From Janthinobacterium lividum (GTDB lineage Bacteria > Pseudomonadota > Gammaproteobacteria > Burkholderiales > Burkholderiaceae_D), in contig NZ_CP075583.1 in assembly GCF_023509035.1 (NCBI RefSeq), positions 6,076,001 through 6,140,000 of the forward strand: DNA of 64,000 nt, in the 5' to 3' direction. The notes beneath the pieces are model-generated. The model did no database searches. It was not told the origin of the DNA and saw only the letters and a list, made by a program, of their open reading frames with translations. Below, one piece after another: positions 1-64,000 of the stretch; within the stretch, counting starts at the first letter, position 1; each line of letters begins with the position of its first letter. Both the position numbers and the translations under genes were made by a program.

Positions 1-20
1 TTAAACAAGCACTGCCATGT

Positions 21-54
21 ACGCCGCGCGGCAACATCCGCGCGGCGTTTTTTT
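21..54 (+). terminator. Rho-independent terminator upstream of murI
   Basis: An 11-bp perfect stem (ACGCCGCGCGG at 21-31 with its complement at 38-48), a 6-base loop and a T-run at 48-54. It probably ends a plus-strand gene lying left of the window. Confidence 0.85.
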
Positions 55-71
55 ATCATCAACGGTTCCCT

Positions 72-917
72 ATGACTTTTACAGCAAGCACTGCCCGCCC
101 AGACGCCCCAATCGGCATTTTTGACTCCGGCGTGGGCGGCCTGTCGGTGCTGCGCCATATCCGCGCGCAGCTGCCCCAGGAAGACCTGATCTACTTTGCC
201 GATTCCGCCTATGCCCCGTATGGTGACAAGACGGAACAGCAAGTGGTCGACCGTTCGCTGGCGATCACCGCCTTTTTATTGCAGCAAGGCGCGAAAGCAT
301 TGGTGGTGGCGTGCAACACGGCCACCATCGCCGCCATCAAGGCGCTGCGCGCGCGCTACCCTGACCTGCCCATCGTCGGCGTCGAACCGGGCTTGAAACC
401 GGCGGCCAGCATCAGCCGCAACGGCAAGATCGCCGTGCTGGCCACGGAACGCGCCTTGCGCGGCGACAAGCTGCTGGCCCTGCGCGAACAGGTGAGCGCC
501 GCCACGGGCGCCACGTTCATCTTGCAGCCCTGCATCGGCCTGGCCGACCGCATCGAGCAATGCGAGCTGGGCCACGACCCGGTCGATGCCACCAGCGCCA
601 TGCTGGAACGCTACATCGCCCCCATGCTGGCGCAAGGCGTCGATACGCTGGTACTCGGCTGCACGCACTACCCCTTCGTGCAGGACGCCATCGTACGTAC
701 GGTGCGCGCGCATACGCAGGAACGGATCACGCTGGTGGACACGGGCGACGCCGTGGCGCGCCAGCTGGCCCGCCTGCTGGACACGGCAAGCTTGCGCCGC
801 ATCAACAACGACGCACCGCAACTGCAGGGCTACACGACGGCCAGTGTCGAATCCCTGGCGAAAGCCTTCGCCGGTTTGCTGGGCTTGCAGCCCCCCGTCG
901 AACACCTGTCCGTATGA
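72..917 (+). CDS. murI: Glutamate racemase
   Basis: Cytoplasmic cofactor-independent racemase that converts L-glutamate to D-glutamate for peptidoglycan precursors. The 281-residue length is normal. Visible motifs are the N-terminal IGIFDSGVGGLSV (DSGVGG at 18-23), the first catalytic cysteine in VACNTATIA (C81) and the second in LGCTHYPF (C197), so both acid/base cysteines are present. The ATG at 72 follows the upstream terminator closely and has only a weak ribosome binding site. The gene stands alone: a terminator precedes it and a separately promoted tRNA gene follows. The family assignment is secure. Confidence 0.97.
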   Translation: MTFTASTARPDAPIGIFDSGVGGLSVLRHIRAQLPQEDLIYFADSAYAPYGDKTEQQVVDRSLAITAFLLQQGAKALVVACNTATIAAIKALRARYPDLPIVGVEPGLKPAASISRNGKIAVLATERALRGDKLLALREQVSAATGATFILQPCIGLADRIEQCELGHDPVDATSAMLERYIAPMLAQGVDTLVLGCTHYPFVQDAIVRTVRAHTQERITLVDTGDAVARQLARLLDTASLRRINNDAPQLQGYTTASVESLAKAFAGLLGLQPPVEHLSV

Positions 918-984
918 GTGGTGTGAGTAAAAGCGACCGTTTTCATGCAATCTTTCGATTCTTTAAAAAAGACTGCATTTAGAT

Positions 985-1013
985 TTGCCACTTTGCCGAG
1001 TTCTTTGTATAAT
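985..1013 (+). promoter_or_regulatory. Sigma-70 promoter of tRNA-His
   Basis: TTGCCA (985-990) and a perfect TATAAT (1008-1013) are separated by 17 bp. The -10 lies about 45 bp before the mature tRNA 5' end, as expected for a processed tRNA transcript. Confidence 0.85.
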
Positions 1014-1058
1014 TCGGCACCTGTTCAGCAAAACAGCTAAACAGGTAAGTAAGACAGT

Positions 1059-1135
1059 GGTGGCTGTAGCTCAGTTGGTAGAGTCCAGGATTGTGATTCC
1101 TGTTGTCGTGGGTTCGAGCCCCATCAGCCACCCCA
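1059..1135 (+). tRNA. tRNA-His (GTG anticodon)
   Basis: The cloverleaf is complete. The acceptor stem GTGGCTG (1060-1066) pairs with CAGCCAC (1125-1131). The D-arm contains GCTCAGTTGGTAGAG, and the anticodon stem CAGGA/TCCTG encloses loop TTGTGAT with anticodon GTG at 1093-1095. The T-arm contains GGTTCGAGCCC. The extra 5' G at position -1 (1059) facing C73 (1132) is the identity mark of bacterial tRNA-His. CCA is encoded (1133-1135). It is a single-gene transcript with its own promoter and terminator. Confidence 0.97.
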
Positions 1136-1154
1136 CAGAATGCGTAGGAAAATC

Positions 1155-1189
1155 AAAGGGTTACATGCTTCGGCTTGTAACCCTTTTTT
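1155..1189 (+). terminator. Terminator of tRNA-His
   Basis: Stem AAAGGGTTACA (1155-1165) pairs with TGTAACCCTTT (1176-1186) around a TGCTTCGGCT loop, followed by T's. Confidence 0.88.
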
Positions 1190-1279
1190 GTTTTCAGAAT
1201 GACTCCTTGCGAGCATCATCGCACATGTTAATAACAGGCAGCCAAGACTGCCCGTAAGCCCACACAGGGTCGCCCGATT

Positions 1280-1756
1280 TTACGATTTCGCCGCCAGCGC
1301 AGGGTGCTGCGCATCGACACAATAACCATTCCAGTACACTTCCTCGAACGAGGTCAGGGAAATCCCTTTTTTTGACGCCTCCCTGTCCTGAAGGCTGGCT
1401 TCATCCATCTCGACAATATACGTGTCAAAGGTGTTCAGCTTTTCATTATCGGCACTGACGGAAACAAAACGCGTGCCGCCGGTATATGCCCCAAAGCCAT
1501 TCTTGCCGTCAACGATACCGCACACGACGATTTCCATCGTTTCACTATCCTTGCGCTTGTGAACGAGATACGAGGAGCGGATCACCGTCGAATCGGGATC
1601 TTTCATTTTCGCCTTCAACGCCTTAAGGGCATCGTCCTTTGCCCAGCCATCGGGTCCGGCCATCTTGTTACGCACATAATAACCTGCAGCCATTAACGAT
1701 GGCACGCCAATAACGAGCACCACCACAGCAATCAGCAACCACTTCAGAAATTTCAT
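1280..1756 (-). CDS. Membrane-anchored protein of unknown function
   Basis: 158 residues. A hydrophobic segment at about 5-26 acts as signal or membrane anchor, and the rest is a hydrophilic, probably periplasmic domain. A KDPDST segment and the block CGIVDGKNGFGAYTG resemble a widespread but uncharacterised family of small exported proteins with a VCG-VN-KN-FGGY-G core. Two cysteines remain in the exported part and could pair. I chose the ATG at 1756 because GAAGGG lies 5 bases upstream; the alternative is a GTG two codons earlier (1762). It is monocistronic as far as can be seen. The function is unknown. Confidence 0.75.
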   Translation of the reverse strand: MKFLKWLLIAVVVLVIGVPSLMAAGYYVRNKMAGPDGWAKDDALKALKAKMKDPDSTVIRSSYLVHKRKDSETMEIVVCGIVDGKNGFGAYTGGTRFVSVSADNEKLNTFDTYIVEMDEASLQDREASKKGISLTSFEEVYWNGYCVDAQHPALAAKS

Positions 1757-2135
1757 ACCCACCCTTCAAAGACCAATATCAGAGAATGCACCGGCCGTGC
1801 GAATACACTGCCAGCGAGCAATAAAACTATCGCATGATCATTTGGATATGTATGAATGTCAACTTCCAAAATCCCCGGCATTCGCACACCAAGTTTGGAC
1901 AACTTGCTCACGGCACCAGAATCCCCTGGCGCCAATAGCAACACGTACGGAACAAGAATTGTGCGAACGCAACGAGAGACACCCGATGCGGAAGCCGTGC
2001 TTATGCTTGCGCACGGCATAGGAAGATAATCCCGACACCTGCGGGACGGAGCCCTTTCGTGCAAGCGGGGCAGCTTAACCCCAAGCAAAATAGGTAAGCA
2101 AAAGCTCGCCAGGCAGTGCTTGATGACGCTAAAAC
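1757..2135. other. Intergenic region without a supported gene
   Basis: About 380 bp between two minus-strand genes. A minus-strand reading frame continues through it from inside the receiver gene, but its composition changes midway and it has no ribosome binding site. It presumably holds the promoter of the 1280-1756 gene. I see no strong repeat or terminator. Confidence 0.4.
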
Positions 2136-2582
2136 CTACCCCGCCAGCACCGACTGCACCGTCGTTGCCAGGTCTTCCAGGCGCACGGGTTTCACGAGGA
2201 AGTGGCGGAAGCCCGCGGCCAGCGCGTCGTCCATGTACATGGGTAGGCTGTGGCCGGTAACGGCGATCAGCACGGCGTTGGCCGTCTCGGGATTGTGGTG
2301 CAGGCGGCGGCCGATTTCGATGCCGCTGATGCCGGGCATTTCGATGTCGAGGTAGACGGCGTCGGGCACGCACAGCTTGACTTGCTCGACAGCCATCTGC
2401 CAGTTGCGCACCACCACGGCGTGGTGGCCAAGCGCTTCGAGCAGCATGGCCAGCGATTCGCCCACTTCCTGGTTGTCGTCGACCACCAGCAGATTGAGCT
2501 TGCGCGCAGCACTTGCCGGCTGGTCGCCCTGGCGGCGTTCCACGGGGGAACTGCCTGTTGTCGTTTCAGTTGTCTGGCTCAT
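2136..2582 (-). CDS. Stand-alone response-regulator receiver protein
   Basis: 148 residues made of one receiver domain (about 29-146) after a short disordered N-terminus. The acidic pair D35/D36, phospho-acceptor D79 (in YLDIEMPG), T109 (in AVTG) and K131 (in LVKP) are all present, so it should be phosphorylatable. There is no DNA-binding or enzymatic output domain, so it is a CheY/Spo0F-like single-domain regulator that must signal by protein contact. No histidine kinase gene lies nearby. The cognate kinase and the pathway cannot be deduced from this window. Confidence 0.9.
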   Translation of the reverse strand: MSQTTETTTGSSPVERRQGDQPASAARKLNLLVVDDNQEVGESLAMLLEALGHHAVVVRNWQMAVEQVKLCVPDAVYLDIEMPGISGIEIGRRLHHNPETANAVLIAVTGHSLPMYMDDALAAGFRHFLVKPVRLEDLATTVQSVLAG

Positions 2583-2752
2583 TGTACGTTCACGTCTGAG
2601 GGCTGCAAAAATGGGGGAGTATCAAGAAGCACATGAAATGCCGCCGCACCCCAGCAATGGTGCCAAGCGGCAATCCTGGTCGCCCGCTGTACCGCACCAG
2701 CAACACTTCCCCACCCGCAGGCAGACATACGGCCACTACGCGCTATTCGCAA

Positions 2753-2781
2753 TTGACGAATAAAATGAGAATCATTATCAT
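2753..2781 (+). promoter_or_regulatory. Promoter of the FecA-type receptor gene
   Basis: TTGACG (2753-2758), a 17-bp spacer, then TATCAT (2776-2781). The -10 element and most of the spacer are covered by the Fur box at 2764-2782, so bound Fur would block RNA polymerase. Confidence 0.75.
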
Positions 2782-2782
2782 T
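2764..2782 (+). promoter_or_regulatory. Fur box
   Basis: The 7-1-7 core TGAGAAT-C-ATTATCA (2766-2780) differs from the classic TGATAAT-N-ATTATCA at one base. It overlaps the promoter 90 bp upstream of a ferric-siderophore-type receptor, so iron repression is expected. Confidence 0.88.
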
Positions 2783-2870
2783 CTTATCCCCTTGCGCAGG
2801 ATGCTCACGCCACGATGTTGTCGCGCCGCCCGATTGCCCGCGCAAACATTGTCATTACGGAGATCCATGC

Positions 2871-4976
2871 ATGGCTGCCACACCTTCCCCACTGCCCTTG
2901 TCGCTGCGCCCGTGCGCGCTGGCCATTGCCCTCGCCTGCCTGGGCGCCCCGCTTGCCGCGCAGGCGCATGATGCCAATACAGCCGATAACGCGGGTCCCA
3001 TCCTGGAATCCATCCAGGTCAGCAGCAACCTGCTGGGCACCAGCATGGCCGCCAGCACGAAGAACTTCGCGGGCGCCCGCACGGTGGTGCAGAAGGACGA
3101 TATCGACAACTCGGGCGCGACCAGCCTCAGCGACGTGATGCGCCGCATACCCGGTGTGCAGATCAGCGACAACTCGGGCAGCGCCGGCAGCGCCATCTCC
3201 CTGAATATCGGCGTGCGCGGCCTAGCCGGACGCTATTCGCCACGCAGCACGGTCTTGCTCGATGGCATCCCGATGTCGGTCGCGCCATATGGCCAGCCGC
3301 AACTGTCGTTCGCGCCCGTCAGCCTGGCCAATGTCGAGACGGTCGACGTGGTGCGCGGCGGCGGCGCCGTGCGCTTCGGCCCGCAAAACGTGGGCGGCAT
3401 CATCAACTTCAAGACACGCCGCGTGCCCACCACGCCAGGCATCACGGGCGACGCCACCGTGCGCTATAACGCGTACAGCGAAGTGGGCCACAATACGCAG
3501 GCCAGCGTCTTTGCCGGCACCCAGCTCGACAGCGGCCTGGGCCTGGCGGTGCTGTATTCCGGCATCCGCGGCAGCGACTGGCGCGTGGGCAGCGACGAGA
3601 AGGTCAACGACTTCGCCCTCAAATTCCGCTACGACCTGAGCGCCACAGCCGAGGTGTACGGCAAGCTGTCCTACTATGACGTGACGTCGCGCACGCCGGG
3701 CGGCCTGACCACGGCGCAATACAAGGCTGACCCATTCCAGAACACGCGCCCGACCGACTACTGGAGCGGCGAGCGCAAGGCCTTCGACATCGGCTACCTG
3801 AATGCCATCTCCGGCACTCAGGAGTTCGAGGTGCGCGCCTATTACAACAAGAGCTCGCGCGAAAGCATCCTGATCAGCGGGAAAAACCTGGGCCATCAGC
3901 CGCGCAACTATGAAACGACGGCCATCGAGCCGCGCTACACGCAGCGCTTCACTACCGGCAAGGTATCGCAGGACGTCACCGTCGGCTACCGCTACCTGGC
4001 CGAGCGGGCCGATGAAACCATCTACAACGTCATCATCGCCAGCGGCGTGCAGCAGGCGCCGACGCGCTTCGCCGACAATTCGACCGATGCACAGGCCATG
4101 TATATCGACGACAAGATCGCCATCGATGCCTGGCGCATCACGCCCGGCGTGCGCTACGAGCACATCAAGACGGAACGCTTCAACCACTTGCCGACCGACC
4201 AGAAGATCGAGTTGCTCAACAACAAGGCCCTGCCCTCGTTGAACGTGGCCTACTTGCTCAACAACAACGTGACCCTGTTTGGCAACTACAACAGCTCATT
4301 TGGCGCCGTGCAAAACACGCAGCTCAATGCGCAGTCCAGCAAGAATCCGTTGCAGCCGGAACTGGCCAAGACGGCCGAGCTGGGCGCACGCTGGAAGAGT
4401 AGCCAGCTGTCTGCCGAAGCGACCTTGTTCAACATCAAGTTCGACAACCAGATCCAGTCCGTCGGCAGCGGCGAGAACGCCATCTTCTACAACGTGGGCG
4501 CCACGCATCACCGGGGCCTGGAAACGGCCATCGACTACCATTTCGACCAGTCCGCCCCGCTGGCCGGCTTGAATGCCTACGCCACCTACACCTATACCAA
4601 GGCGACCTTGCAGGATGGCGTGAACGCGGGCAACGACGTGCCTTTCTATTCGCGCAACACTGATACCGTCGGCGCCCACTACCAGCTGGGCGCCTGGGGT
4701 TTCGACCTGTCGAGCAGCCACCAAAGCCGCCAATTCGCCGACGAAGCCAACACCGTGGCGGAAAACGCGGCCGGCAACCTGGGCGTCATTCCCGGCTTCC
4801 GTACCTGGAACACGCAAGTGAAATGGAAAGTGCCGGGCCAGAACGGCCTGGAACTGGTTGCCGGCGTTAACAACCTGGGCGACAAGCGCTACTTTACGCG
4901 CACCTCGGACGGCAACCTGGGCAAGATAGTGGGCGCGCCACGCATGGTCTACCTGCAGGGCCGCCTGGCGTTTTAA
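2871..4976 (+). CDS. TonB-dependent receptor, Fe(III)-dicitrate/siderophore type
   Basis: Outer-membrane 22-strand receptor of 701 residues. A signal peptide (about 1-32, cleaved near AAQA|HD) is followed by the plug domain (about 45-185) and the barrel, which ends in the aromatic C-terminus RLAF. Plug motifs such as SDVMRRIPGVQ, VLLDGIPMSVAPYGQPQ and VVRGGGAVRFGPQNVGGIINF are very close to those of FecA-type ferric citrate receptors. There is no extra N-terminal signalling (STN) domain and no fecIR-type regulator nearby, so control is probably direct repression through the Fur box upstream. The true ligand could be ferric citrate or another siderophore. No biosynthesis or inner-membrane iron genes are adjacent. 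Confidence 0.92.
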   Translation: MAATPSPLPLSLRPCALAIALACLGAPLAAQAHDANTADNAGPILESIQVSSNLLGTSMAASTKNFAGARTVVQKDDIDNSGATSLSDVMRRIPGVQISDNSGSAGSAISLNIGVRGLAGRYSPRSTVLLDGIPMSVAPYGQPQLSFAPVSLANVETVDVVRGGGAVRFGPQNVGGIINFKTRRVPTTPGITGDATVRYNAYSEVGHNTQASVFAGTQLDSGLGLAVLYSGIRGSDWRVGSDEKVNDFALKFRYDLSATAEVYGKLSYYDVTSRTPGGLTTAQYKADPFQNTRPTDYWSGERKAFDIGYLNAISGTQEFEVRAYYNKSSRESILISGKNLGHQPRNYETTAIEPRYTQRFTTGKVSQDVTVGYRYLAERADETIYNVIIASGVQQAPTRFADNSTDAQAMYIDDKIAIDAWRITPGVRYEHIKTERFNHLPTDQKIELLNNKALPSLNVAYLLNNNVTLFGNYNSSFGAVQNTQLNAQSSKNPLQPELAKTAELGARWKSSQLSAEATLFNIKFDNQIQSVGSGENAIFYNVGATHHRGLETAIDYHFDQSAPLAGLNAYATYTYTKATLQDGVNAGNDVPFYSRNTDTVGAHYQLGAWGFDLSSSHQSRQFADEANTVAENAAGNLGVIPGFRTWNTQVKWKVPGQNGLELVAGVNNLGDKRYFTRTSDGNLGKIVGAPRMVYLQGRLAF

Positions 4977-4996
4977 CCGTCGACAGCACTCCTGAC

Positions 4997-5037
4997 AAAA
5001 AAACCTGCATCGTTGTCATGTCGATGCAGGTTTTTTT
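4997..5037. terminator. Bidirectional-looking terminator after the FecA-type receptor
   Basis: A 16-bp perfect stem, A-run plus CCTGCATCG (4997-5012) against CGATGCAGG plus T-run (5022-5037), with a 9-base loop. The T-run fits termination of the plus-strand receptor gene. Confidence 0.88.
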
Positions 5038-5151
5038 ACGTCCACCATTTCGCAAAGATGCTGCCGGGCCTGGGTGTGCCCGCTTGCAGTTCACACCTGG
5101 CCGGGCGGCTTCTTTCATGGACAAAAACGGGAACATAATTTTCAGTAAATG

Positions 5152-5182
5152 TTGCCAAGAAGAATTAAATTGACGCTACAAT
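5152..5182 (+). promoter_or_regulatory. Candidate promoter for the 5322 gene
   Basis: TTGCCA (5152-5157) and TACAAT (5177-5182) are separated by 19 bp, longer than ideal, in a locally AT-rich stretch. The rest of the 345-bp gap after the receptor gene holds only the terminator and no gene. Confidence 0.35.
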
Positions 5183-5321
5183 AGTGGGGTATCAAGCAAT
5201 GCCAAGCATCGCTCCGCCAGGGCCCCTACCCCGCCCTGATCATCAGCACGCATTTTTTGAACAGGATGACTGGCGCTGCCGGGCCCGATTTCGCTCCCGG
5301 CACGGCCACCACACACGCACC

Positions 5322-5771
5322 ATGTCTGCAGAAAAAAACATTACCGAAACGAGTTCCTACGGCAAGGAAACCCCCGTGGGACGTCCTGACATCGATGGCC
5401 GCGCCGGCATATTCGTGCCCACGGCGGAATTTGACATCGCCAACACCTCCACCATCCGCAAGGGCGCGGGCATAGTCGGCTTTGGCAACCTCGATGGCAC
5501 CCTGACCGTGTATTTCGAAGCGAACCGTTTCGACGAAAGCAATCTGCACAAGTGGGAACACAAGGCGCGCAAGGCGTACGACCGCATGGTCATGGGCGCG
5601 CCCACGGTGTCGAAAGCGAAAATCGATGCGCGCATGCTGGAACAGGTCGGCATCATCGACGGCATGGGTATCAATCTCAAGCACCCGGAACGCCTGACGC
5701 ACTGGCTGGCGATCTCGAACGTGCCGGACACGGCGCCGGAGGAAGCGGTGGTGCGCTGGAAAAACTGCTAA
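5322..5771 (+). CDS. Conserved-looking protein of unknown function
   Basis: 149 residues from the ATG at 5322. The same frame is open back to 5184, but that upstream part is His/Arg/Pro-rich with no gene-like character, so the internal start is preferred. No strong ribosome binding site precedes it. The protein is soluble, without signal peptide or membrane segment, and has a mixed alpha/beta pattern (GAGIVGFGNLDGTLTVYFEAN, then charged helices). I do not recognise the family. It is flanked by an iron receptor gene and a tiny membrane ORF, which gives no functional hint. Confidence 0.65.
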   Translation: MSAEKNITETSSYGKETPVGRPDIDGRAGIFVPTAEFDIANTSTIRKGAGIVGFGNLDGTLTVYFEANRFDESNLHKWEHKARKAYDRMVMGAPTVSKAKIDARMLEQVGIIDGMGINLKHPERLTHWLAISNVPDTAPEEAVVRWKNC

Positions 5772-5908
5772 GCGGCCGGATAGCGAGGCGGAGCGCCAGG
5801 CGCGAGGTGTTGTCCTACATGGTGGCGGACATTTTTCCGATGCCCAAAGGCATTAATTCATACTATGATGAAAACCTGATAACACCTCACACCACTCAGG
5901 AGTACGAC

Positions 5909-6025
5909 ATGTCCCGCCTCATCCCGATCAGCTTTGGCGCCTTGCAAATAGGTCTGGCAGCGGCGGCGATGTACATCCTGTGCTCGGCGGACGTGCTGCA
6001 CCAGGGTTCCGTGTATTTCCACTGA
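5909..6025 (+). CDS. Small hydrophobic protein (38 aa)
   Basis: A very short ORF with a strong ribosome binding site (AGGAG at 5898-5902, 6 bases before the ATG). The product has a polar start (MSRLIP), one hydrophobic stretch (about residues 6-26, rich in Ala/Leu/Ile) and a short polar tail, so it would be a single-pass membrane peptide. A large hairpin follows its stop codon. No function can be assigned. Support is the ribosome binding site, the composition and the downstream hairpin. Confidence 0.5.
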   Translation: MSRLIPISFGALQIGLAAAAMYILCSADVLHQGSVYFH

Positions 6026-6052
6026 TTCCGCTACCCGGTCGTACCCGCCAAC

Positions 6053-6103
6053 TGACAATGCGCGCCGTGCTTCGCATATCACGAAGCACGGCGCGCATTG
6101 TCA
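6053..6103. repeat. 22-bp perfect inverted repeat between convergent genes
   Basis: Arms 6053-6074 and 6082-6103 are perfect reverse complements (starting TGACAATGCGCGCCGTG) around a 7-base loop. It lies between the small plus-strand ORF and the minus-strand lipoprotein gene. There is no T-run on either side, so it is an unusual terminator or an mRNA 3'-end stabiliser. Confidence 0.8.
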
Positions 6104-6127
6104 CGCCTGATGGCCAATAATCGATGA

Positions 6128-6490
6128 CTAGCGGCGGCCGTGGTAACGCCCATACCCGCCCCAGCCGCCGCGGTGTCCACCGTAGCGCCCAAAGCCGAAC
6201 ATGAAGTCCAGCCCGATCGTCACGGGCGGATTGTAATAATACGGTTGCGGCGCGTACACGGGCGCCGGCACATACACGGGCTGCTGCACATAGACGGGCT
6301 CATTCGTGTATTCCACGCGCGGTTCGCTCATCACGCGGCCCGACTGCACCGGTTCGGACGAAACCGTACGCCATTCATAGGGATTGTAGGCCCCCTGCGG
6401 CGCGCGCGAACCGTAATACGCGGGCCCGGGTGGGGCCACGACGCAGCCACCCAGGGCGGCCAGCGAAATTACTGCCAACAGGGTTTTCAT
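6128..6490 (-). CDS. Small Pro/Tyr/Gly-rich lipoprotein
   Basis: 120 residues. A lipoprotein signal peptide with lipobox LGGC (C16) is followed by a proline- and tyrosine-rich middle with repeated PVY-x-QP/PAP units. The Gly/Arg/Tyr/His-rich C-terminus reads like RYGGHRGGWGGYGRYHGRR. AGGAG sits 7 bases before the start, supporting the ATG at 6490. Such low-complexity lipoproteins are common in Burkholderiales and likely sit in the outer membrane, but no function is established from sequence. It is probably transcribed alone. Confidence 0.8.
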   Translation of the reverse strand: MKTLLAVISLAALGGCVVAPPGPAYYGSRAPQGAYNPYEWRTVSSEPVQSGRVMSEPRVEYTNEPVYVQQPVYVPAPVYAPQPYYYNPPVTIGLDFMFGFGRYGGHRGGWGGYGRYHGRR

Positions 6491-6640
6491 CGCAATTCTC
6501 CTAATGTGTACTACCTTAATTAAGTACTATAAGAAATTACGCCGTGCTTTGCTGTGCTTTTACCGATTGTTACACCCCGACGCATGCCGCAACATGAAAT
6601 GTGGCACAGACGCCACAAGCGGCCCGCGCGGCATGTTTCC

Positions 6641-7213
6641 TCAAATAAACGGAATCGCACACGTATCGATGGCCTTGCCGGCTGCATCGTAGCGCTGCAC
6701 GCACACCTGGTAGCGCACGCCGTAATCGAACTCGACCTGCTCGACCTTGCCATACTTCAATTTCCAGTTGGGCTGCACCTGTTGCCGGCCAGCCAGTGCG
6801 GCCACATCCTGCGGAATTGCCATCGCCGTTTGCGTCTCGCCCTGGCGCGCATCCTGGCGCCGCGCCACGTCGATCGCTACGCTCACAGCCAGGTCCACGC
6901 CGCCGTCCGCGTAAGCGAGCGTGGGCGCGGCGCGCTGCGCCCGCATCACGCCCCAGGCGCAAGACGTGCCGCCGGCCTCGCATTGCTTCAATTGGGCCAG
7001 TGGAAAATATTCAGGGGCAATCTTGCCATCCTTGACAGGCCAGCTGGTACGCACGCCGTCGCGCTTGCCAGTCATGGGATTGTCCCAACTCAGGCTATTG
7101 ACGACGGCCACGGTCTGTCCCGCCTGCAAACCCACGGGCGTGCCCAGCGATGCGCAAGCGGAAAGCAGCAAGCCGGTGGCGGCCAGGGAGGAAAGTGTCA
7201 GGATGCGCTGCAT
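6641..7213 (-). CDS. Putative lipoprotein of unknown function
   Basis: 190 residues from the ATG at 7213, chosen because it starts a clear lipoprotein signal (lipobox LSAC, C20) and has AGAGG 6 bases upstream; the frame is open further but lacks coding character. The mature part has four cysteines, two in a KQCEAGGTSCAWG segment and two near the C-terminus (YQVCVQRYD and DTCAIPF), suggesting disulfides in a periplasm-facing globular domain. No known domain is recognised. The next gene upstream on the same strand encodes a one-domain TonB-C protein. Confidence 0.78.
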   Translation of the reverse strand: MQRILTLSSLAATGLLLSACASLGTPVGLQAGQTVAVVNSLSWDNPMTGKRDGVRTSWPVKDGKIAPEYFPLAQLKQCEAGGTSCAWGVMRAQRAAPTLAYADGGVDLAVSVAIDVARRQDARQGETQTAMAIPQDVAALAGRQQVQPNWKLKYGKVEQVEFDYGVRYQVCVQRYDAAGKAIDTCAIPFI

Positions 7214-7381
7214 GGTAGGCCTCTTGTGGTGGGAGATCCCGAAGGTATGTTTCGAGGGTAACAGAATCGGCGGCGACAGCGCCGTTGGCTGGCGCACATA
7301 ACAGAACGGGCGGCACCCTTGCAAGCGCCGCCCGTAGCGGAGACGGCCATACCGGGAGCCAGGCTCCCGGCGATACGTGGA

Positions 7382-7729
7382 TCAGTCCAGCTTCCAGGCG
7401 TAATCGACCTTGGTCCAGGTTTGCGCCGCGGCGCCATCCTTGGTGCCCGGCTTGAACTTGCACGCGGACAACGCCTTGATGGCGGCCTTGTCCAGATTCT
7501 TGAAGCCGCTGCTCTTCTCGACTTTCGAATCGGCAACGCTACCATCGGCATTGACCAGGAAGGACATCGTCACGGTACCCTGCTCTTCGTTCATCAGCGA
7601 GGCTTTCGGATAGTCGGCCTTGCAGTTCTTGGCATCGAACGACGCCGGCACCTCGGCAGCGAAGGCTGCGGAAGAAACGGACACCAGCAAGGCTGCTGCA
7701 ACACTCATCAAACGCTTATTCTCAAACAT
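7382..7729 (-). CDS. Single-domain TonB C-terminal-like periplasmic protein
   Basis: 115 residues: a cleavable signal peptide (about 1-24, AAFA|AE) and one TonB C-terminal domain (about 35-110). The family pattern is visible: YPKASLMNEEQGTVTMSFLVNADGSV, then a hydrophobic helix and ACKFKPG. It lacks the membrane anchor and the proline-rich linker of real TonB, so it cannot transduce energy in the usual way and is probably soluble in the periplasm. I prefer the ATG at 7729 (GGGGAAG just upstream); an ATG at 7741 is the alternative. It lies directly downstream of a chemoreceptor gene on the same strand. Confidence 0.85.
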   Translation of the reverse strand: MFENKRLMSVAAALLVSVSSAAFAAEVPASFDAKNCKADYPKASLMNEEQGTVTMSFLVNADGSVADSKVEKSSGFKNLDKAAIKALSACKFKPGTKDGAAAQTWTKVDYAWKLD

Positions 7730-7789
7730 GTGCTTCCCCATGATTATCAGATACGGTAATTACAACTTCCTGTGCGCTGTTGGCCGCGC

Positions 7790-9550
7790 TTAAAACTCTT
7801 CCCACTCGTCATTGCTGCCGGCGCCTGCCGCCTTGCGTGGCGCAGGAGCAGGAGCAGCCACGGGAGTGGCCGCGTCAGCCTTGCGGGTCAGCGACTTCAC
7901 CGGGCGCAATGCCGGCGCCGGCTTGCGCACGGCCACTGGTGCGACGGCCACGGGTGCCGGCACATACGCTGCCGGTTTCTCTTCTCCGTCGACCAGTTTG
8001 AAGATGCTGACCACGTGGGCCAGTTCGGCCGCCTGGTCTTGCAAGCTTTGCGCCGCGGCAGCTGCCTGCTCCACCAGGGCCGCATTTTGCTGCGTCATGC
8101 CGTCCATCTCGATGATCGACAAGTTGACCTGTTCGATGCCGGCGCTTTGTTCCTGGCTCGCACTGGCGATCTCGCTCATGATGTCGGTCACGCGGCGCAC
8201 GCTGTCGACCACTTCGCCCATCGTCACCCCAGCCTGGCCGACCAGGCGCGTACCACGTTCCGTCTTCTCGGCCGAGTCGTCGATGAGGATCTTGATTTCT
8301 TTCGCCGCGCCGGCGGAACGCTGGGCCAGGTTGCGCACTTCCGACGCCACCACGGCAAAGCCGCGGCCTTGCTCGCCGGCACGTGCCGCTTCCACGGCCG
8401 CGTTCAGCGCCAGGATATTGGTCTGGAAGGCGATGCCATCGATCACGCCGATAATGTCGACAATTTTCTTCGCCGATTCATTGATCGAGCTCATGGTGTC
8501 AACCACTTGCGACACCACGGAGCCGCCCTTCAGGGCCACGTCCGAGGCGGTGGCGGCCAGCTTGTTGGCTTCGCGCGCATTGTCCGCATTCTGTTTCACG
8601 GTCGAGGTCAGCTCTTCCATGGCCGAGGCCGTTTTTTCCAGCGCGCTGGCCTGCATTTCCGTTCGCGACGACAAGTCGATATTGCCGTCGGCGATCTCGC
8701 GCGACGCCGTGCCGATAGTTTCCGTACCGACGCGCACCTGGCCGACGATGCCCACCAGGCTGTTGCGCATTTCCTTCATTTCCGCCAGCAGGCTGGACGT
8801 ATCGGAAGGCTGGGTGTGGATGCCGATCGACAGGTCGCCATTGGCGATGCTGCCGGCGATCGATGCCGTGTAGTCCGGCTCGCCACCCAGCTGTTTCAGC
8901 AGGCCGCGTGTGATCACCAGTGCCGCCGCCACGCCCATCGCCACGGCCATTACGCCGAGGATGATCATGAACAGGCGCGCGCTGTCGAAGGCCTTGCGGG
9001 CGTCCGATTGCATTTGCTCATTGAGCTTGTCTTCCAGCACGGCCAGTTGCTCCAGCGCTTCCATCCATTTTTTCTGTACCGGGCGGATTTCCTTGATCAT
9101 CACGCGCGTGGCGCCTTCCGCATCGTTGGCCATCCACAGGGCCGACGCCTTGGCGATGGCCGGCATGGCGGCGGCTTCATATTCCTTGATCGAAGTCAGC
9201 AAGGCTTTTTCTTCAGGAGTCGACTCGACGGCGAATTTCTCTTCGAGCTTCTTCTGCGTTTCCTGATAGGTGGTCGTTTGCGTCTTGATACGCGCCATTT
9301 CCGGCTCCATATCGCTCGCGTCGGTCATCAGGGTCAGGATGCGCAGCGAGGTGATGCGGTCGCTGACGTTGCCACGCATGTCAATCACCAGGCGGGTGAC
9401 GACGTTGTTGACATTGATCACGTGATCGAGACGTTCCTGGATTTGCGCCATGCGCGCGATGCCGAGGACCGTCACGGCCACCAGCAGAACCAGTACCAGG
9501 GCGAAACCCAGGCCCAGGCGGGTACCAACCTTCATTTTTGCTAAATTCAT
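7790..9550 (-). CDS. Methyl-accepting chemotaxis protein
   Basis: Transmembrane chemoreceptor of 586 residues. TM1 is at about 12-33, followed by a periplasmic four-helix-bundle sensor (about 35-190), TM2 (about 192-214), a HAMP domain and a long cytoplasmic signalling coiled coil. The hairpin tip contains the conserved stretch [20 protein letters not shown]. After an Ala/Pro/Lys-rich flexible linker the protein ends in DEWEEF, which fits the W-x-x-F tether recognised by the adaptation enzyme CheR. GAAGAG 5 bases upstream supports the ATG at 9550. The ligand is unknown and no che genes lie in the window. Confidence 0.95.
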
Positions 9551-10068
9551 TTCGGCTCTTCGTAAATGAAACTATTGATAAGGATTTTTGCCCGGCACGA
9601 CAAGACGAAGGCTGCGCAACACCGGTATCCGCCCTTACCCATTGGTATGCTGGCGGTATCCGGCCGCACGCAGCCTGAGGTACTTCCTGGTGTACAACAG
9701 CCCTGAAAACGCCAGTGACTGCGAATGCAACTTGTTCCGCACGCTGAATTTTTGATACCGTTGATGTGAGATCAACATCAAACATTCATATGAGAAATAT
9801 TTGTCTATAATCAATTATAGGTGTAAATTTTGCCTCAAAGCAAGCAATAAGTACCTGAATAAATGGCTGATTAACTTTCTTCGGGGAAATGGCAACAACG
9901 CCGTTTCTTGCCCCATAGAAATGCCCCACGACAGTGCGGGCGTGCGCCGAAACAGCGCATTTACAACACATGGCATAGCCATATGACATCGTTTTGGGAG
10001 GGGTGCTCAGAGGAAGGGGTACTGCGGACAATACCACTGCGCCGGGGCAGCGGTATAGACAAGTTGGA
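9551..10068. other. Long intergenic region upstream of the chemoreceptor gene
   Basis: 518 bp without a credible gene. It contains a perfect 16-bp palindrome (9805-9820) that could carry -10 elements for both strands, and a short inverted repeat TTGAT-GTGAG-ATCAA near 9770. If the minus-strand promoter is used, the chemoreceptor mRNA would have a leader of about 250 bases. I did not recognise a known riboswitch in it. Confidence 0.45.
9805..9820. promoter_or_regulatory. Palindrome with -10 boxes on both strands
   Basis: CTATAAT-CA-ATTATAG is a perfect palindrome, giving TATAAT on plus (9806-9811) and on minus (9814-9819). On the minus strand a TTGCTT lies 18 bp upstream, a plausible promoter directed toward the chemoreceptor gene. 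Confidence 0.4.
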
Positions 10069-10533
10069 TCAGCGGTCCCAGCTGCAATGCAGCACATAGG
10101 CGTGGCGCTCTGTGCCGAAGACAAAGACGCTCCAGATGGCGCCCAATTGACCGGCCAGGCTGCGCTGGCCCGACGATACCAGTTGATACCAGTGGGTTTC
10201 GCCGCCCGGCAATTCGGCCAGTTCGCGCTCGAAACCGTCGAACAGGCGCGCGTCGAGCGGCTGGCAGTCGACCTCGCTCATCGGATTCAAGCGCTCGAGC
10301 AACCACTGGCGCGGCGTGCACAAGACGCCGCTGCACGCGACCGTTACGATCGGCTGCAGGCGCAAGCCGTCCGGCGTCAGCCCCAGCGCACGGCACAGGG
10401 CGTCGAACGATGCCTGCGGCGCGACGGGCCCCAGGTACTCGCAAAGAAACAAGCTGCCATCATCCTTGAGCGCGCTGACGGCTTGCAGGTAGCCATGCAA
10501 CTGCTGTGCATGGGCATGGCAATCGCCGCGCAT
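10069..10533 (-). CDS. Unknown protein translationally coupled to dusA
   Basis: 154 residues with no signal peptide or membrane segment. Its ATG overlaps the dusA stop codon (TGATG), a hallmark of coupled translation and the main reason to accept it as a gene. Composition is normal for a cytoplasmic protein with scattered cysteines and a hydrophobic C-terminal strand (IWSVFVFGTERHAYVLHC). I do not recognise a domain. Coupling suggests co-expression with the tRNA-modifying enzyme, but no role in tRNA modification can be claimed. Confidence 0.65.
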   Translation of the reverse strand: MRGDCHAHAQQLHGYLQAVSALKDDGSLFLCEYLGPVAPQASFDALCRALGLTPDGLRLQPIVTVACSGVLCTPRQWLLERLNPMSEVDCQPLDARLFDGFERELAELPGGETHWYQLVSSGQRSLAGQLGAIWSVFVFGTERHAYVLHCSWDR

Positions 10534-11528
10534 CAGGCAGGCAAGGACAGGCGCGCCGCCGCTTCCAGCAGCAAGCGGGGGTCGCCCGACGCCAGCTTCT
10601 TCGAATCGGACAAGGTCTGACGGAAGCCGCGCGCACCGGGCAGGTTTTGCATCAGGCCCAGCATGTGGCGCGTAACGCTGTTCAGTTTCAGGCGCCCCGC
10701 TTCTTTCTCCAGTTGCGCGCTGATATACGGAATCATCGCTTCGAGCACCTGCTCGCGCGTCTTCACTGGAGTGTCGTCGCCGTAGTAGCGCTGGTCGAAC
10801 TGCGCCATCACATACGGGTTGTGATACGCCTCGCGCCCCAGCATGACACCGTCCAGGTGCTGCAGGTGCAGGTCGATCTCGTCCAGCGTCTTGATGCCGC
10901 CATTGATGATGAACTCGAACTGGGGAAAATCACGTTTCAAGCGGTAGGCATAATCGTATTTCAGGGGCGGTACTTCGCGGTTTTCCTTCGGGCTCAGGCC
11001 TTTCAGGATGGCGTTGCGCGCATGCACGATAAACGTCTTGCAGCCGGCGTCGGCCACGGTGCCGACGAAATCGCGCACGAAGTCGTAGGACTCGCTGTCA
11101 TCGATGCCGATGCGGTGCTTGACGGTGACGTCGATATCGACCACATCGCGCATGGCTTTCACGCAGTCGGCCACCAGTTGCGGCTCGGCCATCAGGCAGG
11201 CGCCAAACGCGCCCTTTTGTACGCGCTCGGACGGGCAGCCGCAGTTCAGGTTGACCTCGTCGTAACCCCACTGCTCGCCCAGCTTGGCGCTGGTGGCCAG
11301 GTCTTTCGGGTCGCTGCCGCCCAGCTGCAGCGCCACCGGATGCTCTTCCTCATTGAAGCGCAAGTGGCGCTCCACATCGCCGTATACCAGCGCGCCCGTC
11401 GTCACCATCTCGGTGTAGAGCCAGGTGTGGCGCGTGATTTCGCGGTGGAACTTGCGGCAATGGCGGTCGGTCCAGTCCATCATCGGGGCGACGGACAGGC
11501 GGCGGGAAGGCAAAGAAGAGGAAGTCAT
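10533..11528 (-). CDS. dusA: tRNA-dihydrouridine synthase A
   Basis: FMN-dependent enzyme that reduces uridines in the D-loop of tRNA to dihydrouridine. 331 residues, a TIM barrel with a C-terminal helical domain. Recognisable motifs are RLSVAPMMDWTDRHCR (10-25) and NLNCGCPSERVQKGAFGACLM (from 93), with the catalytic cysteine in the GCPS element (C98). HARNAILKGLSPKENR is characteristic of the DusA subfamily. The ATG at 11528 is preferred over an upstream TTG. The stop codon overlaps the next gene. Confidence 0.95.
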   Translation of the reverse strand: MTSSSLPSRRLSVAPMMDWTDRHCRKFHREITRHTWLYTEMVTTGALVYGDVERHLRFNEEEHPVALQLGGSDPKDLATSAKLGEQWGYDEVNLNCGCPSERVQKGAFGACLMAEPQLVADCVKAMRDVVDIDVTVKHRIGIDDSESYDFVRDFVGTVADAGCKTFIVHARNAILKGLSPKENREVPPLKYDYAYRLKRDFPQFEFIINGGIKTLDEIDLHLQHLDGVMLGREAYHNPYVMAQFDQRYYGDDTPVKTREQVLEAMIPYISAQLEKEAGRLKLNSVTRHMLGLMQNLPGARGFRQTLSDSKKLASGDPRLLLEAAARLSLPA

Positions 11529-11563
11529 GGTGTCTACAAAAAACAGGAGCTGCAAATGACAAA

Positions 11564-11606
11564 CCCGCTGCGTGCCTCACCAGTAACGGTGACGCGGCGC
11601 AGCGGG
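11564..11606 (-). terminator. Branched hairpin between typA and dusA
   Basis: Outer arms CCCGCTGCG (11564-11572) and CGCAGCGGG (11598-11606) enclose an inner hairpin TCACC/GGTGA. Only three T's follow on the minus strand, so termination after typA is possible but not certain. Confidence 0.4.
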
Positions 11607-11646
11607 CCTGGAGCGGCATGGCCCGCAGGCCATGCTCTACAACAGA

Positions 11647-13479
11647 TTACGAATCACGCGACGCTTTTTTACGCTCGTGCTCTTTCAGGAAGCGCTTGCG
11701 CAGACGGATCGATTTAGGCGTGATTTCCACCAGCTCGTCGTCCTCGATGAATTCGACTGCGTATTCCAGCGACATCTGAATTGGTGGTACCAAGCGCACC
11801 GCTTCGTCGGTACCCGACGAACGCACGTTGGTCAGCTGCTTGCCCTTGATCGGGTTGACGACCAGGTCATTGTCGCGCGAGTGGATACCGATGACCATGC
11901 CTTCGTAGACTGGGTCATTGTGCGACACGAACATGCGGCCGCGGTCTTGCAGTTTCCAGATGGCGTAGGCAACAGCGGCGCCGTCATCTTGCGAGATCAG
12001 CACGCCGTTACGACGGCCGGCCATTTCGCCACGGGTGTTGTCGACTGGCGCGTATTCATGGAATACGTGGCTCATCAGGCCGGTGCCGCGGGTCAAGGTC
12101 ATGAATTCGCCCTGGAAGCCGATCAGGCCACGCGCCGGGATCAGGTACTCGAGACGCACGCGGCCCTTGCCATCCGATTCCATGTTTTGCAGGTCGCCAC
12201 GACGACGGCCCAGTTCTTCCATGACGCCGCCCTGGTTGACTTCTTCAACGTCAACCGACAGGTTTTCAAACGGCTCGTGGCGCACGCCATCGACCATTTT
12301 GAAGACCACGCGTGGACGCGATACGGCCAGCTCGAAGCCTTCGCGACGCATGTTTTCGATCAGAATCGTCAGGTGCAGCTCGCCGCGGCCCGACACTTCA
12401 AAGATCGTGTCATCGTCGGTTGGCGAAACGCGCAGAGCAACGTTGGCTTTCAGTTCGCGGTCCAGACGGTCACGCAGTTGACGCGAGGTAACGAACTTGC
12501 CTTCGCGGCCAGCCAGTGGCGAGTTGTTGACCATGAAGTTCATGGTCAGGGTCGGCTCGTCGACGGTCAGCATCGGCAGCGGATCCGGGGTATCTACTGC
12601 GCATAGGGTCGAACCGATGCCGATTTCGTCGATACCGTTGATCAGGCAGATGTCGCCGGCAACGGCTTCATCCACCAGCACGCGCTCCAGGCCCTTGAAG
12701 TTCAGCACCTGGTTGATGCGGCCTTTGATAGGCGTAGCGCCTGGACCATTGATGACCAGCACGTCCTGGCCGACCTTGACGGTACCGCGGTTGACGCGGC
12801 CAATGCCGATCTTGCCGACGTACGACGAGTAATCCAGCGAGGTGATCTGCATTTGCAGCGGGCCTTCCGGATTGTCGTCACGTACTGGAACGTGTTCCAG
12901 GATGGCGTCAAACATCGGCTTCATGTCGCCGCTGCGCACGTCTTCGGTCAGGCCGGCATAGCCGTTCAGGCCCGAAGCGTAAATGATAGGGAAATCCAGT
13001 TGTTCGTCGGTAGCGCCCAGCTTGTCGAACAGTTCGAACGTCTGGTTGATGGCCCAGTCCGGGCGCGCGCCTGGACGGTCGACCTTGTTGACGATGACGA
13101 TAGGCTTCAGACCCAGTGCCAGCGCTTTGCGCGTGACGAAACGGGTTTGCGGCATCGGGCCTTCTTGTGCATCGACCAGCAACAGAACCGAGTCAACCAT
13201 CGACAGAACACGTTCCACTTCGCCGCCGAAGTCGGCGTGTCCTGGGGTGTCGACGATGTTGATGTGGGTGCCTTCGTACTCAACAGCGCAGTTCTTCGAC
13301 AGAATCGTAATGCCGCGCTCCTTTTCCAGGTCGTTCGAGTCCATGACTCGGGTGTCGACCGCTTGGTTTTCACGGAAGGTGCCGGACTGGCGCAGCAGCT
13401 GATCCACCAGCGTGGTTTTGCCGTGGTCAACGTGGGCGATAATGGCGATATTACGAATTGCGCGTTTTGTATTTGACAT
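11647..13479 (-). CDS. typA: GTPase TypA/BipA
   Basis: Ribosome-associated translational GTPase related to EF-G, involved in stress and cold adaptation and 50S assembly. 610 residues from the ATG at 13479. The G1 motif is HVDHGKTT (16-23), with the DTPGH element and NKVD further on. EF-G-like domains follow, then the BipA-specific C-terminal domain ending in a basic [11 protein letters not shown] tail. The frame is open 13 codons upstream but those residues are not family-like. It sits next to the rimP-truB operon but is separated from truB by 207 bp and lies downstream of the truB terminator. Confidence 0.96.
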
Positions 13480-13632
13480 GGTCGTAGTAGTTACTGAAAA
13501 ACTGCGGAGTGCGTACAAGGTGTACGAGATACCCGAATGCTAATCTATTTCCGGAACCGCGTAGTATAGCATGTTGCGTTGCAACGCTATCTAAAAATGC
13601 TGGCGGCTCCCGCAGTCGGGGACGGTTTGTTT

Positions 13633-13663
13633 AAAAAAGCGACACTGTTTGAAGAGTGTCGCT
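13633..13663 (-). terminator. Terminator of the rimP-nusA-infB-rbfA-truB operon
   Basis: On the minus strand a 9-bp stem, AGCGACACT with AGTGTCGCT (13638-13646 / 13655-13663), is followed by T6, 24 bp after the truB stop. Confidence 0.85.
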
Positions 13664-13686
13664 GGGTAATATGACGTTGCTGTGAC

Positions 13687-14622
13687 TTATTGATGCGCCG
13701 TGGCGATCAGCCGCTCTGGCGCCAGGATGCTGTATTCCTGCAACTGGCCCGTGCCCAGCAGCTTGCTGTCGTGATATACGCGCACACGGCCCGGTTCGGC
13801 CGGTACGGCGACGTTTTCCTTGCCCAGCGCGATGCGCTGGCCATGCAGGAAACGCTTGGCCAATTCTTCCGTCAGCTGGACGGCGGGGAAACTCGACAAC
13901 AAGGCATCGACGGGCGCCAGCAAGCTCAACGGTGCGGCATGTGCCGTCAACTCGTCGAGCGTGACGACGCCGTCCAAAGTCAGGCTGCCCACCTGCGTAC
14001 GGCGCAAGGCGTTCAAATGACCGCCACAACCGAGGGCATGGCCGATGTCTTCGCCCAGCACGCGGATATACGTGCCCTTGCTGCACATCACGGACAATTT
14101 CAGGAACGGGGCTTCATAGCCGAGGAACTCGAGCTTGTGGATGGTCACCGGGCGCGCTTCGCGCTCCAGGGTGATGCCTGCCCTTGCATACTCATATAAG
14201 GGCTTGCCGTCTCTTTTCAAGGCCGAGTACATGGGTGGCGTCTGCAGGATAGGCCCGCGGAACTGCGCCAGCACGGCTTCGATCTGCTCTTCGGTAACGT
14301 TGACGTCGCGCGTTTCCAGCACTTCGCCCTCGGTATCGCCCGTATCCGTCGTCTGCCCCAGGTGCACGAGGGTTTCGTAGGTTTTATCGGCTTCCAGCAA
14401 GTCCTGCGAGAACTTCGTGGCCTCGCCAAAGCACAGCGGCAGCAAGCCTGTAGCGAACGGATCCAGGGTACCCGTATGGCCCGCTTTTTTCGCGTTCAGC
14501 ACGCGCTTGGCCTTGATCAGGGCGTCGTTGCTGGACCAGCCCACGGGCTTATCCAGCAGCAAGACGCCATCGACCAGGTCGCGCACCCGTTTGATGCCGG
14601 GCGGTTTCTTCGGACCCGCCAC
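13687..14622 (-). CDS. truB: tRNA pseudouridine-55 synthase
   Basis: Forms pseudouridine 55 in the T-loop of nearly all tRNAs. 311 residues. The N-terminal catalytic fold has GVLLLDKPVGWSSNDAL and GHTGTLDPFATGLLP, in which D54 is the catalytic aspartate. KGTYIRVLGEDIG follows, and a C-terminal PUA-like RNA-binding region ends the protein. It is the last gene of the rimP operon, starts 2 bases after the rbfA stop and is followed by a terminator. Confidence 0.97.
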   Translation of the reverse strand: MAGPKKPPGIKRVRDLVDGVLLLDKPVGWSSNDALIKAKRVLNAKKAGHTGTLDPFATGLLPLCFGEATKFSQDLLEADKTYETLVHLGQTTDTGDTEGEVLETRDVNVTEEQIEAVLAQFRGPILQTPPMYSALKRDGKPLYEYARAGITLEREARPVTIHKLEFLGYEAPFLKLSVMCSKGTYIRVLGEDIGHALGCGGHLNALRRTQVGSLTLDGVVTLDELTAHAAPLSLLAPVDALLSSFPAVQLTEELAKRFLHGQRIALGKENVAVPAEPGRVRVYHDSKLLGTGQLQEYSILAPERLIATAHQ

Positions 14623-14624
14623 TG

Positions 14625-15047
14625 TTATTGCTCGTCCGCTTTGTCTGCTGGCTTTTCGTCCGGCTCGGCGTCAGCCGCGCGCGTAGCGTTGGCCTTGTCG
14701 ATCAGCAAGGACATTTCCATGCCGCGCGAAGTCGAGCTGTCGTGCACAAAATGCAACATCGGCAGGGTGTGAATGTGCAGGCGCTTGCCCAGCAAGCCAC
14801 GGATGAAACCGGCCGCGGCCATCAGGCCTTCGGTGGTGTTCTTGATGGCTTCCTTGCTGTCTTTCAACATCGTGAAAAACACCTTGGCGTGCGCGTAGTC
14901 AGGGGTGATCTGCACTTCGGTGATGGTGATCATCGTGCCGACGCGCGGGTCCTTCAATTCGTAGGCGACGATTTCAGCCAGATCGCGCTGGATCTGGTCG
15001 GCCACGCGCAAGCCGCGCGCTGGCATGGTTTTGCTATGTTTAGCCAT
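14625..15047 (-). CDS. rbfA: 30S ribosome-binding factor A
   Basis: Late-stage 30S maturation and cold-shock factor of 140 residues with a KH-like fold. Motifs include [19 protein letters not shown] and [15 protein letters not shown] strands near [16 protein letters not shown] charged Ala/Glu/Asp tail closes the protein. The ATG at 15047 begins the family sequence; upstream codons in frame are not conserved-looking. It lies between infB (113 bp upstream) and truB (2-bp gap). Confidence 0.95.
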
Positions 15048-15160
15048 GATATATGCTGTCCTAAGTGCCGCAGGGCGCATGAGTCAAACGGTTGCCCGTT
15101 GACCAATGCGCCCCACGTGTTTGCGCGGACATCACTATGTCCGCACCATTACTGCTGTGA

Positions 15161-18019
15161 TTACAGGGTACGAGCGATTTCCTGGACTTCGAATACTTCC
15201 AGAGTGTCGCCAACCTGAATGTCGTTGTAGTTCTTCAGCGACAGGCCGCACTCCAGACCGGCGCGAACTTCTTTCGCGTCGTCCTTGAAGCGCTTCAGGG
15301 AGTCGATCTCGCCGCTCCACACCACGATGTTGTTGCGCAACAGGCGGACGGAAGAAGCACGCTTGACCACGCCATCGGTGACCAGGCAACCGGCAATCGC
15401 GCCCACTTTCGAGACCAGGATAACCTGGCGGATCTCGACCTGGCCGATGACGGTTTCGCGTTTCTCTGGTGCCAACATGCCCGACAACGCCGATTTGATC
15501 TCGTCGATCGCATCGTAAATGATGTTGTAGTAGCGAATGTCCACGCCATTCGACTCGGCCAGCTTGCGTGCCTGGGCATCAGCACGGGCGTTAAAGCCGA
15601 TGATGACCGCTTTCGAGGCGACTGCCAGGTTGACGTCCGATTCCGTGATGCCACCGACGGCTGCGTGAACAACTTGTACGCGCACTTCGGAGGTCGACAG
15701 TTTCTGCAGCGAACCGACCAGCGCTTCTTGCGAACCTTGCACGTCGGTTTTGATGATCAGCGGCAAGTTTTTCACTTCGCCTTCGGCCATCTGGTCGAAC
15801 ATGTTTTCCAGTTTCGCAGCTTGCTGTTTCGCCAGCTTCACGTCGCGGAACTTACCTTGACGGAACAGGCCGATTTCACGCGCCTTGCGCTCGTCAGCCA
15901 TGACGACGACTTCTTCACCGGCAACCGGCACTTCCGTCAAGCCCTGGATTTCGACCGGAATCGAAGGACCAGCTTCAGCGATCGACTTGCCGTTCTCGTC
16001 CAGCATGGCGCGAACACGGCCATACGAAGAGCCAGCCAGAATCACGTCGCCGCGTTTCAGGGTACCAGACTGCACCAGGATCGTCGCGACAGGACCACGG
16101 CCCTTGTCCAGACGTGCCTCGACTACCAGGCCGCGCGCAGGCGCATCGACCGGTGCCGTCAGTTCCAGCACTTCGGCTTGCAACAGCACTTGTTCCAGCA
16201 GGTCGTCGATACCTTGACCCGTTTTGGCCGACACCGGCACGAATGGCGATTCACCACCGTATTCTTCCGGCACGACTTGTTCGGCAACCAGTTCCTGCGT
16301 CACGCGGTCCACGTTGCCACCTGGTTTGTCGACCTTGTTGATCGCCACCACCAGCGGTACGCCGGCTGCTTTCGCATGGGCAATCGCTTCTTTCGTTTGC
16401 GGCATCACGCCATCGTCGGCTGCAACCACCAGAATAACGATGTCAGTTGCCTTGGCGCCACGGGCACGCATTGCGGTAAACGCTTCGTGGCCCGGGGTGT
16501 CGAGGAAGGTGATCATGCCGCGTGGCGTATCGACGTGGTAAGCACCGATATGCTGCGTAATGCCACCCGCTTCGCCGGAGGCAACCTTGGCGCGACGAAT
16601 GTAATCGAGCAACGAGGTCTTGCCATGGTCGACGTGACCCATGACGGTGACCACCGGTGCGCGTGGCTTGGTTTCGAAGTGCGCGTGTTCGCCCACATCG
16701 GCCAGCAGCGCTTCCGGATCGTCCTGTTCAGCGGCGAACGCCTTGTGGCCCATTTCTTCCACCAGAATCATGGCGGTTTCCTGGTCCAGCACCTGGTTGA
16801 TCGTGCACATCTGGCCCAATTTCATCAAATGCTTGATGACTTCGGATGCCTTGACGGACATTTTGTGCGCCAATTCGGCCACGGTGATCGTTTCCGGTAC
16901 GTGCACGTCTTTGACGACGGCTTCCGTAGGAGCCTGGAAGTTCGATTCACGGTCGTCATGGTGCGTCGGGCGACGGCCCTTCGCGCCACCGCGCCAGCTG
17001 TCACGGCCGCCTGGGCCGCTATTGCCGCGTGGCTTGGGACCACCGGTGGTGCCGCGTTTTTTCGCGTCATCGGACCAGGTGGACGACACATTGGCCGACT
17101 TGATGGATTTCTTGTCTGCAACAGCAGGCTTCTTGTCGCCCGGCTTGTCGCCAGGTTTCTTGTCAGCAGGCTTGTGCAAGGTGCCTTCCGGCGCCTTCGG
17201 CTTGACCGGAACCGGTACGGGTTCAGGTGCCTTGATGGCGCGGCGTGGCGCGTTCATCATGGCCTTGATCTGGGCAACTTCGTCGGCAACGGCCTTGCGT
17301 GCACGCTCGGTGGCTTCCGCTTTGTCAGCGGCTTCCTTGGCGGCAACAGCAGCGGCAGCGGCTTTCTTCTTCGCTTCTTCAGCGGCAGCAGCTTTTTTCG
17401 CTTCGGCGGCGGCGTCGTCAACGACAGGCGCAGCGGCGCTGGCGGCAGGCGCGGCAGCAGCCTTGGCAGCGGCTTTCTTCGCTTCCGCTTCAGCTTCTTT
17501 CTTCGCAGCCAATTCAGCCTGTTGCGTGGCTTTCGCCTGGGCTTCTTTTTCCGCGTCGAGCTTGGCCAGACGTTCTTGCTTTTCGCGCAGATCGGCTTCC
17601 TGGCGGGCGATCAGTTCAGCCTGTTTACGGGCTTCTTCTTCACGGCGCGCCACGTCGGCGGGATCGATCACCGGTGCGGCAGGCGCGACCGGTTCTGCTG
17701 CGACCGGCGCAGCTTCGTCACGCTGGACGAAAGTGCGTTTCTTGCGCACTTCCACCTGGATGGTGCGCGATTTGCCGGTTGCGTCAGCTTGCTTGATCTC
17801 AGTCGTTTCCTTGCGGGTCACGGTGATTTTTTTCTTTTCTGTGTCAGCCGCTGCGCCGTGTGTGCGGCGCAGATGATCCAAAAGCTTGTCCTTATCATCT
17901 TTCGACAATGGATCTGACGTCGAACTTTTCTCGACGCCGGCAGAACGCAGCTGCGTCAGCAGCAAATCTGCAGGCATCTTCAGTTCGGTGGCAAATTGGG
18001 CTACGTTGTTACTCGCCAT
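15161..18019 (-). CDS. infB: Translation initiation factor IF-2
   Basis: GTPase that positions initiator fMet-tRNA on the 30S and promotes subunit joining. 952 residues. The N-terminal IF2N domain ([16 protein letters not shown]) is followed by a long Ala/Lys/Glu-rich coiled-coil linker (about 110-270), a Pro/Lys/Gly-rich linker and a second IF2N-like region. The G domain (about 455-620) has [23 protein letters not shown] and NKVDKPGG, and domains II-IV complete the protein. The long low-complexity N-terminus is usual for proteobacterial IF-2. It is in an operon with nusA, 46 bp upstream. Confidence 0.98.
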
Positions 18020-18065
18020 TCAGTCCTCTTTTCTATGTGTCGCGGAGATGATAAAGATACTCAAA

Positions 18066-20116
<2,051 letters not shown>

Positions 20117-20461
20117 GAAATTCTCCAGAAATAAGGCCCGTTTTCGGCATGACAGCGCTACATTGAGCGCCTACAACATGCAAAAACACGCATTCAAGTC
20201 ATATATGGCCCCTTGCGGAGCCATTACAAACGGTTCAAAAAAAAAAAAAATGGGCATCTGCCCATCTTCTTGTATTTCCCCAACCAGATGAAAGCACTCC
20301 CCACCAAACAACCCTGCGGAGAACTTTTATTAGGCTGCAGATTATAACCTCTTATTAACTTCGCCGCAATGCCGCACACAAGGAGCGGCCCGGCTTACAA
20401 CAGTTACAAGAGAGCGCGCCAGCAGCAGATCAGCGGGCGCGCAAGAAGAAACTCTTCCCGA
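20117..20461. other. Intergenic region between rluB and rimP
   Basis: 345 bp holding the rluB terminator (20237-20265) and, by position, the promoter of the rimP-truB operon. I see no -35/-10 pair good enough to name and no gene. Confidence 0.5.
20237..20265 (-). terminator. Terminator of the scpB-rluB operon
   Basis: On the minus strand the hairpin ATGGGCA-GA-TGCCCAT is followed by 14 T's, which appear as an A14 run at 20237-20250 on plus. It lies about 200 bp after the rluB stop. Confidence 0.8.
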
Positions 20462-22561
20462 TTAACCTTTGCTGCGGCGGCGCGGCATGCCATCCATGCC
20501 GCCACGATCCATGCCGCCACGCGACTGACCACCGGAACGCGCCTGACCACCGGCACCACCGCCGGCATTGCGGCGCGGACCCGTGTTGGCGAAGCCGAAG
20601 GTCGTTTGCAGCGGATCGGGCTGGCGCGGACCGCGTTGCGGCGCGCGACCTTCGCCACCGGCCGGACGTCCCTGGCCCTGGCCTGCCGCACGCGGCGGAC
20701 GACCCTGGCCTTGCGGCGAACCTTCGAACGATGCCGACGAGCGGGGCTGGCCACCCTGGAACGGACCTTGCGGCTGGCCACGGCCCGGACCACGCGCTTC
20801 GCTTGGACGGCCTGCGCCGCCTGGGCGACCCTGGCCTTGCGGACGGGCAAACTGGCCCTGCGGCTGACCACGACGCGGCGCGACCGGGAAAGGATCGGCG
20901 TTGCGGTTGCTCACATCGATGCGGTTGCCATTCGGCTCGTCATCGCGGCTGGCCTTGCGCGCTTCGCGGCCCTTGACGGCGCCAGCAGCACGGGGGTCGC
21001 CCGATGCCGGCATCTTCTTTTCAATGCCGTAGGCGGTCAACAGGTCACGCACGGTGTTTTCATCCATCTCTTCCCAGCGGCCGCGTTTCAGGCCGCTCGG
21101 CAGGGTCATGGCGCCGTAGCGCGTACGAATCAGGCGCGACACGGTCAGGCCGATGGCTTCGAACATGCGGCGCACTTCGCGGTTACGGCCTTCGCCGATC
21201 ACCACGCGGTACCACTTGTTGATGCCTTCGCCGCCGCCATCGGCGATCTTCGAGAACTGCGCCAGGCCATCTTCCAGCTCGACGCCGGCCAGCAGTTTCT
21301 GACGCATGCCCTCTTCCAGCTCGCCCAGGGTACGCACGGCGTACTCGCGGTCGATGCCGTAGCGCGGGTGCATCAGGCGGTTGGCCAGGTCACCGGACGT
21401 GGTAAACAGCAGCAAGCCTTCCGTGTTGAAGTCGAGACGGCCAACGGCCAGCCACTTGCCCGCTTTCATGGTCGGCAGGCGGTCGAACACGGATGGACGG
21501 CCGTCCGGGTCGTTATGACTGACGATTTCGCCGGCCGGCTTGTGATACACGAGCACTCTTGGCGGCTTCTTGCTGACGCGGCGCTGGATCAACTTGCCGT
21601 TGATGCGCACGTGGTCGCTCGGCAAGATGCGCTGGCCGATGTGGGCCGGCTCGCCATTCACGGACACGCGGCCCGAAATGATCAGGTCTTCCATGTCGCG
21701 GCGCGAACCGAGACCGGCTTCGGCCAGCACCTTGTGCAGCTTCGGCGCGTCGTCGTCGGACGTCAGGTCGCGACGCACGGCCACTTTCTGCACGCGGCCC
21801 GTGCCGCCTTCTTCACTGTCGAAAGCGTCGGAGGTGACAAACGAGAACACGGCATCAGCGTCGCTGAGTTTCCCCGGCGCAGCCTGGCGGCCCTTGCCCT
21901 TCTTACGGCTCTTGCCAGCATTCTTGCCAGCGCCCGCCACGTCGTTGCGCGGACCACGCGGCAGGCGCGGGCCGGACACGAGGTTGCCTTCGGCATCGAA
22001 CACGTCGGCGACAGGCGCGGCGGCTTGCTCGGCGGCAGGCGCTGCTGCAGCTGTCTCGGCTGCCTGCGGCGCTTCGGCGCGCGGCGGCTGGCGCAGCGCG
22101 CGTTCCGCTTGCACGCCACGCATCTGGCGCGGACCACGGGTCGGGCGTGCTTCGGCCGGCTTGTCAGCGACGGCTTCCGGCGCCGTTTCAGCGACGGCGG
22201 CAGCGGCCTTGGCGGCGGCGCGGGCGCGCGGCGGACGCGGCGCAGGGGCGGCAACCGCCTCGGCAGCGGCCTCCGCGGCGTCAGCCACGGCCTTCAGGGC
22301 TGGCTTGGCGCGAGTTTTCTTGACGGCAGGTGCAGCTTCAGTTTCAGCAGCGGCGGCGACGGAGGATTCAGCAACTGAGTCGGCGGCCACGTCGGCTTTC
22401 GTGCGGCGCTTCGGCTTGGCAGCGGCGCTGTCGCCGGCAGCAGTAGTTGCAGCGGCGGCGGCCGTATCGGCTTCGATCTGGGCCTTGGTGCGGCGCTTGG
22501 GCTTGGCAACGATGGCTTCGTCGCTGGCGGTTACTGTCTCGGGTGTATTCGGATTATTCAT
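20462..22561 (-). CDS. rluB: 23S rRNA pseudouridine synthase B with long disordered tails
   Basis: RsuA/RluB-family enzyme that modifies U2605-type sites in 23S rRNA. 699 residues, more than twice the E. coli length. The enzymatic core (about 230-500) has an S4 RNA-binding domain ([25 protein letters not shown]), the catalytic aspartate in [13 protein letters not shown], and [11 protein letters not shown]. The N-terminal ~230 residues are Ala/Lys/Glu-rich with repeated PKRRTKA units. The C-terminal ~190 are Gly/Gln/Arg/Pro-rich with RGG-like repeats. I chose the ATG at 22561, which overlaps the scpB stop by 8 bases, over an upstream in-frame start at 22600. Confidence 0.93.
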
Positions 22562-23348
22562 TCTTCGTTTCTTGGCTGTGCTGACCTGGCGCAGCGTCAA
22601 CCGTTAGTTCTGGCGCAGGGTCGTGAGTGTAGGCTTCGTCCGTGGGCGAAGCATCGGGGCCGGCATCAAGGCTTGCTGTCACATCTACATCTGTCACAGC
22701 CGTATTGCTACCTGCACCAAGCTGGGGGACAAGCTCATTGCTTGCCTTGTCAAAATTTTCTTGCAGGGCCGCTTCCAGGGCTTCGAGCCCATTGCCCTGC
22801 ATTTCACTGATTTGCTGCAAAGGCGGCAGCTGGGACAGCGAATGCAAACCCAGGTCATCCAAAAACTGCTTGGTGGTGGCCAGCAAAGCCGGCCGTCCCA
22901 CCACGTCGCGGTAGCCGATGGCATCAACCCAGCCACGGTCTTCCAGCATCTTGATCGTCTGCGAATTGACGGCAACGCCGCGAATTTCCTCGATATCGCC
23001 GCGCGTCACCGGCTGGCGGTAGGCGATGATGGCCAGGGTTTCCAGGGTCGCCCGCGAATACTTGGGCGGCCGCTCGGGCGTCATGCGATCGAGATACATC
23101 TTCATTTCCGGGCGACTTTGAAAGCGCCAGCCCGAAGCCAGACTGACGATCTCGATGCCGCGCCCTTCCCACTCATCGCGCAACTCTTCCAGCAATTGCT
23201 TGATCGTGTCGGCGCCAACGCCGACGCCACGCACGCGACCATTCTCGTCCGCATCGACGAACAGCTTCTTCAAGCTGTGGATCGTCAGCGACTCACGAGC
23301 GCACAGCAACGCGGTTTCGAGGACTTTTTTAGCCTCAATTGTATTCAT
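22554..23348 (-). CDS. scpB: Segregation and condensation protein B
   Basis: Kleisin-associated subunit of the SMC-ScpAB chromosome condensation complex. 264 residues. Two winged-helix domains occupy about 1-190, with [22 protein letters not shown] typical of the family. An acidic, Ala/Thr/Asp-rich disordered tail (about 205-264) follows. The scpB-rluB order with overlapping ends is common in betaproteobacteria. scpA is not in the window. Confidence 0.95.
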
Positions 23349-23746
23349 AGCAATTCTGTGCGGATGTGTGTTGCAATTCGTATGCAGAGAAAGAAATCAA
23401 AAACGTTCATTTCAACGTAACAGAGGGCAGACATCGATGATGACGCCGTGCTGGGTTACTAGTTGAGGCTGTTTTTCCGACGCCTTGGCCGATGCGCGCA
23501 AAGCGGGACTAAAGCGGATGCAGTGAAAGTCCTGCCATCCATGGTGCTGGCCTTAAATAACCAGCAATGAAACGAACTCCGGAGCAGCTGCTTTTCCTGT
23601 GGCGGTGAACCAGCCAGAAAGGAAAGCGACAGTCGTCGTTTCATCCAACGATGCCAATTGTACCTGATAAAAAGCGGAAAAGCGCAAAACCGGGCAAAAC
23701 ACGCGTTTTACCCGGCCCTGGCGCGACATATCGCCCTCACCCCGCA
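23349..23746. other. Intergenic region between glk and scpB
   Basis: 398 bp, probably the scpB promoter region plus the glk terminator (23686-23715). Short minus-strand frames exist but none has a ribosome binding site or coding-like composition. Confidence 0.45.
23686..23715 (-). terminator. Probable terminator of glk
   Basis: On the minus strand CCGGG-T-AAAAC pairs with GTTTT-G-CCCGG (23690-23715, one internal mismatch), followed by TTTTGCGCTTTT. It lies about 30 bp after the glk stop. Confidence 0.65.
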
Positions 23747-24766
23747 TCACAGGGAGGCAAGCTTCTCCGAGAGAATGGCCGATGCACCCAGGAAAGCTGG
23801 GTACTGCGCCGTGATGACGAAGGTCGGTACTTGCGACACATAATTGGCGAAGCGGCCCTTGCGCTCGAAGCGGGCGCGGAAACCGGAGCGGTCGAAACGC
23901 GCCCCCAGACGTGGCACGATGCCGCCGCCGATATAAATGCCGCCAAGCGCGCCCAGGGTGACGGCGACGTTGCCCGCCACGGTACCGAGCATGCAGCAGA
24001 ACGCCTCGATGACGTCGTCGCACAACTGGGATTCGCCAGCCAGCGCGCGGCGCGTGATTTCCGCCGCCGGCAAGGCTTCCGCCGGCACGCCCGCGCGGTC
24101 GGCCAGGGCGCGGTAGATCAGTTCCAGGCCATCGCCGGAAATCAGGCGCTCGGCCGAGACGTGCTCGTATTCACGCCAGGCAAATTGCAGAATGCTCACT
24201 TCCACTTCATTGAAAGGCGCAAAGCTGACGTGGCCGCCTTCGCTTTGCAGGGCAATCCAGCCGCCGTGCGAAGGAATCAGGCCGGACACGCCCAGGCCCG
24301 TGCCGGCGCCGATCAGGCCGATAGCCGTGTTCGGACGGGCCGTGCCCGCGCCCACTTGGTGCTTTTGCTCGCTCGACAGCTGCGGCAAGGCGCGCGCCAG
24401 GGCCGTGAAATCGTTGACCACGTCCAGGGTCGTGAAACCGCACTCTTCGCGCATGGCGCGGATCGAGAACGACCAGTGGTGGTTCGTCATGCTGAGGAAA
24501 TCGCCGTCGACCGGATTGGCGATAGCGATCATGGCGTGGCGCACGGCTTGCCCGCCGGCGGCAGCGATGTGCGGCAGGGCCAGGTAGGCTTGCAGGGCGG
24601 CGGACAGGCTCGGGTAATCGGCACAGGGCAACACTTCCACCAAAGTGATGTGGCCAGCGGCCACTTCCAGGGCGAAACGGGCATTGGTGCCGCCCACGTC
24701 GGCCAGCAGGCGCGGTCCATCGGCGAAGGCGGAAGTCGGCAGTACGGGAGAAGACGAAGCGCTCAT
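23747..24766 (-). CDS. glk: Glucokinase
   Basis: Phosphorylates glucose to glucose-6-phosphate with ATP in the cytoplasm. 339 residues of the proteobacterial Glk type. Motifs are the phosphate loop [12 protein letters not shown] (DVGGTN at 23-28), VVNDFTALA, and the second ATP-binding loop [22 protein letters not shown] continues the sugar-binding region. The ATG at 24766 starts the conserved protein, although the frame is open 9 codons further. A palindromic operator candidate lies 75 bp upstream. Confidence 0.95.
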
Positions 24767-25155
24767 GATTTTAAATGATGAAGTGGGACGCATGGGACGC
24801 CAAGCTTAAAGGATGAATGCGCCCGGAGGCAAGCAAAGTTTGTAGTTTAAGTACATCAAAACAAGCCTTTATTGGTAGTTCCACTCCAAATGCAACAGGC
24901 AGCGCCAAAATTGCTTAGAAACAATGATTTATAGTAAGCACTTGCACTCACCAGGCACGCGAAAAGCATGCTGCACAGCAGCAGGAATCGCCTTGAAAGC
25001 AGAGTATGCCGGAGTTTGCGCAAAGCCGCTTTGTCCGCGGCGAGGCTGGTGTGGCGCTGCCGTCCTGGCAGCCCGGCGATGGTGTTTTCGTATTATTACT
25101 ACCGGTTTTTACCGCGGATTTTTACTGCCAAGCTGGCGTGCAGGACGCTGCGGGA
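24767..25155. other. Intergenic region between the DedA-rhodanese gene and glk
   Basis: 389 bp with no convincing gene. The glk-proximal half is AT-rich and should hold the glk promoter, for example TTGCAT with ATAAAG at 17 bp spacing on the minus strand, a weak match. It also holds the palindrome at 24841-24855. Confidence 0.45.
24841..24855. promoter_or_regulatory. HexR-like palindromic operator candidate upstream of glk
   Basis: TGTAGTTTAAGTACA has the symmetric frame TGTA-N-TT-N-AA-N-TACA and resembles the TGTA...TACA operators described for the sugar-catabolism repressor HexR. It lies 75 bp upstream of the glk start. No hexR gene is in the window, so this is an inference from the motif and target. 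Confidence 0.45.
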
Positions 25156-26118
25156 TCAGGAGGGCAAGCCTTCACCCAGCAAGCTGGCGGGCGCCGGCTG
25201 GTCCGAGCGATAGGCGGCATTCCACGCATCGAGGCCGCCATGCAGGGGCTTGGCGCGGTGAAAGCCGTGCTGGTGCAGCAGCTTGGCCACTTGTGCGGCC
25301 GTCACGTCATTGGGACAGCTGCAATACACGATGATGTGGCGGTCCTTGTCCATGGCGATCATGGCCGGCACCGGTTCCTTGCCATTGAAAAACAAGGCGC
25401 CCGGCACAGCCGGTTCCAGCGCCTGCGCCGTGGCGCTGCGGGCGTCAACCATCAGCGGTTCCTCGCCCTGCTCTATGAGTTCGAGCAATTCGTCGATGCC
25501 GATGCGCTCGATTTGCAAGGCCTGGCGGAAGCGCCGGCGTTCGAGGAATTTGTACAGCAGGAACAAGCCCAGCAAGGTCGCCAGCATCAGCAAGGCCGTG
25601 CTGCCCATGGTGCTGAGCAAGTCGAGCACCTGTTGCACGCTGGAATGGAAAATCACGCCGACGACGATGCCCGTGCCGCTCCACAGCAAGGCGCCCAGGC
25701 CCGCGTACAGGAAGAACAGGCCCGGCGGCGTGCCCAGCGCGCCCGACATGGGCGCGGCGACGGTATTGAATCCCGGCACGAATTTGGAGACGATCAGGGC
25801 TTTCGGGCCCCAACGCTTGAATTTATCTTCCGTCTGGCTGACGCAGTAATCGGGCGACAGCGAGATGCGACATAGCAGCCGCAGGATGCGCTTGCCGAAA
25901 TGCCGGCCCGCGCGGAACCACGTGAAGTCGCTGATCAGGCAAGCGCCCAGCGCGGCAGCCAGCACCAGCCCCCCATTCATGTCGCCATCGACGGCCAGCG
26001 CCCCCGCCACCACGAGGATGGGAAAAGCGGGAATCGGCAGGCCGAGCTGCTCCACCAGCACGATGCCAAAGACAATCAGGACACCGTAATGTTCGAGCAG
26101 ATAAATGAGGTTGGGCAT
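25156..26118 (-). CDS. DedA-family membrane protein fused to a rhodanese domain
   Basis: 320 residues. The N-terminal part (about 1-195) is a DedA/SNARE-associated transporter-like domain with several membrane segments and the motifs PIPAFPILVVAGAL and SKFVPGFNTVAAPMSG. The C-terminal part (about 205-305) is a rhodanese domain with VDARS and the active-site loop around C266 (VYCSCPND), followed by a GGLDAW motif. DedA proteins are linked to lipid-carrier recycling and membrane homeostasis; rhodanese domains carry sulfane sulfur on cysteine. The gene starts 27 bp after the ABC ATPase stop on the same strand and may be co-transcribed. The role of the fusion is unknown. Confidence 0.92.
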   Translation of the reverse strand: MPNLIYLLEHYGVLIVFGIVLVEQLGLPIPAFPILVVAGALAVDGDMNGGLVLAAALGACLISDFTWFRAGRHFGKRILRLLCRISLSPDYCVSQTEDKFKRWGPKALIVSKFVPGFNTVAAPMSGALGTPPGLFFLYAGLGALLWSGTGIVVGVIFHSSVQQVLDLLSTMGSTALLMLATLLGLFLLYKFLERRRFRQALQIERIGIDELLELIEQGEEPLMVDARSATAQALEPAVPGALFFNGKEPVPAMIAMDKDRHIIVYCSCPNDVTAAQVAKLLHQHGFHRAKPLHGGLDAWNAAYRSDQPAPASLLGEGLPS

Positions 26119-26145
26119 GGCCGCTATCTTACCGTAAAAGCGTGT

Positions 26146-27837
26146 TTAGATTTGCACGCCCTTCGGTATGGCGCTCAATAGGGTGCGCGTGTACGGATGC
26201 ACGGGATTGCGGTACAGCTCATCCGAATCCGCCAGTTCCACCACTTGCCCCTTGTGCATCACCATCACCTGGTCGGCGATGTATTTGACCACGGACAAAT
26301 CGTGCGAGATGAAGATGTAGGACAGGCCGAATTCATCCTGCAAGTCCTGCAGCAAGTTCAATACCTGCGCCTGCACCGACACGTCGAGCGCCGACACGGA
26401 TTCGTCGCACACGAGGATTTCCGGCTGCATGGTCAGGCAGCGGGCAATGGCGATGCGCTGGCGTTGGCCACCGGAAAACTCGTGCGGATAGCGGTGGAAG
26501 GCCTGCTCGGGCAGCCCCACCTTGTCGAGCAGCCAGTAGGCCTTGGCGATGCGTTCCTGGTCATTCGCGCCGATCTTGTGGATGCGCATCGGTTCCAGCA
26601 GGATCTGCCCCACCGTGAAACGGGGATTCAAGGACGCATACGGATTCTGGAAGATGATCTGGATGCGGCGTTTATAGGGCAAATATTCCTTGTTCGGCAT
26701 GGCAATCAAATCCTTGCCGTGGAACATGGCCGTGCCGCCAGTTGCCTGGTGCAGGCGCAGCAGGGTCAGGCCCACCGTCGTCTTGCCTGAGCCGGACTCG
26801 CCCACCACGCCCAGGGTCTTGCCGCGTGGCAAAGTGAACGACACATCCTTGACGGCCTGGAATTCGCGCTTGCCGAACAACCCTTCACGCGTATAAAAGC
26901 TTTTACTCAGGTTATTCACCACCAACACGGGCTCGTCGCCCGGCGTGTAGCCACGCGTGCGCTGTTTGACTTCCACGCCGGGGCCAGCCTTGCCTTCCAT
27001 ATAGTCGGCGATGACGGGCAAGCGCCACGGGCGCTCATCCAAGGACGGGCGGCAATGCAGCAGCGCTTTGGTATAAGCGTCGGTCGGCGCTTCAAATACT
27101 TGCCGCACTTCGCCCGTTTCGCGCACCTCGCCATGGCGCATGACGATCACCTGGTCGGCGATCTCGCCCACCAGGCCCAGGTCATGGGTAATGAAGAGCA
27201 CGGACATTTGATGCTTCTTTTGCAGCGCGGCGATCAAGTCCATGATCTGCTTCTGGATCGTCACGTCCAGCGCCGTCGTCGGCTCGTCCGCGATCAAGAG
27301 CTTCGGTTCACAGGCGATCGCCATGGCGATCATCACGCGCTGCTGCTGGCCGCCCGACATCTGGCTCGGGTAAGCGTCGATCTTCGCGGAGGGATCGGGT
27401 ATGCCCACCTCTTCGAGCAGCGCCAAGGTGCGGGCGCGCGCCTGCTTGCGATTCATGCCCATGTGCTGGCGCAACACTTCGGCGATCTGGAAGCCGACCG
27501 TAAACACGGGGTTCAGCGACGACATCGGCTCCTGGAAGATCATCGAGATATCCTTGCCGCACATGGTGCGCCGCTCGGCGATCGACAATTTGAGCAGGTC
27601 GCGCCCGCCAAAGTGGATGCTGGAAGCAGGATCTATGATGGTGTTATCTGGCGGCAACAAGCCCATCACGGCCAGCGAGCTGACGGACTTGCCACTGCCC
27701 GATTCGCCCACCAGCGCCACGGTGCTGTTGCGCGGCACGTTGAACGAGATGCCCTTGACGGCTTCGAACGTGGTCTTCTTGTCCAGGCGGAAGGTGACGC
27801 GCAGATCGCGCACTTCCAACAGGTTATTCTGGTCCAT
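26146..27837 (-). CDS. Oligopeptide ABC transporter, double ATP-binding subunit
   Basis: 563 residues containing two complete ABC cassettes, the YejF/DppD-DppF fusion type. Cassette 1 has Walker A GESGSGKS (about 45-52), signature MSGGQQQRV and Walker [13 protein letters not shown]. Cassette 2 has GESGSGKTT, signature FSGGQRQRI and [12 protein letters not shown]. The oligopeptide-specific C-terminal tail ([15 protein letters not shown]) is present. AGGAG 6 bases upstream fixes the ATG at 27837. It energises import with the two permeases and binding protein encoded just upstream. The second Walker B region has DES instead of DEP, usual in this family. Confidence 0.94.
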
Positions 27838-27846
27838 GAGCAACTC

Positions 27847-28956
27847 CTATTTCACTTTGGGGTCGAGCGCATCGCGCAAGGCATCAGTAAACAGCGAGAA
27901 CGCCGTCACCAGCACGGCCATCGCCGTGGCGGCGGCTGTCAGCTGCCACCATTTGCCCAGGATCAGTTCATTTTGTGCCTCGTTGAGCATGCTGCCCCAC
28001 GAGACGGTGCCCACCGGCACGCCAAAGCCCAGGAAGCTCAGAATCACTTCGGCCTTGATGAAGCCCACCACGAGAATCGACATTTGCACCAGCGCCACGT
28101 GGCTGACGTTCGGGAAGATGTGCGAAAACATCTTGCGCCAGTGCGAGGCGCCGATGGCGTCGGCCGCCATCACGTATTCGCGCGCCTTGTGCTTGATGTA
28201 TTCGGCGCGGATCAAGCGGTATGGCCCCGTCCAGCCTGTCAGTCCGAGGATCAGCACGATGGTCAGCACGCCCTTCTGCTGCAGCACGGCCGCCACCGTC
28301 AAAATCATCAGGATCGATGGAATCGACGTGAAAATGCTGTAGAACCAGTTGAAGAAATCATCGACCATGCCGCCGAAGTAGCCAGACACGGCGCCAAAGA
28401 TGGTGCCCAGCACCACGGCCAGCAAGGCTGCCACCAGGCCCACGACGATCGACGTTTCGCCGCCCTTGATGGTTTTCTGCAGGATGTCGTGGCCCCACTT
28501 GTCGGCGCCGAACGGCAAGGTTGCCGCCTTGTGCGTGACGAGTTTCTTGGCCTTGCCCATGCCGGCGCGCAAGGCCGTCAAGTCGTCGGCCAGCGGGTCG
28601 GTGACGCCGTACATCTCGACGCCGGCGGAAGGATTGCTGCCCATCTGGGCGCGCAGTTCCGCGATATCGTCGGCCAGGGGATCGAGCACGTTGACGGGGG
28701 TGGGTGCGCTGCGCTCGTCCGTCACCGGCATCGCGGCATCGGCGGCGACATCCTTGTCGGCGCCCACAAAGGTGGGCGGCGCATAACTGACGGCCACTTC
28801 GTCTTCCCAGTTCGAGGCTACCAGGCCGCTGGCGGACGCCAGCACCAGCAGGAAAAAGGCGCCGACCACGGCCAGCGATACCATTGCAATCTTGTCGCCG
28901 CGCAAACGGCGCCACGCCAGGGCCCACAGGCCGGGCGATGTATGAGGTTTCGACAT
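27847..28956 (-). CDS. Oligopeptide ABC transporter permease (YejE/DppC-like)
   Basis: 369 residues. TM1 (about 23-45) is followed by a long extracytoplasmic segment (about 46-150) and then the five-helix transporter core. The permease coupling motif appears as EYVMAADAIGASHWRKMFSHIFPN. The core aligns in type with DppC/YejE subunits (LPFGADKWGHDILQ, FLGFGVPVGTVSWGSML). The segment after TM1 is about 60 residues longer than in common DppC proteins and carries a 15-residue internal repeat, DPLADDIAELRAQMG / DPLADDLTALRAGMG. It sits between the ATPase gene and the frameshifted partner permease. Confidence 0.93.
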   Translation of the reverse strand: MSKPHTSPGLWALAWRRLRGDKIAMVSLAVVGAFFLLVLASASGLVASNWEDEVAVSYAPPTFVGADKDVAADAAMPVTDERSAPTPVNVLDPLADDIAELRAQMGSNPSAGVEMYGVTDPLADDLTALRAGMGKAKKLVTHKAATLPFGADKWGHDILQKTIKGGETSIVVGLVAALLAVVLGTIFGAVSGYFGGMVDDFFNWFYSIFTSIPSILMILTVAAVLQQKGVLTIVLILGLTGWTGPYRLIRAEYIKHKAREYVMAADAIGASHWRKMFSHIFPNVSHVALVQMSILVVGFIKAEVILSFLGFGVPVGTVSWGSMLNEAQNELILGKWWQLTAAATAMAVLVTAFSLFTDALRDALDPKVK

Positions 28957-28965
28957 CGTCTCTTT

Positions 28966-29903
28966 CTACTTCAGTTGTACGCGAGGATCGACCGCCTGGT
29001 ACAGCAGGTCGGTGAGCAGGTTGAAGAGCATGGTGGCGGCGGCAACATACACGGTGATCGCCTTGATCACAGGAAAGTCGCTGCGCTCGACAGCCAGGAT
29101 CACTTCACGCCCGATGCCGGGGATGCCAAAGAAACGCTCGAGCAGGAAAGCGCCGATCAGCAGGGCCGGCAAGTTCGACATCACATAAGTAATGATGGGA
29201 ATGCCGGCATTGCGCAGCACGTGCACCCACATGATGCGGCCTTCCTTCAAGCCCTTGGCGCGCGCCGTGCGCACGTAATCCTGGTTGGCCTCGTCCAGCA
29301 CGAAAGTGCGGAACAGGCGCAGGGTCGGCGCGATGGAGACGGCCAGGCCAATCAGGATCGGCAAGGTCGAATAGCGCAGCAGGTTTTCCCAGAAGCTGTC
29401 ACCCCAGCCCTGCACGGGGAACAGTCCCAGCTTGTAGGCAAAGCCGTACTGGAAGACGATGATGTAGACGAGGATGGAAATCGACATGCCCACCGTACAG
29501 GCGATCATGACGGCGCGGTCCGTCAGCGAACCGCGCACAAACGCGATGGCCAGCGCCAGCGCCACGCCAAAGAAGGTTTCCAGCACGGTCAGCGGGATCA
29601 GCACCATCATCGACGGCCCCAGGCGCGAAGTGATGATGTGCGACACGGACTCCCCGTGGCCCAGCTCTGGCCAAAGTCAAAGGTGACGATCTGCTTGATG
29701 AAGATCCACAGTTGCACGTAGTACGGCTGGTCGACGCCCAGCTGGCGGCGGATGTTGGCGATGCTTTCCGCACTCGACATTTTGCCGGCCAGGATGTAGG
29801 CGGGATCGCCGCCCACCCAGTTGAACAGGATAAACACCAGCAGGACGACGCCCAGCATGGTGGGCAGCATCTGCCACAAGCGGCGCAGGATATAAGCGAA
29901 CAT
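28966..29903 (-). pseudogene. Oligopeptide ABC transporter permease (YejB/DppB-like), frameshifted
   Basis: The gene starts at ATG 29903 (AAGGA upstream) with MFAYILRRLWQMLPTMLGVV, and the N-terminal frame runs to FGQSWATG. The C-terminal frame, from about 29646 to 28966, continues the same protein with ESVSHIITSRLGPS and includes the DppB-type motif DYVRTARAKGLKEGR. The break is at the C4 run 29652-29655; one more C would give a single 312-residue protein of normal length. Without this subunit the importer could not work. The neighbours are intact, so a sequencing or assembly indel is at least as likely as a real mutation. Confidence 0.88.
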
Positions 29904-29931
29904 AATGATTCCTTGTTGTTATAAGTTGCGC

Positions 29932-31770
29932 TTATTTGGCAGCAGTAGCCGGGGCTGGTTTAGCCACGGGAGCGCCATCGCTGTCGATATCCATGTACGC
30001 CCATTCCTGGAACAGGATCGGGTGCTTCTTGTAGCCTTGCACCGACTTTTGCGCCAGCATGTTGCGATAGCGCGCATAGCCGATCAGGGCGCCCGCGTTC
30101 ACTTCCAGGCGGCGCGCCATCTTGTGGAACAGCTCGTCACGCTCGGGGCTGGCCGGCATGGCCTGGCTGGCCGCGTACCATTTATCGTACTCGGGATCCT
30201 GGTAGCAGCCATTGTTGTTCTGGTGCGTGTTCGGGCCGTAGAACAGCTGCATGAAGTTGTCGCCGTCCGGATAGTCGGCCAGCCATGGCGCCGTGCGCGT
30301 CTGCATCTTGCACTGCTTTTCCGTCTTCAAGATATCGGAAAAGATCATGCGGTCGTTTTCCATGCGGATGCCCAGCGAGTTGTACGTCTTGCGCCACATT
30401 TCCGCCTGCAGCACGCCATTGGCTTCGTTGCGCGAGGCGTAGCGGATCAGCAGCGGCTTGCCGTCAGGCAGGGTACGCCAACCATCGGCGCCCTTCTTGT
30501 AGCCGAATTTATCCAGCAATTTATTGGCCAGCACGGGATCGTATTGCAACAGGCTCTTGTAGTGGGGATCGTAGCCGACGACGCCCGGCGGGATCGGATA
30601 GTCGAGGCGCTTGGCCTGGCCATTCCAGATGATGCGGATTTCTTCATCGATATTGTGCGCCATGGCAATAGCGCGGCGCAGGGCGATCTTTTCCTTGCTG
30701 AAGCCACCCAGGGTCGGGTCTTCCATATTCCAGTAGTAATAGCTGATTTCCGGATCCAACAGGCGCGACAATTGCACGCCCTTCTCTGCCAGTTCGGGAC
30801 GCAGCTTGCCGTTCAGCAATGCCTTCGGCGCCAGCGGGCCATCGAGCCAGAACACGTCCGTGCCGCCGCTCTGGAAAGACAGCCAGCGCGACTGGTCTTC
30901 GATCATCACGGAAATTTCGATGCGGTCGATGGCGGGAATGCGCTTGCCCTGCATCTGGCGCACGATGCGCTGGTCGTCCGGATCGTCGCCGGCCATGAAA
31001 TTCCACGTTTCCGGCAAGTGCTGCGGGTTGCGGTTCAGGACGATGCGGTTGCCGCGCGTCCATTCACCGAGCGTGTAATAGCCGGTGCCGACGGGATTCG
31101 AGCCCACTTCGCCCTTCACGTCGCCATATTTGTCCACCACTTCGCGCGCCACGGCGGCCGTCGGCACGTAGGCGAGGATCATGGGGAAATTGAAATCGGT
31201 CTTGGTCAGCGTGATGCGCAAGGTATACGGATCGAGGATTTCCAGGCCGGCCACCTTCTTGCTGAAGTCGAGCTTGTTCGACTTGGCCGCGTCCTTGGCC
31301 AGGTCATCCAGCCCCACCACCTTGCCTTCGAACAGCCAGCTGTGCGGCGAGGCCAGGCGCGGATCAAACAGGCGCTTCCACGAATACACGTAGTCGGCCA
31401 TCGTCAGTTCGCGGCGCTTGCCGCCAAACGCGGCGTCCGGCGTAAACAGGATGCCTTTTTTCAGGCGGATGGTGTAGGTCTTGCCGTCGGCGGACACTTC
31501 CGGCATCGCGGCGGCCGCGCCGGGCACCACCTTCACGGGGCGTGCCAGGTAATCATAGGTGTACAGGGTGTCGAAGACGGCCTGCGTGATGTGGTTCGAA
31601 TACAGGTCGCGCGCGGTGGCCGGATCGAAGCCCGTCTCGGCGGCCGGCAGGATATAGCGCAAGGTTTTGACCGGCGCGGCCGCAGGGGCGGCATCCGCGG
31701 CAACGGCCGCCAGCGGCAGGGTGGCCAGGCAGGCGAGCAGCGCCACGCGCCGCATCCATGGTGACTTCAT
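29932..31770 (-). CDS. Oligopeptide ABC transporter substrate-binding protein
   Basis: 612 residues, solute-binding family 5 (DppA/OppA/YejA type). The signal peptide (about 1-25, AAVA|AD) is cleavable. The lobe sequence GFDPATARDLYSNHITQAVFDTLYTYD and the later PEVSADGKTYTIRLKKGILFTPD are typical. It binds peptides or related solutes in the periplasm and hands them to the permeases. I chose the ATG at 31770 (GAAGGG 6 bases upstream); the frame is open 35 codons further without family character. First gene of the transporter operon, divergent from three TonB-dependent receptors. The ligand cannot be told from sequence. Confidence 0.94.
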   Translation of the reverse strand: MKSPWMRRVALLACLATLPLAAVAADAAPAAAPVKTLRYILPAAETGFDPATARDLYSNHITQAVFDTLYTYDYLARPVKVVPGAAAAMPEVSADGKTYTIRLKKGILFTPDAAFGGKRRELTMADYVYSWKRLFDPRLASPHSWLFEGKVVGLDDLAKDAAKSNKLDFSKKVAGLEILDPYTLRITLTKTDFNFPMILAYVPTAAVAREVVDKYGDVKGEVGSNPVGTGYYTLGEWTRGNRIVLNRNPQHLPETWNFMAGDDPDDQRIVRQMQGKRIPAIDRIEISVMIEDQSRWLSFQSGGTDVFWLDGPLAPKALLNGKLRPELAEKGVQLSRLLDPEISYYYWNMEDPTLGGFSKEKIALRRAIAMAHNIDEEIRIIWNGQAKRLDYPIPPGVVGYDPHYKSLLQYDPVLANKLLDKFGYKKGADGWRTLPDGKPLLIRYASRNEANGVLQAEMWRKTYNSLGIRMENDRMIFSDILKTEKQCKMQTRTAPWLADYPDGDNFMQLFYGPNTHQNNNGCYQDPEYDKWYAASQAMPASPERDELFHKMARRLEVNAGALIGYARYRNMLAQKSVQGYKKHPILFQEWAYMDIDSDGAPVAKPAPATAAK

Positions 31771-32373
31771 GTAATACCCTTCATCTCGATTATCTGTCGC
31801 ACCGCATTGGTGCGCTTGTACTGGCTTCCCCCTGGGATACAGGATTCCACCACCAAAACCAGTCCATCCTCGCAAGATCTATGCCTTGTTCGCAGCCAGC
31901 CGCGTCTGTGGTTTGACGAGCTGGAAAACGCGTAACGATAACGCATATTTTGCATGCCGGGCAAAAAGCTGCGGTACTTCTGGCGTGCGCGGCAACAAGC
32001 ACCCGCGCCACAGGGGAAATCTTCCGCACCGCAACATCCCCTGGGCGATGCCGCGCAAAAGCGCATTGGTAGAAACCCTTACGTCCGTGAATGAGCGCAC
32101 TTTTTATCGGTGGACGGAAACCGCATAGCGCAGCGCAACATTAAAATAATTGCCAATACTGAAACACTCAAACATTATAAAAAACACTGTTGTTTCCATC
32201 CCGAAATGTCACATTTGCGCGTTGACAAGCTTTCTCGGCAAGTGGTCTTATCAAGCACGGCAACGCACAGTATGCCGTTCGTCCCACAGCGATTGCCGAC
32301 GCAGCAATCTTTTTTAGACTAGCGAGGTTGTGTCGCAAACCGGCCAGCCGAACTTACTTTCGGAGTTCTGAGA
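31771..32373. other. Divergent regulatory region between the importer and receptor cluster
   Basis: 603 bp with no supported gene. It must hold promoters for the minus-strand transporter operon and the plus-strand receptor gene. The part nearest the receptor gene is AT-rich with a TTGACA at 32222. I see no clear Fur box here. Confidence 0.5.
32222..32251 (+). promoter_or_regulatory. Candidate promoter of the first tandem receptor gene
   Basis: A perfect TTGACA (32222-32227) and TCTTAT (32246-32251) at 18 bp spacing. The start codon is 120 bp downstream. Confidence 0.45.
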
Positions 32374-35172
32374 ATGATGATGGAAACAGTGATGTCCCGC
32401 TCCGTACGCCTGATTTTTTCGGGTAGCGTAGCAGCGGTCAGCCTTGGCATGATGGCTGCGCCGGCAATGGCGCAAGACGCCAACGTCCAACGTGTGGAAA
32501 TTACAGGCTCGAGCATCAAACGAGCCACGGCCGAGACCGCGTCACCGGTACAGGTCATCACCCGCGACGACTTGATGAAATCGGGCAAGGCCACCGTCGC
32601 CGAATACCTGCAAACCCTGACCGCCGATGGCGCCGGCTCCCTGCCGACGGGCTTCGGCAACGGCTTTGCCGCCGGTTCCACGGCCATCTCGCTGCGCGGC
32701 CTGGGCGCCACCTCGACCCTGGTCTTGCTCAATGGCCGCCGCATGGCGCCGTTCGCGCGGGCAGATGACGGCCAGAAAAGCTTTACCGATCTCTCTACCG
32801 TGCCGATGCAGATCGTCGAGCGCATCGAAATTCTCAAGGATGGCGCCTCTTCCACGTATGGCGCGGACGCTATCGCCGGCGTCGTCAATATCATCCTGCG
32901 CAAGGACTTCGAAGGCCTGACCCTGAAAGGCGACACGGGCATCTCCGGCGACAGCGACGCCAAGCAGCACCGCGCCTCGCTGACCTTTGGCAAGGGCAAC
33001 CTGGACACGGATAAATTCAACGTCGTCGTCAATGCCGAATACACCAAATCGGACATGCTGATGAACAATGAGCGGGCCGGGCGAAAATGGATAGGCAAGG
33101 CCGACCTGCGCCCGTATGGCTATGCGATCAACACCCAGTTTGCCGGTGGCTACATCAACGGCAACAACGATGCGAATGCCTCGCCAGCGGGCCTGATCCG
33201 CGATCCCGTCACCAACAACTATGTTTCGCTACCCGGCTGCTCCACCTTGTCCGTATCTTCGCCGCAAGATCCGAAGGGCGGCTGCCTGTGGCACCATGAC
33301 CAGTTCCGTTCGATGCAACCGAAGATCGAATCGATCAACCTGTACACGCGCGGCACCTGGCAAGTCAATGCCGACACCCAGGTGTATGCGGAAGCGGGCT
33401 ACTCGAAGCGCGACACGGCCTTTACCCTGATACCACCATCGGTCACGCCGACCATCGCCTTCCCGCCGAATGCCACCAGCCCGACTGGCGTCGTCAATTA
33501 CGGCTCCGGCGCCGGCACCACCATTGTGCTGGCCGCGAATCACCCGCAAAATCCGTACGGTGTGCCGGTGCGCGTGCGCTACCAGGCTTTCGACGTGGGC
33601 GCCAGCACGCGCCAGGCCAACAATGAGTTCAACCGCATCGTGCTCGGCGTCAAGGGCAACGCCATGGGCTGGGACTACGATGCCGGCTATACGCATTCGG
33701 AATCGAAGCTGCACCTCGATTACAGCAACATGCTGAACATGGCCGTCGTCAAGGATGCCCTGGGCAATCCGAACAGCAAATATTTCCCGTACTATATCGG
33801 CGCGCAGGCAAGCAAAAATCCCGCCTCGCTGTACGCGGCCATGGTAACCAACGCTACCTCCGACTCCACGACCAAGCTCGACATCATCGACTTCAAAGCC
33901 TCGCGCGAACTGATGCAGCTGCCCGGTGGCGCCATGGGCCTGGCCGTGGGTGCGGAACACCGCCGCGACAAGCTCGACAATCCATCTTTGTCGGGCACGG
34001 AAAACGGTTCCATCAACTCCAGCTATGTTGCCGCCAAGGGCGACAGCAAGGTCTCGGCCGTGTTCCTGGAAGTGCTGGCGCCCGTGATCAAGACGGTGGA
34101 ACTGTCGGGCGCCTTGCGCTACGACAAATACGACCGTTTCTCGTCGACCACGCCGAAACTGGGTGCCAAGTGGACGCCGCTGAAAACCTTCGCCGTGCGC
34201 GGCACGTATTCGGAAGGCTTCCGCGCACCGGGCCCAGCCGAAAGCAATGCCGATTCACAATCGACGGGCACCTCGACCGTGAGCGATCCCGTGCGCTGCC
34301 CTGGCGGCACCCGCTTGCCGGGCGCCAATGCCAGCGACTGTGAACTGCAAGTGGCGGCCGTCAAGATTGGCGACCCTAGCCTGAAGCCGGAAAAATCCAA
34401 GGGCTACACCCTGGGCCTCGTGTGGGATCCGTTCAACGATACCAGCCTGTCTCTCGATGGCTGGAAGATCAAGCGTGAAAACGAAATCAATCCGCTGCCG
34501 TACAACGAAGCGGCCGCCCTGCCAACCGCCGTCCGCGCCGACAACAACCTGACCATCAATGGCGTCGTCACGCCAAACACGGGCACCTTGCTGATCACCA
34601 AGGCACCGTACCGCAACTCCAGCTATACGGAGATCAAGGGCATCGACCTGGACATCAAGCAGCGCGTGCGCCTGGGCGACTACGGCCGCGCCACGTTTGG
34701 CCTGACCTGGACCCATATCGCCTCGTGGGTACGCGCCGAGTCGGCCACCGTGCGCTACCAGTTCGCCGGCACGCATGGCAATTGCGATACATCCAACTGC
34801 GCCGGCACGCCCAAGGACAAGATCAATCTCACCGGCTCGTGGGACCTGGGTAACTGGAATGTCAGCGGCGTGCTGAACTACCGTTCGGACATGAAGAACA
34901 TCCTCTTTGAAGGCAAGCCTTGCGCCTCCAAACTGGCCGATGGCACGCCAGCGCCGAACGGTTGCAAGCTGGCCTCGTTCACCACGCTCGACCTGTCGAG
35001 CCGTTGGAATGTCAGCAAGCAGCTGCAACTGTTTGCCTCGATCAACAACGTGACCGACAAGATCGCCCCGCTCGACCCGCTGACCTATGGCGGCATGAGC
35101 TACAACCCGATGGACGCCAGCGGCGCCATCGGCCGCTACTTCAAACTGGGCGCCAGCTACAAGTTTTTCTAA
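32374..35172 (+). CDS. TonB-dependent outer-membrane receptor 1 of the tandem cluster
   Basis: 932 residues. The signal peptide (about 1-33, APAMA|QD) is followed by the short N-terminal block VQRVEITGSSIKRA, then the plug (about 45-180) with VLLNGRRMAPF and ILKDGASSTYGADAIAGVVNI. A large barrel ends in LGASYKFF. Extracellular-loop cysteine pairs such as RCPGGTRLPGANASDC recur in the neighbouring receptors. This group takes up peptides, glycans or cofactors rather than iron in several relatives; here the ligand is unknown. GGAG lies upstream of three successive ATG codons (32374-32382), so the exact start may vary by one or two residues. A terminator follows. Confidence 0.93.
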   Translation: MMMETVMSRSVRLIFSGSVAAVSLGMMAAPAMAQDANVQRVEITGSSIKRATAETASPVQVITRDDLMKSGKATVAEYLQTLTADGAGSLPTGFGNGFAAGSTAISLRGLGATSTLVLLNGRRMAPFARADDGQKSFTDLSTVPMQIVERIEILKDGASSTYGADAIAGVVNIILRKDFEGLTLKGDTGISGDSDAKQHRASLTFGKGNLDTDKFNVVVNAEYTKSDMLMNNERAGRKWIGKADLRPYGYAINTQFAGGYINGNNDANASPAGLIRDPVTNNYVSLPGCSTLSVSSPQDPKGGCLWHHDQFRSMQPKIESINLYTRGTWQVNADTQVYAEAGYSKRDTAFTLIPPSVTPTIAFPPNATSPTGVVNYGSGAGTTIVLAANHPQNPYGVPVRVRYQAFDVGASTRQANNEFNRIVLGVKGNAMGWDYDAGYTHSESKLHLDYSNMLNMAVVKDALGNPNSKYFPYYIGAQASKNPASLYAAMVTNATSDSTTKLDIIDFKASRELMQLPGGAMGLAVGAEHRRDKLDNPSLSGTENGSINSSYVAAKGDSKVSAVFLEVLAPVIKTVELSGALRYDKYDRFSSTTPKLGAKWTPLKTFAVRGTYSEGFRAPGPAESNADSQSTGTSTVSDPVRCPGGTRLPGANASDCELQVAAVKIGDPSLKPEKSKGYTLGLVWDPFNDTSLSLDGWKIKRENEINPLPYNEAAALPTAVRADNNLTINGVVTPNTGTLLITKAPYRNSSYTEIKGIDLDIKQRVRLGDYGRATFGLTWTHIASWVRAESATVRYQFAGTHGNCDTSNCAGTPKDKINLTGSWDLGNWNVSGVLNYRSDMKNILFEGKPCASKLADGTPAPNGCKLASFTTLDLSSRWNVSKQLQLFASINNVTDKIAPLDPLTYGGMSYNPMDASGAIGRYFKLGASYKFF

Positions 35173-35541
35173 GCCCCAACGCAGGCTGCCAAGCGCAGCC
35201 TGTGCATCCGGCAGGCGCAAGTCACTATCGTCATGCCAGCCACACCAACGCCCGTTGCACCGCAACGGGCGTTTTATTTTGCGCGCCCGAAGCCCGCACT
35301 GGGCATGGCGGCCTTCCTCAAAAATGCGGCACAAAATTCGTCTTCTTTGTTTTAAATCAGTACCGATGACGCACTACGTTGTTTAAGCACACAAAGCCGT
35401 TTGCCACGTTGACAAGGACTTTTGCGGATCATTACAGTTGCTCAGTTGAAAAGATATAAATACTTTTCAATGTTCTCGGTGCGCCAACCGGCGCGGCCGT
35501 TCTTGCCCTTTTAGCCAACCGCTTTTCCAGGAGTCTTGAAC
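35173..35541 (+). promoter_or_regulatory. Gap between receptors 1 and 2 with candidate promoter
   Basis: 369 bp. After the terminator an AT-richer zone contains TTGACA (35409-35414) and, further on, TATAAA (35455-35460). Neither has a perfect partner at 17 bp, so the exact promoter is uncertain. No gene is seen. Confidence 0.4.
35247..35280 (+). terminator. Terminator after receptor 1
   Basis: A 12-bp perfect stem AACGCCCGTTGC / GCAACGGGCGTT (35247-35258 / 35262-35273) with a 3-base loop, followed by TTATTTT. Confidence 0.9.
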
Positions 35542-38211
35542 ATGATCAGAGAAACACGCTTGTCCCGTTCCATCCGTTTGATCTGCGCCGGCGGCCTTGC
35601 CGCCGGCCTGCTCAGCCAGCAGGCGCTGGCGCAAGAAGTCAACGATACGAGCACCATGCAGCGCGTCGAAGTCACCGGTTCCTCCATCAAGCGCCTCGTC
35701 TCGGAAACGGCGACGCCCCTGTCCATCTTCAAAGCCGAAGATTTCGCCAAACAGGGCCTGACCACTGCCCAGGAAGTGCTGAGCAAGATACCCTCGAATG
35801 CGTCGAGCATGGGCAGCGGCAATGCCGTCGGCGGCAATACCAGCGGATTGCCCACGGGCGGCCAGGCCAGCGCCGACTTGCGCGGCCTGGGCGGCGACAA
35901 GACCCTGGTACTGCTCAATGGCCGGCGCATCGCCAACCATCCGTATGACGGCGCCAGCGTCGACCTGAACATCATTCCCATCGCCGCCCTGGAGCGCGTC
36001 GAAGTGCTGCGCGACGGCGCCTCGGCCATCTACGGCACGGACGCCATCGGCGGCGTCATCAACTTCATCACCAAGCGCTCGGTGAATGTCACCAACATCA
36101 CCGCCGAGGTCGTCGCGCCCGAACACAAGGGCGGCGGCGAGCACCGCATCAACCTGTCGACGGGTTTCGGCAAGCTCGACACCGACGGCTACAATATTTT
36201 CGGCGTGGTCGACTACCACAAGCAAAATGTGCTCACGTCGCAGGATCGCGACTTTTCCAAGACCGGCATCATTCCCGATCGCGGCCTGTCGCTCACCAGC
36301 GGCACCACCTTCCCCGGCAACTACTTCGATGCGGCGGCCAACGGCGGCACGGGCCTGGCCGGCAATCCGTATGCGGCCACGGGCTGCAACCCGCCCCTGT
36401 CGGTGGCGGCGGCCAACGGCACCTGCCGCCAGGACTACACGCGGCAGATCGATGACCTGCCGGCGCAGGAGCAAGTGGCCTTCTTCGGCAGGGGCGCCTT
36501 CAAGCTGGGCGGCGGCCACCTGGCCACCGTGGAATATCTGCATTCGGAAAACAAGGTGAAAGCACGTACGGCGCCGCCGCCGCAAACGGGCTTGATCTTG
36601 CCCAATACCAGCAAATACTATCCGGGCAATGCGGGCGGCGTGCCGGCCCAGCCAGGTTTGTCGGGACAGCCGCTGAGCGTCAACTGGCGCCCCGTGGAAG
36701 CGGGCCAGCGGCAGATCGATTCCACCGGCAAGGCGGACCGCCTGGTGCTGGCCATCGAAGGCGAACTGGCGGGCTGGGATTACAAGACGGGGCTTAGCCA
36801 TGCGATCAGCAAATCGTCGGAAAAATTCACCAACGGCTATGTGCAGGACGCGAGCTTTGCCGCCGGCGTGCTGAACGGTATCCTGAACCCGTTTGGCATG
36901 CAGGACACGGCCGGCAAGGCTTACCTGGACAGCACCGCCCTGCGCGGCGAGGTACAAAATGCCAAGGTCACCACCACTGGCTTCGACATCAAGGGCAGCC
37001 GCGAACTGATGCAGCTGGCCGGCGGCCCGCTGGCGATCGCGCTCGGCGGTGAACTGCGACGTGAAAAAGCCGACTTCAATGTCAACCGCGATATCGCCAG
37101 CCAGGCCGCCAGTTCCGGCCTGTCCGGTTCGCTGTCGAAGAGCGGCTCGCGCACGATTCAGGCCGTCTTCGGCGAAGTCAACTTGCCGCTGATCAAGGAC
37201 CTGGAAGTGCAGCTGGCCGCCCGCTTCGACCATTACAGCGACGTGGGCAGCACCACCAATCCCAAGCTGGCCCTGCGCTACCAGGCCAGCAGCGCGCTGG
37301 TGCTGCGCGGTTCGGCCAGCACGGGTTTCCGCGCTCCCACCTTGTTTGAAAAGAATGCGCCGCCGTCGAAGAACGATACCAACGATTCCTACGACGATCC
37401 CATCCTCTGCCCGGGCGGCGTGCCGCAGCCGGGCGCCAATCCCCTGCGCGATTGCGACTTACAGCAATTCAAGCTACAGGGAGGCAATGAAAAACTGAAA
37501 CCGGAAAAATCCACCACCTTCGCCTTCGGCCTGGTGCTCGAACCCATCAAGGAAGTCACCGTCGCCATCGATTACTGGAACATCCATCTGAAGGACAAGA
37601 TTTCATCCTTGCCCGAACAATCGATCTACGGTAACTACGAAAAATACAAGGCCTTGTTCCTGCGCAATCCAGACGGTTCGCCTTTCGCCATTCTGGACTT
37701 GAACGACAACCTCGGCGAAGTGAAAACCGACGGCATCGATGTGAGCCTGAATGCGCGCCTGGGCCGTGGTGCCTACGGTGATGTCAGCGTGTCGGTCGAT
37801 GGCACGTGGACCCACAAATATGACTACCAGAACGAACGCGGCGGCGAATTCATCGCCAACGTGGGCCGCTACGCGGATAACAATCCTGTGTTCCGCTGGA
37901 AGCATACGGCGGCCCTGAACTGGCGCATGGGCAACTGGGGCGCCACCGTGTCGCAATCATTCAAGTCCGGCTACACGGATCAGAACCAGGTGGATCCGCA
38001 GTTCCGCCACGATGTGCCCTCTTACAGCCTGCTGAATGTGTCGGGCAGCTACGTATGGAAAGGCTTGCTGCTGACGGCCGGCGTGAAAAACCTGCTGGAC
38101 AAGCAACCGCCGTTCTCGAACCAGGGCACCTTGTTCCAGAAAGGCTATGACCCGCGCTACACGGATCCGGTCGGGCGCGCCTATTACCTGCGCGGCAGCT
38201 ATACGTTTTAA
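35542..38211 (+). CDS. TonB-dependent outer-membrane receptor 2 of the tandem cluster
   Basis: 889 residues from ATG 35542 (AGGAG 8 bases upstream; a TTG two codons earlier is rejected). Signal peptide to about residue 31 (QQALA|QE), MQRVEVTGSSIKRL block, plug with VLLNGRRIANHPYDG and EVLRDGASAIYGTDAIGGVINFITKRS, and a barrel ending in LRGSYTF. It carries the loop-cysteine motif LCPGGVPQPGAN...DC. It is clearly paralogous along its whole length with receptor 3 (38559-41210), less so with receptor 1, indicating tandem duplication. Ligand unknown. Confidence 0.93.
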   Translation: MIRETRLSRSIRLICAGGLAAGLLSQQALAQEVNDTSTMQRVEVTGSSIKRLVSETATPLSIFKAEDFAKQGLTTAQEVLSKIPSNASSMGSGNAVGGNTSGLPTGGQASADLRGLGGDKTLVLLNGRRIANHPYDGASVDLNIIPIAALERVEVLRDGASAIYGTDAIGGVINFITKRSVNVTNITAEVVAPEHKGGGEHRINLSTGFGKLDTDGYNIFGVVDYHKQNVLTSQDRDFSKTGIIPDRGLSLTSGTTFPGNYFDAAANGGTGLAGNPYAATGCNPPLSVAAANGTCRQDYTRQIDDLPAQEQVAFFGRGAFKLGGGHLATVEYLHSENKVKARTAPPPQTGLILPNTSKYYPGNAGGVPAQPGLSGQPLSVNWRPVEAGQRQIDSTGKADRLVLAIEGELAGWDYKTGLSHAISKSSEKFTNGYVQDASFAAGVLNGILNPFGMQDTAGKAYLDSTALRGEVQNAKVTTTGFDIKGSRELMQLAGGPLAIALGGELRREKADFNVNRDIASQAASSGLSGSLSKSGSRTIQAVFGEVNLPLIKDLEVQLAARFDHYSDVGSTTNPKLALRYQASSALVLRGSASTGFRAPTLFEKNAPPSKNDTNDSYDDPILCPGGVPQPGANPLRDCDLQQFKLQGGNEKLKPEKSTTFAFGLVLEPIKEVTVAIDYWNIHLKDKISSLPEQSIYGNYEKYKALFLRNPDGSPFAILDLNDNLGEVKTDGIDVSLNARLGRGAYGDVSVSVDGTWTHKYDYQNERGGEFIANVGRYADNNPVFRWKHTAALNWRMGNWGATVSQSFKSGYTDQNQVDPQFRHDVPSYSLLNVSGSYVWKGLLLTAGVKNLLDKQPPFSNQGTLFQKGYDPRYTDPVGRAYYLRGSYTF

Positions 38212-38265
38212 GGGAGTTTTCGGCAAATCTGGCATCGCTGGCAAGCATTTGCCAGGCATGCGGAG

Positions 38266-38303
38266 AACGGCGCCAGCAGCGATGCTGTGCGCCGTTTTAT
38301 TTT
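38266..38303 (+). terminator. Terminator after receptor 2
   Basis: AACGGCGC-CAGCA pairs with TGCTG-(T)-GCGCCGTT around GCGA, with one bulged base, followed by TTATTTTA. Confidence 0.85.
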
Positions 38304-38406
38304 ACGCATCTGAACAAGACTGACAAGGGTTGACGATACTTTATTGCTGAAGGATTACAAAAAAAACAGGAAAATGTTGCATTTCGTCCAAAAAGTACGC
38401 ACGAAA

Positions 38407-38435
38407 TTGACAATCTGAATGGTGAATGTTTTGAT
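38407..38435 (+). promoter_or_regulatory. Candidate promoter of receptor 3
   Basis: TTGACA (38407-38412), a 17-bp spacer, then TTTGAT (38430-38435). The surrounding 347-bp gap is markedly AT-rich and has no other gene. Confidence 0.5.
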
Positions 38436-38558
38436 GAGGGCCCTGAAAATTTACAAAATTTTCATTGGTGGTTTTGCAAAAAGGCAAATAAATTGTTAGT
38501 AAGCAACAAGTTATTTCAAAATAATTGCCGCCTTTATCACAATAACAAGGAATTTCAG

Positions 38559-41210
38559 ATGATGATAGAAAATGTAATATCGCGGTCGCTACGCCTGATG
38601 TTTGCAGGCGGCATGGCCCTGAGCATGCACGCCGCGTATGCGCAAGAAACAACAGATGGCACCATGCAACGCGTGGAAGTCACAGGTTCGAGCATCAAGC
38701 GCCTGTCGTCGGAGACAGCGCTACCGATCACGTCAATCAAGGCTGACGATTTCGCCAAGCAAGGCTTGACGACGGCACAGGAAGTCCTGTCCACCATTTC
38801 CATGAATCAGAGCTCGCAAAGTAGCTCGCAATCCGTTGGCTCCGGTACGGGCGGCCAGTCCGTCGCCGACCTGCGCGGCATCGGTGGCGACAAGACCCTG
38901 GTCCTGCTGAACGGCCGCCGTATCGCCAGCCACCCGTTCAATGGCTCGTCAGTCGACCTGAACATCATCCCTATTTCTGCCCTGGAACGTGTCGAAGTGC
39001 TGCGTGACGGTGCCTCCGCGATCTACGGTACCGACGCCATCGGCGGCGTGATCAACTTCATCACCAAGCGTTCAGTCAAGGGCGGCTCCGTCACCGTCGA
39101 ACATTACGAGCCACAAAAAGCGGGGGGCGGCGACGAGTCGCGCCTGAACCTGTCCGGCGGCTACGGCGATCTGAACAAAGATGGCTTCAACGTCTTCGGC
39201 GTGGTTGACGTACATCGCCAGTCTGCGCTGAGCACGGCCGACCGTTCCTTCTCGAAGAGCGGCTACATCCCGAGCAAGGGCGTGGATAACCTGAGCGGCA
39301 CCACCTTCCCGGCCAACTTCTACGATACGGGCAATGGCTTGATTGGCAATCCGGCCTTCGCCGGCGGTTGCGTGGGTGAGAACCTGTATAAGAATACCTC
39401 GGGCAAGAGCACCTGCGCCATGGATGTCACACCGTTCATCCAGGCCATCCCGAAAACCCAGCAGGAATCCTTCCTGGGCAAGGCCAGCTTCAAGCTGAAC
39501 CAGGATCACCTGGCTACCATCGAATACTTGCACTCGCGCAGCACCAACGAAGCGCGCATCTCACCACCGCCAATGTCGAACATCGGCATCCTTATGTCGT
39601 CGAGCTCGCCTTACTACCCAGGCGGCAGCGGCGGTGTGCCAGCCGTCGCAGGCCTGTCGGGCGAGCCGCTGGACATCAGCTGGCGTCCGGTGGCGTCGGG
39701 CCAGCGCAGCGGCTTCGACACCAGCACCTCGGACCGCCTGGTACTGGCTTCCGAAGGCGTCCTGGGCGCGTGGGACTACAACGTCGGCCTGAGCTACTCC
39801 GTCAGCAAGGCCACCAGCGCCTTCACGGGCGGCTACCTGAATGACCAGCGCATCATCGACGGCATCGGCAATGGCATCCTGAACCCGTTCGGCGAGCAGA
39901 GCGCCGCCGGCGCGGCCTACCTGAAGGATTCCGTCCTGAAAGGCGAATACCTGAGCGCAAAGATGACCAGCACCGCGGTCGACGCCAAGGTCAGCCGCGA
40001 GCTGTTCAACCTGCCGGCTGGCGCAGTCGGTTTTGCCGTCGGTACGGAATTCCGCAACGACAAAGCGGAATACAATGTGAATCGCGACCTGGCCGGCCAG
40101 GCTTCGAGCTCCGGCTATGCCGAAGCGCAGAACCAGTCGGGCAGCCGCAACATCGCCGCCATCTTCTCGGAACTGAGCATTCCTGTCGTGAAAGACCTGG
40201 AACTGTCGCTGGCAGCCCGTTATGACCACTACAACGACGTCGGCGGCAGCTTCAACCCGAAAGTCGGCGTGCGCTGGCAGCCAACGAGCCAGGTGCTGCT
40301 GCGCAGCTCTTACAACACTGGTTTCCGCGCACCAACGCTGTATGACCTGCATGGGCCGCAAACCAAAACCTTCACGGCCAACAAGTACGACGATCCACGC
40401 CTTTGCCCAGGCGGCGTAGCTATCCCTGGCGCCAACAGCAACGTCGCCTGCGGCGCGCAGCAATACATCCGTTCGGGCGGCAATGCGGATGTTGGCCCGG
40501 AAAAATCGAAAACCTTCAGCGCCGGTATCGTCATCGAGCCAACCAAGTCGCTGACCGTCTCGCTCGATTACTTCCAGATCAAGCTGCGCGACAAGATCGG
40601 CACCGTGGCCGAACAGACCCTGTTCGACAACTACGCCAAGTATCAGAACAACTTCATCTATACCGCTGACGGCAAGCTCGATTACGTGCTGGCCACCCTG
40701 GGCAACCTGGGCGAAATGCACACCTCGGGCATCGACCTGGGCCTGAACTGGAAATTGCCACGCAGCCAGTATGGCAACTTCACGTTCGCCTTCGACGGTA
40801 CCTGGGTACAGAAGTATGAATACCAGAACGAACGCGACGGTGAATTCATGCAAAACGTGGGCGTGTATGGCGACAAGGCACCGGTATTCCGCTGGAGACA
40901 CAATGCCTCCCTGCAATGGAACCTGGACAAATGGAACGCCACGCTGTCGAACAAGTACATGAGCGGCTACCGCGACCAGAACTATGTCGATCCGCAATTC
41001 GAGCAAAGCGTCAAGGCTTACTCGGTATGGTCGCTGTCGGGCGCGTACTCGGGCTTCAAGAACACCGAAGTCACCGTGGGCGTGAAAAACCTGCTGAACG
41101 AAGATCCACCGTTCAGTAACCAGATCGGCACCTTCCAGTCCGGCTACGATCCGCGTTACGCCGATCCGCTGGGCCGTACTTTCTACGTGCGCGCTACCTA
41201 CAAGTTCTAA
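38559..41210 (+). CDS. TonB-dependent outer-membrane receptor 3 of the tandem cluster
   Basis: 883 residues from ATG 38559 (AAGGA 7 bases upstream; an adjacent ATG at 38562 is equally possible). The frame is open back to 38493 in AT-rich, non-coding-looking DNA. The signal peptide (AAYA|QE) is followed by MQRVEVTGSSIKRL, a plug almost identical in pattern to receptor 2 (LVLLNGRRIASHPFNG, DGASAIYGTDAIGGVINFITKRS), and a barrel ending in VRATYKF. The loop pair LCPGGVAIPGANSNVAC is conserved with its paralogues. A strong terminator closes the cluster. Confidence 0.93.
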   Translation: MMIENVISRSLRLMFAGGMALSMHAAYAQETTDGTMQRVEVTGSSIKRLSSETALPITSIKADDFAKQGLTTAQEVLSTISMNQSSQSSSQSVGSGTGGQSVADLRGIGGDKTLVLLNGRRIASHPFNGSSVDLNIIPISALERVEVLRDGASAIYGTDAIGGVINFITKRSVKGGSVTVEHYEPQKAGGGDESRLNLSGGYGDLNKDGFNVFGVVDVHRQSALSTADRSFSKSGYIPSKGVDNLSGTTFPANFYDTGNGLIGNPAFAGGCVGENLYKNTSGKSTCAMDVTPFIQAIPKTQQESFLGKASFKLNQDHLATIEYLHSRSTNEARISPPPMSNIGILMSSSSPYYPGGSGGVPAVAGLSGEPLDISWRPVASGQRSGFDTSTSDRLVLASEGVLGAWDYNVGLSYSVSKATSAFTGGYLNDQRIIDGIGNGILNPFGEQSAAGAAYLKDSVLKGEYLSAKMTSTAVDAKVSRELFNLPAGAVGFAVGTEFRNDKAEYNVNRDLAGQASSSGYAEAQNQSGSRNIAAIFSELSIPVVKDLELSLAARYDHYNDVGGSFNPKVGVRWQPTSQVLLRSSYNTGFRAPTLYDLHGPQTKTFTANKYDDPRLCPGGVAIPGANSNVACGAQQYIRSGGNADVGPEKSKTFSAGIVIEPTKSLTVSLDYFQIKLRDKIGTVAEQTLFDNYAKYQNNFIYTADGKLDYVLATLGNLGEMHTSGIDLGLNWKLPRSQYGNFTFAFDGTWVQKYEYQNERDGEFMQNVGVYGDKAPVFRWRHNASLQWNLDKWNATLSNKYMSGYRDQNYVDPQFEQSVKAYSVWSLSGAYSGFKNTEVTVGVKNLLNEDPPFSNQIGTFQSGYDPRYADPLGRTFYVRATYKF

Positions 41211-41240
41211 GCTGATTGCATCTGCTCTGGCTAAAAACTG

Positions 41241-41279
41241 AAAAACCCCGGAAAGCTTAGCTTTCCGGGGTTTTTTTTC
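41241..41279. terminator. Strong terminator after receptor 3
   Basis: A 16-bp perfect stem AAAAACCCCGGAAAGC / GCTTTCCGGGGTTTTT with a 3-base loop and further T's. It lies between convergent receptor 3 and aroG and can serve both. Confidence 0.92.
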
Positions 41280-41299
41280 ATGCTACGCACCACGTCATT

Positions 41300-42364
41300 T
41301 CATTCCTTGTCGCCCTGCAGGCGGCGCTGCTTGACGGCCGCCGCCAGGTTTTCCAGCACGGCCACGCTGGCGCTCCAGTCAATGCAGCCGTCCGTGACGG
41401 ATTGGCCATAGATCAATTCCTTGCCCGGGATTAAATCCTGGCGCCCCGCCACCAGGTGCGATTCCACCATCACGCCAACGATGCGGCTGTCGCCGCCTGC
41501 CACCTGGCTGGCGATGTCGGCGCACACGGGGATCTGGTTTTCCGGTTTTTTCGAGCTGTTCGCATGCGAGGCGTCGATCATCAGGCGCGCCGCCAGGCCT
41601 TGCGCGGCGATGGCCTTGCAAGCGTCGTCCACGCTGGCCGCATCATAATTCGGGTTTTTTCCGCCGCGCAAGATGATATGGCAATCCTCGTTGCCGTTGG
41701 TCGAGACGATGGCCGAGTGGCCGCCCTTCGTGACGGAAAGAAAATGGTGCGGCTGCGAGGCGGCCTTGATGGCTTCCACGGCGATTTTCACATTGCCGTC
41801 CGTGCCATTCTTGAAGCCGACCGGACAGGACAGTCCCGACGCCAGCTCGCGGTGCACCTGCGACTCCGTCGTGCGCGCGCCGATGGCGCCCCAGCTGATC
41901 AGGTCGGCGATGTATTGCGGGCTGATGACGTCGAGGAACTCGGTGCCGGCCGGCAAGCCCAGCTCATTAATATCGCGCAACAGTTCGCGCGCCATGCGCA
42001 AGCCGTCGTTGATGCGGAAGCTGTTGTCCATGTACGGGTCGTTGATCAGACCCTTCCAGCCCACGGTGGTGCGCGGCTTCTCGAAGTAGACGCGCATGAC
42101 GATTTCCAGTTCACCGGCGAAACGCGCGCGCTCCTTGACCAGCAGGCGCGCATATTCCATCGCCGCCTTGGTGTCGTGGATGGAGCAAGGCCCGATCACC
42201 ACCATCAGGCGGTCGTCCTGGCCATGCAGGATACGGTGCAGGGCAATGCGGGCGCTGGCGGCGGTCTGTTCGGCTTGCTCCGAGCAGGCGAATTCGCGGA
42301 TCAGGTGGGACGGCGGGGTCAGTTCCTTCATTTCGCGAATTCGCAAATCATCGGTGCGGGGCAT
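41300..42364 (-). CDS. aroG: DAHP synthase (class I, AroG-type)
   Basis: First enzyme of the shikimate pathway: condenses phosphoenolpyruvate and erythrose-4-phosphate to 3-deoxy-7-phosphoheptulonate. 354 residues, AroFGH type. Motifs are VVIGPCSIHDTKAAMEYA, VYFEKPRTTVGWKGLINDPYMD, SWGAIGARTTESQVHRELASGL and SVTKGGHSAIVSTNGNEDCHIILRGG, closest in pattern to the phenylalanine-sensitive E. coli AroG. GGAG lies 6 bases before ATG 42364; the ATG just upstream (42367) is also possible. The mRNA leader carries a Phe/Tyr-rich leader ORF and an attenuator hairpin, so expression probably responds to aromatic amino acid supply. Confidence 0.96.
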   Translation of the reverse strand: MPRTDDLRIREMKELTPPSHLIREFACSEQAEQTAASARIALHRILHGQDDRLMVVIGPCSIHDTKAAMEYARLLVKERARFAGELEIVMRVYFEKPRTTVGWKGLINDPYMDNSFRINDGLRMARELLRDINELGLPAGTEFLDVISPQYIADLISWGAIGARTTESQVHRELASGLSCPVGFKNGTDGNVKIAVEAIKAASQPHHFLSVTKGGHSAIVSTNGNEDCHIILRGGKNPNYDAASVDDACKAIAAQGLAARLMIDASHANSSKKPENQIPVCADIASQVAGGDSRIVGVMVESHLVAGRQDLIPGKELIYGQSVTDGCIDWSASVAVLENLAAAVKQRRLQGDKE

Positions 42365-42404
42365 CATTTTCTCCAAAATTTAAGGATGGGTAAAACATCT
42401 GGGT

Positions 42405-42436
42405 AAAAAAAAACCGCCATCAGTGGCGGTTTTTTA
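42405..42436 (-). terminator. Attenuator hairpin in the aroG leader
   Basis: On the minus strand ACCGCCA-CTGA-TGGCGGT (42430 down to 42413) is preceded by A's and followed by at least eight T's, 40-70 bases before the aroG start. Because it lies between the only good promoter and the gene, it must be read through for aroG expression, as in amino acid operon attenuators. Confidence 0.82.
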
Positions 42437-42478
42437 GAATTTGCTGGGATCTCGTTTTGCTGCTACGTGAACCGACCG

Positions 42479-42556
42479 CTACTCCACCGCCTTTGGGTTG
42501 GAATTGCTAAAGTAAAAATAAGCGGTAAAAAAGTGGCGAGCGAACATGCGAGTCAT
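42479..42556 (-). CDS. Phe/Tyr-rich leader peptide of aroG
   Basis: A 25-codon ORF. Its first part has seven aromatic control codons (five Phe, two Tyr), six of them in the run HFFTAYFYF (residues 8-16), very like the E. coli pheA leader peptide in style. The stop codon TAG at 42481-42479 lies about 50 bases before the attenuator hairpin. Segment ACCGCT inside the aromatic codons (42526-42521) complements AGCGGT just after the stop (42480-42475). GGCGGT at the ORF end (42491-42486) complements ACCGCC of the attenuator 5' arm (42430-42425). No good Shine-Dalgarno precedes the ATG; the transcript may begin only 8-10 bases upstream. Confidence 0.7.
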   Translation of the reverse strand: MTRMFARHFFTAYFYFSNSNPKAVE

Positions 42557-42572
42557 CCGTAAGTGATGAACG

Positions 42573-42602
42573 ACTATAAACCTAAATTGCAAGGGTTGGC
42601 AA
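42573..42602 (-). promoter_or_regulatory. Promoter of the aroG leader transcript
   Basis: On the minus strand TTGCCA (42602-42597), an 18-bp spacer and TATAGT (42578-42573); TTATAG at 17 bp is an equivalent reading. It starts a transcript that covers the leader ORF, attenuator and aroG. Confidence 0.7.
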
Positions 42603-42722
42603 GCCTATTTGTCGGCAAAGCCGCATGTCGCCGCCCTTTTACACTGCAAAATACGTAAAAAAGCATAAAAAGTTGCGCGCTGTCGATGCGCATCGGCTGG
42701 CTAGCAACGCTGTGGCCGGCAA

Positions 42723-44183
42723 CTAAGCCGTGCCGCCGACGGTGATGCCGTCCAGGCGCAAGGTTGGCTGCCCCACGCCCACGGGCACGCTTTGCCCTTC
42801 CTTGCCGCACACGCCCACGCCCGAATCGAGGCGCATGTCGTTGCCAATCATGGAAACGCGGTTGAGCACGTCCGGGCCATTGCCGATCAGCGTGGCACCC
42901 TTCACTGGATAGCTGAGCTTGCCGTTCTCGATCATGTACGCTTCGCTGGCCGAGAAGACGAACTTGCCATTCGTAATGTCGACCTGGCCGCCGCCAAAGT
43001 TGACGGCATACAGACCGTTTTTGACGGAAGCGAGGATCTCGTCCGGGTCCTTGTCGCCGCCCAGCATATACGTGTTCGTCATGCGTGGCATGGGCAGGTG
43101 GGCGAACGATTCGCGGCGCGCATTGCCCGTCACGGGCATCTTCATCAGGCGCGCATTCATGGTGTCCTGGATATAGCCTTGCAGGATGCCGTCCTCGATC
43201 AGGGTCGTGCACTGCGTCGGGTTGCCCTCGTCATCGATATTCAGGGAGCCGCGCCGGCCAGCCAGGGTGCCGTCGTCGACCACGGTGACGCCCTTGGCTG
43301 CCACGCGCTCGCCGATGCGGCCGGAAAACGCGGACGAGCCCTTGCGGTTGAAGTCACCTTCCAGGCCATGGCCGATCGCTTCGTGCAGCAGGATGCCGGG
43401 CCAGCCCGGTCCCAGCACGATGGTCATGGGGCCGGCCGGCGCCGGGCGCGCTTCCAGGTTGACCAGGGCCGAATTGACGGCGTCCGCTGCGTATTGTTCC
43501 AGCACGGCATCGCTGAAATAGTCATAGCTGAAACGCCCGCCGCCACCGGCCGAGCCCGTTTCGCGGCGGCCATGCTGTTCCGCAATCACGGTGAGCGACA
43601 CGCGCACCAGCGGGCGGATGTCGGCCGCCAGCACGCCATCGCTGCGCAGCACCAGCACCACGTCGTACTCGCCGGCCAGGCCCGCCATCACTTGCACGAC
43701 TCTGGGGTCTTTCGCCCGCGCCATCTTTTCCACGCGTTCCAGCAATTGCACCTTGGCCGTGGCGTCCAGCGAAGCGAGCGGATCGTTGGGCAGGTACAGC
43801 GAGCGCCCGCCCTGCGCCAGCGTGTGCCCCGCAATCTTGATCTTGCCGGCACCCGCGCGCGCGATGGTGCGCGTGGCCGCCGCCGCTTCCAGCAGGGCCC
43901 GCTCGGAAATGTCGTCGGAGTACGCAAAGGCCGTCTTGTCGCCAGACACGGCGCGCACGCCCACGCCTTGGTCGATGGAAAAACTGCCCGTCTTGACGAT
44001 GCCCTCTTCCAGGCTCCAGCCTTCGCTCCTGGTCGACTGGAAATACAGGTCGGCATAATCGACCTTGTGCGTAAACATCGTGCCCAGGGCTTTGAGCAGC
44101 TTGTCTTCATCCAGGCCGAACGGCGTGAGCAGGAGTTCGCGCGCCACGGCAAGGCTGGACAGATTGGGTTCAAATGGGATCAT
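42723..44183 (-). CDS. tldD: Metalloprotease TldD
   Basis: Subunit of the TldD/TldE (PmbA) metalloprotease, which processes small peptides such as microcin precursors and CcdA. 486 residues. The zinc-binding HExxxH motif is HEAIGH (H267, H272) followed by [19 protein letters not shown]. The family C-terminus [18 protein letters not shown] is present. The partner tldE/pmbA is not in this window. It lies in a minus-strand run yhdP, nitrilase, tldD with a 19-bp gap to the nitrilase gene, an arrangement frequent in betaproteobacteria. Confidence 0.96.
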
Positions 44184-44202
44184 GGCTATCTATTCTTTCA
44201 AT

Positions 44203-45003
44203 TTACATGGTGCGGTGCGCCAGGGCCGGCAAGGACTCGCGCACGCCAGCCAGGAACACCAGGTCGATCTCGCCGCTGACCACGCCCTCGCCTTCGGGCA
44301 GCACGGCTTTTACTTCACCCCACGGGTCGATCAGCATGCTGTGCCCCCATGTGCGGCGGCCGTTCGGATGCAGGCCGCCCTGCGCCGAGGCCAGCACGTA
44401 GCACTGGTTTTCGATGGCGCGCGCGCGCAGCAGCACTTCCCAATGGGCGCTGCCCGTCGTATGGGTAAACGCGGCCGGCACGACGATCAGCACGCAATCG
44501 CCCATGGCGCGGTACAGTTCGGGAAAGCGCAGGTCATAGCAAATGGACAGGCCGACCCGGCCGAACGGTGTCTCGATCGCGCGCACCTGCGCGCCCGGCA
44601 CAATGGTGCGCGATTCGTTGTACGACTCGGTGCCGCGCGTAAAGCCGAACAGGTGGATCTTGTCGTAGCGGCCGGCCGGCTCGCCTTGCGGGTCGTACAC
44701 CAAGGTCGTATTGAGAACCTTGCCCTCCTCGCCGGAAATCAGGGGCAAGGTGCCGCCGATCAGCCAGATGCCGTGCTGTCGCGCCATCTGCGCCATGCCA
44801 TCCTGGATCGGTCCGCTGCCGGGCTGTTCCGCATGCGCCAGCTTGTCCGTTTCCTGCTTGCCCATGATGGCCCAGTATTCGGGCAGCACCACCAGCTGCG
44901 CACCACCGGCGGCGGCCTGCGCCACCAGGCGCCGCGCCGTGGCCAGATTGTCTTCCACGGAAGGCGAGGAAATCATTTGTATTGCTGCGACTGTATGCAT
45001 CAT
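44203..45003 (-). CDS. Nitrilase-family amidase (Nit/YbeM type)
   Basis: 266 residues, carbon-nitrogen hydrolase fold. The Glu-Lys-Cys triad is visible: E42 (VVLPEYW), K115 (GRYDKIHLFG) and C155 (LSICYDLRFPELYR). The YDLRFPEL motif points to the Nit1/Nit2/YbeM branch, whose members hydrolyse deaminated glutathione or omega-amides. The substrate here is inferred from the subfamily only. Two adjacent ATG codons (45003, 45000) can start it. It sits 43 bp after the frameshifted yhdP gene and 19 bp before tldD, probably in one transcript. Confidence 0.92.
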   Translation of the reverse strand: MMHTVAAIQMISSPSVEDNLATARRLVAQAAAGGAQLVVLPEYWAIMGKQETDKLAHAEQPGSGPIQDGMAQMARQHGIWLIGGTLPLISGEEGKVLNTTLVYDPQGEPAGRYDKIHLFGFTRGTESYNESRTIVPGAQVRAIETPFGRVGLSICYDLRFPELYRAMGDCVLIVVPAAFTHTTGSAHWEVLLRARAIENQCYVLASAQGGLHPNGRRTWGHSMLIDPWGEVKAVLPEGEGVVSGEIDLVFLAGVRESLPALAHRTM

Positions 45004-45046
45004 TCACCTAACCCTTCAAGCGCACTACGAGCTGACTGTGCGGCAC

Positions 45047-48000
45047 TTATTTAGCGACAGCATCCTGCGCCGCTGCTGCTGGGGCAGGAACGGCGCCAGG
45101 TTCCAATTTACCACCATTGAGCTTGGTCACGACGGGCGATTTCCACGGGCCGGCGATCTGCATGTGGTAAGTGAGCGCCTTCATCACGGGAGCGCGCAGA
45201 AACAATTGCGCCAGGAAACTACCCAGGCCAATGACGGGATTGACGGCCAGCGCGTACACGAGCGGCCCCGTGCCCAGGTTAAATTCCGGTATCACCACCA
45301 CGTGCAAATTCGTCGTTTCATTGGCGATATCGGCCGTGCCATCCATCAACACGGTTGCCGCCACGCCGTGCATCTTGAGGTTGTCGGTGCTCACCACGCC
45401 GCGCTTGATACTGGCGTTGGCCGTGATGCCGTCGAAGGCCAGGCCTTCGGAAAACACGTCGTGGAAATCGAGTTTCAGCAAGCGGGGCAAGGCTTGCAGG
45501 CTGAGCACCCCCAACAGCTTGGCTGCGCCCGGATCCTGCTTGAGGAACTGGCCCGATTCCACGTTCATCTCGATCTGCCCCGACAGTGTGGGAATGTCGA
45601 GCGAATACGGCAAGCCATTCCAGGCGATGTCGCCGCTCAGGCGGCCCTTGCCGCGACGCACCGTATCGGCAAAGCCGAAGCGGTCGAGCAACTTGCCCGC
45701 ATCGACGATATCGAGGCCGAAACGCAGGCTGGTCGTGCTTTGCCCATCCTTGATGACCCATTTGCCATTGCCGCTCAGCGCGCCATCGGCGTTCGACAGT
45801 TGCAACTTGCCCACGCGCCATTCGCGCCCGCCCGCCGCCATCGTGTTATAGGCCTGCAACTCCAACCGGCCGATCTTCTTGTTGAACAGTTCAAATTGCT
45901 CGGCGACGATATCGAGCGAAGGGATAGACTGGGCGCCATTTTTGCCTTCCAGCAAACTTTTCACATCGTTGGCGGCCGACTCCGGAATGATCAGGGACGA
46001 CAGGCGCGCCGTCATCTTGCCCAGGCCGGACGGCGTTTCCAGCCAGGTCACGTAGCCGGACACTTGTTTCGCGTCAATATTGGCTTGCCACACATCCTTT
46101 TGATGCGTGGCGCCCACGACCACGTTTTCCAGCTTGCGCTCGCCCAGCATCAGTTCGCTGGCACGGGCCGCCATCATGTCCGGCACCACGTATTGCGCAA
46201 TATCGGGCGCATCGTCGGCGGCGCCGCTGTCGGCGGAGGCCGCGCCGCTGCCGGCGATTTCACTGCCAGCGGCAATCCAGCTGTCCACGTCCAGGGTTTT
46301 CATGCTGACGTTGAACATCATGCCGCTGTCCGGTTCTGGCGCCGGCACGTTCACGCCGATACCGCCGCGCACTAAACGCCAGGCGTCCTTGCCCTGCTTC
46401 TGGCGCTGGTAGCGCGCGGCGATGCCGGATCCCAGCGCGATGCGGATATCGTCCGTGCGCAGTCCGGCTCCGTTCGCCGCATTGCCCGTCAGGGTGAATT
46501 TCACGGGCAGGCTGTCGCCGGCAGGTTTTTTCAGGGGGCGGGGAAATCCAGGCCCAGGCCCATCAGCGGCGACTCGACATTGACCACCACCTGGTGGTCG
46601 CGCGCCGTGATCAGGCCGCTGTAGCGCGCGCCGCCATTCAAATGTTTCGCCAGGCGCTGCAGCACGGGCGCCGGATAGGTCTTGCGCAAGCCATCGATGG
46701 TCATGTTGCCGGCGAGTTTCACCTGGATGGAACTGTCCGGCTGCGTGCCGCCCGAGATGGCCAGCGGCCCGCCCAGCAGGCTGCCGTTCAAGCCATTCAG
46801 GTTGACGCCTTTTTCGTTGAATTCGATCTTGCCCTGCGTACCCAGCACGGGCGGCATATCGTGGAACAGCACCACGTCGTTGCCCGCCAGCTGCAAGCTG
46901 CCCTGCACGGTTGACTCGAGCATGCGTTCGATCGGCAGGTGCAGCTTCAATGCCAGCTTGGCGTTGCCCGTCGCTGTCGTTTCATCCGTGAAATGCTCGA
47001 TCCAGCCCAGCACGGGGCTGGCCGTCACGTACTTGAGGAATTCCTGCATCGGGCCGGCCGCATTGCCGTCGATATCGAGCAAGGTGTCAAACACGGTCAG
47101 GTCGGGAATCACGGCTTTCACATTCGTCAAGGCCACGCCGCCCGTGGTAGCCGTATCGCCGCGAATTTCCATGCGCGCCCGCTCAAACACGAAACTGCCC
47201 TTGATCTTCTCCGCCTGCGGCCACAGGGGCGCCTTGCCGGCCAAGGGACCGCTTTGCGCAAATTCGCCGGGCGCGTAGTTCAAAGTGCCATTCTCGATCT
47301 TGCCGGCCACGCGGAAATCGCCGCGATTGCGCTGCGCCGGCGTGTCAGCCTTGAAGGGGAAATGTTCAAGTTCGCCGCGCAGGCGCAGGCTGACATCGCG
47401 CGCCACGCCGCCTTCCAGCGCGCCCGTCAGCCAGTGACGCAGGTGCTCGGGCGTTTGCAGCGGCAGATAGCGGCCGATGGTGTTGATCTGGAAATTGTCG
47501 ATCGTGCCCGTCAAGTCGACCTGGCCCAGGTTCTTGCCGTCGAGCGGCAGGCTGTGCGTGCCTTGCAAGGCGACGCGCAAGCCTTGCTGATTGAAATCAA
47601 GCTTGTCCAGCTCGACTTGCAGCATATTGGCCGCCTCAAACGTCCAGCGCGCCTGCATGGCGAATTGTTCGAACGGCATGGCCGGTTCGCTCAAGTAAGT
47701 GGGAAACTGCAGCACCAGGTCCTGCGCATCGATATTGATGCTGCCGCCCTTGTCGTTGGCGTCGATGCTGCCAGTCAGGCGGTCGAAGCCGGGAATGGCG
47801 GGCGCGGCCGCCTGCGCGGGGCTGGTCGCCGTCTTCGCCACGGCCAGGCGCGCCGGCTGCGCATTCAAGCCCAGATCGATAAGCTTGCCGCGCAAACGGT
47901 AGCTGGCCGGGGTGGCCATCTCGCCTTCCCATTGCGCTGAAAAATCCTGCAAACGCCCGCGCGGCGCCAGGGCGTCGAGGCGCTGGCGCTGCTGCTCGCC

Positions 48001-49236
48001 CAGCGGTAGCTTGTCGGCCAGCGCGGCCAGGGTTTGCAAATCGAGGGACTTGGCCGTGATTTCCGTGCGCGCCGGCTTGCGCTTCGTAGCGGCAACAAAA
48101 CGTTCGGACAGGGTCGTGGGCGGCAGGCTGAGGCCATCGCGAGTTTCCACCGCAAAATTCGTCAGCTCGACCTGGTGCCCATTTGCGCCAAAGGTTGGCT
48201 TGCCGTCCGGCACCTGCGCCGACAGTTCTTCCTTTGCCGAAATACGCCCGCTGACCGACAGCAGGTCGAGCGGGGCGATATGCTCGCCCAGCTGCGCCTG
48301 CACATCCGTCAAGCCCACGTCGGCCGTGAAGCCGGCCAGGCGCGCGTGATCCAGGCTCAACCAGGCGCGCAGGGCACCCTTGCCCTGGCTCAGTTCGAAC
48401 GGGTAATCGAGGTAGCGGCGCCAGGCGGCCAGGTCGGCGTTTTTCAGGTCGGCGTACAGCTCACCTTTCCACATAGACACATCCGAGATGCGCGTGCTGA
48501 AAGGCGGATGCGTGAAGTGAGCACGCACATCGATGGGCGCGGCCAGGCTGGCAGGCGGCGTGGCTTGCAAGCCCAGCCGGTGGCTGCGCCAGCGGTTGCG
48601 CAGCAACAAGTTGACCTGGGTTAAAGCCAGCTCCGGTGTACCGCGCGCTTCGTCCGTCCAGCGCACCTTGCCATCGCGAATGATGATGTCATGCTGCGAC
48701 AGCAGCCAATCGGCGCCCTTGCCATCGCTGCCTTGCGTGCTGTCGATCAATACCCCGGCCACATACAGCTTGCCATCCGCGCTGCGCCGCACGTCCAGGT
48801 CCGGCCGCGTGATTTCCAGGGTAGTGAAGCGCACGGAACCGAGCACGCTCCACCACGACACGGTCGCCGAGACGCTCGGCAGGCTCAGCGCCTGACGGCC
48901 CGCCTGGTCGCGCAAGCTCACGTCACCGAGGAAGAGATTGGGCCGCACGCCATGCCAGGAGGCATAAATGCGCGCGATACTGACAGGGTTGCCCAGCGCG
49001 CGGCTAGCCGCCCGCTCGATATCGCCTTTGTAGTAATCGATATTCGGCAAGATGGCGTAGCGCAGGAATAAAAACAGCACGGCGAAGGCGAAATACGCCA
49101 GCAGCACCAGTTTGATGGTAAAACCCAATATATGATGGGTGGCCAGGTTGGCCATGCGATAGGCGGCACGCAGCCGCTGCCAGCGCAGAGCCAATGGCAC
49201 ATGTTCTGTCACGCTTGCTTCTGGCGGTTTTTGCAT
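45047..49236 (-). pseudogene. yhdP: YhdP family AsmA-like protein, frameshifted
   Basis: Large envelope protein of the AsmA/YhdP lipid-transport family: a cytoplasmic start, one membrane anchor (IKLVLLAYFAFAVLFLFLR), then a very long periplasmic beta-rich body. The first frame (49236 to 46531) stops right after SPLMGLGLDFPAP. The second frame (from about 46530 to 45047) continues with LKKPAGDSLPVKFTLTGN. The break is in the G5 run at 46534-46538; one more G would give a single 1396-residue protein. I prefer ATG 49236 over a TTG at 49266. YhdP is implicated in phospholipid transport to the outer membrane. Whether the shift is real or a sequencing error is undecided. Confidence 0.88.
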
Positions 49237-49472
49237 CAATAAGCTAATAAACTGGCCCGGCGTCAAATAATGGCAAAAATCGTCTGCATTCGTGGTGTGC
49301 GCCTGCCTCCTCGCGCTTGCGTCTGAGCAAAGCCTCCCTTACCATCGTCCGGAAGAGCACGCACTGCCGGCGGCGTTAGCGCCAGCGGCACAATTTTACC
49401 GCATCCCCCGCCGTTCGCAGCCAAGTTAAACAAGAACATGTACGCAGCATCCATGAGACCCTTACCGACACC

Positions 49473-52226
49473 ATGAGCACACAGCCTTTGATCTCCGCCT
49501 CCCGTTTCTACCAGCGCTGGCTGGACGCCGCCCCCGAGCGCGCCGCGCAGGTAGCGCAACTGGTGCGCGCGCCGCTGGACGGGCTCGACTTTGCCGCCGC
49601 GCTGCTTGAGCAGGCGAACGCCGCCACGCCACCGCTACCGCCCGAGCGGGCCATGCGCCGCCTGCGCAACCTGCTCGTCTGCGGCCTGATCGCACGCGAC
49701 CTGGACGGCCAGGCGGACTTGAACGAAGTCGTCACAGCCATGACGGGCTTCGCCGATTTCGCCATCCGCACGCATGTGGACGCCATCATGGCCGAGATGG
49801 TGGCCTTGCACGGCATGCCGGTCGGCGAGGAATCGGGCGAGGAACAGGCCTTGATGGTGCTGGCGATGGGCAAGCAGGGCGGCGGCGAGCTCAATGTCTC
49901 GTCCGACATCGACCTGATCTTTGTCTACCCTGAAGATGGCGACACGCAAGTCACCGCACCGGGCCAGCGCAGCCTGTCCAACCACGAGTTTTTCATTCGC
50001 ATGGGCAAGAAACTGATCGCCGCCCTGGCCGAGATCACGCAAGACGGTTTTACTTTCCGCGTGGACATGGCACTGCGTCCGAACGGCAACTCGGGGCCGC
50101 TGGCCGCCAGCCTGGGCATGGTGGAACAGTACCTGATCGTGCAAGGCCGCGAATGGGAACGCTACGCCTGGGTCAAGGCGCGCGCCGTGACGGGCAAGCC
50201 GGAAGACATCGCCTCGCTCGACGCCATCGTGCGCCCCTTCGTCTTCCGCCGCTACCTCGACTTTGGCGTCATCGATGCCATCCGCACCATGCACGGCCAG
50301 ATCCGCGCCGAGGTCAACCGCCAGGAGCGGCTGCACCCGGACCGCAGCAACAACGTCAAGCTGGGCCGCGGCGGCATCCGCGAAATCGAATTCCTGGCGC
50401 AAGTGTTTCAATTGATACGCGGCGGGCGCGATGCCGAGCTGCGCGAGCGTTCCACGCGCGCCACCTTGCGCACGGTGGCGGACAAGAGCTTGCTGGAGCC
50501 GGCCATCGTGGAACAATTACTTGCTTCCTACACTTTCCTGCGCAACCTGGAACACCGGCTGCAATACCTCGATGATGCGCAAACCCATACCCTGCCCGCG
50601 AATGACGCCGACCGGCTCACCGTGGCGCAGATGATGGGCTTGCCCGACACCCCCACCCTGCTGGCCCAGCTGGAAGCGCACCGCGTGTTTGTCGCAGGAC
50701 AATTTGACGAGATGTTCAGCGACAAGAGCAGCGGCACGCCGCCGGCCGACACGGGCATCGACCCGCAAACGTCGAACGACTGCGCCGCCTCGGACCAGCA
50801 GGAAGCCATCGAAGCCCGCTTTGCCGCCCTGGGTTTCCATGAGCCGGCCGCCTGCGCGCGCCGCCTGCTGGCCACGTGGCAGGCGCCGCGTTTGCAATCC
50901 TTGCCCGAGGCTAGCCGCACGCGCCTCGTTGCCCTCGTCAATTCCGCCCTGCCCCTGATCACCGATTGCTCCGTTTCCAACGGCAACGCCAGCCAGCTGG
51001 CCACCCTGGGCCGGCTGCTCGATTTCCTGGAAGCGATTGCGCGCCGCTCGGCCTATCTGTCGCTGCTGACGGAATACCCGCATACGCTCGAACGCGTCGT
51101 GCGCATGGTGTGCGCCAGCGGCTGGGCCGCCACCTTCCTCACCCAGCACCCGATTTTGCTCGATGAACTGCTCGATGAACGCATCCGCAATACGGTGCCG
51201 GACCCGGCCGCGCTGGCGCTGGACCTGCAGCGCCAGCTTGACGACGCACCCGGCGACACGGAGCGGCAGATGGACATCCTGCGCGAAACACACCACGCGC
51301 AGCTATTCCAATGCCTGGCGCAAGACCTGGCGGGCGACCTGAGCGTGGAAAAGCTGGCCGACTACCTGTCGCAGCTGGCCGACATCATCGTCGCCGTCAC
51401 CGTGCAAGCCGTCTGGCAAACCTTGCCCGCGCGCCACCGCGAGGTGCCGAAATTTGCCGTCATCGCGTATGGCAAGCTGGGCGGCAAGGAACTGGGTTAT
51501 GTCTCGGACCTGGACGTCATTTTCCTCTTCGACGACGACGACCAGGACGCGCCCGGTCTGTACGCCAAGCTGGCGCAGCGCTTCATTACGTGGATGACCT
51601 CGCACACTTCGGCCGGCATCCTGTTCGACATCGACATCGCCCTGCGCCCCGACGGCGCCTCGGGCATGCTGGTCTCCAGCGTGCAGGCGTTCGAGCGCTA
51701 CCAGGGCAGCGCGGCCTGGGTCTGGGAACATCAGGCGCTCACGCGTGCGCGCTTCTGCGCCGGCGACGTCAGCATCGGCAAGCATTTCGAACGTATCCGC
51801 GACACGATACTGCGCAAGGAAAGGCCGGAAAACGGTCCGCTCAAGAGTGAAGTGGTGGCCATGCGCAAGAAGATGCTCGATGCGCATCCGCCCCGCCCGG
51901 GCAGCTTTGATTTGAAGCAGGATCCGGGCGGCATGATCGACATCGAATTCATGGTGCAATACCTGGTGCTGCAGCATGCGGCGCAGTATCCGCAGCTGAC
52001 GGCCAACTCGGGCAATATCGCCCTGCTGCGCCTGTGCGGCGAACTGGGGCTGATCGACGAACAGCTGGCCGCCCTGGTCGCCGACGCTTACCGCGCGCTG
52101 CGCAAGCTCCAGCACCAGTTGCGCCTGCAGGGGCAAGACCTGGCCCGCGTGGAACCGGAGCGCGTGCGCGTGCATGCGGAAAATGTCATGCGCCTGTGGC
52201 AAGCCATCTTCGGCGCCGAAGCCTGA
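49473..52226 (+). CDS. glnE: Glutamine synthetase adenylyltransferase/deadenylase
   Basis: Bifunctional enzyme that adenylylates glutamine synthetase to inactivate it and removes AMP to reactivate it, under PII control. 917 residues. The N-terminal half has a nucleotidyltransferase core (VLAMGKQGGGELNVSSDIDLIFVYPEDGD) with RGGIREIEFLAQ; the C-terminal half has a second one (IAYGKLGGKELGYVSDLDVIFLFDDD) with PGGMIDIEFMVQYL. These two similar halves are the family hallmark. It is divergent from yhdP across a 236-bp gap that should contain both promoters. Confidence 0.97.
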   Translation: MSTQPLISASRFYQRWLDAAPERAAQVAQLVRAPLDGLDFAAALLEQANAATPPLPPERAMRRLRNLLVCGLIARDLDGQADLNEVVTAMTGFADFAIRTHVDAIMAEMVALHGMPVGEESGEEQALMVLAMGKQGGGELNVSSDIDLIFVYPEDGDTQVTAPGQRSLSNHEFFIRMGKKLIAALAEITQDGFTFRVDMALRPNGNSGPLAASLGMVEQYLIVQGREWERYAWVKARAVTGKPEDIASLDAIVRPFVFRRYLDFGVIDAIRTMHGQIRAEVNRQERLHPDRSNNVKLGRGGIREIEFLAQVFQLIRGGRDAELRERSTRATLRTVADKSLLEPAIVEQLLASYTFLRNLEHRLQYLDDAQTHTLPANDADRLTVAQMMGLPDTPTLLAQLEAHRVFVAGQFDEMFSDKSSGTPPADTGIDPQTSNDCAASDQQEAIEARFAALGFHEPAACARRLLATWQAPRLQSLPEASRTRLVALVNSALPLITDCSVSNGNASQLATLGRLLDFLEAIARRSAYLSLLTEYPHTLERVVRMVCASGWAATFLTQHPILLDELLDERIRNTVPDPAALALDLQRQLDDAPGDTERQMDILRETHHAQLFQCLAQDLAGDLSVEKLADYLSQLADIIVAVTVQAVWQTLPARHREVPKFAVIAYGKLGGKELGYVSDLDVIFLFDDDDQDAPGLYAKLAQRFITWMTSHTSAGILFDIDIALRPDGASGMLVSSVQAFERYQGSAAWVWEHQALTRARFCAGDVSIGKHFERIRDTILRKERPENGPLKSEVVAMRKKMLDAHPPRPGSFDLKQDPGGMIDIEFMVQYLVLQHAAQYPQLTANSGNIALLRLCGELGLIDEQLAALVADAYRALRKLQHQLRLQGQDLARVEPERVRVHAENVMRLWQAIFGAEA

Positions 52227-52239
52227 GGCCGGCCCGGAC

Positions 52240-53016
52240 ATGCCGCTCCATTACCTGTCGCGCCTGAGCGGATCGGCACGCGATACGCAGGCCAACCTTC
52301 AGCTGGGCTGTGTGCTGGCGCTGGTGGCCGGCGCCGTGAATGCGGGCGGCTTTCTCGCCATCGGCGGCTATACCTCGCACATGACGGGCATCGTCTCGGG
52401 CATGGCGGACGACCTGGCGCTGGGCAATATCACACTGGCCCTGGCCGCGCTGGGCGCCTGGCTGGCCTTTGTCAGCGGCGCGGCCGTGACCGCCATCATG
52501 GTGAACTGGGGCAAGCGGCGCCGGCTGCACAGTCAGTTTGCCGCCAGCCTGCTGCTGGAAGCGGCCTTATTACTGCTGTTCGGCTTGACGGGCAATTACC
52601 TGGCCACCATGCCCGACGTACTGGGCCCCGTCACTATCTTGCTGCTGTGCTTTGTCATGGGCTTGCAGAACGCCATCATCACCAAGATTTCGGGCGCCGT
52701 AATCCGCACCACCCACGTGACGGGCCTGTCCACCGATATCGGCATCGAACTGGGCAAGATGGCGTATTACAACCGGCGCCACCTGCCGGACCGCATGGTC
52801 AAGGTCAACCGCGGCAAGCTGAGAACGCACAGCCTGCTGATCGCCTGCTTCTTCATCGGCGGCGTCAGCGGCGCCCTGGCCTTCAAGCACATCGGCTTTC
52901 CCGCCGCCACCATCCTGCTCGCCGGCGTGCTGACCCTGCTGTCCGGCGTGCCCGTGCTGCGCGACTTGCGCCTGCTGTGGCGCTTCTACCGGCGCCGCCT
53001 GCACGCCTGGCGTTAG
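52240..53016 (+). CDS. DUF1275 (YoaK-type) membrane protein
   Basis: 258 residues with about six membrane helices. GAVNAGGFLAIGGYTSHMTGIVSGMADDLALG and MGLQNAIITKISGAVIRTTHVTGLSTDIGIELG are the two related halves typical of the DUF1275/YoaK family. The biochemical function is not known. The ATG at 52240, 13 bp after the glnE stop, is taken as start because the earlier in-frame sequence overlaps glnE. It may be co-transcribed with glnE. Confidence 0.93.
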   Translation: MPLHYLSRLSGSARDTQANLQLGCVLALVAGAVNAGGFLAIGGYTSHMTGIVSGMADDLALGNITLALAALGAWLAFVSGAAVTAIMVNWGKRRRLHSQFAASLLLEAALLLLFGLTGNYLATMPDVLGPVTILLLCFVMGLQNAIITKISGAVIRTTHVTGLSTDIGIELGKMAYYNRRHLPDRMVKVNRGKLRTHSLLIACFFIGGVSGALAFKHIGFPAATILLAGVLTLLSGVPVLRDLRLLWRFYRRRLHAWR

Positions 53017-53154
53017 CAGGAATATTTTTCTTTATGGCAATAAATTATTGATTTTAATGCTAATATTTTTCTGCGCCTGGCCGGCTCACCAAGCCTGTCG
53101 TGGTGGCCTTTTGATTCGACACCCTACCGTTGTCCAATTTTGAAAGCGAGAAAA

Positions 53155-53343
53155 ATGATTTCCATTAAAAAAGCCCTGTTTGTCTTTGCCATCGCTGTCG
53201 GCGCCGCAGCTTCGTTCTCCAGCGCGGCCGCCGTGCGCACATGGATTCCATCGGAAAACTGCGATTACATCCTCAACATGTGTTACCAGGGTGTCGAGGC
53301 ATCGTGCGAACAGTGGCGCAACCAGTGCGAACCCAAGGAATAA
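53155..53343 (+). CDS. Small secreted protein with twin CX6C motif
   Basis: 62 residues. A basic start and hydrophobic core form a signal peptide (about 1-26, SSAAA|VR). The mature part, about 36 residues, has exactly four cysteines (C36, C43, C51, C58) in two CX6C units separated by 7 residues, which suggests two disulfides in a helical hairpin. GCGAG lies 5 bases before the ATG. A terminator follows immediately, marking a complete short transcription unit. I do not recognise a family. Confidence 0.7.
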   Translation: MISIKKALFVFAIAVGAAASFSSAAAVRTWIPSENCDYILNMCYQGVEASCEQWRNQCEPKE

Positions 53344-53357
53344 GCTGGCAACAGACG

Positions 53358-53384
53358 AAAAAAACGCCCCGAAGGGCGTTTTTT
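53358..53384. terminator. Terminator between the twin-CX6C gene and gapA
   Basis: Stem AAAACGCCC / GGGCGTTTT with CGAA loop, A-run before and T-run after. It can terminate both converging genes. Confidence 0.88.
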
Positions 53385-53400
53385 CTTATGCGGTCAACAA

Positions 53401-54411
53401 TTACTTGGCCGACATCAGCGCAACGGTGGTGTCGAGCATGCGGTTCGAGAAACCCCACTCGTTGTCGTACCACGACGATACTTTCACCAGGCGGCCCGAC
53501 ACTTTGGTCAGGGTCGAATCGAAGTTCGACGAGGCCGGGTTGTGGTTGAAGTCGATCGATACCAGCGGTTCGGTCTGGTACGTTAGGATGCCTTCCAGGG
53601 CACCTTCCGAAGCGGCCTTCATCAGGGCATTGACTTCTTCGACGGTGGTGTCGCGCTTGGCGATGAAGGACAGGTCGACCAGCGACACGTTGATGGTCGG
53701 CACGCGGATAGCGAAGCCGTCCAGCTTGCCATTCAGCTCAGGCAGGACCAGGCCCACGGCGGCGGCAGCGCCCGTCTTGGTCGGGATCATGCTCATGGTG
53801 GCGGAACGGGCGCGGCGCAGGTCTTCATGCATCACGTCGGACAGCACCTGGTCGTTAGTGTAGGCGTGCACAGTGGTCATCAGGCCCGTTTCGATGCCGA
53901 TGGCGTCGTTGAGCGGCTTGACCAGCGGTGCCAGGCAGTTGGTGGTGCACGAAGCGTTCGAGATGACGGTGTCCGTCGATTTCAGTACCGAGTGGTTCAC
54001 GCCGAACACGACGGTCGCATCGACGTCCTTGCCGCCTGGTGCCGAAATGATGACTTTTTTCGCGCCGCCCTTCAAGTGAGCCGAAGCTTTCTCTTTGGTG
54101 GTGAAGAAGCCCGTGCATTCCAGCACGACGTCCACGCCCAGCTCGCCCCATGGGATTTCAGCAGGATTGCGCTGTGCGAATACGCGGATCGGATCGCCAT
54201 TGACGATCATGTTGTCGCCTTCGACAGTGACCGTGCCCGGGAACTTGCCGTGCGCGGTGTCGTAGCGGGTCAGGTGGGCGTTCGATTTGGCATCGCCCAG
54301 GTCGTTGATGGCAACGATCTGGATATCCTGTTTCTTGCCGCCTTCGTAGAAAGCACGCAAGACATTACGGCCGATGCGGCCGTAGCCATTGATTGCAACT
54401 TTGATCGTCAT
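53401..54411 (-). CDS. gapA: Glyceraldehyde-3-phosphate dehydrogenase
   Basis: Glycolytic/gluconeogenic NAD-dependent enzyme. 336 residues. The Rossmann start [15 protein letters not shown] is followed by D37, which favours NAD over NADP. The catalytic cysteine C155 is in [12 protein letters not shown]. The C-terminal [14 protein letters not shown] is conserved. AGGAG precedes ATG 54411. It lies 76 bp after tkt on the same strand, a tkt-gapA pairing common in Burkholderiales. Confidence 0.97.
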
Positions 54412-54487
54412 ACTCTGCTCCTGATTAAAAAAGAAGGTACATGCACGCCCCCGGCGAGTACCTCGCCAGGGCCGTTAAAAATCAATA

Positions 54488-56485
54488 TTAGCCGGCGATA
54501 ACCGCTTTGACCTTGGCCACGACGTTGTCGACCGTGAAGCCGAAGTGCTTGAACAGCACGCCAGCCGGCGCCGATTCGCCAAACGTGTCGATACCGACCA
54601 CGGCGCCTTCCAGGCCCACGTATTTGTACCAGAAGCTGGTCACGCCCGCTTCGATGGCCACGCGCGGCACGCCTTTGGTCAGCACGCTGGCCTTGTAGGC
54701 GGCGTCCTGGCGGTCATACACGTCGGTCGACGGCATCGACACCACGCGCACATTGATGCCTTCCGAAGCCAGCGCGCTGGCGGCGGCGACAGCCAGTTCC
54801 ACTTCGGAACCGGTAGCGATCAGGATTGCCTTGGCGTCGGCCACGTCGTTCAGCACATAGCCGCCGCGGTAGATGTTTTCGATCTGTTCGGCGCTACGCT
54901 CCTGGTACGGCAAGTTCTGGCGCGAGAAGATCAGCGTCGACGGGCCATCCTTGCGGCGCACGGCGGCGCCCCAGGCAGCAGCCGACTCGACGGTGTCGCA
55001 CGGACGCCAGTTGTCCAGGTTCGGGATCAGACGCATCGACGAGACGTGCTCTACCGATTGGTGCGTCGGGCCATCTTCGCCCAGGCCGATCGAATCGTGG
55101 GTGAACACGAAGATCGAACGCAGTTTCATCAGGGCCGCCATGCGCAGCGCATTGCGGCTGTAGTCGGAGAACGTCAGGAACGTGGCGCCGAACGGGATGT
55201 AGCCGCCGTGCAAGGTGATGCCGTTCATGATGGCGCTCATGCCGAATTCGCGCACGCCGTAGTTGATATGGTTGCCAGGCTGGCCCGAACGCACAGCCAC
55301 GCACTCTTTCCAGTTGGTCAGGTTCGAACCGGTCAGGTCGGCCGAGCCGCCCAAAAATTCCGGCAGGGACGAAGCCAGTGCCTGGATGGCATTCTGGCTG
55401 GCCTTGCGGGTGGCGATGTTTTCTTTCTTTTCCACGCAGGAAGCGATGGCGGCGCTCAGGGCCGCTTCGAATGCCTCTGGCAGCTCGCCCTGCATGCGGC
55501 GGGTCAGTTCCGCGGCTTGCTGCGGGAATTCACGGCGGTAGGCGCCAAAACGCTCGTTCCAGTCCGCTTCCAGCAGGGCGCCTTGTTTCTTGGCATCCCA
55601 GGCTGCGTAGACGTCGGCCGGCATTTCGAACGGTGCGGCATCCCAGCCGATGTATTCGCGCACGGCAGCGATTTCCTTGTCGCCCAGCGCGGCGCCGTGG
55701 ACCTTGTCGCCGCCTTGCAGGTTCGGCGAACCCTTGCCGATGATGGTCTTGCAGCAGATCAAGGTTGGCTTGCTGGCGGTCTTGGCGGCGGCGATGGCGG
55801 CAGCCACGGCGGCAACATCGTGACCGTCGACGGCGCGGATGACATTCCAGCCGTACGCTTCGAAGCGCGCCGGGGTGTCGTCCGTGAACCAGCCTTCGAC
55901 TTTGCCGTCGATGGAAATGCCGTTGTCATCGTACAGGGCGATCAGTTTATTCAGGCCCAGGGTGCCGGCCAGCGCGCACACTTCGTGCGAAATGCCTTCC
56001 ATCAGGCAACCGTCGCCGACGAAAGCGTAGGTGTAGTGGTTGACGATGTCGTAGCCAGGCTTGTTGAATTCAGCGGCCAGCAATTGCTCCGACAGGGCCA
56101 TGCCGACGGCGTTGGCGATGCCCTGGCCCAGCGGGCCGGTGGTCGTTTCCACGCCTGGCGTGACATCGACTTCCGGATGGCCCGGGGTTTTCGAATGCAT
56201 CTGGCGGAAAGCCTTGATGTCATCCATCGACAGGTCATAGCCCGTCAGGTGCAGCAGCGCGTAGTGCAGCATCGAGCCGTGGCCATTCGACAACAGGAAA
56301 CGGTCGCGGTTCTGCCATTTTGGATTGGCAGGATTGTGGCGATAGTGACCACTCCACAGGGCAACTGCGATCTCGGCCATGCCCATCGGCATGCCTGGAT
56401 GGCCGGAGTTGGCCTTTTGTACAGCGTCCATTGCCAGTGCGCGGATCGCATTGGCCATTTTGGTAGTCGGGAGCGTAGTTGTCAT
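54488..56485 (-). CDS. tkt: Transketolase
   Basis: Thiamine-diphosphate enzyme of the pentose-phosphate pathway; it also supplies erythrose-4-phosphate, the substrate of the aroG product. 665 residues. Motifs: [18 protein letters not shown] near the N-terminus, the ThDP motif [18 protein letters not shown], and [14 protein letters not shown] in the pyrimidine domain. I chose ATG 56485, which starts the family sequence ([15 protein letters not shown]); upstream in-frame codons are unlike transketolase. Followed by gapA. Confidence 0.96.
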
Positions 56486-56673
56486 GATGGTGTGGGTCAG
56501 TCGCGAGTTTGGAATTCGTTTGCAACAGCGCAGGCAGGGAAGCCGGCTGCTTTCTGTAGTCAACTATTTTACCAGACTGGGGGGCCGCAAATTAGAATTG
56601 CGGCGTACTGGCCCGCCAAATGGCTATACTTTGACGTCTTTCCACCCCACTTATACCCCCGTTGAGGATTTGC

Positions 56674-57399
56674 ATGCCGCGTTTTTTCTGTCCCCAGCCG
56701 CTCGTTGCCGGCACCACCATCGTCCTGCCGGAGGCTGTCGCCCACCATATCCAGGTCGTACGCCTGGCGCCAGGCGACCTCATCACCCTGTTCAATGGCG
56801 AAGGCGGCGAAGTGCAAGCGAGCCTGGTGGCGGTCGCCAAGCGCAGCGTGACGGCTGAAATACAGGCGCACGTGGCGCGCGAAACGGAACTGCCGTATGC
56901 CGTGACCTTGGCGCAGGCGCTGCCGGAAGCATCCAAAATGGACTGGATCATCGAAAAAGCCATCGAACTGGGCGCGGCCGGCATCGTGCCGCTGTCGGCG
57001 CAGCGCTGCGTCGTGCGCTTGTCAAGCGAAAGGGCCGAGAAAAAACTGGCGCATTGGCAAGGCATTATCGTTTCCGCTTCGGAACAGTGCGGGCGCAACC
57101 GCCTGGCACAACTGGCGCCGCTGCAAGACTTCAATAGCTGGAGCCGCCAGCAAGATTTGCATAAACGCATCATTTTGACGCCGCGCGCGGAGCAGTCGCT
57201 GGCCGACTGGGCCCGTCACCAGCCGCCGCAAGCGATCACCGTGATGGTGGGCCCGGAAGGCGGATTTTCGGAAGCGGAAGAAAAGGCCGCGCTGGCCGCC
57301 GGCGCCATCGGCTTGGCTATGGGCCCGCGCATCCTGCGCACGGAAACGGCAGGCCTGACGGCGCTGGCAACGCTGGGCGCAATATGGGGCGGCATGTAG
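56674..57399 (+). CDS. rsmE: 16S rRNA m3U1498 methyltransferase
   Basis: SAM-dependent SPOUT-class methyltransferase of 241 residues that acts on 30S subunits. MPRFFCP at the start, KMDWIIEKAIELGAAGIVPL, SEQCGRNRLAQL and the SAM-binding knot VMVGPEGGFSEAE...LGPRILRTETA-type sequence (MGPRILRTETAGLTAL) identify it. GAGGA 5 bases upstream supports ATG 56674 over an upstream TTG. Divergent from tkt. Confidence 0.96.
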   Translation: MPRFFCPQPLVAGTTIVLPEAVAHHIQVVRLAPGDLITLFNGEGGEVQASLVAVAKRSVTAEIQAHVARETELPYAVTLAQALPEASKMDWIIEKAIELGAAGIVPLSAQRCVVRLSSERAEKKLAHWQGIIVSASEQCGRNRLAQLAPLQDFNSWSRQQDLHKRIILTPRAEQSLADWARHQPPQAITVMVGPEGGFSEAEEKAALAAGAIGLAMGPRILRTETAGLTALATLGAIWGGM

Positions 57400-57529
57400 G
57401 CACAAGCCAGCTGCCGGCGTGCTTGCAGCAAGGCCGCCCGCATCACATTCCCCTACACCCGCAGGGTGGATTCCCCCTGCGCCGCCGCGCTCTTCCAGCA
57501 GTTCCGTAAGTCGATACCCCTACACACAT

Positions 57530-57561
57530 AAAAAAAACCCGCCAGGCGAACCTGGCGGGTT
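57530..57561 (-). terminator. Terminator of the receptor gene at 57602
   Basis: On the minus strand AACCCGCCAGG-TTCG-CCTGGCGGGTT is followed by a T-run, about 40 bp after the receptor stop codon. It can also serve rsmE from the other side. Confidence 0.88.
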
Positions 57562-57601
57562 ATTTCAGACATTCATCCCATGCTCCTTGCGGAGCGCGGA
57601 A

Positions 57602-60505
57602 TTAGAAGGACTGGTTGTAGCGCACGTAGACGAAACGGTCGATAGGCACGTTAGGATCAACAGCCGACGAAGACGAAACACTGACGCCAGCGCTGGTTGC
57701 TGCGTACATCAAGCGTGGAGCACGGTCAAACAGGTTGTTCGCGCCGACCGAGATCTGACCTTTCCAAGGCGTTTTATACGCCACGTTCAGATCGAAGTAG
57801 GTGGTCGAACCACGCTTGTTGTAGCCGCCGCCGTCATAGCTGACGCCTTGATCATCAGGATTCGAGCATTGGAGTTCGGAGTCCAGGCACAGATCCTTGA
57901 CGCCGCTGGTGTAACGCGCGGTCAGGGTCGAGCTCCAGTTACCCATCATCCAATCCAGGCTGACGTTCGACTTCAGACGGGCATAGGTAAACTCGCCTGC
58001 GTACTCTTGCCAGTCGGTAGTAGCGCTAGCTTTTTGCTTGAACGAACGCAGGACAGTCGATTCCGTACGAATAGCGAAGTTACCGTATGCCGTACGCGGC
58101 AGGCGGTAGCCCAGGCCAATGTCGAAACCTTCGGTCGACAATTCACCCTTATTGATCGTGCCGCGCGACAGGCCGGTGATGGCGCCAGTCGAGTTACGAA
58201 CAACATCGCCGCAGTACTTTTGCAGGCCTTCGACGACGCAATTGCTGATGACTTCAGCAGCGGTCCAACCGGAGATCTGGTCTTTCACGCTGATCTTGAA
58301 CCAGTCCAGGCTAGCCGACAGGCCTGGCACGAATGATGGGTTGTAAACGAAGCCCAAGGTCTTGGTTTTTGCCGTTTCTGGCGTCAGCGTATCGTTACCC
58401 ACGCCGGTTTGGAAAGGCACGGTCGATTGTGCGCCACCGGCTGGTACTGCAGCGCCGGATTGTGCCAACTGACGGTAGCCAGCCGGTACGCCGGTGGCGG
58501 CGCAACGTTGAGCAACGGCTGCATTACGTGCCGCCACGCCCCAACGGCTGTCGCATGGGTCGAGGTAGGAGTCGAAGCTTTGACCACCGCCACCGAAGGT
58601 ATCGCCCAGTGCAGGGGCGCGGAAGCCTTCAGCCCAGGTACCACGAACCAGCAAGTCGTCAACCGGTTTCCACATGATGCTGGCTTTGCTGTTGGTCGTC
58701 GAACCAAAGTTGTCATAGTCGGAGTAGCGCGAAGCCAGATCCAGCGACAGCAGCTTGGCGAAGCTTTGACCTTTCAGCAGAGGAATATTTGCTTCCAAAT
58801 ACACTTCTTTTACCGAATAGCGGCCTTTGGTCGTGTTTGCAGCCAGATCCGTCGAATAACCGGACTGATCGAATTGACCCGGGCGGTCGTAGCCGCGCAC
58901 GTCGCGCTTCTCGATACCGCCAGCGAAGCCAACCGCGCCAGCTGGCAAGGTGAACAGTTCACCGGAGACATCCGCCGTGATGCTGTTGACGGTGCTACCG
59001 TAGGTACCTTGGCCGTTAGCCGAAACGTATTTCCAGGCTTCCGGGTTCGACACGGATGGGCCGCCCAGAATGTTGAAAGGCGTACACTGCGAAAGTGGAA
59101 TCGGGCTCGCTGCAGTACCGCACTGTACCTGGCCAGCGCCATTCATGAACGATGGACCCAGGGCTTTCTTCAGGTTCAACAGATTCAGGTTGCCGGTGCT
59201 CAGGTTTTCGCCTTTGAGCGAATTGTGGTTGTAGCCAGCGCTCCAGTTCCATGGCAAGCCGCGCAGCGTGAATTGACCTTCCAGCGTTGCATCGATGTGC
59301 AAGGTCTGGTTGTTGTTTTCGGTGATACGCGGCTGCTCGGTCGTGCGGCGGGCGAAGAACAGGTCCTGGCCCTTGCCAGCACCGGCGACTTGGTTGCCGT
59401 ATGGGTTGAAATAGCTATCTTTGTCGATATACACGCCATAATTAGGCTGCGACAGGCTGTTCAGCGGATAGCCAGCGACCTGGCGCGTCGAGCTACGCTC
59501 GGCGTACATGGCCGTCGTCGTGAAACGCACGTCGCCTGGCAGTTCGATCGTACCCTTGGTAAAGATCGAGGTCAGCTTGGTCGGCGACTGGAACATCATC
59601 TGCTGCGACGAGTTGTACTTGTCATCGTTCGAGTTGGCGAAAGTATGATAGTTAGCGGGGTTGCGCGAGTCCGCGCCAACGCCACTACCATCAAAGCTGC
59701 CGGTATGGTTCAGCATCTTATTGAAACCGCCATTTGCAGCAACGGTATTGCTGGTGCCGGCAGCAGTAACTGGCGTGATGCGGCCCCATGGCGCGGCGCC
59801 AAAGCCCTGACCGAAGAAGTCGCCCGTACCGTAGCTTTGCGAGGTGATGTCGCGCGTCTTGGCCCATACTGGCTCAGTCTTGCTATGCGAAATACCAAAC
59901 ATCATCGAGGCTTTTTCGGCATTCGCGCCATACGACAGCGAGTAGTCTTCGGTCTTGCCGTCGCCTTTTTCGTTGATGCCCTTGTAGACGCTGATCTGGG
60001 CGCCTTCAAGGCGTTTTTTCAGAATGATGTTGACCACGCCGGCGATTGCATCGGAACCGTAGATCGACGATGCGCCGTCTTTCAAAATGTCAATGCGTTC
60101 GATCATGGACGACGGTACGGTCGACATGTCGGTGTAGCCGTCTACCGATTGCGTCCAGCGCTTGCCATTGACCAGCACCAACAGGCGGTTGGCGCCCAGG
60201 TTGCGCATGTCGATGTATTGACCGCCTTGTTCGCGGTTCGAGGTCAGGACGGCGCCCTTGCTGAAGGCTGGCGTACCCGCCGAAGTCATTTGATTCAGAA
60301 TATCGCCGACAGTGATCAGACCGGTAGCCTGAATCTGCTGAGCAGTAATCTTTTGAACAGGTTGCGCGGTTTCCAAGTCTACTTGGCGAATGCGGGAACC
60401 GGTAATTTCCACGCGCTGCGGGGCTTCAGCTTGCTCTTGGGCAAATGCTGTAAGCGAGTTCAATGCCATCGCTACTGCTACGGCAATCTTGGTGCGTTGA
60501 TGCAT
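57602..60505 (-). CDS. TonB-dependent outer-membrane receptor (967 aa)
   Basis: 967 residues. Signal peptide (about 1-22, LTAFA|QE), block PQRVEITGSRIRQVDLETAQPV, plug with LVLVNGKRWTQSVDGYTDM and ILKDGASSIYGSDAIAGVVNIILKKR, and a long barrel ending in VRYNQSF. Same broad group as the three tandem receptors but more distant in the plug (VDGYTDMSTVPSSMIERIDIL pattern). GGAG 5 bases before ATG 60505 supports the start. It has its own terminator and an upstream inverted repeat. Likely imports a complex organic ligand; the identity is unknown. Confidence 0.93.
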   Translation of the reverse strand: MHQRTKIAVAVAMALNSLTAFAQEQAEAPQRVEITGSRIRQVDLETAQPVQKITAQQIQATGLITVGDILNQMTSAGTPAFSKGAVLTSNREQGGQYIDMRNLGANRLLVLVNGKRWTQSVDGYTDMSTVPSSMIERIDILKDGASSIYGSDAIAGVVNIILKKRLEGAQISVYKGINEKGDGKTEDYSLSYGANAEKASMMFGISHSKTEPVWAKTRDITSQSYGTGDFFGQGFGAAPWGRITPVTAAGTSNTVAANGGFNKMLNHTGSFDGSGVGADSRNPANYHTFANSNDDKYNSSQQMMFQSPTKLTSIFTKGTIELPGDVRFTTTAMYAERSSTRQVAGYPLNSLSQPNYGVYIDKDSYFNPYGNQVAGAGKGQDLFFARRTTEQPRITENNNQTLHIDATLEGQFTLRGLPWNWSAGYNHNSLKGENLSTGNLNLLNLKKALGPSFMNGAGQVQCGTAASPIPLSQCTPFNILGGPSVSNPEAWKYVSANGQGTYGSTVNSITADVSGELFTLPAGAVGFAGGIEKRDVRGYDRPGQFDQSGYSTDLAANTTKGRYSVKEVYLEANIPLLKGQSFAKLLSLDLASRYSDYDNFGSTTNSKASIMWKPVDDLLVRGTWAEGFRAPALGDTFGGGGQSFDSYLDPCDSRWGVAARNAAVAQRCAATGVPAGYRQLAQSGAAVPAGGAQSTVPFQTGVGNDTLTPETAKTKTLGFVYNPSFVPGLSASLDWFKISVKDQISGWTAAEVISNCVVEGLQKYCGDVVRNSTGAITGLSRGTINKGELSTEGFDIGLGYRLPRTAYGNFAIRTESTVLRSFKQKASATTDWQEYAGEFTYARLKSNVSLDWMMGNWSSTLTARYTSGVKDLCLDSELQCSNPDDQGVSYDGGGYNKRGSTTYFDLNVAYKTPWKGQISVGANNLFDRAPRLMYAATSAGVSVSSSSAVDPNVPIDRFVYVRYNQSF

Positions 60506-60553
60506 AAGTTCTCCGATTTTAAATACTACCTACTGATCTAGTCAGGCTCTTGT

Positions 60554-60571
60554 AAACATAAAATTATGTTT
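60554..60571. repeat. 8-2-8 inverted repeat upstream of the 967-aa receptor
   Basis: AAACATAA-AA-TTATGTTT is a perfect inverted repeat about 50 bp before the receptor start, a plausible operator for a dimeric regulator. Confidence 0.45.
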
Positions 60572-61239
60572 AATGTCTTTCTGAATCCCGTACTGTCGGC
60601 CTTGTGTCCAACCGTTTCTCACTTTATGAGCGAGCCAGCCAGGTTACTATGACATTACGTCATCAAACCATTTTCAAAGCAGCGCTGTCAACAATACTCA
60701 AAAGCGGAGTCAACAAAGAAACAACACATTTTTCCACGCGGCCGTTTTAATTTCCCTTCACAAGAAAAATTGCTACACTTCACAACAACCATGCGCGCAC
60801 CAAATTGGTGCGGACACATTTTGCCGATGGTCTACTCTGCAGTTATTGGTGCGGCACCTGACTGGACGGCGAAGGCGCACGGATACGGCACTGACAGCAA
60901 AAGAAATCTGCCTGAATCCTCCAATCCTCCTGCTACGGCGGCCATTGCGCACCAACTTGGTACAATCTGACCAGCTACTTTTGCCCACGGCCGGCACGCC
61001 ACAAGGCGGCTTGAGACGGCGGCGGAGCGTGCGGCAGGACATGCGCCAACAAAAATTAATCGTTGTAAAAGTGCAACACAGTGAACTTATACTTTCACAA
61101 ACTCACTTTTTACACTACATTACTATCCACTTGAGAATGCAACTTTCACGGCGCATAAACAAACATGCGCGATTTTTAAAATTCAAATAACCCGCAATAC
61201 AGAGTTATTTTTTAATTAAAAATATCGCAAGACCACCAC

Positions 61240-61281
61240 TTATATTCGGAAGATATATATCGATATATACTTCGAATATAA
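61240..61281. repeat. 42-bp AT-rich imperfect palindrome
   Basis: TTATATTCG(G)AAG...ATATATATCGATATATA...CTTCGAATATAA reads nearly the same on both strands with about one inserted base and one mismatch. It lies in the AT-rich zone 290 bp upstream of the FAD oxidoreductase gene. Confidence 0.7.
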
Positions 61282-61573
61282 ATTCGCGTGTGCTTCTTCA
61301 TTTTTCCAGCATTACTTCAATTCCATCCGCCTTTCGCGCAGAGCTGCCGTGCTGTATTTATTGCGACTGCGTCTATGCATTACCGCGACATGCACGCTGC
61401 CGTCGCTCCCCTGGCGTCCCCGACAGCGATGCGATTACCGGCGCCGTCCCGCTCCCGAGCATTGCATCAACAGTCTTCGCAGCAGGTAAAATAGCGCCTT
61501 GATGCCGCCGCGCGCGCTGCCTCACAGACTCTCCGCTAGATACGGAGCCCAGCCATTTTTATAGATACACATC

Positions 61574-63205
61574 ATGTTGCGACTCAACGAAGTAAAACTC
61601 CCCCTCGAACACGACGAAGCGGCTCTGCCCGCCGCCATCCTGGCGCGCCTCGGCATTGCTGCGGATGAGCTGCTTGGCTTTACCGTCTTCAAGCGCAGCT
61701 ATGACGCGCGCAAGCGCAGCGCCGTGGTGTTGATTTACTCGCTGCATGTGGACGTCAAGAATGAAGCGGCCGTGCTGGCGCGCCTGCAGCACGATGTGCA
61801 CTTGATGCCCGCGCCCGATACCGACTACAAATTCGTCGCCGGCGGCGAACAGCTGGCGGGCCACACGAATGAACCGCGCCCCATCGTCATCGGCACGGGC
61901 CCCTGCGGCCTGTTCGTGGCGCTGATCCTGGCACAGATGGGTTTACGCCCCCTCATCCTGGAACGGGGCAAGCAGGTACGCGAGCGCACGGTCGACACCT
62001 TCGGCTTCTGGCGCAAGCGCGAGCTCAATCCCGAATCGAACGTGCAGTTTGGCGAAGGCGGCGCCGGCACCTTCTCGGACGGCAAGCTGTACAGCCAGAT
62101 CAAGGACCCCAAGCACTACGGCCGCAAGGTCTTGACGGAATTCGTCAAGGCAGGCGCACCTGAAGAAATCATGTATGTGAGCAAGCCGCACATCGGCACC
62201 TTCCGCCTGGTCAAAATGGTGGAAGAAATGCGCGCCAATATCGAGCAACTGGGCGGCGAATACCGCTTCAGCAGCAAAGTGGTCGATCTCGACATCGTGC
62301 CAGGTGCTGACGGCGGCCAGGTGCGCGGTGTGGTGCTGGACAATGGCGAAACCATCGCCAGCAACCACGTCGTGCTGGCCATCGGCCACAGCGCGCGCGA
62401 CACCTTCGAGATGCTGCATCGCCGCGGCGTGTACATCGAAGCGAAACCGTTCTCGATCGGCTTCCGCGTGGAGCACCCGCAATCCTTGATCGACAGCTGC
62501 CGCTTCGGCCCCAGCGCCGGCCACCCGATTCTGGGCGCGGCCGACTACAAGCTCGTGCACCACGCCAGCAATGGCCGCTCCGTCTACAGCTTCTGCATGT
62601 GTCCGGGCGGCACGGTGGTGGCGGCCGCCTCCGAACCTGGCCGCCTGGTGACGAACGGCATGAGCCAGTATTCGCGCAATGAGCGCAACGCCAACAGCGC
62701 CATCGTCGTCGGCATCACGCCAGCCGACTATCCTGGCGACCCGCTGGCCGGCATCGCCCTGCAGCGCGAACTGGAAGAGCGCGCGTTTGCCCTGGGCGGC
62801 GGTAACTACGATGCGCCAGGGCAATTGGTCGGCGACTTCGTCGCTGGCCGCGCCTCGACCGAATTTGGCAGCGTGGTGCCGTCGTACAAGCCAGCCGTGC
62901 ACTTGACGGACCTGGCGCCGTCGCTGCCCGAATACGCGATCACGGCCCTGCGCGAAGCGTTTCCGGCGTTCAACAAGCAGATCAAGGGCTATTACAAGGC
63001 CGACGCCGTGCTGACGGGCGTGGAAACGCGCACCTCGTCGCCGATCCGCATCAAGCGCCGCGACGACGACCTGCAAAGCCTGAACACACGGGGACTGTTC
63101 CCCGCAGGCGAAGGCGCCGGCTATGCGGGCGGCATCCTGTCGGCGGCCGTCGACGGCATCAAGGTGGCCGAAGCGGTGGCACTGTCGATGGCGGCGCGCG
63201 GTTAG
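61574..63205 (+). CDS. FAD-dependent oxidoreductase (COG2509-like)
   Basis: 543 residues. An N-terminal domain (about 1-95, ferredoxin-like FKRSYDARKRSAVVLIYSLHV) precedes the FAD-binding Rossmann motif PIVIGTGPCGLFVALILAQMGLRPLILERG (about 102-131). NVQFGEGGAGTFSDGKLYSQIKD and the C-terminal GLFPAGEGAGYAGGILSAAVDGIKVAEAV complete the flavin site. The family is a conserved but poorly characterised dehydrogenase group; the substrate is unknown. Monocistronic, with a terminator 31 bp after the stop. Confidence 0.93.
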   Translation: MLRLNEVKLPLEHDEAALPAAILARLGIAADELLGFTVFKRSYDARKRSAVVLIYSLHVDVKNEAAVLARLQHDVHLMPAPDTDYKFVAGGEQLAGHTNEPRPIVIGTGPCGLFVALILAQMGLRPLILERGKQVRERTVDTFGFWRKRELNPESNVQFGEGGAGTFSDGKLYSQIKDPKHYGRKVLTEFVKAGAPEEIMYVSKPHIGTFRLVKMVEEMRANIEQLGGEYRFSSKVVDLDIVPGADGGQVRGVVLDNGETIASNHVVLAIGHSARDTFEMLHRRGVYIEAKPFSIGFRVEHPQSLIDSCRFGPSAGHPILGAADYKLVHHASNGRSVYSFCMCPGGTVVAAASEPGRLVTNGMSQYSRNERNANSAIVVGITPADYPGDPLAGIALQRELEERAFALGGGNYDAPGQLVGDFVAGRASTEFGSVVPSYKPAVHLTDLAPSLPEYAITALREAFPAFNKQIKGYYKADAVLTGVETRTSSPIRIKRRDDDLQSLNTRGLFPAGEGAGYAGGILSAAVDGIKVAEAVALSMAARG

Positions 63206-63235
63206 GCCACGCTCTCCCCGCCCTGCGGCAGAACG

Positions 63236-63268
63236 AAAAAAACCGACACTAAAGTGTCGGTTTTTTTT
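63236..63268. terminator. Bidirectional terminator between the FAD gene and the last receptor
   Basis: Stem AAAAAAACCGACACT / AGTGTCGGTTTTTTT (63236-63250 / 63253-63267) with a 2-base gap, between converging genes. Confidence 0.9.
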
Positions 63269-63283
63269 GCCTGCGTCCGCTTT

Positions 63284-64000
63284 TTAAAACTTGTAGGAGG
63301 CATTCAGGTAGCCGGTGCGGCCGCGCGGATCGTAGTAGCGGTCGTCATAGCCGAATTGCTGGCCACGGTTCGCGCCGGACGTCGACGGCACGAATGGCGG
63401 GCTCTTGTCGGTCAGGTTCAGCACGCCTGCGGTAAGGACCCAGCTCTTGCTAGGCGTCCACACCGTTTGCCAATCGAGGGTCGAATAGAAGCCCACCTGC
63501 ATGCGGATCTTTTCCTGGCCCGTCACGGCGCCCGAAGCGTCAAGCACGTCGACCGAGGTTTCCTGGTCCTTGTAGCCGGACAGGAAGTTGACCGTCAGCG
63601 AATTGGCCCAGTTGCCCGTTTTCAGGGTGTTGGTCCACTGGCCACGCGTGCGGAAAGTGACCGAACCGAGCTCGGCAAAGTTACCCAACGCCGAGTAATA
63701 CTTGCCATCGCGTTCCAGCTGCACGTCCTCGCGCAGCATCTGCGTCGCATTCAGCTGCGAGGTGAACAGGCCGATGCCGGAGCGGTAACGGGCGCTGATA
63801 TCGATATCGACACCGGTGGCGAACGATTTACCCAAGTTCTGGTTGTCCGCCAGGAAAGCCAGGTAGGTAGTACCTGTGCCCACGTCCTTGTTGACTCCCC
63901 AGGATTTCGGGAAGTTGGCCGGATTGGCAAACACCAGTTGCTCAGTCAGCTGGCCGAAGGAATCGCGGATCTGCACATGCCACAGGTCGGCGCCCAGGGT
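63284..64000 (-). CDS. TonB-dependent receptor, 3' part (runs off the window)
   Basis: The C-terminal 238 residues of a large receptor; the frame is open to the window edge, so the start lies beyond it. Barrel-strand patterns (GVDIDISARY, GQWTNTLKTGNWANSLTVNFLSGYKDQ) lead to LTDKSPPFVPSTSGANRGQQFGYDDRYYDPRGRTGYLNASYKF-type ending, shared with receptors 2 and 3 (VKNLLNEDPPFSNQ...YDPRYADPLGRTFYVRATYKF). It is therefore the same receptor group. Confidence 0.92.
   Translation of the reverse strand, partial: TLGADLWHVQIRDSFGQLTEQLVFANPANFPKSWGVNKDVGTGTTYLAFLADNQNLGKSFATGVDIDISARYRSGIGLFTSQLNATQMLREDVQLERDGKYYSALGNFAELGSVTFRTRGQWTNTLKTGNWANSLTVNFLSGYKDQETSVDVLDASGAVTGQEKIRMQVGFYSTLDWQTVWTPSKSWVLTAGVLNLTDKSPPFVPSTSGANRGQQFGYDDRYYDPRGRTGYLNASYKF

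Follow-up and report, generated by a model that had tools for sequence, protein, structure and literature searches.

The window, as the whole 64,000-nt stretch of Janthinobacterium lividum DNA analysed here is called, carries tldD and aroG in the same direction on its minus strand. The upstream gene, tldD, ends with a stop codon at 42723 and its product scores above the NCBIfam TldD cut-off. The aroG product scores 582.9 bits against the NF006723 AroG model (cut-off 568), which confirms the identity given to the downstream gene in an earlier, sequence-only reading. Between the two genes lie, in minus-strand order, a promoter-like TTGCCA-18-TATAGT, a leader ORF, and a hairpin followed by a T run. 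The features, with the evidence for each in brackets, are as follows:

42597..42602, minus strand: −35 box TTGCCA (sequence)
42573..42578, minus strand: −10 box TATAGT, with an 18-nt spacer to the −35 box (sequence)
42479..42556, minus strand: leader ORF MTRMFARHFFTAYFYFSNSNPKAVE, 25 codons plus TAG (related ORFs in relatives)
42509..42535, minus strand: control codons HFFTAYFYF (sequence)
42496..42507, minus strand: strand 1, GCAAUUCCAACC (alignment A1, pair counts, swap test)
42478..42491, minus strand: strand 2, GGCGGUGGAGUAGC, spanning the ORF end and stop codon (pair counts, swap test)
42424..42440, minus strand: strand 3, AUUCU...ACCGCCA, which can partner strand 2 (antiterminator) or strand 4 (terminator) (folding, pair counts, swap test)
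42405..42419, minus strand: strand 4, TGGCGGT (42413-42419), plus T run (42405-42413) (sequence; hairpin conservation)
41300..42364, minus strand: aroG, DAHP synthase, the presumed regulated gene, with its ATG at 42364 (NF006723)

The promoter boxes, the 25-codon ORF with its HFFTAYFYF run, and a terminator with a U-tract ahead of the gene (42405-42430) had all been claimed in the sequence-only reading, and all are present. The terminator arms are ACCGCCA (42424-42430) and TGGCGGT (42413-42419) on the minus strand, and the nine-T run at 42405-42413 takes in the last base of the hairpin arm. Within the ORF a further in-frame ATG starts at 42547, and strand 1 starts straight after the neighbour of the last Phe codon. 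Janthinobacterium sp. BJB426 (L002) shares the first 150 bases, counted from the leader ATG, without a difference. Among 61 Oxalobacteraceae leaders, 39 have a promoter pattern defined strictly as CTTGCCA/TTGCC plus TATA, and many of the other 22 retain CTTGCCA with a different −10 element. The stretch after the stop codon (42441-42478, minus strand), including CACGTAGCAGCAAAACGAGATCC, is alike in many Oxalobacteraceae, yet lies outside the main paired strands.

Elsewhere in the window, YhdP is covered by two adjoining minus-strand ORFs (45047-46504 and 46531-49266), which match profile positions 9-783 and 803-1224 of 1224; the gene looks broken near 46504-46531, through a frameshift, a sequencing error or a genuine split. 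Two adjacent TonB-dependent receptors are encoded on the plus strand (35536-38211 and 38493-41210).

An AroG scan provided related loci for comparison, the best 80 of 588 related stretches, from Oxalobacteraceae and Burkholderia-group genomes including some MAGs. The caller applied to them requires an ORF of 12–60 codons with at least five Phe, Tyr or Trp within eight residues, followed by a terminator. Leader ORF and terminator are called in 78 of the 80 aroG loci, against 1 of 800 dinucleotide-shuffled versions of the same regions, so the combined pattern is beyond chance. The hairpin is present in 79 loci. One of the two misses, L070 (‘Candidatus Burkholderia humilis’), keeps the hairpin with a frameshifted leader, and the other, L018, is the exception without a hairpin. 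In L018 neither leader nor hairpin is found and aroG lies ~36 nt downstream of tldD; the tldD-aroG junction of L114 (G245), a genome of ~2.2 Mb, is the same, with both parts absent.

A broader sample of the order comprises 130 Burkholderiales genomes with 127 places, of which 70 (rows 1–71 without row 55) were examined, 69 of them besides the window. Leader and terminator occur in 20 of these 69 loci, 19 by the caller and L167 at a looser threshold, and the positive loci represent 10 of the 27 families among the rows examined. Scored separately over the 69 loci, the ORF (at least 5/8 aromatic) and the terminator are both present in 20, the ORF only in 1 (L166), the terminator only in 4 (L147, L167, L173 and L178) and neither in 44 (association p 1.8e-12, a guide only as the rows are related). 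At an ORF threshold of 6/8 the corresponding counts are 18, 0, 6 and 45. L181 is scored as having both, which by eye is a chance overlap. Outside Burkholderiales, the caller is positive in none of 30 loci, chosen as the top-scoring places among 115 genomes that gave a match.

These distributions bear on a simpler account of the locus, in which the hairpin merely terminates tldD or insulates aroG and the short ORF is incidental. tldD does lie upstream in the same direction in the window, 50 of the 80 related loci have an upstream TldD match, and in G270 a like hairpin stands without the ORF. In that genome (locus L173) an ACCGCC/GGCGGT-type hairpin starts 118 nt upstream of the aroG ATG with no aromatic ORF seen, the sole locus in the order sample without an aromatic ORF to show a hairpin of this type. 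A hairpin kept after loss of the ORF in close relatives had been named in the sequence-only reading as evidence against a leader; G270 is one instance of such a loss, and it is not a close relative. G190 and G233, from the same family, carry the ORF as well as the hairpin. However, 30 of the 80 related loci are without an upstream TldD match (for L053, within the 190 nt searched), and all 30 are caller-positive; the leader thus stays with aroG, and the hairpin is not simply that of tldD. The TldD-less loci include the close relatives L001 and L002, and in six of seven that were opened (e.g. L001 and L007) an upstream ORF resembles, by eye, a divergent TonB receptor. Furthermore, the promoter-like sequence sits between tldD and the hairpin, the aromatic ORF and the terminator co-occur, and, as described below, strands 1 and 3 co-evolve with strand 2, which lies inside the ORF. 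Termination or insulation after tldD is therefore a very unlikely explanation of the hairpin.

A covariance model built on 58 Oxalobacteraceae leaders matches 111 of 116 family genomes at E ≤0.01, several of them weakly and all counted irrespective of adjacency to aroG. In the genome of the window, the element scores 143.5 bits and the next match, at 26.9 bits, is a plain terminator; the matches L227 and L228 (26.9 and 22.5 bits) show no leader by eye. Among 10 weak or secondary matches in relatives, seven are plain terminators or unrelated; the weak matches L222 and L223 are aroG leaders, and L217 is a leader truncated by the end of its contig. This result is relevant to a second alternative, that the terminated leader is a regulatory small RNA or peptide gene acting mainly in trans, as the accessible part of one report describes for peTrpL, a leader peptide of Sinorhizobium (PMC7298713). 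In favour of this are a promoter-like sequence and a terminator belonging to the leader itself, and partial conservation of the post-stop RNA in many aligned Oxalobacteraceae. The leader directly precedes aroG, however, the model detects just one strong copy in the genome of the window, and the alternative helices co-evolve, something not required of an RNA that acts in trans. A mainly trans-acting element is thus very unlikely, although a role in trans alongside attenuation may exist.

Mapped onto a 73-row AroG tree, the leader label requires 9 changes, versus 18.4 when shuffled, and falls in two supported clades. Its history may comprise one origin followed by losses, or two origins. Several leaders have in common, by eye, Arg-Ala ahead of the aromatic run, GGCGG in strand 2 and CCGCC in strand 3, and these sequence traits suggest a single origin.

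The 80 distinct leader peptides are composed of 20.1% Phe and 8.9% Tyr by residue, with Phe present in all 80, Tyr in 76 and Trp in 30. Sixty-three Oxalobacteraceae leaders were aligned on the Phe that precedes a Ser codon (Cys once). In all 63, this last Phe is encoded by TTT and not TTC, with Tyr (55 leaders), Trp (7) or His (1) as the preceding residue; aromatic residues thus substitute for each other. The Ser codon that follows is AGC in 62 of 63 leaders and the next-but-one codon is TCC in 55 of 63, a fixation that points to a constraint acting on the RNA. Third positions of the control codons are no more variable than second positions (summed entropy 5.29 versus 5.31), and no coding signature is therefore claimed from codon variability. 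In the leaders of 98 loci, Phe is encoded 341 times by TTT and 118 times by TTC; elsewhere in the window the TTT to TTC counts are 1 to 6 in aroG, 6 to 8 in tldD and 12 to 23 in the YhdP-like ORF. The TTT excess in leaders possibly reflects decoding speed or a U-rich RNA.

Wobble-fixed codons (TTT, AGC and mostly TCC), taken as a constraint on the RNA, would also fit a small-molecule riboswitch that overlaps an aromatic ORF by chance. Against this, the leader scores below the gathering threshold of every Rfam family, and inspection by eye shows little in common between families apart from the paired strands and the aromatic run; a riboswitch is thus very improbable. Over the whole window, the sole Rfam match at gathering score is one tRNA. 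Sub-threshold Rfam matches at the leader, which include the terminator hairpin, were set aside as evidence.

The pairing potential of the leader RNA was examined in an alignment, A1, of 58 of 60 Oxalobacteraceae leaders (L038 and L053 omitted). The conserved 1:2 helix pairs GCNAUUCCARCC with GGUGGAGUAGC, the latter lying over the ORF end, and the GGCGGT of strand 2 (42486-42491) is invariant. The sequence-only reading had instead paired ACCGCT with AGCGGT; this pairing is possible in the window but is not conserved, as its ACCGC part varies among the 58 leaders, and A1 rules out ACCGCU:AGCGGU as the conserved 1:2 helix. In A1, 87.6% of cells are paired in the 1:2 helix and 98.6% in the terminator. 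Together the two helices show 16 both-side changes versus 4.4 in shuffles (0/500 as high), a count that kinship may inflate, and 12 of the 16 belong to the terminator. When the 3’ partners are shifted by one column there are 23 both-side changes, but only 46.4% of cells are paired, versus 92.6% in register. RNAalifold, unaided, recovers the terminator, in which two pairs are compensatory, but not the 1:2 helix.

Energy z-scores are weak both for the inner antiterminator (mean −0.5, n = 96) and for the 1:2 helix (means −0.56, +0.46 and −0.86 in three groups). Because they gave little, a partner-swap test was undertaken, which compares the arms of each leader with arms exchanged among 15 divergent leaders, some of which share a family. 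A leader’s own arms pair better than swapped arms in all three helices: −13.87 versus −12.17 kcal/mol for 1:2 (p 0.0025), −20.57 versus −18.72 kcal/mol for 2:3 (p 0.009) and −17.49 versus −15.40 kcal/mol for 3:4 (0/20,000). The wrong pairings 1:3 and 1:4 give p 0.55 each. Omission of L158, L167 and L170 yields p 0.0009 for 1:2, p 0.005 for 2:3 and 0/20,000 for 3:4. With the GGCGG core excluded, p is 0.049 for 2:3 (0.0135 in the 12-leader set), and the test fails for 1:2 (p 0.93). The test supports co-evolution of three rival helices across divergent leaders, as far as sequence can tell. The 1:2, 2:3, 3:4 logic put forward in the sequence-only reading is likewise upheld, with 1:2 formed by a different hairpin; the GGCGGT:ACCGCC pairing proposed there between the ORF end and the terminator is possible and belongs to the 2:3 helix.

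Folding and ribosome geometry were assessed in 97 leaders (L128, which has no exact strand 2, was omitted), in which strand 3 of L163 and strand 2 of L038 are mis-anchored. In all of the 97 but L038, a distance of 8–17 nt separates the last aromatic codon from the start of the strand-2 core (96 leaders); the spacing is 17 nt in L001 and L002, which are of the window type. At this distance, a ribosome stalled on the control codons would cover strand 1 and expose strand 2. RNAs truncated to end just beyond strand 3, and to begin 12 nt past the first base of the last aromatic codon or at the core where that lies closer, form 2:3 in 96 of 97 leaders, a weak test as the core arms were chosen to be complementary. 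A ribosome at the stop codon, with a −18/+12 footprint, covers the strand-2 core fully in 63 leaders (L002 among them), partly in 10 and not at all in 24. In the full-length RNA at equilibrium with the ribosome stalled, the terminator is favoured in nearly all leaders (mean 5.8 versus 0.2 core pairs). Antitermination would therefore have to be kinetic, through the order of synthesis, and textbook attenuators likewise switch by the order of RNA synthesis. In the Burkholderia group, the ribosome-free fold prefers 2:3 over 1:2.

In E. coli, the repressors TyrR and TrpR act at the DNA of aroF, aroG and aroH. Searches of the genome of the window find no TyrR-type HTH (TIGR04381) and no Trp repressor (PF01371), with E. 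coli positive in both control runs; regulators of other kinds may exist. The second DAHP synthase of this genome (L082) has no aromatic leader by eye in 601 nt around its start.

The leader has the hallmarks of an attenuator: an ORF rich in pathway products, an intrinsic terminator, mutually exclusive pairings and appropriately placed control codons. Comparison of sequences establishes these parts, their co-occurrence, the co-evolution of the helices and the spacing. The element is very probably a ribosome-mediated transcription attenuator of the aroG DAHP synthase that senses the supply of Phe and Tyr. The Phe/Tyr leader-peptide attenuator of the sequence-only reading is thereby favoured by the co-occurrence, the helix co-evolution, the spacing and the absence of matches to a TyrR-type HTH or Trp repressor. 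In the steps that follow, we infer where transcription starts, that the ORF is translated, that termination occurs in the cell and which amino acid matters most. When charged tRNA-Phe (and tRNA-Tyr) is ample, the ribosome would reach the TAG and occupy strand 2, strands 3 and 4 would pair, and RNA polymerase would halt near 42405, in the U run. Under shortage of Phe or Tyr, the ribosome would stall in HFFTAYFYF and mask strand 1; strand 2, exposed ahead of it, would pair with strand 3 and transcription would continue into aroG. If the leader is not translated, the 1:2 hairpin would sequester strand 2, with termination as the predicted outcome.

A more tentative proposal, which we consider possible but hold with less than even confidence, is that in many Burkholderiales families a single ancient leader controls the aromatic entry step by responding to Phe, Tyr and often Trp taken together, and that lineages retune it by swapping control codons while the helices co-evolve. 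The proposed attenuator predicts how flow into the shikimate pathway is regulated in a set of Burkholderiales, including this genome, which has no recognisable TyrR or TrpR, and dozens of diverged leaders offer material on the joint evolution of control codons and rival helices.

Comparison with known systems places the proposed mechanism among textbook attenuators. The pheL-pheA system of enterobacteria has a Phe-rich leader, rival 1:2, 2:3 and 3:4 helices and a U-run terminator. The mechanism proposed here is alike, but the gene governed there is pheA, which does not encode a DAHP synthase; against Rfam RF01859 Phe_leader the window reaches 22.4 bits, below the gathering score of 55. The trp operon attenuator follows the same logic, and some leaders here also have Trp; it differs in that Trp is missing from 50 of the 80 distinct leaders, and the window scores 14.6 bits against Rfam RF00513 Trp_leader (gathering score 41). 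TyrR/TrpR control in E. coli addresses the same enzyme step, but through DNA-level repressors, none of which is matched in this genome. An aroR-aroF attenuator of Corynebacterium glutamicum was reportedly described by Neshat et al. in 2014.

Titles and abstract openings retrieved by text search name no aroG attenuator in Burkholderiales, although Vitreschak 2004 and Lopatovskaya 2010 may predict one, and none is named in the accessible portions of PMC2965389, PMC5688073, PMC7011215, PMC3766115, PMC4833913, PMC1262725 and PMC4603805. In B. cenocepacia, 82 short 5’ UTRs are attributed to processing or attenuation in the available text of Sass et al. 2017 (PMC5688073). The mechanism is textbook, and C. 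glutamicum already provides a known attenuator of a DAHP synthase; the version widespread in Burkholderiales is, as far as searched, undescribed. According to the accessible parts of two sources, the AroR leader peptide, with Phe-Tyr-Phe, precedes a DAHP synthase gene, and stalling at its codons is said to raise transcription on limitation of Phe, not Tyr (PMC11802643, PMC4046766). The sequence-only reading had called an attenuator on a DAHP synthase gene a solution distinct from that of E. coli; judging from these excerpts on aroR-aroF, one is already known. The two systems are alike in having a short aromatic leader peptide ahead of a DAHP synthase gene, but as far as those excerpts go they differ in phylum and in leader. 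Three aromatic residues are named there in AroR, whereas the Burkholderiales leaders carry 5–8 aromatics within eight codons (19 leaders), or 4 in L167. The Burkholderiales leader may have arisen separately from C. glutamicum aroR.
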